From a virus, in the IMG/VR virus record IMGVR_UViG_3300009130_001286, positions 1 through 24,275 of that record: 24,275 nt of DNA. One strand, 5' to 3'. The notes beneath the pieces are model-generated. The model did no database searches, had not been told where the DNA came from, and saw only the letters and a program-made list of their open reading frames with translations. Both the position numbers and the translations under genes were made by a program. Of the stretch, positions 1-24,275 are shown in pieces. Position 1 is the stretch's first letter; the number at the start of each line of letters is the position of its first letter.

Positions 1-897
1 CTCTGCGCCGGTGGAGAGCGCTAAGTCTGTGAGGATATTTCGTCGTCTCTCTCCGTAGAAAGGCGCCTTCACTGCTGCTATCTTAAGGGATCCCCGAACA
101 GTATTCATCACCAGAGCAGCCAGTGCTTGGCCCTCGATCTCTTCTGCCACAATAATAAGAGGGCGCCCGTCACGCGACACGATCTCTAGCGCTGGAAGGA
201 TCTGTTCTACGGAATCGATTCTATTATCCGTCACCAACAAAAGAGGAGAATCGAAGTGTACTGCGCCGCGGCGTTCGTCGGTGACAAAGGCTGCTGCAGC
301 AAATCCTGCCTCAACACGAAAACCTTCTATCACATCTAACGAAGTATCTATTGTTTTAGATTCCTCAATGGTAATCGAACCATCTTTTCCTGCCTTGTCC
401 ACAGCGGTCGCAATAAGTTTGCCTATCACTCTATCATTGTTGGCTGAAATAGTAGCAATGTTTTCTACATCTTCTAATGTTTCAATGTGTCGGGCCGAGC
501 CTTGCAGTTCCTGCACGAGCTTCTCTGTTGCCAAATCAATTCCGCGCTTAAGTTCTACAGGGGAGGCGCCGGCTGTTATATATCGCTGAGCGCCAACTAT
601 AATTTCGCGCGCCAATACAGTTGCTGTAGTGGTGCCGTCCCCAGCCATCGCATTAGTCTGGGATGTGGCTTGTTTGAGAATCTGTGCTCCAGCATTTTCA
701 AACTCATCGTCTATGTGAACAAACTCACTGACAGTTACACCGTCCTTGGTGATAAAAGGGTCCTTCCCTTTTTGATGTAAGATAACATTGCGACCTTTGG
801 GGCCGAGGGTGGCGGCTACATTGTCCGCGAGAGTGTTAACTCCCTTTAATACTTTTGCGTTTAATTCTGATCGCGACTCAAATATACACTTGGGCAC
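1..897 (-). CDS. groL: GroEL-type chaperonin large subunit (3' part missing)
   Basis: This is a group I chaperonin subunit, which folds proteins in an ATP-driven double ring with GroES. The visible 299 residues match E. coli GroEL numbering without a gap through about residue 204: TLGPKG at 30-35, K51-D52-G53, the ATPase block GDGTTT at 86-91, ISAN at 150-153 and hinge E191-G192. The apical domain continues with VKAP-x-Y-G-E-R-R near the window edge, and the rest of the gene lies outside. The start is GTG at 897 with GAGG six bases upstream; the ATG-less reading frame and exact register with E. coli support it. A promoter lies at 924-951. The apical pocket is odd: residues 199-204 read FAAAAF where E. 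coli has YLSPYF. Phage-encoded GroEL is known from some large phages. A matching GroES lies at 16064-16342. Confidence 0.97.
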   Translation of the reverse strand, partial: MPKCIFESRSELNAKVLKGVNTLADNVAATLGPKGRNVILHQKGKDPFITKDGVTVSEFVHIDDEFENAGAQILKQATSQTNAMAGDGTTTATVLAREIIVGAQRYITAGASPVELKRGIDLATEKLVQELQGSARHIETLEDVENIATISANNDRVIGKLIATAVDKAGKDGSITIEESKTIDTSLDVIEGFRVEAGFAAAAFVTDERRGAVHFDSPLLLVTDNRIDSVEQILPALEIVSRDGRPLIIVAEEIEGQALAALVMNTVRGSLKIAAVKAPFYGERRRNILTDLALSTGAE

Positions 898-923
898 ACG
901 TCACCTCTCTTTCTTATTATATT

Positions 924-951
924 ATTATAACACAGATGTTTGAAATGTCAA
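924..951 (-). promoter_or_regulatory. Sigma-70-type promoter for groEL
   Basis: On the minus strand TTGACA (946-951), a 16-base spacer and TATAAT (924-929) are both perfect consensus hexamers, with TGT before the -10 (extended -10). It fills the short gap after the stop codon of the 581-residue gene. The predicted transcript start near 917 leaves a 20-base leader holding the AGAGAGGTGA ribosome site. The -35 lies in a 6-base-arm inverted repeat, GTTTGA-CATT-TCAAAC. Confidence 0.85.
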
Positions 952-952
952 A

Positions 953-2698
953 CTACTTTTTGGTCTTAAGTTTGGTTGTCTTCTTTTCAATATCTTTGGC
1001 GCTGCTTATCGCTGTTGCAGCCTGCGAATCGTTCGACAATCCACCAGCAAAAAAGCCATTTAAATTATCCGACAAAGTTTTAAGTGAGGTAAACACAGAA
1101 AAGATTTCGTCATTTAAAAGCTTGGACACGTTCTTGAGCATCTTCTCCACAATCTCACCACCAATTAGAATATTCCCCAGCTCCTGGGAAAAGATGGGGG
1201 CGCCCGGTTCCGTCGCCTGTGCTCGATTAAGGTCGAACTGTTCTTCGTTCAGGAACCCATAAGTGTTAAGAAGCGCCTGCTTCTTTTCTTCGAAGGATAG
1301 CTCTTTATAAAAAACCTTAAGATCATCCATATCGGTAACCCACTGGGTTTCCTTCAGCGCTTGCGTGCGCTTAAGCTTCATTTCGGCGGCTTTAAGAGAG
1401 CCCACGATCATTGCGTTGGCGGCAGCTAGCCTCTTTCCAAGAAATCCAAAGCTCCGCTTTCCAGGTACCTTTTTTGTATCGCGATCAGGGCTTTGTTCGG
1501 GATTGTTAATGTATAGGTTCCTAGCTAGTTCACTAAGCGGGTCAGCCTTCATAAGCGAAATGCCACGAATGACTTCGCGTGGTGGAGGCTCTTCGCCCTC
1601 CTTGACTTTAGCGGCCGGGGCGAGACTAAAGTAGTCGTCCTTTTTGGCATAATCAATAACATCTAAAATATACTCAATATCTTTCTCACTGGGAAAGGAG
1701 GGGTCTAGTCCCTCCGGGCGCTGCGGCAGCGCTATCTCTTTTTTAGCGAGCGTAACGCTATCTGCCCCGAGGAGATCCTTGAAATTCCTAATAAAATCTG
1801 ATTCCAAATCCTCTGGAGTATGCATGTCTACTGACGGCAGTGTGCTATTAAAGTCTAGGGTGCCGCCTTTCTTTACCGCTGCCACATACGCAGCGGGGAG
1901 CCAGATATTCTTCTGAGACTTGTCCATGGAGGACGCGAGAATATTAAACACATTATCGAGCGTGAAGTCAAACTGGTAGAACTTAATCCCACCCTTCTGC
2001 TGAAGGCCCTCGCCTTTAATGTCTTTGGTGCACACAACATACCGCATGCCTGCGCCCCCATCGGCGGGGTGATCAAATTTAGGCTCTCTTAGATCTCTTA
2101 CTAGGTCGCGGAAGCTTCCCCCCACCTTGAGGGTTTTCTCTGCATACAGCTTAAGGCTGACCGGGATGTTATCACCCGTTCTAAAGTCTGCAATAGTTCC
2201 GGTGTTAGCTTTGATCTGTTCTCCGTGTAGAAGTGTAGCCAGGAAGGCCTCAAAGGTGAATCCTGCTGAGGATGCGTTAAAGTTGGTCACCACTTTGGTA
2301 AGTGTTTTGTAAAATACAAGGTAAGAAATAAGCTTAGTAATGGCATCCGTATTGTTCTTGGCGTTGGCCATAATGTTTGCCGGACCTTGTGGGCCATAAA
2401 ATTTCTGAAGGGATTTGATCTGTCCCTCAAAGGTGTCGTCGGCGCTCCCAATGTTGTCAAGATATTGCTGCAGCAACGCGCGTTGTGGGCCCAGGATCTG
2501 CTCTCCGTCTTCGTCGGTGCTCACATCCGACCAACCAATCTCAGAAATAGGTATGTCCGGGATCATGGACCATTCAAAGGTTGCGCGCGGGGGCGTCGAG
2601 GCGTCTGCCTCTACAAGCAAAAACTTAAGGACCTCATTAATCAGGTCTTCGTTGTCCGCTTCCTTATAAAAGCGCTCGACTAGTGCATCAATATTCAT
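953..2698 (-). CDS. Unknown 581-residue protein with a possible PD-(D/E)XK nuclease-like core
   Basis: I do not recognise a named family. ATG at 2698 has GAGG seven bases upstream. Residues 145-183 show a pattern typical of PD-(D/E)XK nuclease folds: a helix with GFTFEAFLATLLHG (E150), then TIADF (D171), then VSLKL (S181-L-K183, an SxK variant of ExK), with mixed alpha/beta sequence around it. This is pattern recognition, not an established match. The N-terminus ends a helix in LKFLLVEA (L-V-E at 28-30), which could be a prohead-protease site. The last ten residues are lysine-rich. It lies between ClpP-like protease A, 26 bases upstream, and groEL, which has its own promoter, so it probably ends this transcription unit. 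A structural or internal virion protein is the main alternative. Confidence 0.75.
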   Translation of the reverse strand: MNIDALVERFYKEADNEDLINEVLKFLLVEADASTPPRATFEWSMIPDIPISEIGWSDVSTDEDGEQILGPQRALLQQYLDNIGSADDTFEGQIKSLQKFYGPQGPANIMANAKNNTDAITKLISYLVFYKTLTKVVTNFNASSAGFTFEAFLATLLHGEQIKANTGTIADFRTGDNIPVSLKLYAEKTLKVGGSFRDLVRDLREPKFDHPADGGAGMRYVVCTKDIKGEGLQQKGGIKFYQFDFTLDNVFNILASSMDKSQKNIWLPAAYVAAVKKGGTLDFNSTLPSVDMHTPEDLESDFIRNFKDLLGADSVTLAKKEIALPQRPEGLDPSFPSEKDIEYILDVIDYAKKDDYFSLAPAAKVKEGEEPPPREVIRGISLMKADPLSELARNLYINNPEQSPDRDTKKVPGKRSFGFLGKRLAAANAMIVGSLKAAEMKLKRTQALKETQWVTDMDDLKVFYKELSFEEKKQALLNTYGFLNEEQFDLNRAQATEPGAPIFSQELGNILIGGEIVEKMLKNVSKLLNDEIFSVFTSLKTLSDNLNGFFAGGLSNDSQAATAISSAKDIEKKTTKLKTKK

Positions 2699-2724
2699 GG
2701 GTTATCCTCGTAAGCTAATACTAA

Positions 2725-3339
2725 TTAGATGATTTTATCAACAAGACCCATTTCTAATGCGTCCTCGGCTGAGAAAAACTCATCTGTGTTACGCGACATT
2801 ATATTATAGATCTCTCCGACCGATAACTTGCTGTGTTCTGCTAGCGCTTCAACCATCATATCCTCGACCTTCTTGAGTTCATCAAAATTGGCTCGAATAT
2901 CAGGATGGGTGCCAGATGCATTGGAAGAACAGTGATGGATCATCACGCGTGCGTTCTTGGCCAAATAACGTTTGCCGGGGGTTCCCGCGGCAAGGAGAAG
3001 AACTGCAGCCGAATAGACGCGCCCATATCCAAAGGTTGCAATGTCACGATTGGCTTTTACCACTCGCATAAGATCATAAACCGAGAACATGTCATTAACT
3101 GACCCTCCGCCCGAAGAGATAAAAAACTCAATATCCCCAGTGTCTTCAAGATCTTCTTTGGCGCACATTATACGCCCACCATTAAATCCCAACAAGGACA
3201 TCGCCATCTGCTGGGCGGCCTCTTCGGTGATGTCGCCGACTAATCCCATAAGCGGGGGCTCTTCCTCTGCGACGGGGCCCAGCATATGTGCTTCGCTGGG
3301 AAGATTCTCTTCTTCTGGGGCTTCGTTATTGGTAAACAT
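2725..3339 (-). CDS. clpP: ClpP-like serine protease A
   Basis: This is a ClpP/S14-family peptidase of 204 residues, close to the family length. The catalytic triad is intact: S110 in GRVYSAAVLLLAAG, H135 in VMIHH and D186 in NTDEFFSAEDAL. The glycine-rich ISSGGGS strand at 74-80 and the LLAAG-x-x-GKRY block are also typical. An acidic, Pro-rich N-terminal extension of about 30 residues precedes the fold and lacks a clear ClpP propeptide. ATG follows directly on the upstream TAA, with AGGAGG further upstream. A promoter inside the preceding gene (3458-3486) points at it. It may partner with a host ClpX/ClpA or process phage proteins. A prohead-protease role (ClpP-type maturation proteases exist) is an alternative. 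A second ClpP-like gene is at 6529-7101. Confidence 0.92.
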   Translation of the reverse strand: MFTNNEAPEEENLPSEAHMLGPVAEEEPPLMGLVGDITEEAAQQMAMSLLGFNGGRIMCAKEDLEDTGDIEFFISSGGGSVNDMFSVYDLMRVVKANRDIATFGYGRVYSAAVLLLAAGTPGKRYLAKNARVMIHHCSSNASGTHPDIRANFDELKKVEDMMVEALAEHSKLSVGEIYNIMSRNTDEFFSAEDALEMGLVDKII

Positions 3340-3753
3340 TTATTCTTTTTCTCCTCCTAAAGCGCGTAACTCAGTTCTCAAAAAGGCCATGGCTTCGTGC
3401 CAGTTGTTGAAGGGCATCATGCTGCGAAAATTACGCGGAACCTTAGTTACTAAAGATAGTATAACAGCATCCTTCCACTTTGTCAAGGTCCTTTCGTCGA
3501 CCTCCTCAAACTTGCGAATTTGTTCACGAGTAAAGTCAGCTTCACGCATCTGCTTTCTTTTAAGTTCTTTGAGGAATTCTACATCTTCAATAATTCCAAC
3601 ACACATTAACAAAAGGTGTGCTATAACTTCTCGTAACAGGCGCCACATATGCACCACCTCGAATAAGCGCGTTAAATAAAAACTGGTGAACACTCCTGCA
3701 GCGAAACCAAGGACCACAAATACCATGAGCTCTTGTGTTGTTACTTCATACAT
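3340..3753 (-). CDS. Small membrane-anchored protein of unknown function
   Basis: The 137-residue product has one predicted transmembrane helix at about residues 9-29 (LMVFVVLGFAAGVFTSFYLT), then a second amphipathic/hydrophobic stretch around 40-55 (LREVIAHLLLMCVGII). The rest is charged and helical, rich in Lys, Arg and Glu. The likely topology is an N-terminal anchor with a cytoplasmic helical tail. No family is recognised. Start ATG 3753 has GGAT six to seven bases upstream. The gene has its own promoter (3799-3827) just after a terminator, ends in TAA directly against the ClpP-like gene's ATG, and carries inside it a promoter for that protease. Co-transcription hints at a link to the protease, but nothing more can be claimed. 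Confidence 0.82.
   Translation of the reverse strand: MYEVTTQELMVFVVLGFAAGVFTSFYLTRLFEVVHMWRLLREVIAHLLLMCVGIIEDVEFLKELKRKQMREADFTREQIRKFEEVDERTLTKWKDAVILSLVTKVPRNFRSMMPFNNWHEAMAFLRTELRALGGEKE
3458..3486 (-). promoter_or_regulatory. Sigma-70-type promoter inside the membrane-protein gene, for ClpP-like A
   Basis: On the minus strand TTGACA (3481-3486), 17 bases, TATACT (3458-3463), preceded by TGT (extended -10). The predicted start near 3451 gives a leader of about 112 bases to the protease ATG at 3339. It belongs to the set of CTTGAC promoters in this window. Confidence 0.7.
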
Positions 3754-3769
3754 AATCTATCCAAACTAA

Positions 3770-3800
3770 AAAGGCTGTGGGGGTTACCCACAGCCTTTAG
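3770..3800 (-). terminator. Rho-independent terminator after the acidic core-like gene
   Basis: A perfect 11-base inverted repeat, AAGGCTGTGGG / CCCACAGCCTT, with a 5-base loop is followed on the minus strand by a short T run (CCTTTTTAG). It lies about 40 bases past the stop at 3837 and would end transcripts from the acidic protein gene. It overlaps the predicted start of the next promoter's transcript. Confidence 0.85.
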
Positions 3801-3827
3801 TATATGTTAGGATCGCTTGAAAGTCAA
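3799..3827 (-). promoter_or_regulatory. Sigma-70-type promoter for the membrane protein/ClpP-like A unit
   Basis: On the minus strand TTGACT (3822-3827), 17 bases, TATACT (3799-3804). The -35 sits in a 7-base-arm inverted repeat (CGCTTGA-CTT-TCAAGCG, 3814-3830). The predicted start near 3792 falls inside the terminator stem, so the new RNA would begin with a 6-base-pair hairpin (TGTGGG...CCCACA) and a leader of about 39 bases. Confidence 0.75.
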
Positions 3828-3836
3828 GCGTTATTT

Positions 3837-4649
3837 CTAATTCTTCGTGAGAGCACTCTTGAGAATTCGTGCAGCAACACGCTTGGTGATCTGCTCCACA
3901 ATGTCATCAGTAGCCTCGGTGGACTCATTCTTCTCGTAAGCCAATTCGTCCTCTTCCTTCGCTGTCTCGCGACGCTTCGGGCCTCGACCATGGTGGCCCT
4001 TCTTTTTAAGGTCCTTCTTCTTGATGTTACCCTTTTTGGTTCCTTCTTCAAGCTCATCGTCAGTACCTTCGGTGGTAACCTCTTCCTCGTCACCCTCTTG
4101 CAGTTCAAGCTCGTCTTCAACCTCAACATCTTCAACATCGTCACCGGCATCAAGTTCAACATCCATCTCGACTTCGTCCTCTTCGGGCTCTACCTCATCG
4201 GAGTCGATTTCTACTTCGTCGCCCAGGACACCCTCTAGGGCACTCTCTAGGGCGCCCAGGAAGTCATCAACGGAAACCATGCGGCCTCCGCCTTCGTCGG
4301 CTGGGGCTTCGATGTCGCCAAGGTCTTCGGCAGCATCGTCCTCAAGGTCGTCGGCGTGATCCATGTCGTGCTCGGCATCCTCAAGATCATGCTCTTCTGC
4401 CCCAAGATCCTCCTCTTCATAAAGAGAGCCATCTGCGGCTTCGCCTTGACCTCGGCCGTGGCCTAGATTGGCGGTACCGCCGGGAGGTGCTAGCGCTCCG
4501 GTGCGGCCGGTGCGAAGCTCCTCTAACTCTTCTGCTTCTTCAGTAGTTTCAGTAAGGCCCTCTACAAACCCGGGGGTAAGGGGTTCCAAGCTGGCCAGCT
4601 TCATGAACTGCCGAACTTGTGATTCATTTAATAGATTCTTTTTTGACAT
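3837..4649 (-). CDS. Very acidic protein, probably prohead core/scaffold-like
   Basis: This 270-residue protein is dominated by Glu and Asp from about residue 30 to 210. A basic, Lys/Arg-rich patch follows (about 205-230, KKKDLKKKGHHGRG), and it ends in a basic amphipathic helix (VEQITKRVAARILKSALTKN). The composition resembles T4-type prohead core or internal proteins rather than enzymes. The start MSKKNLLNES contains L7-N8-E9, which fits the (L/I)-x-E cleavage rule of T4-type prohead proteases, followed by an amphipathic helix (RQFMKLASLEPL). Start ATG 4649 has TTAGGAGAC upstream. A candidate late motif lies at 4690-4699 and a terminator follows the gene. I infer a capsid-interior role. The low-complexity acidic region produces long spurious frames on the other strand. 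Confidence 0.8.
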   Translation of the reverse strand: MSKKNLLNESQVRQFMKLASLEPLTPGFVEGLTETTEEAEELEELRTGRTGALAPPGGTANLGHGRGQGEAADGSLYEEEDLGAEEHDLEDAEHDMDHADDLEDDAAEDLGDIEAPADEGGGRMVSVDDFLGALESALEGVLGDEVEIDSDEVEPEEDEVEMDVELDAGDDVEDVEVEDELELQEGDEEEVTTEGTDDELEEGTKKGNIKKKDLKKKGHHGRGPKRRETAKEEDELAYEKNESTEATDDIVEQITKRVAARILKSALTKN

Positions 4650-4689
4650 AGTCGATTGTCTCCTAACATATATATCGCGAATATGCTAC

Positions 4690-4699
4690 TTTTAAATAG
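4690..4699 (-). promoter_or_regulatory. Candidate late-promoter motif (variant copy)
   Basis: The minus strand reads ACTATTTAAA followed by AGTAG, overlapping the stop of the sigma-like gene. It resembles the exact copies at 16054-16063 and 23237-23246, which also precede capsid-targeted-looking genes. It is a weaker match, so the call is tentative. Confidence 0.3.
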
Positions 4700-4934
4700 T
4701 TTCTCTGGTCTTTAATGTCTTTTTTAATTTAACAAGAGCAGCATCGACCAGTTGCTTGGCCCGCACAGTGCTGACTTGATGACGCTTCCCTATTTCTTCC
4801 AAGGTCATCGGGCCATGTTTTTGAATAGCAACAGAAGTACAGTTAAGATCCTCCTCATAGTCAATATACAGGCGACACTCCTTCTGATCACACACTCTTT
4901 TTCTTAAATAACATTCTGTAGCACATTTTTTCAT
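4692..4934 (-). CDS. Small zinc-finger/sigma region 4-like transcription factor
   Basis: The product has 80 residues. The N-terminal half has five cysteines (C4, C8, C15, C20, C32) spaced like a zinc-binding knuckle, with an ECRLYIDYEEDLNC block. The C-terminal half, about 43-72, reads MTLEEIGKRHQVS-TVRAKQL, the helix-turn-helix pattern of sigma-70 region 4 (TLEEIG-x-x-x-x-VS-x-x-R-x-x-Q). It lacks regions 2 and 3, so it cannot be a complete sigma-70 factor. A DNA-binding role in phage transcription is the best inference: a late-promoter specificity factor, or an adapter contacting host RNA polymerase. Its ATG overlaps the stop of the RHH-like gene (ATGA), so translation is probably coupled. 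The acidic core-like gene follows directly. Confidence 0.85.
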   Translation of the reverse strand: MKKCATECYLRKRVCDQKECRLYIDYEEDLNCTSVAIQKHGPMTLEEIGKRHQVSTVRAKQLVDAALVKLKKTLKTRETI

Positions 4935-5263
4935 AGCTCTGGTAACTCCTCTTCTAGTATATCAAATATGTTTTGGACATCTTCCTCCGTTAATGCCAAT
5001 TCCTCCATTAACTTGTTGCCTTGTTCTCGAAGCTTCTTAGACTTATTGGTTCGCGTTTTAGACTGAACGTTGTTGTTAATTTTATATTCATCTAAGAAGG
5101 ACGAAAACAAAGGGTCGCCGTTCAAATAGGATTCCACACAGTAGCGAAAGAATTCACTTTGGGTTTTTATTTGATCATAATAAAGCCTTATCTTTAAATT
5201 TTCATGTAATTTAGAATCTAAAAAAAAGGTAAGTTTAGAATGAGTGGCGGGGATTTCTTTCAT
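4931..5263 (-). CDS. Ribbon-helix-helix-like DNA-binding protein
   Basis: The first 50 residues of this 110-residue protein fit a ribbon-helix-helix fold: a strand (SKLTFFLD), helix A (SKLHENLKIRLYYDQIK) and helix B beginning TQSEFFRYCVESYL. After a Lys/Arg-rich linker (about 70-85), the C-terminus is an acidic helix (LTEEDVQNIFDILEEELPEL). RHH proteins bind DNA as dimers, often as repressors. The target here is unknown. The gene is joined by ATGA overlaps to the IMPDH-like gene upstream and the sigma-like gene downstream, so the pair may form a small regulatory module behind the guaB promoter. Confidence 0.72.
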   Translation of the reverse strand: MKEIPATHSKLTFFLDSKLHENLKIRLYYDQIKTQSEFFRYCVESYLNGDPLFSSFLDEYKINNNVQSKTRTNKSKKLREQGNKLMEELALTEEDVQNIFDILEEELPEL

Positions 5264-6282
5264 CGTAAAATATGAGTAGCACTTTCCATCTGTCCGCTAG
5301 CTGTTTGGCGTATAAACTTTGCTTTAGCCTGAAGTTCATTAATACTGTGGGCGCCAGAGTATGAGAGGCCGCTGCGTACGCCGCGGACGAGGTCCTCCAG
5401 TACGCCCTTCACGGGCCCCTTGCACGGGACGGTCGTCGCGATGCCCTCCAAAGAGGCTGTCTTACCGCGCCACGCCACCTGGGCATCCTTGCTGGCCATC
5501 CCCCGATAAGACTTAAAGGTCCCCTCGCGGGTGTTAATTACGTCCCCAGGAGTTTCATCAGTACCTGACAAGAGAGAACCAAGCATAACGAAGTCAGCCC
5601 CAGCTGCCAAAGCCTTGACAATATCTCCCGAGTTTCGGATTCCCCCGTCAGCAATGATGGGAGCGTTCCTGTCTGATCTCGCGCAGTCAATAATGGTTTG
5701 AAGGCCCGGCACACCATGGCCAGTCTGAATCCGAGTTGAACAAATAGAACCGCCACCAATATTGCAACGCACACTATCGGCTCCCCAATCGACCAAGTCA
5801 TTGTAACCCTCCAAGGTTGCGATGTTGCCCGCCATGATGTGAACGGCATCCCCAAAGACCTCACGCAATTCATGAAGCGCTTCTTTCATTAATGTGTGGT
5901 GCCCGTGGGCTACGTCCACACATAGGATTCGCACGCCCGCATCATAAAGGGCTGTCGCTCTATCTAAATAGTCTCCGGTTGTGCCTATTGCGGCTGCTGC
6001 ATTACAGTTTGCCTTTATTATAATACCGTCGAGGATCTCGGCTTGTTCTTTTATTGTGTTGTAACGGTGCACAACAGCGAGACCGCCTTCTTGCCACATG
6101 GATATTCCCATTTCTTCTTCACTAATGGTGTCCATAGGGCTTGCTATGATAGGCAATTCTAATCGTGTGGTTGGACCGTTTCCTCGTAAAATTGAAGATG
6201 TATTTATGGCCGAGCGACTCTTAATGTCTGAATATTGTGGCTCCAGCAAGACATCATTGTAGGTGAGGGCTTCTCTAATCAT
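5260..6282 (-). CDS. guaB: IMP dehydrogenase/GMP reductase family enzyme without CBS domains
   Basis: This 340-residue TIM-barrel enzyme acts on purine nucleotides: IMP to XMP if a dehydrogenase, GMP to IMP if a reductase. The catalytic loop GGGSICSTR carries C181. The phosphate-binding blocks [20 protein letters not shown] (D212) and [10 protein letters not shown], and YRGMAS, read more like IMP dehydrogenase than GMP reductase. The regulatory CBS pair normally inserted after the first strands is absent, giving a reductase-like length. The flap between YRGMAS and VPCKGP is also short and lacks the RYFQ motif of bacterial IMPDH, so the reaction should be tested. Start ATG 6282 overlaps the upstream stop by 8 bases. 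Promoter 6309-6337 gives a 20-base leader with AGGA and GGAAAGAG. It heads a coupled unit with the RHH-like and sigma-like genes. Confidence 0.93.
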
Positions 6283-6532
6283 CTTGTACTCTTTCCAATC
6301 CTTCTTGTATTGTACTCCAACAATCGGGACATGTCAAGCGAACTCTTTCTTCTCGCACTACAACATGCCAGCTTTTAACTGTTTCCTTGTTTCTCTCAAA
6401 TGGAGATTTACAAACACAGCATTCTTTAGGGTGGTTAAGAAATGCCGCGGCTTGTTTTTCTAGTTGTTGTTTCGCAGCTTTTCTATCCTTCTTGCGTTTG
6501 TTGCTATCGACTTTTCTTATTTTAGGTCTCAT
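6275..6532 (-). CDS. Small zinc-finger protein of unknown role
   Basis: The product has 85 residues. The N-terminus is strongly basic (RPKIRKVDSNKRKKDRKAAK) and leads into a helix. Two cysteine knuckles, C38/C39-x-C41 and C68-x-x-C71, could hold one zinc ion around the strand pair SWHVVVREERVRLT. I recall similar small proteins as hypotheticals in T4-like phages, but no function. The start was taken at ATG 6532, which overlaps the ClpP-like B stop as ATGA. A longer frame to 6586 exists but would run deep into that gene. The promoter for the IMPDH-like gene lies within its 3' end. Confidence 0.78.
   Translation of the reverse strand: MRPKIRKVDSNKRKKDRKAAKQQLEKQAAAFLNHPKECCVCKSPFERNKETVKSWHVVVREERVRLTCPDCWSTIQEGLERVQDD
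6309..6337 (-). promoter_or_regulatory. Sigma-70-type promoter for the guaB unit
   Basis: On the minus strand TTGACA (6332-6337), 17 bases, TACAAT (6309-6314). It lies inside the end of the zinc-finger gene. The predicted start near 6302 leaves a 20-base leader. The -35 overlaps the palindrome GACATGTC. Confidence 0.75.
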
Positions 6533-7101
6533 ACTATCCCGTCGATAACCCCAAGGCGCAGGGCCTCCTCTGCCGTCATATACCAATCAATCTTGTTCTT
6601 CAGAACGTCTGCCAGTTTCTTTTGGCTAATATTAGTACGCTCTAGGGTTATTTCCTCTATCTTCTTTTGAAGTCTCTTGGTTTCTTCCAGGCTCTCCTCC
6701 ATATCTTTGACCTTTCCAAAGAAGCCAGTGGACACTTGGTGGTAAAGGGGGGTGGAGTATTCATAACCAAATCTTTTGTGGCCACAAATTAAAATCATAA
6801 ACCCACAGGACATGGCCGCCCCGGCAGCGATCGTATGAATAGGAGTGACGCTCTTGTTCATGATACCAAGAAGACCCATACATTGATAGACAGCACCCCC
6901 ATAAGAATCGATGTAAATTTCGATAGGCTTAGGCTGATACTCCAAATCATAAATTGGATAAAGCTTTTCCATATATCGATCGTGTTGATTGATCTCAATA
7001 ATGGATTTAGTCAAGTCGTTCATAGACTTCTGGTTTACTTGTGCAGCCAAGTATAGAGTGCGCTTCTTGGGGCGCGGAAGGTCAGCACTTACATCACTCA
7101 T
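6529..7101 (-). CDS. clpP: ClpP-like serine protease B
   Basis: This second ClpP-family peptidase has 190 residues. The triad is intact at near-E. coli positions: S98 in AAGAAMSCG, H121 in TPLYHQ and D172 in KIDWYMTAEEAL. The EIYIDSYGGAV strand replaces the usual InSPGG, and the handle region is a charged helix (about 130-165). It differs strongly from protease A (2725-3339), so these are diverged paralogues or separate acquisitions. Two ClpP types could form a mixed double ring. ATG 7101 follows directly on the dUTPase stop. No Clp ATPase is seen in the window, so a host ATPase or an ATP-independent role is needed. Confidence 0.93.
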   Translation of the reverse strand: MSDVSADLPRPKKRTLYLAAQVNQKSMNDLTKSIIEINQHDRYMEKLYPIYDLEYQPKPIEIYIDSYGGAVYQCMGLLGIMNKSVTPIHTIAAGAAMSCGFMILICGHKRFGYEYSTPLYHQVSTGFFGKVKDMEESLEETKRLQKKIEEITLERTNISQKKLADVLKNKIDWYMTAEEALRLGVIDGIV

Positions 7102-7566
7102 TTATTTGCCCGTGCTCCCTAGGGAGCCCTTTCCGCGGTCGGAGATTGTAATAGGGTACCAATCATAAATATCAGGAGTGTCAGACGCAACAAACCGAGC
7201 ATGTACTACCGGTACAACTACCGCTTGAGCTACCTTATCTCCTGGTTCTAAGTGCTGAATTTGAGTGCCCGTATTATGAAGGTTTACGAAGACCTCCCCC
7301 TCGTATCCGCTGTCTACCACACAAGCTCCCACTAAAAGCTGGCGCTTGTAGGCAACTCCCGACTTGTTCTTTACTTCCATCATGTAACCGTGCGGAATTC
7401 CAAATGCACATCCGGTTGGGACGAGCACTGTCTCGCCGGGGCCAATAGAAAGCACAGTCTCAGATTCTTCAGTGGGGGTCCACCTCAAATCTAGCCCGGC
7501 ATCGCTGGGGTTAGCACGGAGCGGAGGATACTCATCACCCCGTAACATATAATATTGTAAAATCAT
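7102..7566 (-). CDS. dut: dUTPase (dUTP diphosphatase)
   Basis: The enzyme hydrolyses dUTP to dUMP, keeping uracil out of DNA and supplying dTMP synthesis. The 154 residues carry all five trimeric dUTPase motifs: DAGLDLR, KNKSGVA, VVDSGYEGEV with the catalytic-type Asp, PGDKVAQ, and the C-terminal glycine-rich RGKGSLGSTGK arm. The start was taken at ATG 7566 (MILQYYMLRG), one base after the PurA-family stop, with AAAGGA upstream. An in-frame extension to 7653 lies inside that gene and is not supported. Expression is probably from the promoter at 8695-8723. Confidence 0.96.
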   Translation of the reverse strand: MILQYYMLRGDEYPPLRANPSDAGLDLRWTPTEESETVLSIGPGETVLVPTGCAFGIPHGYMMEVKNKSGVAYKRQLLVGACVVDSGYEGEVFVNLHNTGTQIQHLEPGDKVAQAVVVPVVHARFVASDTPDIYDWYPITISDRGKGSLGSTGK

Positions 7567-7567
7567 C

Positions 7568-8578
7568 TTAAATCCTTTCTGGTGATTCTGAAAATATGAC
7601 TTCCACATCTGTCTCAAGTGAAAGATAGTTGCTGATATATTTTTTCCAACCAACTTCTGTTCCTAGTTGCAAAAAAATTGAGTCGTTCTTATAAGACCGA
7701 AGATTCCACTTACCCACAGCACGAAGGACATCTACTTTATTAATAATAAGATCCGTCACTCCATTCACATGAATTGCTCTTTTGAGATCTCTGATATTCA
7801 GCCAGTTGCACTGCCGAGGGCGCCCTGTCGTGGCACCGAACTCGTTGCCTACTTGCTGAAGGAGATCAAAGGTGCGCCCCTTTCCGTGGAATTCTTTAGC
7901 ACCAACATATGTGTCGTATGCTTTGGTCACGCCGTATACTTTGCGCACTGCGGTGGGAGGTATACCATTCAAAAGCGCTCCGGCTGACGTACAGTGGCTC
8001 GAAGTCACATAGGGGTAATCGCCCCAATCAATATCTAAACCAAACCCTTGCGCGCCTTCGCACAAGATGACAGCTTCTGACTCTCCCTCGTGTAGCTCGC
8101 GATAGAGGTCAATAAGATATGAGCTGTCAATCAGACGTGGTACCTCACAAGCCCGGGTACCCAGGCGATTGTATTTGTCTCGATAAGCAGGTCCATTACC
8201 TTGCTTGGTGGTTCCAATTGCTGTGTCTCGGTTATCTTCGGCTAGATGTGCTGGCGTAATAATGTGCGCATTCGTTGCAATATAAACTAAGCCGGTCGTT
8301 TCAATGCCGGCTTCGTGGAGCATTTCAATTTCGTTATAAAACTGTTCAAGATTTACCACACAGCCTGCTCCAATGATCGACTTAACACCAAAAAACACTC
8401 CCGCTGGAATGTGGTGTGTCACAAACTTCTGCCCCTTATGATAAATGGTATGGCCAGCGTTGCAGCCGCCATTAAAGCGAAGGCAGTGAGTGTACTCTCC
8501 CGACTTCAAAAGATGATGAGTGACTTTTCCTTTACCCTCATCACCGTAAGACAAACCAACTACTATATCTGCTATCAT
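7568..8578 (-). CDS. purA: Short-form adenylosuccinate synthetase family (PurA or PurZ-like)
   Basis: PurA joins IMP and aspartate using GTP on the way to AMP. PurZ relatives use dGMP on the way to 2-aminoadenine nucleotides. Family motifs are complete: GDEGKGK at 12-18 with D13, NAGHT with H43, IGTTKQGNGPAY at 121-132, EGAQG at 174-178, GATTGRPRQC at 248-257 and NKVDVL at 280-285. At 336 residues it is about 95 shorter than bacterial PurA and matches archaeal PurA and phage PurZ-type enzymes. It keeps the catalytic Asp13, which classical PurZ replaces, so it is either an archaeal-type PurA or a PurZ0-like form. GGCNAGHT has Cys where bacterial PurA usually has His. ATG 8578 follows the dnaE stop by one base, with TTAGGAT upstream. 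A promoter lies at 8695-8723. Confidence 0.93.
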   Translation of the reverse strand: MIADIVVGLSYGDEGKGKVTHHLLKSGEYTHCLRFNGGCNAGHTIYHKGQKFVTHHIPAGVFFGVKSIIGAGCVVNLEQFYNEIEMLHEAGIETTGLVYIATNAHIITPAHLAEDNRDTAIGTTKQGNGPAYRDKYNRLGTRACEVPRLIDSSYLIDLYRELHEGESEAVILCEGAQGFGLDIDWGDYPYVTSSHCTSAGALLNGIPPTAVRKVYGVTKAYDTYVGAKEFHGKGRTFDLLQQVGNEFGATTGRPRQCNWLNIRDLKRAIHVNGVTDLIINKVDVLRAVGKWNLRSYKNDSIFLQLGTEVGWKKYISNYLSLETDVEVIFSESPERI

Positions 8579-8579
8579 G

Positions 8580-11500
8580 TTATCCTAACAATCTTAGATT
8601 TCTCTTAATCGAGCGGGTTGAGAACCCCCACGCTGGGTCAAAATCTAGTCTACCCATATAAGGACGATTCAGGTGAATCCTATCCTTGCCCTCTATAATA
8701 CCCCAACATCGGAACTTTGTCAAGACCGAATTTGAATCAATTACGGCGACAATCCAATACGGCTTTCCATTCTTTGTCTTCTTTCTGATAATCTCTCTCG
8801 GAATAAACCACACCAATCCCAGATCTGGGTCATAGTCCGATATGGGGGGCACGAAATTGGCTTCCAAACGTTCTCGAACTGCGTCCGTCATGACGAGGTG
8901 CATGGGGAATATTCCAGTGAGCGTCGTCAGGTTGTCGATCTCTTCGGCAACACTGAAGTCTCCCTCCTCTTTATAACTTTCTATATTCTCGTTGAACTTC
9001 TTACGACTGTAGACTCTCTCCACCGCAACCGCAGACCAAAAATGCTTACGCCCACTAAAGCGCTCGTCCATCAGGTTGTTTAGGGCCCCCGAACGGCAAA
9101 GCACATCCAACGCCTTTTTATTCAGTTTGCTGTATATAATGTCATCATGGAACAGGAACTCCTCAATATCATTGAACGGCCTGTTCGCGACGATTTGTTC
9201 GATCGCGGCATCACCCAATCCCTTAAGGCCAGCCAGCGGTTGGACCAATCGTTTAGGATTGTTGGGATCAATCTCCCATACAAACGACGAGGTGTTTACA
9301 TCGGCCTCCACAATCTCAAAGCCATTTGACTTCGCGATGTTGATTGCCTTCTCTTTGCGCTTCTCGGGTTCTTTGTCGAGGAAGGATGCCATCCATTCCA
9401 CCGGGTAGTAGTTGTATAGCCACGCGCACTGAAATGAGATTGCCGAATATGAGATTGCGTGCGACTTATTGAAGCCATAGCCGGAGAAGTACTCAAACCT
9501 CTCCCACATATCCTCGGCCTCGCCGTGACGAATTCCCTTCTCCACACAACCGTTGACAAACTTCTGCTTGAGCTTGTTCTTGACTCGTGCTCCCTTGCCT
9601 GTTCCCTTCTTGGTCAACACCTTGCGGAGCATATTGCCCTCGTCTAGCGTTAGGTCCTTCCCGAGTCGGTGCGCAAGTAGCGCAATCTGCTCTTGGAAGA
9701 TAAGGAACCCGTAGGTCTCTTGAGTTACATCCTTCACTTCCTGATTGATGTAATCAATCTCGTGAGGCATACTCTTAGCTTGAATGTATTGCTCGTGCAC
9801 ATTGGCGGAGAGTGGACCTGGGCGATAGATTGAAGTGATGGCCGAGATATCAACTAGTGACTTCGGCTTTGCGTTCGCGCAGAATTCCTGTGCCCGCTGT
9901 TCTGTGAATTGAAAAATTCCCGCGAAGTTTGCTCGCTGGAATATGTTTTTATACACGGCTTGATCTTCAAAGTCGATAACATCGGGATGGAGATTCTCAT
10001 CATAGAATTTCTTTACGTCTTCGAATGTAGGGGCCTCCACATTATGATGCCTCTTCAAGATGTGCCGGATGGCACCTTCAATCATTCGGAGAGTCGACAG
10101 GCCCAGCAAGTCAAACTTAATAAACCCGAGTGGTTCCAAATGTCGGACATTCTGGCCCTCGGACCATGGCGACTGTCGAACACCACCCGAACTAATGATC
10201 GGCATATGCTCATTCAAGTCGTCAGCAATCAATACACCCCCCGCATGACGAGAGCAGGAACGAACCTGGCCCACAAGTGCTTCAACGTGCGTCTTGATGT
10301 GCGGATACTTTACTAGGAAACCGCGCAAGGAGGGCGACAGTTCCATCACCTCTTCCCAAGTTGGAGTATAAACTCCTGCCTTGATACCATGCTTCATCTT
10401 TGCTGCCGGCGTCGCTTCGAAAATCATACTGGATGTTACTTTATTAACTTCGGTAAACTCAATCCCATAGAACTTTGAAATGTCTTTGATAAGAGACTTC
10501 AACTGAAGTGTGTTCCAATTTGAAATGGGAACCACCGAGTTCTTACCCCAGTCTTCCATAAGCATCTCTTTGAGTTCCATCGGCTCTGCAACATCATAGT
10601 CAATATCTGGATAGTCGGTCGCATCCTTACGCAAGAATCTCTCAAAGAGAAGCCCATATTTGATTGGATCAATCTGAGTAATGCCCAACACATACGCCAC
10701 AAGTGAACCTGCGGCTGAGCCTCGTCCGGGGCCCGTCAGTTGGACCTCGTTTGCCTTGTCGGAAATAGCCTTCATTGTCAGGAAGTATTTGCTGAACCCT
10801 CGGTCTTCAATAACATCGAGTTCCATCTGCAATCGATCGGTATACTCCTTATTGTCATGGAGTCCGCGTTGGCGCAGCCCCTCCAGAGCATAGTTTACCA
10901 AAGCCTCTGCATCGGTAAATCCTGCCGGCACCACAAAATCTGGAAGCTTCACCGTCGTGTCCGGGGTAAAGTCCTCGATTCGATTGAACGCTATGTTGTG
11001 CGTTTCCGTAATTGAGCTCATCACCAACTCATCATCGTACTCAAAACCCCCTGTCTTAGAATAATACTTATAGGCATCCCACATCTGGTTGCCGTTCTTC
11101 GGATACAATTCATACCCAATCTCTTCGACACCAGCGGGCAACTCTGTGTTGTCTTCCGCCCACGCCGGGGCCCCCTTGCCGAGCCAACCAAGTCGCTTGT
11201 ATAGTTCGCGATCCTTCCAGGCTTCGGTGTTGGGATAATGACTGTCAGCTGTGGAAATCAGCGTAATATCAAATTCTTTACATACCTTAATAATGTATTG
11301 ATTCAGCTCGTGCTGCTCCGGGATATTGTTCCATTGAAGTTCCCCATACCAGCGGTCTCCAAAGATCTCAACAAAGCGTCGACTGGTTTCCCTCATCGCC
11401 TCCATCACAGCCTCGGGCCCTTCCTCTCGGTTAGCCCAATAGTTCCCAGCGTAGGGTCCGCCCAGACAAGCAGACGCAGCAATCACACCCTCCGAGTATT

Positions 11501-12017
11501 TGTCCAATAGCTTATAGTCTACACGCGGGTATCGATAGAAGTTCTCTTCCTTATAAGATTCTGAAATAAGCTTAAATAGATTGTTGAGTCCCGTCTGGTT
11601 CTGTGCCAGAAGAACAAGATGGCGCCGTCGATTGATGACCGACTTGATGGCCTTCTTGGAAGCGTCTTCGTCTTCGACCGTAGCACCTGAGGTGTCACCC
11701 TCCTTGGCTAGTGTCCGGGCGAGCTTCTTGTCTTCCTTAATCCTCTCATAGTCATCTCGCCACTCATCAATGGACGGCAAGAAGTATGCTTCTACTCCAA
11801 AGATTGGCTTGAATTCCTTCCCTTCGGACTTCATCTTCTGCCAATGCAGAAACTGGTGTGAGAACCCATTCATGTTCCCGTGGTCTGTGAGGGCAAGAGC
11901 TTCGCCCCCGTTCTCATAGCAAAAATCCATATGCTCATCCGGATAACCGATGGCATCAAAAATAGAACCGGCCACGCTATGTGCATGCAGTCCCACGAAC
12001 GGAATCTTCTTCGTCAT
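8580..12017 (-). CDS. dnaE: DNA polymerase III alpha subunit (DnaE type)
   Basis: This is a C-family replicative polymerase of 1145 residues, close to E. coli DnaE (about 1160). The N-terminal PHP domain has GLHAHS (H11, H13) and LTDHGNMNGF (about 43-52). The palm has GPGRGSAAGSLVAY (429-442), PDIDYD with the two catalytic aspartates (471-475) and KFDLLGL with the third (about 634-640). The fingers and helix-hairpin-helix regions follow (YRPGPL; GYGFNKSHA), and a short OB-like C-terminus ends it. ATG 12017 overlaps the upstream stop (ATGA), with AGGGGA nine bases before. A promoter lies at 12087-12115. Most T4-like phages use a B-family polymerase, so a full DnaE is notable. No clamp or clamp loader is in the window. 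Confidence 0.97.
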   Translation of the reverse strand: MTKKIPFVGLHAHSVAGSIFDAIGYPDEHMDFCYENGGEALALTDHGNMNGFSHQFLHWQKMKSEGKEFKPIFGVEAYFLPSIDEWRDDYERIKEDKKLARTLAKEGDTSGATVEDEDASKKAIKSVINRRRHLVLLAQNQTGLNNLFKLISESYKEENFYRYPRVDYKLLDKYSEGVIAASACLGGPYAGNYWANREEGPEAVMEAMRETSRRFVEIFGDRWYGELQWNNIPEQHELNQYIIKVCKEFDITLISTADSHYPNTEAWKDRELYKRLGWLGKGAPAWAEDNTELPAGVEEIGYELYPKNGNQMWDAYKYYSKTGGFEYDDELVMSSITETHNIAFNRIEDFTPDTTVKLPDFVVPAGFTDAEALVNYALEGLRQRGLHDNKEYTDRLQMELDVIEDRGFSKYFLTMKAISDKANEVQLTGPGRGSAAGSLVAYVLGITQIDPIKYGLLFERFLRKDATDYPDIDYDVAEPMELKEMLMEDWGKNSVVPISNWNTLQLKSLIKDISKFYGIEFTEVNKVTSSMIFEATPAAKMKHGIKAGVYTPTWEEVMELSPSLRGFLVKYPHIKTHVEALVGQVRSCSRHAGGVLIADDLNEHMPIISSGGVRQSPWSEGQNVRHLEPLGFIKFDLLGLSTLRMIEGAIRHILKRHHNVEAPTFEDVKKFYDENLHPDVIDFEDQAVYKNIFQRANFAGIFQFTEQRAQEFCANAKPKSLVDISAITSIYRPGPLSANVHEQYIQAKSMPHEIDYINQEVKDVTQETYGFLIFQEQIALLAHRLGKDLTLDEGNMLRKVLTKKGTGKGARVKNKLKQKFVNGCVEKGIRHGEAEDMWERFEYFSGYGFNKSHAISYSAISFQCAWLYNYYPVEWMASFLDKEPEKRKEKAINIAKSNGFEIVEADVNTSSFVWEIDPNNPKRLVQPLAGLKGLGDAAIEQIVANRPFNDIEEFLFHDDIIYSKLNKKALDVLCRSGALNNLMDERFSGRKHFWSAVAVERVYSRKKFNENIESYKEEGDFSVAEEIDNLTTLTGIFPMHLVMTDAVRERLEANFVPPISDYDPDLGLVWFIPREIIRKKTKNGKPYWIVAVIDSNSVLTKFRCWGIIEGKDRIHLNRPYMGRLDFDPAWGFSTRSIKRNLRLLG
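8695..8723 (-). promoter_or_regulatory. Sigma-70-type promoter for the purA-dut-clpP unit
   Basis: On the minus strand TTGACA (8718-8723), 17 bases, TATTAT (8695-8700). It lies in the last part of dnaE. The predicted start near 8688 gives a leader of about 110 bases to the PurA-family ATG. Confidence 0.7.
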
Positions 12018-12862
12018 TTATTTCTTCCCCTATACATTGTGTTAGTGTTCGGACGCTTGGTTCTCTGTCCAAGTTCCGATGATATAAATTTACCATATCC
12101 TTCCCATGTTGTCAAGTCATAAAAAGAATTCATTTCCTGGGTCGTCCCCGGTCGAGCGCCCTCAAAAACATCGGCTAGCCCGTAGCCTAAAGACACTAGC
12201 CGCTCCTCAGGAGGAAGTTTTTCCGTAGGCATTCCCTCATCTGGTGCTTTCCAGATCGAAGAGTTAGTGGTAATCACATGCTTGGCTCTTCGCCACTCTT
12301 CTGGATCTATGACGAAACTCAAAGGGACACCATCTTTTACAGTTTTTCCATTATGCGAGAAATAAAATGGTGCGTTCTTGCGTAGTAATGAACGATGCTC
12401 TAATACTTCTTTTGGATCCATCATCCCCATAGGAAATGATACATAGTATTGATCAGGGCGAACCCACCTAGAAAACTTGGTATGTATCCAGTATGCAACG
12501 TTAGCACCATAAATGACAGACCACGCGTAGTTGTCTACCTTATCTCGATGTTTGGGATGAATAGGGACATAATAAATTGGAACTTCTATATGTTTGGTTT
12601 GTCCAAACTTAGCGAAGGTGCCGCGTTGAATGCTGTCTATATCGGTCGCGACCTCTCCTAGTCGGTGGCGCAGCAGTGGCGCCACATCATCGTTAGCTAC
12701 GATCCAGATTGAAGCGCAGCCCGCGTGGAGGCACTCATAAACTGTCGCCTCAATAGCTGCGTAATTGGGCCCCACCGGCATGAGCGAAGCGTCCCATTCC
12801 ATTCCAAACTCGGTCCGCATTCCCGCCACGGGAATAATTGCCGGCATGTTCAATTTACTCAT
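12014..12862 (-). CDS. Degenerate nucleotidyltransferase-like protein
   Basis: The product has 282 residues. The first 60 resemble a GT-A/Rossmann nucleotidyltransferase: a strand (PAIIPVAG), a basic loop (MRTEF), then SLMPVG, a helix (AAIEATVYECLHAGC) and a strand (SIWIVAND). This is the order seen in sugar-phosphate nucleotidylyltransferases. However, the GG-x-G-T-R-x-x-P-x-T signature and the Pro-Lys motif are missing, so activity is uncertain. The middle holds YYVP and a conserved-looking YYVSFPMGMMDP block (about residues 144-155); the C-terminus is basic. No known phage function is recognised. ATG 12862 overlaps the upstream stop by 8 bases; a second in-frame ATG lies at 12847. It is coupled to dnaE by ATGA. 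Confidence 0.72.
   Translation of the reverse strand: MSKLNMPAIIPVAGMRTEFGMEWDASLMPVGPNYAAIEATVYECLHAGCASIWIVANDDVAPLLRHRLGEVATDIDSIQRGTFAKFGQTKHIEVPIYYVPIHPKHRDKVDNYAWSVIYGANVAYWIHTKFSRWVRPDQYYVSFPMGMMDPKEVLEHRSLLRKNAPFYFSHNGKTVKDGVPLSFVIDPEEWRRAKHVITTNSSIWKAPDEGMPTEKLPPEERLVSLGYGLADVFEGARPGTTQEMNSFYDLTTWEGYGKFISSELGQRTKRPNTNTMYRGRNK
12087..12115 (-). promoter_or_regulatory. Sigma-70-type promoter for dnaE
   Basis: On the minus strand TTGACA (12110-12115), 17 bases, TAAATT (12087-12092). The -10 is weak (4 of 6), but the -35 and spacing match the other sites. The predicted start near 12080 leaves about 63 bases of leader before the ATG at 12017. Confidence 0.55.
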
Positions 12863-13583
12863 GAAGAACTATTCTTTTATCCAAGTCTTCAGTCACATCA
12901 AAGTGAAACGCGCTCTTAATGGCATGCCGAAACGAATGCTCAATTACAAGACTTCTCCCATTCGGCTGCTTAATTTGATACTCTTTAAGTTTACGATTCA
13001 AAAGAATGCGGATCACCGTCTCAGAACAATCAAAGCTCCTGATATCCCCCGCACTTATGATGCTCGTGGTAACAATGTCTTTAAAATCGCCGCCCTTGTT
13101 TCTATCTATACGATTTGATGGAACAAATTGAATTGTCTTTACGAAACTATTGCGCAGATTGATCAGGATATCTCGACCCAATCGCGAGCCGGCAGTAATA
13201 TCAAACATATCATGCACCAAATACTCGGAGACTACCTCTTCAGCGCCGATATACCCACAGTTATCTAAGTCAAAGATATGAAGTTTCTTAAAGTTAATCA
13301 CTACTTTGGTGTTACCTTGCGTAACCACTTTAAGTTTTCCTTCGTCTAAGCCAACTGTCTGAACATCAAAAGGAATTGGAAGCAAGGATCTCATCCCGAG
13401 ATCGAAGATGCCTGCGTACCATTTGCTTTTAATATCTTGGTATCCCACAAAGTGATGGAAAGGGCGCTGCTCGCTGTTCACAATCAGATGATAGCCGTGC
13501 TCTCGCGCAAACGAAACAGCCTCCTCTCGCCACCCAAGGACTATGTTGTCGAAGGTGTATTCAAGAGGAGGCAGTTTCATCAT
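12855..13583 (-). CDS. Unknown 242-residue protein, possibly leaderless mRNA
   Basis: No family is recognised. The sequence is mixed alpha/beta and soluble, with no signal peptide or membrane segment. Strands such as LEYTFDNIVLGW, HLIVNSE and KVVINFKKLHIFDLD suggest a compact globular domain followed by a Lys/Arg-rich half (about 160-230). It lies upstream of, and overlaps by 8 bases, the nucleotidyltransferase-like gene, which in turn overlaps dnaE, suggesting a replication-time role. Two consecutive ATGs (13583 and 13580) sit six bases after the -10 of promoter 13590-13618, and there is no ribosome-binding site, so the mRNA should begin at or next to the start codon. Confidence 0.72.
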   Translation of the reverse strand: MMKLPPLEYTFDNIVLGWREEAVSFAREHGYHLIVNSEQRPFHHFVGYQDIKSKWYAGIFDLGMRSLLPIPFDVQTVGLDEGKLKVVTQGNTKVVINFKKLHIFDLDNCGYIGAEEVVSEYLVHDMFDITAGSRLGRDILINLRNSFVKTIQFVPSNRIDRNKGGDFKDIVTTSIISAGDIRSFDCSETVIRILLNRKLKEYQIKQPNGRSLVIEHSFRHAIKSAFHFDVTEDLDKRIVLHE

Positions 13584-13589
13584 AGTGCT

Positions 13590-13618
13590 AGTATAACACT
13601 GATGATGGGCTAGGTCAA
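13590..13618 (-). promoter_or_regulatory. Sigma-70-type promoter for the unknown-NTase-dnaE unit
   Basis: On the minus strand TTGACC (13613-13618), 17 bases, TATACT (13590-13595), with TGT before the -10. It fills the 42-base gap between genes. The six-base discriminator AGCACT puts the predicted +1 on the A of the ATG at 13583. Confidence 0.78.
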
Positions 13619-13625
13619 GGGATTA

Positions 13626-15272
13626 TTATATCTTTTGAATCTCGGAGCCGGTAACTTGAAATATGTTAAATTGTAGGTCGTCACGCCACAGTGCGTACCT
13701 ATCCCTGAAGGCTTTGTACTCGGCGAGAGGCTCCTCCCTATCATCAAACACATTTACGACGTCGACCTCGGGATAACGCTCCCAAATATTTTCCAGTCGG
13801 TCGACCTTAGAAAGACGACCTTTCTTAAGCATAATCTTATCAAAGTTGTAGCCACGATCACTCAAAAATTGACTTATCCTATCATATAATTTCGTGTTGC
13901 GATTAGAAATAACTACAGTCCGTGCCGAAGGGTCGGTGGAGAGCGCATCATATATTTTACGTAGGGTTTCGTTTTCCTCAATTTGTAACTCGTCAGCCAA
14001 ACTTTCTTCGCGACCGAACCATCCTTCGTGGGGATATTCTTTCCCGAAAACTTTTTCATAACGCTCTTTTCCAGTCTCTGCATCGGGAGTAAAAAATAAA
14101 GTTTTATCAAAATCAAAAACATTTAAAGTTTTAACACTAGGGTCTTCGTCTCCTATACTCTCGCGTACGGCCTTCACTGTTTCGCCTCGTGTTGAGAGTT
14201 GCGATACATTTTTATTAAATGCAGCGGCTGCGTTGACACCGCCGGGGCCGTGTTGCCCTTTAACCCCCAAGTCTAGTGCCACAAGTCGATTGTCGCCCGA
14301 GCGACCGAACTGTTCCTGATGGATGTCATTCCATGGGGTCTTATTATCAATGCGGATCTCCTTAACCAAACCAATAATGGACTGTAGATCCTCAGCCAAA
14401 GTATTTTTTGTAAAGCTCTTCTTGGGAGGGCGCCGAAATGTGGGATGACCGGCAAGGAACTGTACAATGTCCTTGGCATAGGGTACGTCGTTTTCTATCC
14501 CCAAATAATTTAAAATTATTTTCTTCAGATTGACCGGCCGATCCCAGCTGTTGACCATAACGAACTCTTTTGTTTTAGTCTTGCGAAACTTATTAAATTC
14601 ATTTATTGTAATGTTTCGTTGCTTTTTGGTAGCTCCCTGAAGAAACTCTTCTAGGCTTCCAAACCGGGCTGGGAGATTGGCGGCGGCGTCGCTATTCATA
14701 AACGCTAAAAAAATACTATCCACACGTTCTTGAAGCTCGGGGGCCCCTAACTGGTATAGCTGTACCAACTTATTCAGGTCTACGTTGGAGAGACGATTAA
14801 AAGCATCATAACCCAATTCCACATAGCGATAAATGTAAGGGTCCGGAGTTACCCTCTGCATGACAATGTAATAAACATCCTTAGTGGGCTTTGCTTGCTC
14901 GGGGGTGTAACTAGAACCTGTTTTATAAAAATAAACAGGCTGATCTAAAGCTATCTTTCCTGTGGAGTAAACTTGAGCTGTCTGCGGCATATTCTTGGAC
15001 ACAAGAGGTAGATTTTTTGCAGCGTTATCCAATGAATGAAACATTTTTATGACGCGCTTGTCGTCTAAGGAAATTACAATGCCTTCGGCTCCAGCGGCTT
15101 CTAGCTTGGGGTCCAGCTGGGCCTTAGCTGAGCCCGGTAGCTTCGGGGTAAGAACGCTCAGCAGCTCGTGCGCCAAAGGGCGCTCTTGGGTCTCGTCTCC
15201 CACAAAATAAAAATTTTCCTTAAGAAGTGTGCCTTTTGTATACCTCCGCCATCTTTCAAATAGAAGCTTCAT
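13626..15272 (-). CDS. Protein-kinase-like domain fused to a HAD phosphatase-like domain, with capsid-targeting-like N-terminus
   Basis: The 548-residue product begins MKLLFERWRRY and reaches L17-K18-E19, resembling a T4-type capsid-targeting sequence. Residues about 55-340 look kinase-like: a glycine loop (GAEG, 61-64), VIKM with K76, a hinge-like YYIVMQRV (134-141), a catalytic-loop-like WNDIHQEQFG (D316, with Q321 where Asn is usual) and ALDLG (D334) in the DFG place. Residues about 380-535 are HAD-like: FDFDKT (D387, D389, T391), VVISNR (S456), K483/K484 and FDDREE (D510, D511), so all four HAD motifs are present. It would add and/or remove phosphates on an unknown substrate. ATG follows directly on the stop of the sibling-leader gene at 15273-16049. 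Domain calls are from motif reading. The kinase half is less certain than the HAD half. Confidence 0.82.
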   Translation of the reverse strand: MKLLFERWRRYTKGTLLKENFYFVGDETQERPLAHELLSVLTPKLPGSAKAQLDPKLEAAGAEGIVISLDDKRVIKMFHSLDNAAKNLPLVSKNMPQTAQVYSTGKIALDQPVYFYKTGSSYTPEQAKPTKDVYYIVMQRVTPDPYIYRYVELGYDAFNRLSNVDLNKLVQLYQLGAPELQERVDSIFLAFMNSDAAANLPARFGSLEEFLQGATKKQRNITINEFNKFRKTKTKEFVMVNSWDRPVNLKKIILNYLGIENDVPYAKDIVQFLAGHPTFRRPPKKSFTKNTLAEDLQSIIGLVKEIRIDNKTPWNDIHQEQFGRSGDNRLVALDLGVKGQHGPGGVNAAAAFNKNVSQLSTRGETVKAVRESIGDEDPSVKTLNVFDFDKTLFFTPDAETGKERYEKVFGKEYPHEGWFGREESLADELQIEENETLRKIYDALSTDPSARTVVISNRNTKLYDRISQFLSDRGYNFDKIMLKKGRLSKVDRLENIWERYPEVDVVNVFDDREEPLAEYKAFRDRYALWRDDLQFNIFQVTGSEIQKI

Positions 15273-16049
15273 TTATTTCCCTTTAATAAAGTAATAGCCA
15301 TGGTCTTTAAAATCTTTTTTATTCATGATGTCATTACCTTTGGCATCGACCGGAGAGTTACCAGGAAAAACAGTCATTAAGGTAAGCACAGGCTTTCCAT
15401 TAACTTCACCGACCTGGGCAGCAATTACATTAACTTTATCAGTGGGGTTTTGCATCTTGTTGCCGGGAATAACCCCGATATCTTGCTTAATAAATGCCGG
15501 TACATCGGCAGCAAGGTGCTCTTTGGTATATGGCTTCCCCTCTTGGGTGACCAGTTCATACTTATTTTGTTGAGCTACTTTACTCACAACATCCCAGTCT
15601 TTAACCCGATCGACCATTCCAAATCGTTCCAGATCGGTAGAAACAGAAATACTCGGATCAGACGGATCGAGCTTTTTAAGACTATCGTGCCCAACCTGGG
15701 CGCCGGCGGGAATGTTTAGCCACTTGTACTTCGTCGTCCCACGCTCTTCGACTTGTTTGGTGGGTGGTGTAGATAGAACTTTTAAAATAAGATCAGAGAC
15801 TTTTTGTTCAGGAACGGCCCAACTGGAGCCGGGGTTACTTTTATCAAAATGCTTTTTAATATGATCGGATCCAAGCTCGCCAGGAAACTGTACATAATAC
15901 AAATTCTTTAAATCTTTTACTGTGTCGGGCGTCACCTTATCTGCCAAATGGGAGAGATATTGGTTGCCTTGCAGAATTTGCTGTACTTGAGCAGCGGGCT
16001 CTTCTTGTTCATTTAAGAACCTCTTCCAGTTTTCCATTATAAGTTTCAT
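15273..16049 (-). CDS. Putative packaged protein with capsid-targeting-like leader, unknown body
   Basis: The 258-residue protein starts MKLIMENWKRFLNE. This leader closely matches the next gene's (E-x-W-K/R-R-F/Y) and ends in L12-N13-E14, a fit to the T4 prohead-protease rule. The remainder is soluble and mixed. The C-terminal stretch (KPVLTLMTVFPGNSP and the DHGYYF end) vaguely recalls RNase-toxin-like folds, but I cannot support that call. ATG 16049 was preferred over an in-frame GTG at 16052. No ribosome-binding site is visible. The motif ACTATTTATA lies 5 to 14 bases upstream, so a transcript from it would be nearly leaderless. Together with the kinase-HAD gene it forms a two-gene unit. 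Confidence 0.78.
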   Translation of the reverse strand: MKLIMENWKRFLNEQEEPAAQVQQILQGNQYLSHLADKVTPDTVKDLKNLYYVQFPGELGSDHIKKHFDKSNPGSSWAVPEQKVSDLILKVLSTPPTKQVEERGTTKYKWLNIPAGAQVGHDSLKKLDPSDPSISVSTDLERFGMVDRVKDWDVVSKVAQQNKYELVTQEGKPYTKEHLAADVPAFIKQDIGVIPGNKMQNPTDKVNVIAAQVGEVNGKPVLTLMTVFPGNSPVDAKGNDIMNKKDFKDHGYYFIKGK

Positions 16050-16053
16050 CACT

Positions 16054-16063
16054 TATAAATAGT
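16054..16063 (-). promoter_or_regulatory. Candidate late-promoter motif
   Basis: The minus strand has AGACTATTTATA, of which ACTATTTATA is 16054-16063, immediately after the groES stop and just before the packaged-protein gene at 16049. The identical 12 bases recur at 23237-23248 before another gene of the same class. It is unlike the TTGACA/TATAAT sites. Confidence 0.4.
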
Positions 16064-16342
16064 CTAACTATCCGATAAAATACCGATTACGTGGTTTTCC
16101 TTGATGACCGTAAAGGTCTCGCCGTTGTGCTGGATGTCACGGAGCATGTGTGCTTCCACGACAAGTTGCAATCCGGTGCCCCACAGGGTTCCCGATTCGC
16201 CCGAGCAGTTGACTACTTCAACCACGGCAAATGGGCTCTCTACTGCGCGGTAATCCTGGGGTAGCAGGATACCGCTATCTTCTGTGTCTGTGTCCTCGAC
16301 GGTTCGTACCGAGAGGTAATTATTTACTGGTGTAAGTGTCAT
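16064..16342 (-). CDS. groS: GroES-type co-chaperonin
   Basis: This is a 92-residue co-chaperonin that caps GroEL. The order matches Cpn10: N-terminal strand (NNYLSVRTVE), mobile loop ending in the hydrophobic GILLP (equivalent of GroES IVL), the AVVEVV strand, LVVEAHMLRDI, then ETFTVIKENHVIGIL at the C-terminus. It is slightly shorter than E. coli GroES (97). ATG 16342 has a strong AAAGGAGAT site and overlaps the HNH gene's stop (ATGA). With the phage GroEL at 1-897 the virus appears to bring a complete chaperonin pair, although the genes are 15 kb apart. T4 brings only gp31, a GroES analogue. The next gene encodes a capsid-targeted-like protein, which fits a capsid-assembly role. Confidence 0.93.
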   Translation of the reverse strand: MTLTPVNNYLSVRTVEDTDTEDSGILLPQDYRAVESPFAVVEVVNCSGESGTLWGTGLQLVVEAHMLRDIQHNGETFTVIKENHVIGILSDS

Positions 16343-16920
16343 CTTATCTCCTTTATCTCATTTAAATAAGCGAATTCGCCAAACTCTTTAATAACATAAT
16401 CATTGTAGGCTTGGGCGGCTTTCTCCGCAGTAGTAAAATACCCAATGCTCTTCTTTTTGCCGCTGGTGCCAGGGATTGCGCCCATGGCTTTATATTTCTT
16501 CTTGTACCTTGGGTCTTTCACTTTATAGACCCCCTTATATCCCGTAGTACTATCCGAACGCAATTTCTTGTTCATAGCGTTTTGCGATGCCGTACAAACA
16601 CGCAGGTTTTGTTTTCTATTATCCAAGGCATTCCCGTTAATATGATCTATATGCATTCCCTCGGGGGATCCCATTATTAATCTGTGAACAAAAACCTGAC
16701 TCCTTCCATTCGATCTGTCAATATGCGGGCCCGAGTAGGCGACTGCATATTTTAAATTGGGGGTCGGGTGGAAAAGCCTCCACTTACCGGAGCTTTTACG
16801 AAGCTTTCCTGTCTTGGTGTATGACCGCGAGGCTTCCATAACCATTTCGTAATCTTCGTCATCAACGAGCACATATTCATCTGAAAGATCCTCTCCGATC
16901 CATAGTTGTATCTTCTTCAT
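16339..16920 (-). CDS. HNH homing endonuclease with AP2 DNA-binding domain
   Basis: This 193-residue, free-standing homing endonuclease-type protein would cut DNA and spread itself into empty sites. The HNH core spans about 75-115: VFVHRLIMG (H79), MHIDHINGNALDN (H90, H93, N97) and NLRV. An AP2-like DNA-binding domain follows (about 124-187: TGYKGVYK, KKKSIGYFTTAEKAAQAY). ATG 16920 has AGGAAGAT upstream. It sits between the Fe-S carrier and groES and is translationally coupled to groES by ATGA, so it is well settled in the unit. A promoter-like site inside the Fe-S carrier gene (17058-17086) may drive it. Confidence 0.95.
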   Translation of the reverse strand: MKKIQLWIGEDLSDEYVLVDDEDYEMVMEASRSYTKTGKLRKSSGKWRLFHPTPNLKYAVAYSGPHIDRSNGRSQVFVHRLIMGSPEGMHIDHINGNALDNRKQNLRVCTASQNAMNKKLRSDSTTGYKGVYKVKDPRYKKKYKAMGAIPGTSGKKKSIGYFTTAEKAAQAYNDYVIKEFGEFAYLNEIKEIR

Positions 16921-16928
16921 TTATCTTC

Positions 16929-17237
16929 CTAACTAAATGATGATCCACATCCACATGTGGTGTTTGCGCGGGGGTTCATAAACACGAACCCTTCACGCTG
17001 CAATGTCTTTACAAAGTCCACTGTGGTCTCGCTTAAGATGTCCGCACTATATGGATCAATATACACCGTAGCTCCTGGGATGTCAAGGAGAATATCTTCT
17101 TCATCAAAATCTGTCTCTATGTTCAAGACATATGTCATCCCTGAGCACCCTCCTCCTTGGACCGCAACTCGCACCATTTCGTCTTCTGTAATAACGGTAG
17201 CCAGGTGTTCTTTGGCTGCTGGTGTAAACTGAATCAT
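16929..17237 (-). CDS. iscA: A-type iron-sulfur carrier (IscA/ErpA/HesB family)
   Basis: This 102-residue Fe-S cluster carrier has the three family cysteines: C31 in GGGCSG, and C95 and C97 in TTCGCGSSF, with spacing like E. coli IscA. It would carry or deliver [Fe-S] clusters. ATG 17237 lies two bases after the RNR stop. An upstream in-frame start overlapping that gene is less likely. HesB/IscA genes are known auxiliary genes of some marine phages. Class II RNR does not itself need an Fe-S cluster, so the client protein is not clear. Confidence 0.95.
   Translation of the reverse strand: MIQFTPAAKEHLATVITEDEMVRVAVQGGGCSGMTYVLNIETDFDEEDILLDIPGATVYIDPYSADILSETTVDFVKTLQREGFVFMNPRANTTCGCGSSFS
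17058..17086 (-). promoter_or_regulatory. Sigma-70-type promoter inside iscA, upstream of HNH-groES
   Basis: On the minus strand TTGACA (17081-17086), 17 bases, TATATT (17058-17063). The predicted start near 17051 leaves a leader of about 131 bases before the HNH gene. It also encodes part of IscA (LDIPGATVYI), so chance is possible. Confidence 0.5.
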
Positions 17238-17239
17238 CT

Positions 17240-19705
17240 CTACCCACACTTTGCAAAGCCGCAGTTCTTACAGGTCACGCAGCCTTCCACATATACCAAC
17301 CCTTCGGTTCCACACTCACCACATGTTTTTTCTGTGGCAGTCTGTCCGTCTGGAATGTAGTTCTTTAGTACCCGGGCGACACACTTGGCGAAACTGAACA
17401 TATCAGAGTCTCGATCCTTCTGTAGTTGCTCCACCACATATTGGATGTTTGCCCCATGGCGCAGGCCCAACGAAATCATCCGAGTGAAAGCGCTATGGTT
17501 GGCGTTGTCAAACACCTTGACCAAATCCTTAATAATGATTGTATCACCATTTGTCCCCACCTTCAAGTCATAAATGGAATTCATTGACTTGCGGGGATTC
17601 TTGACGAGGATGCCCTTGGCTTTATCTCGCGGAATCTCGATCAGATTAGAAAGCCCCCCCATAACCTCGTATGGCTTGTCATCCATGAGTCCGACCATAA
17701 TAACCCATCTTTCGCCCTTAATGGTGGTATGATGAATGTTACAATCTAGCTCGATGGGGCGCTTGGGGGCTGTGTGCTGCGGGAATCCCGACTCTTCTTC
17801 TGTTTTGTCGATCAAGACACCAGACCGGGAACCATCCACATATACAGTAATACCCTTTAGTCCCATCTTCCAGCCCTGCATGTAGAGTTCTCCCACCAGC
17901 GCAGGGTCGGTGCCCTTTGGCAGATTGATGGTAGAACTGATGCTGTGGTCGATGGATTGCTGGATTACAGACTGAATAGCTACGCGCTTGGTCCAGTCAA
18001 TACTGTCGGCCTCGACAAAGAAGGCAGGTAGCGGCCCAGGATCCTTGAAAGGATGCTGTTCGCGCCACTGTTGAGCGTTGTGGTGGAATACTTCATACTC
18101 TACCCAGCGATCTCCCAGATCATCCACAAAGTCGGCGTCCAGGTGTTGCTCGTCATGTGAAAGCTTTCGTCGACGAGTGTAAGAATTCCTGAATACTGGT
18201 TCCAAACCAGATGAGGTCTGCGACATAATAGAAACAGACCCAGTGGGCGCATTTGTCAGAATTGAAATATTTCGACGACCATGCTTAGCAATAAGTTCTT
18301 TTATGTTCTTCGGTAACCGCTGAATGAACTCATTGTTCTCTTCGATGTTCCAGTCGAAGGCAGGAAATGCGCCTCGTTCCTGGGCAAGATAGACGCTCTC
18401 TTCGTAGGCAGCGTCCCGTAGGGTGCGATAAATTTTCTCCGTGATTACAAGGGCTTCGTCGCTATCGTAGGCTAAATTCAGACAAGCTAGCGCATCGGCA
18501 AGACCGTGGGTGCCTAAACCCGTACGGCGGCCGTTTGTGGCCGCACCGTAAAGCTTCGTCCACAGCTCCTTTTCGTCCTTCGAGTCGGCGATGGTACGAA
18601 TATTCTCAAGCTTTTCAAGTTCCAATTCCACCAAGTCATCCGATAGGCGCATGCCGATAGCAGTAATCTCTTTCAGTTTATTAAAGTCAAACTCTGCATT
18701 TTTTTCAAAAGAATTTTTCACGAGGCTTTTTAAATTCAAAGAGATAAGTCTACAGGAGTCATAAGCCGATAACGGGATTTCCCCACATGGATTAGTGGTC
18801 TTCGTCTCAAACTCTGGATACGAATGGGCCGGGAGATTCTTTGTAATATTGTCCCACATGAGCAGCCCGGGTTCAGCGGTAGTGGTGGCTGATTCAATAA
18901 CAGCGGCCCAAAGCTCTGCAGCATCGATCTCTGCAGTGTAGTCGGGCTCTGTTGCGGCCACCGGGAACTGCAGAGTGAATGTTTCCCCTCTCTCAACCGC
19001 CTCCATAAAGGCATCGGTAATCTTTACAGAGACGTTGGCACCGGTGACTTTTGTGAGATCGTGCTTCATCTTGACAAACTCAGCAATGTCAGGGTGACGA
19101 ATGTCCATAGAGATCATGAGAGCACCGCGGCGGCCGTTCTGTCCGATCATCCGACAAACATATGAATAGAAGTCAGCAAAACTCCAAGCCCCAGTAGTAG
19201 TCCGAGCAGAGTTGTTAACGGGAGCACCCTCGGGACGCAGATCAGAAATATCAAGCCCAACGCCACAACGACGTTTAAACAAGTTAGCAAGGTCCTTGCC
19301 AGCGTCCATAATGGACGAAACACTGTCTTGTGGATTGTCGACAACCACACAGTTTGATAAAGATACATTAACATAATCATTTCCTATTCCCATCATCGGA
19401 GAGCCTTGGGGTACAATATATTTGAAATTTTTTAAATACGAATAAATTTCTTCTTCGGAGAGATAAGGTCCTGACCGCCGCGCATACGTCTGCCCAGCCA
19501 CCGGACTTGTACGCCCTTGTTCAAATTTTTCTTCCATTCGAGCAAATTCTTTAGCCAAACGGCGATGCATATTGTCGGGAACTTGCTCTAAAAAATTGCC
19601 CTTCTTGTCGCGCAAACAATACTTTGTCATAAACACATTAGTTGCTAACTCATCACCACCAAAATATTCCAGAGTTGCCTCGCGGACTTCATTTTCCTCA
19701 AACAT
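17240..19705 (-). CDS. nrdJ: Class II (adenosylcobalamin-dependent) ribonucleotide reductase
   Basis: The enzyme reduces ribonucleotides to deoxyribonucleotides using a B12-derived thiyl radical. Positions count from the first of two ATGs (19708). Key cysteines are C120 (SLSNC), the thiyl-radical C308 in NPCGEIPL with E310, and C319 (DSCRL). The 11-residue gap from C308 to C319 equals that in Lactobacillus NrdJ (408/419). Glycyl-radical or NrdB features are absent. TNAPTGS and STINLPKGT are typical substrate-site blocks, and VYVDGSRSG precedes a TSCPD-like C-terminal domain. A zinc-ribbon-like tail has C796, C799, C810, C813, C816 and C821. The start at 19705 (second ATG) is favoured because GGAGG is six bases away. 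Class II works with or without oxygen but depends on cobalamin. Confidence 0.97.
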   Translation of the reverse strand: MFEENEVREATLEYFGGDELATNVFMTKYCLRDKKGNFLEQVPDNMHRRLAKEFARMEEKFEQGRTSPVAGQTYARRSGPYLSEEEIYSYLKNFKYIVPQGSPMMGIGNDYVNVSLSNCVVVDNPQDSVSSIMDAGKDLANLFKRRCGVGLDISDLRPEGAPVNNSARTTTGAWSFADFYSYVCRMIGQNGRRGALMISMDIRHPDIAEFVKMKHDLTKVTGANVSVKITDAFMEAVERGETFTLQFPVAATEPDYTAEIDAAELWAAVIESATTTAEPGLLMWDNITKNLPAHSYPEFETKTTNPCGEIPLSAYDSCRLISLNLKSLVKNSFEKNAEFDFNKLKEITAIGMRLSDDLVELELEKLENIRTIADSKDEKELWTKLYGAATNGRRTGLGTHGLADALACLNLAYDSDEALVITEKIYRTLRDAAYEESVYLAQERGAFPAFDWNIEENNEFIQRLPKNIKELIAKHGRRNISILTNAPTGSVSIMSQTSSGLEPVFRNSYTRRRKLSHDEQHLDADFVDDLGDRWVEYEVFHHNAQQWREQHPFKDPGPLPAFFVEADSIDWTKRVAIQSVIQQSIDHSISSTINLPKGTDPALVGELYMQGWKMGLKGITVYVDGSRSGVLIDKTEEESGFPQHTAPKRPIELDCNIHHTTIKGERWVIMVGLMDDKPYEVMGGLSNLIEIPRDKAKGILVKNPRKSMNSIYDLKVGTNGDTIIIKDLVKVFDNANHSAFTRMISLGLRHGANIQYVVEQLQKDRDSDMFSFAKCVARVLKNYIPDGQTATEKTCGECGTEGLVYVEGCVTCKNCGFAKCG

Positions 19706-19707
19706 CA

Positions 19708-21075
19708 TCAGCCTCCATTATTCTTTTTAAATTTCTTATAAGTGTCTACTAACTTAGCTTTCTGCTTCTTAGCGCTCACCTCCACAACCTCATCCTCTTC
19801 GGATGGCTCCAATACTTTGATGCACACATTTGAGGTATCCATAAATAAAGGAAATACCAAACCATCAGGTCCGTTTCGATTCTTGGCCACGAAAAGACGA
19901 CCACCATTTGCGGCCTTGTCTTCAATCGTTCTCGAAATGCTGAAGATAAAGTCGGACACAAAGCATTTGTTGAATGCTTCTGAGATTGACTCCATAGTAA
20001 TAACTTCTGCGTTCAAGCCCGACCTATTCGTTTGGGATGCTGTCCACACAGGACATTTATATTCGGCTGCGATACCACGCAGCTCTTCATAAATAGATTC
20101 AAGTTCGTTTCTCTTCTCCTTAAGATATCGCACGGGGCGCAATAAATCGCCATAATCGATGATGATCATGTCCACATTTATATCCCGCATTCGGAGCTTT
20201 TCTAAATGATTCCGAATAGTTTGAGTGCTTGCTGTCTTGGTAGGATATTCTTTTACAATTAATTTCCCCTCAATCTCCAAAACTTCCTCATAAATTTTCT
20301 CTTTGAAAGAAGAGAGGCTTTGAAGCGGAATCTTCGTCAAGCACGAATCGTAGCGCGACGCTACCACTGTGTCTTGCAGTTCAAGAGTGTAGTGTACTAC
20401 CGTCTTCCCTTCTTTGAGAGCTTGAGTTCCCAAATGAACAAGCGCCATTGACTTGCCCGCACCAGTGGGGGCGATAACTACGCCCAACTCCTTCTGGCCT
20501 AGGCCGCCCTTGCAGATGTCATCGATAAGCTCCCAGCCAGTGGTGGTTGGGTTGCGGAATCGAGGCTTGAATCGCTCTTCAAAATCCCTCTTCCAATCGT
20601 AACCCTCTTCGTTGTCCATTCCAAGCTTCAACGAATCGTTGATAACCTGGGAAATCTCATCAAAAGACGATGACTGCAGGAGGCCAATAGATTTCACCAT
20701 CGCGGATTTCAAATTCTGCTTCTTGCAGAAGTCGAGAGAGGTATCCTTAATATATTCTACATCCGTCGACGGGCTGATCTGGCTGCGCACATAGAACTCC
20801 CGAACCTGTTTGGCTGTGAGTTCATTCTCGTTGTCCAACTCCGACCGCAAGATGGTCTTCATAATATCCCGCGACGGATGCACCCCATACTTCTTGCGAT
20901 AATCAAAAATCTTGTTCAAAAAGAGCTTAAGATAATTAAGCTCAAGGAAGTTTACATCCAGAACTTCCTCAATCTGGTCTGCGAACGGTCGATCATCCAA
21001 GATCACCATACACAACTTTTCCTGAAATGATTTTCCATACTTGGAAAAGTTGACAGGCTCTCCGTTTATTTTCAT
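19708..21075 (-). CDS. dnaB: Replicative DnaB-type helicase (T4 gp41-like)
   Basis: This is a hexameric 5'-3' helicase for the phage fork. The N-terminal helical domain (about 1-150) leads to a RecA-like core: Walker A APTGAGKS (about 202-209), TLELQD, Walker B VDMIIIDYGDLL (D307) and the H3 motif TASQTNRSG. The length (455) suits the family. The first ATG of the open frame (21090) lies within the discriminator of promoter 21094-21122, upstream of the predicted transcript start. The next ATG, 21075 (MKINGEP), has AAGGGA four to five bases upstream and is preferred. The TGA overlaps nothing essential and leads straight into nrdJ. No primase is in the window. Confidence 0.95.
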   Translation of the reverse strand: MKINGEPVNFSKYGKSFQEKLCMVILDDRPFADQIEEVLDVNFLELNYLKLFLNKIFDYRKKYGVHPSRDIMKTILRSELDNENELTAKQVREFYVRSQISPSTDVEYIKDTSLDFCKKQNLKSAMVKSIGLLQSSSFDEISQVINDSLKLGMDNEEGYDWKRDFEERFKPRFRNPTTTGWELIDDICKGGLGQKELGVVIAPTGAGKSMALVHLGTQALKEGKTVVHYTLELQDTVVASRYDSCLTKIPLQSLSSFKEKIYEEVLEIEGKLIVKEYPTKTASTQTIRNHLEKLRMRDINVDMIIIDYGDLLRPVRYLKEKRNELESIYEELRGIAAEYKCPVWTASQTNRSGLNAEVITMESISEAFNKCFVSDFIFSISRTIEDKAANGGRLFVAKNRNGPDGLVFPLFMDTSNVCIKVLEPSEEDEVVEVSAKKQKAKLVDTYKKFKKNNGG

Positions 21076-21093
21076 TGCTTCCCTTGTCATTGT

Positions 21094-21122
21094 ATAATAC
21101 TAGGTCCTTAGTGCTTTGTCAA
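21094..21122 (-). promoter_or_regulatory. Sigma-70-type promoter for the helicase-nrdJ unit
   Basis: On the minus strand TTGACA (21117-21122), 17 bases, TATTAT (21094-21099). The -35 sits in a perfect 6-base-arm inverted repeat, GTGCTT-GACA-AAGCAC. The predicted start near 21087 leaves a 12-base leader with AAGGGA before ATG 21075, which decides the helicase start. Confidence 0.8.
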
Positions 21123-22065
21123 GCACAATCCTGTTCATTGTTGCATGTAGATCGTCCCAATTGAATACCCCAAAGCCATCCTGATTCATCATGCGAATAA
21201 CCTCAGTTTTGTTGTAATCGTATTCAAAATTATCCAGGGCATAATGCACCTTGTCACGGCACTGCAAAGACAGGGCCGGAGCATACAGTTGCATCAACTT
21301 ATAGTTCTCTATAATTACATCTCTGTACTCCAAAACGTTCGTGAAAAACTTAGCTTTTGACTCGGTTTTAAGACACGAATCGAAAATCTCCTGCAATGTT
21401 ACATCCTTATCCTCCCTCAAGAATGTTAAGTTTTTTGAAATACTTTTTAGGCCTGCGCGTGGAACACCTTTCAAATTATCTGAGGGGTCTCCGGCTATTG
21501 CCCGGGCAATTGCAAAATTACGAGGATGAATATCAAAATCCTCTACAATGTTTAGTTTAGTGTGGACCTTCTTTTGAATCGGCCGGAACAAAACCGTTTC
21601 ATCGTCACAGAGTTGAAGGAAGTCTTTATCACTAGAGACTATTACTTTCTCCCATCCTTTGAATTGATCCACCTGAGTGGCAAAAGCAATTACATCATCA
21701 GCTTCCACCTCGTCGAAGCGCAGCTGAATGACAGGAAGCTCATTAAGATATTCCATCAGCCGCAGTTGTTGCCACGCCATGTTGGCGCGCTGTTGTTCAT
21801 CCGTCAGGTCTGTTTGCCGATTGACACGGATAGGCTTACGGCCCTCTTTATAATTCTTGTTCTGCTCTCGCCTCTTACGGCTTCCGCCGGGACCATCCCA
21901 GATGATCATCACAGTGTCTGGCTTGATGTCACGACAGAGCTTCTGTAGGATGCCTAGGAAGCCCTTGAGGCCCCCGATGGGCTGTCCGTTGGTAGACAGG
22001 CTAGGGTTGACGATGAAAGCCCGGAAATAGGCGTTCAGGGCGTCTACAATCATTACGCGCTTCAT
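21100..22065 (-). CDS. 5'-3' exonuclease/flap endonuclease
   Basis: This 321-residue PIN-like 5' nuclease resembles the Pol I N-terminal domain and T4 RNase H; it would remove RNA primers and flaps at the fork. Metal-binding acidic residues include D8 (IVDALN), D57 (IIWDG), E121/D123/D124 (VEADDV) and D146/D148 (SSDKDF). The helix-3-turn-helix follows at about 192-208 (GDPSDN, GVPRAG). ATG 22065 overlaps the deaminase stop (ATGA). The promoter of the helicase gene overlaps its last bases. Confidence 0.95.
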   Translation of the reverse strand: MKRVMIVDALNAYFRAFIVNPSLSTNGQPIGGLKGFLGILQKLCRDIKPDTVMIIWDGPGGSRKRREQNKNYKEGRKPIRVNRQTDLTDEQQRANMAWQQLRLMEYLNELPVIQLRFDEVEADDVIAFATQVDQFKGWEKVIVSSDKDFLQLCDDETVLFRPIQKKVHTKLNIVEDFDIHPRNFAIARAIAGDPSDNLKGVPRAGLKSISKNLTFLREDKDVTLQEIFDSCLKTESKAKFFTNVLEYRDVIIENYKLMQLYAPALSLQCRDKVHYALDNFEYDYNKTEVIRMMNQDGFGVFNWDDLHATMNRIVLDKALRT

Positions 22066-22445
22066 AGACGCATCCTCTCGATCTTGCCATGTTCATTGGT
22101 ATAATAGACGCGACGCACACCCACATGACGCATGGCTGCTTCGCACATAGGACAAGGCTTGCTGATGCGCGCCTCTCCCTCTTTGTTGATACGGGCGACA
22201 TACACTGTCGAACCTTGTGTGGTAGAGCGGTCCATCCCTAGGATAGCTCCCAACTCTGCATGGAGCGTGGCTTCACCATCGCCCTCTTTACGAAATCTTG
22301 CACCGAAACTACAATGCCGGTGCTTGTTGCAGGAAACGCTTCGCACGGAACTTCCCTTAACGAGAACGGCTCCGTGCCTAAACTTTCCGTATTGTGATTG
22401 TTCCGCCACTCTCTTGGCGAACTCTATATATCGTTTGTTCTTCAA
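22062..22445 (-). CDS. Zinc-dependent CMP/dCMP-type deaminase
   Basis: This 127-residue cytidine/deoxycytidylate deaminase fold has the zinc ligands and proton shuttle HAE at 62-64 and PCPMC with C98 and C101. dCMP to dUMP is the likely phage reaction, feeding dTMP synthesis beside the dUTPase, but it is shorter than T4 dCMP deaminase (193) and the substrate is not settled. No ATG is possible before the fold: the start is TTG at 22445, with AGGGGAT upstream and an in-frame stop just before. Promoter 22476-22504 gives a 24-base leader. Confidence 0.88.
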   Translation of the reverse strand: MKNKRYIEFAKRVAEQSQYGKFRHGAVLVKGSSVRSVSCNKHRHCSFGARFRKEGDGEATLHAELGAILGMDRSTTQGSTVYVARINKEGEARISKPCPMCEAAMRHVGVRRVYYTNEHGKIERMRL

Positions 22446-22469
22446 CTGTATCCCCTAACGTATGAAACT

Positions 22470-22494
22470 CCTATGAGTATATCCCATAGGAGCC
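22470..22494 (-). repeat. Inverted repeat around the deaminase -10 element
   Basis: CTCCTATG and CATAGGAG, 8-base arms nine bases apart, flank TATACT. It could be an operator for a dimeric regulator or a weak terminator for the preceding gene; it is followed by only TTTC on the minus strand. Confidence 0.6.
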
Positions 22495-22504
22495 TCTATG
22501 TCAA
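22476..22504 (-). promoter_or_regulatory. Sigma-70-type promoter for the deaminase-exonuclease unit
   Basis: On the minus strand TTGACA (22499-22504), 17 bases, TATACT (22476-22481), lying in the gap after the gene ending at 22515. The predicted start is near 22469. The -10 lies inside the inverted repeat 22470-22494. Confidence 0.82.
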
Positions 22505-22514
22505 GGGTTTTGTT

Positions 22515-23222
22515 CTATTCCTCGCGCCAGTTCATCTTCCCGCCACTGCCGCCGTCGAAATCTATGCGCCTTTGACGCTCCTTACGATCTCTTTCAGCGC
22601 GCTGATTGGCTTTCTGGTCGTCTTCCCATGCATCCAGTTCACGGTTGCGGCGATCGCGGTCCATTGCTAGGGCTTTTTTGCGCGCGGCTTTCTCTTTGGC
22701 GTAGGCCGCGTCTTTGGTCTTGCCCTCATAGTCACGAGAAGCTTCGGTCTCGTCCCAAAGTTTCAGGAGCACCGCTTGTCCCGCTTTATCCAATGTCTTA
22801 TAAATCCGGTAAGCCAGCGCATCCTCTTCAGAGGAAACGCGCTTCTGAGGTGTGTGAGATGGGGGCTGGGTTAGAGCTTCTCCAATATCATCAATAACCG
22901 CTTGGGCAATCGTGGCACGGTATAACGAAGGGTCGTCATCCCAGGCGAGCTGGAGACTTTTTAGCAGAGGGCTTTTCGCGTTCTTGTATTCTTCCTTCGC
23001 GAGACCATCGATATCGGCTGCAGCCGTATAAGCTCCTTCAGCCCCGCCGCCGTTCGATTTTACGCGATGTGCCAAAGCCTTTCCAGGACTGCGCTTGGCT
23101 ATAAAGCCCTTGACTTTATCCATCAATCCCTCATCGATCTCTTCTTCTTGCCCTTCGGCTAAAAACTTGCGCCAGTTCTCTGTGATTAACTGGTGGCTTT
23201 TATAGCTGGAATATTTAGTCAT
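22515..23222 (-). CDS. Putative packaged/capsid-targeted protein, charged helical
   Basis: No enzyme family is recognised in this 235-residue protein. Near the N-terminus LITENWRKFLAEG carries the same E-x-W-R-K-F core as the leaders at 15273-16049 and 13626-15272, ending in L21-A22-E23, a fit to T4-type prohead protease cleavage. The middle is Ala-rich helical. The last 80 residues are a long charged helix rich in Lys, Arg, Glu and Asp (RDRRNRELDAWEDD and similar), ending in a glycine-rich tail. ATG 23222 was chosen with GGAG eight bases upstream; a longer frame to 23261 overlaps the upstream gene. The motif ACTATTTATA is at 23237-23246. DNA binding inside the capsid is a plausible inference, no more. 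Confidence 0.78.
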   Translation of the reverse strand: MTKYSSYKSHQLITENWRKFLAEGQEEEIDEGLMDKVKGFIAKRSPGKALAHRVKSNGGGAEGAYTAAADIDGLAKEEYKNAKSPLLKSLQLAWDDDPSLYRATIAQAVIDDIGEALTQPPSHTPQKRVSSEEDALAYRIYKTLDKAGQAVLLKLWDETEASRDYEGKTKDAAYAKEKAARKKALAMDRDRRNRELDAWEDDQKANQRAERDRKERQRRIDFDGGSGGKMNWREE

Positions 23223-23235
23223 CGCGATGTCTCCA

Positions 23236-23445
23236 CTATAAATAGTCTTCTTTCTTCCCAAGAGTGGATTCTTTCCAGTCTAACCAGAAGCCCACTGCTA
23301 CCATCAGGTGCATCAGAATAGAGGCACCGTACTCCCAGGCGTCATGGTAGGTAGCGAAGTGCAGGTGCACATGTCCCAAAACCCAAAAAGGTATAGCCAT
23401 TTGCTGACTATACCAGATTAGGAAGAACTTTACAAACTCTTTCAT
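23236..23445 (-). CDS. Small membrane protein of unknown function
   Basis: The 69-residue product has two hydrophobic stretches: FVKFFLIWYSQQMAIPFWVLG near the N-terminus and GASILMHLMVAVGFWL near the C-terminus, separated by a His-rich turn (GHVHLHFATYHD). This suggests a two-pass hairpin, with a charged tail (KESTLGKKEDYL). No family is recognised. ATG 23445 overlaps the recombinase stop (ATGA), so translation is coupled. The run of histidines could be metal-binding, but that is speculative. Confidence 0.68.
   Translation of the reverse strand: MKEFVKFFLIWYSQQMAIPFWVLGHVHLHFATYHDAWEYGASILMHLMVAVGFWLDWKESTLGKKEDYL
23237..23246 (-). promoter_or_regulatory. Candidate late-promoter motif
   Basis: The minus strand carries AGACTATTTATA, of which ACTATTTATA is 23237-23246, identical over 12 bases to the site at 16054. 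It overlaps the last codons of the small membrane protein and lies 14-15 bases before the packaged-protein ATG, just ahead of its GGAG site. Confidence 0.4.
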
Positions 23446-24275
23446 TCTTTGTCTACGTCGTAGAAATCTTCAGCGCTTCCCTCGCGTGTGTCAAACTTAC
23501 GAATGATCTCTTCATCCATAATCTCGAACACTCGGTTCTTGAACTTCTCATCTTCCAGTTTGGAAACCCAATGAGCGCTCTGGAACTTCTCTTCGGTTCC
23601 GTCCTTATGGACCAGCGCAAACCATGCGCCGGCTTGCTTCAGGTTGTCGGAGCCCTTGATAGCTTCCAGCCAACTCTCGGCGTCTTGGATGCCCACCTCG
23701 TCGGTGCCCCATAGAATCTTGAACGCACAGTTGCGTCCCTGCGTGCCGAAGCGAGACTTCTCTAGCTTGACCTTCACCTCGGAGCCGATGCGGAAACCAC
23801 TTTCATCCTCGATGAAAGCAGACTTCGCCTTGCGCCCCGTCAACCAGATGCGGAGAGAGTATACATAGTGCATAGCCTTCCCACCTGGGGTGATATAAGG
23901 TGTCGTCATTGCGACGATGCGTGCGTTTGGTCCCTGCGGAATGTTAGTCTTCAACTGGTTAAGAACCAGGAAGGCTGACTTTGTATTCGCAATCGGGATT
24001 GTTAGTTTAGACATTCCCTTTGAGAGAATGCGTGCCTTCATTGCCATGGTGGATTGAGGATTAAAATCCCCCTCCACATCAGAAACGGTAGGAGTCAGAG
24101 CCAGCGAATCCCAGATAAACAGGGTTCTTTCAGCGCCCGAATTAAGGACGCTTTCAACTGTTTCTAGAACGTGTTCCACCGATTGGGCCTGGACATAGAT
24201 CAGATCATCTAGATTACATCCGGTACGTTCTAGGAATCCTGGGTCAATCGCTGACTCTGAATCCATATATACCAC
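23442..24275 (-). CDS. RecA/UvsX-like recombinase (5' end missing)
   Basis: This strand-exchange protein acts in recombination-dependent replication and repair. The visible 277 residues begin inside the ATPase core: VVYMDSESAIDPGF (RecA Y-x-D-x-E), LFIWDSLALTP (Walker B-like), FLVLNQLKTN (signal-motif Gln), and PGGKAMHYVYSLRIW (loop 2 and following strand). Walker A lies outside the window. A C-terminal domain of about 80 residues follows (DAESWLEAIKG onward), and the tail is acidic, as in RecA. Whether it is closer to bacterial RecA or T4 UvsX cannot be settled by eye. The stop overlaps the next ATG. Confidence 0.92.
   Translation of the reverse strand: MVYMDSESAIDPGFLERTGCNLDDLIYVQAQSVEHVLETVESVLNSGAERTLFIWDSLALTPTVSDVEGDFNPQSTMAMKARILSKGMSKLTIPIANTKSAFLVLNQLKTNIPQGPNARIVAMTTPYITPGGKAMHYVYSLRIWLTGRKAKSAFIEDESGFRIGSEVKVKLEKSRFGTQGRNCAFKILWGTDEVGIQDAESWLEAIKGSDNLKQAGAWFALVHKDGTEEKFQSAHWVSKLEDEKFKNRVFEIMDEEIIRKFDTREGSAEDFYDVDKE

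What the first reader, a model, noticed from the sequence alone, without database searches (positions are those of the whole stretch)
13626..15272. Kinase-like plus HAD-like fusion carrying a capsid-targeting-like leader: a candidate injected signalling effector
Seen: N-terminal leader E-R-W-R-R-Y to L-K-E19; a kinase-like block (GAEG loop, K76, DIHQEQFG with D316, ALDLG with D334); then a complete HAD motif set (D387/D389/T391, S456, K483/K484, D510/D511). Known: T4 packages Alt behind a cleaved N-terminal sequence and injects it; T4 Pnk joins a P-loop kinase to a HAD phosphatase, but a protein-kinase-like fold joined to HAD is different. Inference: the protein is packaged, cut after E19, and alters phosphorylation of a host protein or RNA at infection.
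Basis: partly seen in the sequence, partly recalled or inferred. Interest (0 to 1): 0.82.

Follow-up and report, generated by a model that had tools for sequence, protein, structure and literature searches.

The report
Capsid-leader kinase-like plus HAD phosphatase
A large phage encodes an enzyme that joins a protein-kinase-like domain to a phosphatase of a known RNA-repair type, behind a short leader resembling the tag phage T4 uses to load proteins into its head, so it is probably carried in the virus particle and delivered at infection, although packaging, cutting and targets are all untested.

Summary
The leader is real: a W-type leader starts three unrelated window proteins (0.055 expected), and all eight family members have [LM]-x-E directly before a conserved [NE]FY although their leaders otherwise differ. 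It parallels T4's internal-protein tags (IPIII MKTYQEFIAE; the 19-aa IPI leader ending ITE). In four relatives the gene follows portal-side head genes; in three a prohead protease lies downstream. Residues 20-376 folded with seven relatives give pLDDT 82.6, and the 50 best Foldseek PDB hits are all kinase-fold enzymes (APH(2''), maltokinase), with low TM-scores. The C-terminus passes the Pfam HAD_SAK_1 (RNA-repair HAD) cut-off; related HADs are fused to tRNA-ligase-type 2H or CCA-transferase domains. One relative adds leader-tagged 2H and P-loop kinase genes between kinase and protease. Best reading: a virion-delivered enzyme whose HAD heals RNA ends and whose kinase-like domain modifies an unknown target. 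Packaging, cleavage and both activities are inferred. New variant of a known kind.

The parts
13626..15272 (-). gene of the kinase-like + HAD protein (548 aa)
15278..15283 (-). Shine-Dalgarno-like AAGGGA before the ATG
15216..15272 (-). leader, residues 1-19, ending LKE (candidate prohead-protease site)
14253..15098 (-). kinase-like domain, about residues 59-340 (GAEG 61-64, K76, D316, Q321, D334)
13629..14126 (-). HAD_SAK_1 domain, about residues 383-548 (D387, D389, T391, S456, K483, D510, D511)
16008..16049 (-). W-type leader MKLIMENWKRFLNE of the adjacent unrelated protein (gene 15273-16052)
23154..23222 (-). W-type leader ..LITENWRKFLAE of a third unrelated protein (gene 22515-23261, likely start 23222)

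Best explanation
The protein is a virion-delivered enzyme. Its leader places it in the prohead core, the prohead protease cuts after LKE19, and the mature protein (from N20) enters the host with the DNA. The HAD domain removes 2'/3' phosphates from broken RNA, most likely tRNA cut by host defence nucleases, as part of an end-healing set. The kinase-like domain phosphorylates a separate target, most likely a host protein of translation or defence. Shown by computation: leader pattern, conserved cleavage-type site, kinase-like fold with K/D/D residues, HAD_SAK domain, RNA-repair partners of related HADs, head-gene location in four relatives. Inferred: packaging, cleavage, injection, both substrates, the counter-defence role.
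For: W-type leader on three unrelated window proteins, 0.055 expected; [LM]xE-[NE]FY fixed in eight sequences while the leader varies; match to the T4 IPI and IPIII leaders (PMC9026906); kinase gene beside portal-side genes in L036, L002, L004, L054 and upstream of a prohead protease in the last three; kinase fold; HAD_SAK_1; HAD relatives fused to 2H or CCA-transferase domains; leader-tagged 2H and P-loop kinase genes next to it in L004.
Against: No virion evidence. In the window and in L061 the gene lies among replication, nucleotide and chaperonin genes, not head genes. Four kinase relatives (L002, L049, L052, L054) have no HAD on the contig, so the two domains are not obligate partners. 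No RNA ligase (PF09414) was found on the contigs of the kinase family, most of which are fragments. TM-scores to solved kinases are low, the catalytic Asn is Q and no alpha-C Glu is conserved.
Confidence: 0.4

Rival explanations
1. One reading: a packaged, injected signalling effector in which kinase and phosphatase act on phosphorylation of the same host protein, as writer and eraser.
For: Kinase-like fold and HAD in one chain; leader. T7 kinase is a precedent for phosphorylating host translation factors (PMC5512222).
Against: The kinase occurs without the HAD in four relatives, and related HADs are fused to RNA-repair domains instead.
Confidence: 0.2
2. A prohead-core or assembly enzyme: it is taken into the prohead and acts on phage head proteins during assembly, with no role in the host.
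For: Gene sits between portal-side genes and the prohead protease in three relatives, the slot of T4 core genes 67 and 68.
Against: Not with head genes in the window or L061; an RNA-repair HAD has no evident assembly role.
Confidence: 0.2
3. An ordinary intracellular enzyme made after infection; the leader serves another purpose and is not a packaging tag.
For: No virion evidence; in the window it sits with replication genes.
Against: Recurrence of leaders on unrelated genes and the fixed LxE position.
Confidence: 0.2

Closest known systems
T4 internal proteins IPI, IPII, IPIII (capsid targeting sequence, gp21 cleavage)
   Same: Short N-terminal leader with spaced aromatics and a terminal [LI]xE; shared by unrelated proteins
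   Different: Enzymatic cargo of about 60 kDa; leader has W where T4 has Y/F; packaging not shown
T4 Alt
   Same: A host-modifying enzyme proposed to be carried in the head and cut at its N-terminus
   Different: Alt is an ADP-ribosyltransferase; here kinase-like plus HAD
T4 Pnk (5'-kinase / 3'-phosphatase)
   Same: Kinase then HAD phosphatase in one chain
   Different: Kinase part has a protein-kinase-like fold, not a P-loop; a separate P-loop kinase gene is present in L002 and L004
HAD_SAK_1 phosphatases of jumbo-phage RNA repair
   Same: Same Pfam family, above its cut-off; relatives share the YPHKGWWG region
   Different: Described as usually standalone (PMC7824862); here fused to a kinase-like domain behind a leader
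Kinase domains of phage polyvalent proteins (PMC5512222)
   Same: Kinases inferred to be injected; glutamate before strand 2; little sequence after the DFG-type Asp
   Different: A separate protein, not a domain of a giant polypeptide; no His-Asp insert recognised; helical insert before the catalytic loop

Membership tests
T4-type CTS cargo | N-terminal leader with spaced aromatics and terminal [LI]xE, shared by unrelated proteins of the genome | tested here: met
T4-type CTS cargo | Phage encodes a gp21-type prohead protease | tested here: inconclusive
   Present in L004 (Peptidase_S77, 1.4e-32) and by sequence in L002 and L054; the window fragment carries no head genes
T4-type CTS cargo | Present in virions, leader removed | not testable with these tools
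   needs virion proteomics
Protein-kinase-like fold | Two-lobed kinase fold | tested here: met
   pLDDT 82.6; the 50 best PDB hits are kinase-fold enzymes, best E 2.4e-4, low TM
Protein-kinase-like fold | beta-3 Lys, catalytic Asp, Mg-binding Asp | tested here: met
   K76, D316, D334 invariant
Protein-kinase-like fold | Catalytic-loop Asn and alpha-C Glu | tested here: not met
   Q321 in place of Asn; no conserved Glu in alpha-C
HAD_SAK_1 (PF10307) | Score above Pfam gathering cut-off | tested here: met
   28.6 against 25.6 bits
HAD_SAK_1 (PF10307) | Phosphatase activity on RNA ends | not testable with these tools
   needs an assay
T4 Pnk | P-loop kinase domain | tested here: not met
   no P-loop family match; kinase-like fold
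Polyvalent-protein kinases | Glu before strand 2; Gln in last N-lobe strand; His-Asp insert | tested here: inconclusive
   E63 in 8/8; Q139 in 5/8, Glu in 3/8; no His-Asp insert recognised

The most novel reading that the evidence does not exclude
Large phages load an RNA end-repair kit (2H phosphodiesterase, P-loop kinase, SAK-HAD phosphatase with a kinase-like partner) into the capsid behind targeting leaders, so that tRNA damage by host defences is countered before any phage gene is expressed.
Probability: 0.3. Interest if true: 0.82.

Novelty: new variant of a known kind. Interest (0 to 1): 0.6.

Why it matters
If true, RNA repair would be a function delivered with the particle rather than made after infection, letting a phage answer tRNA-cutting defences at once. 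The leaders also give a sequence handle for predicting injected proteins in uncultured phages.

Tried and rejected
A full-length fold with four sequences was poor (pLDDT 53.7) and its best PDB hits were not kinases, with HAD and Rossmann-type proteins prominent and no E below 0.001; replaced by the kinase-only fold with eight. A 20-row alignment put kinase rows on HAD columns and was not used for folding. Weak kinase-profile hits in two giant ORFs showed no kinase motif by a regex. Two scans of 84,980 prokaryote genomes and the named phage collection gave no kinase relative at the thresholds used. The compact DIHxEQFG phage proteins (L040 etc.) align only over 20 residues, so wider homology is not claimed. 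The Rnl1-type ligase search had no positive control and is not used. The thought that GAEG..IK could be RNA-ligase motifs was dropped after the fold search.

Full report
What was checked. It starts with ATG after AAGGGA, the upstream gene's stop abutting it. The window is an IMG/VR fragment of 24,275 bases with ClpP, IMPDH, adenylosuccinate synthetase, dUTPase, ribonucleotide reductase and DnaB-type genes.

The leader. Three unrelated window proteins (genes 13626-15272, 15273-16052, 22515-23261) start with a W-type leader; shuffled N-termini give 0.055. Relatives use other kinds: MKITxxQLRxIIKEEL..LxE on five and six genes of the L004 and L002 contigs by one pattern, and KITRRQLRRLI-type on 16 genes of the 236-kb contig of L049 with none in shuffled controls. 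Across eight sequences of the kinase family the leader differs but its end is fixed: [LM]-x-E, then [NE]FY. In a search for look-alike N-termini, the window, L002 and L049 leaders had their best (for the window, tied) match on another gene of the same contig; L036 and L052 had theirs on a related contig with an own-genome match close behind; L004, L054 and L061 had no good own-genome match. This supports modular leaders but is not proof. T4, read here, gives MKTYQEFIAE for IPII and IPIII, and IPI begins MKTFKEFTSTTTPVSTITE. Published work assigns IPIII targeting to residues 4 and 7 and processing to residues 8 and 10, with propeptides of 10-19 residues (PMC9026906). The window's W8-x-x-Y11-T and LKE19 resemble IPI; the neighbour's W-x-x-F-L-N-E resembles IPIII.

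Genome position. In L036 the fusion follows terminase, portal and two further genes. In L002, L004 and L054 the kinase gene lies between portal-side genes and a prohead protease; that of L004 matches Peptidase_S77 at 1.4e-32. T4 keeps its prohead-core genes 67 and 68 in the same slot. In the window and L061 the gene lies elsewhere.

The kinase-like half. None of eight members reached a meaningful Pfam match, and the profile found no PDB relative by sequence. Folded with eight sequences it gave pLDDT 82.6 and pTM 0.80. The 50 best PDB hits are APH(2'') and maltokinase (best E 2.4e-4, probability 0.90) with low TM-scores; viral hits include several annotated protein kinases. K76, D316 and D334 are invariant; spacing D316-Q321-D334 equals that of PKA D166-N171-D184 (PKA numbers from memory). 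The catalytic Asn is Q and no alpha-C Glu is conserved, so I call it kinase-like.

The HAD half. It passes the Pfam HAD_SAK_1 cut-off. Related HADs are fused to a tRNA-ligase-type 2H phosphodiesterase (L013) and to 2H plus CCA-transferase (L015); the L015 contig has two RNA ligase matches. A jumbo-phage review describes this family as a linear phosphatase of RNA repair that tends to stand alone (PMC7824862). In L004, leader-tagged 2H and P-loop kinase genes lie between the kinase and HAD genes and the protease; the P-loop protein's match to polynucleotide kinase is partial, so 'PNK-like' is tentative.

Domain partnership. Fusions in one frame: window, L036, L061. In L004 the HAD follows in the -1 frame after a run of ten A, with no start codon before its first motif. 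The contigs of L002, L049, L052 and L054 gave no HAD match. The kinase is the constant part and the HAD a frequent partner.

Conclusion. A leader-bearing kinase-like plus HAD enzyme is well supported by sequence and model. Carriage in the virion is probable, RNA end-healing is the best-supported role of the HAD, and the kinase target is open. None of the activities, nor the infection step, has been shown.

Noticed in passing
L004:11186-11209: The HAD domain lies in the -1 frame of the kinase gene right after a run of ten A; programmed frameshift or slippage could make the fusion (a sequencing error is not excluded).
   Followed up: partly
L073:1888-2697: A second kinase-like protein by eye (GAGSYRGVYEI..LVAKVAH) behind a KITRSQLKQLIWES leader; no Pfam match.
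   Followed up: partly
L030:11234-11959, L049:6814-7485, L052:6424-7140: A second HAD-type gene (DMDGV motif) carries a W-type leader in one phage and KITRNQLK-type leaders in two others.
   Followed up: partly
L015:6310-8436: 708-aa fusion of 2H phosphodiesterase, CCA-transferase and HAD_SAK; its contig has two RNA ligase matches.
   Followed up: partly
L004:1871-2929: Leader-tagged protein with a weak RNase_T (DEDD exonuclease) match, just below the Pfam cut-off.
   Followed up: partly
window 2725-3339 and 6529-7101: Two distinct ClpP-type protease genes in one phage fragment.
   Followed up: partly
L061:7560-7638: The 570-aa kinase-HAD ends in EQFDRIKFLAGIITEN, possibly a C-terminal processing signal; T4 Alt is reported to be cut at both ends (PMC9026906).
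   Followed up: no
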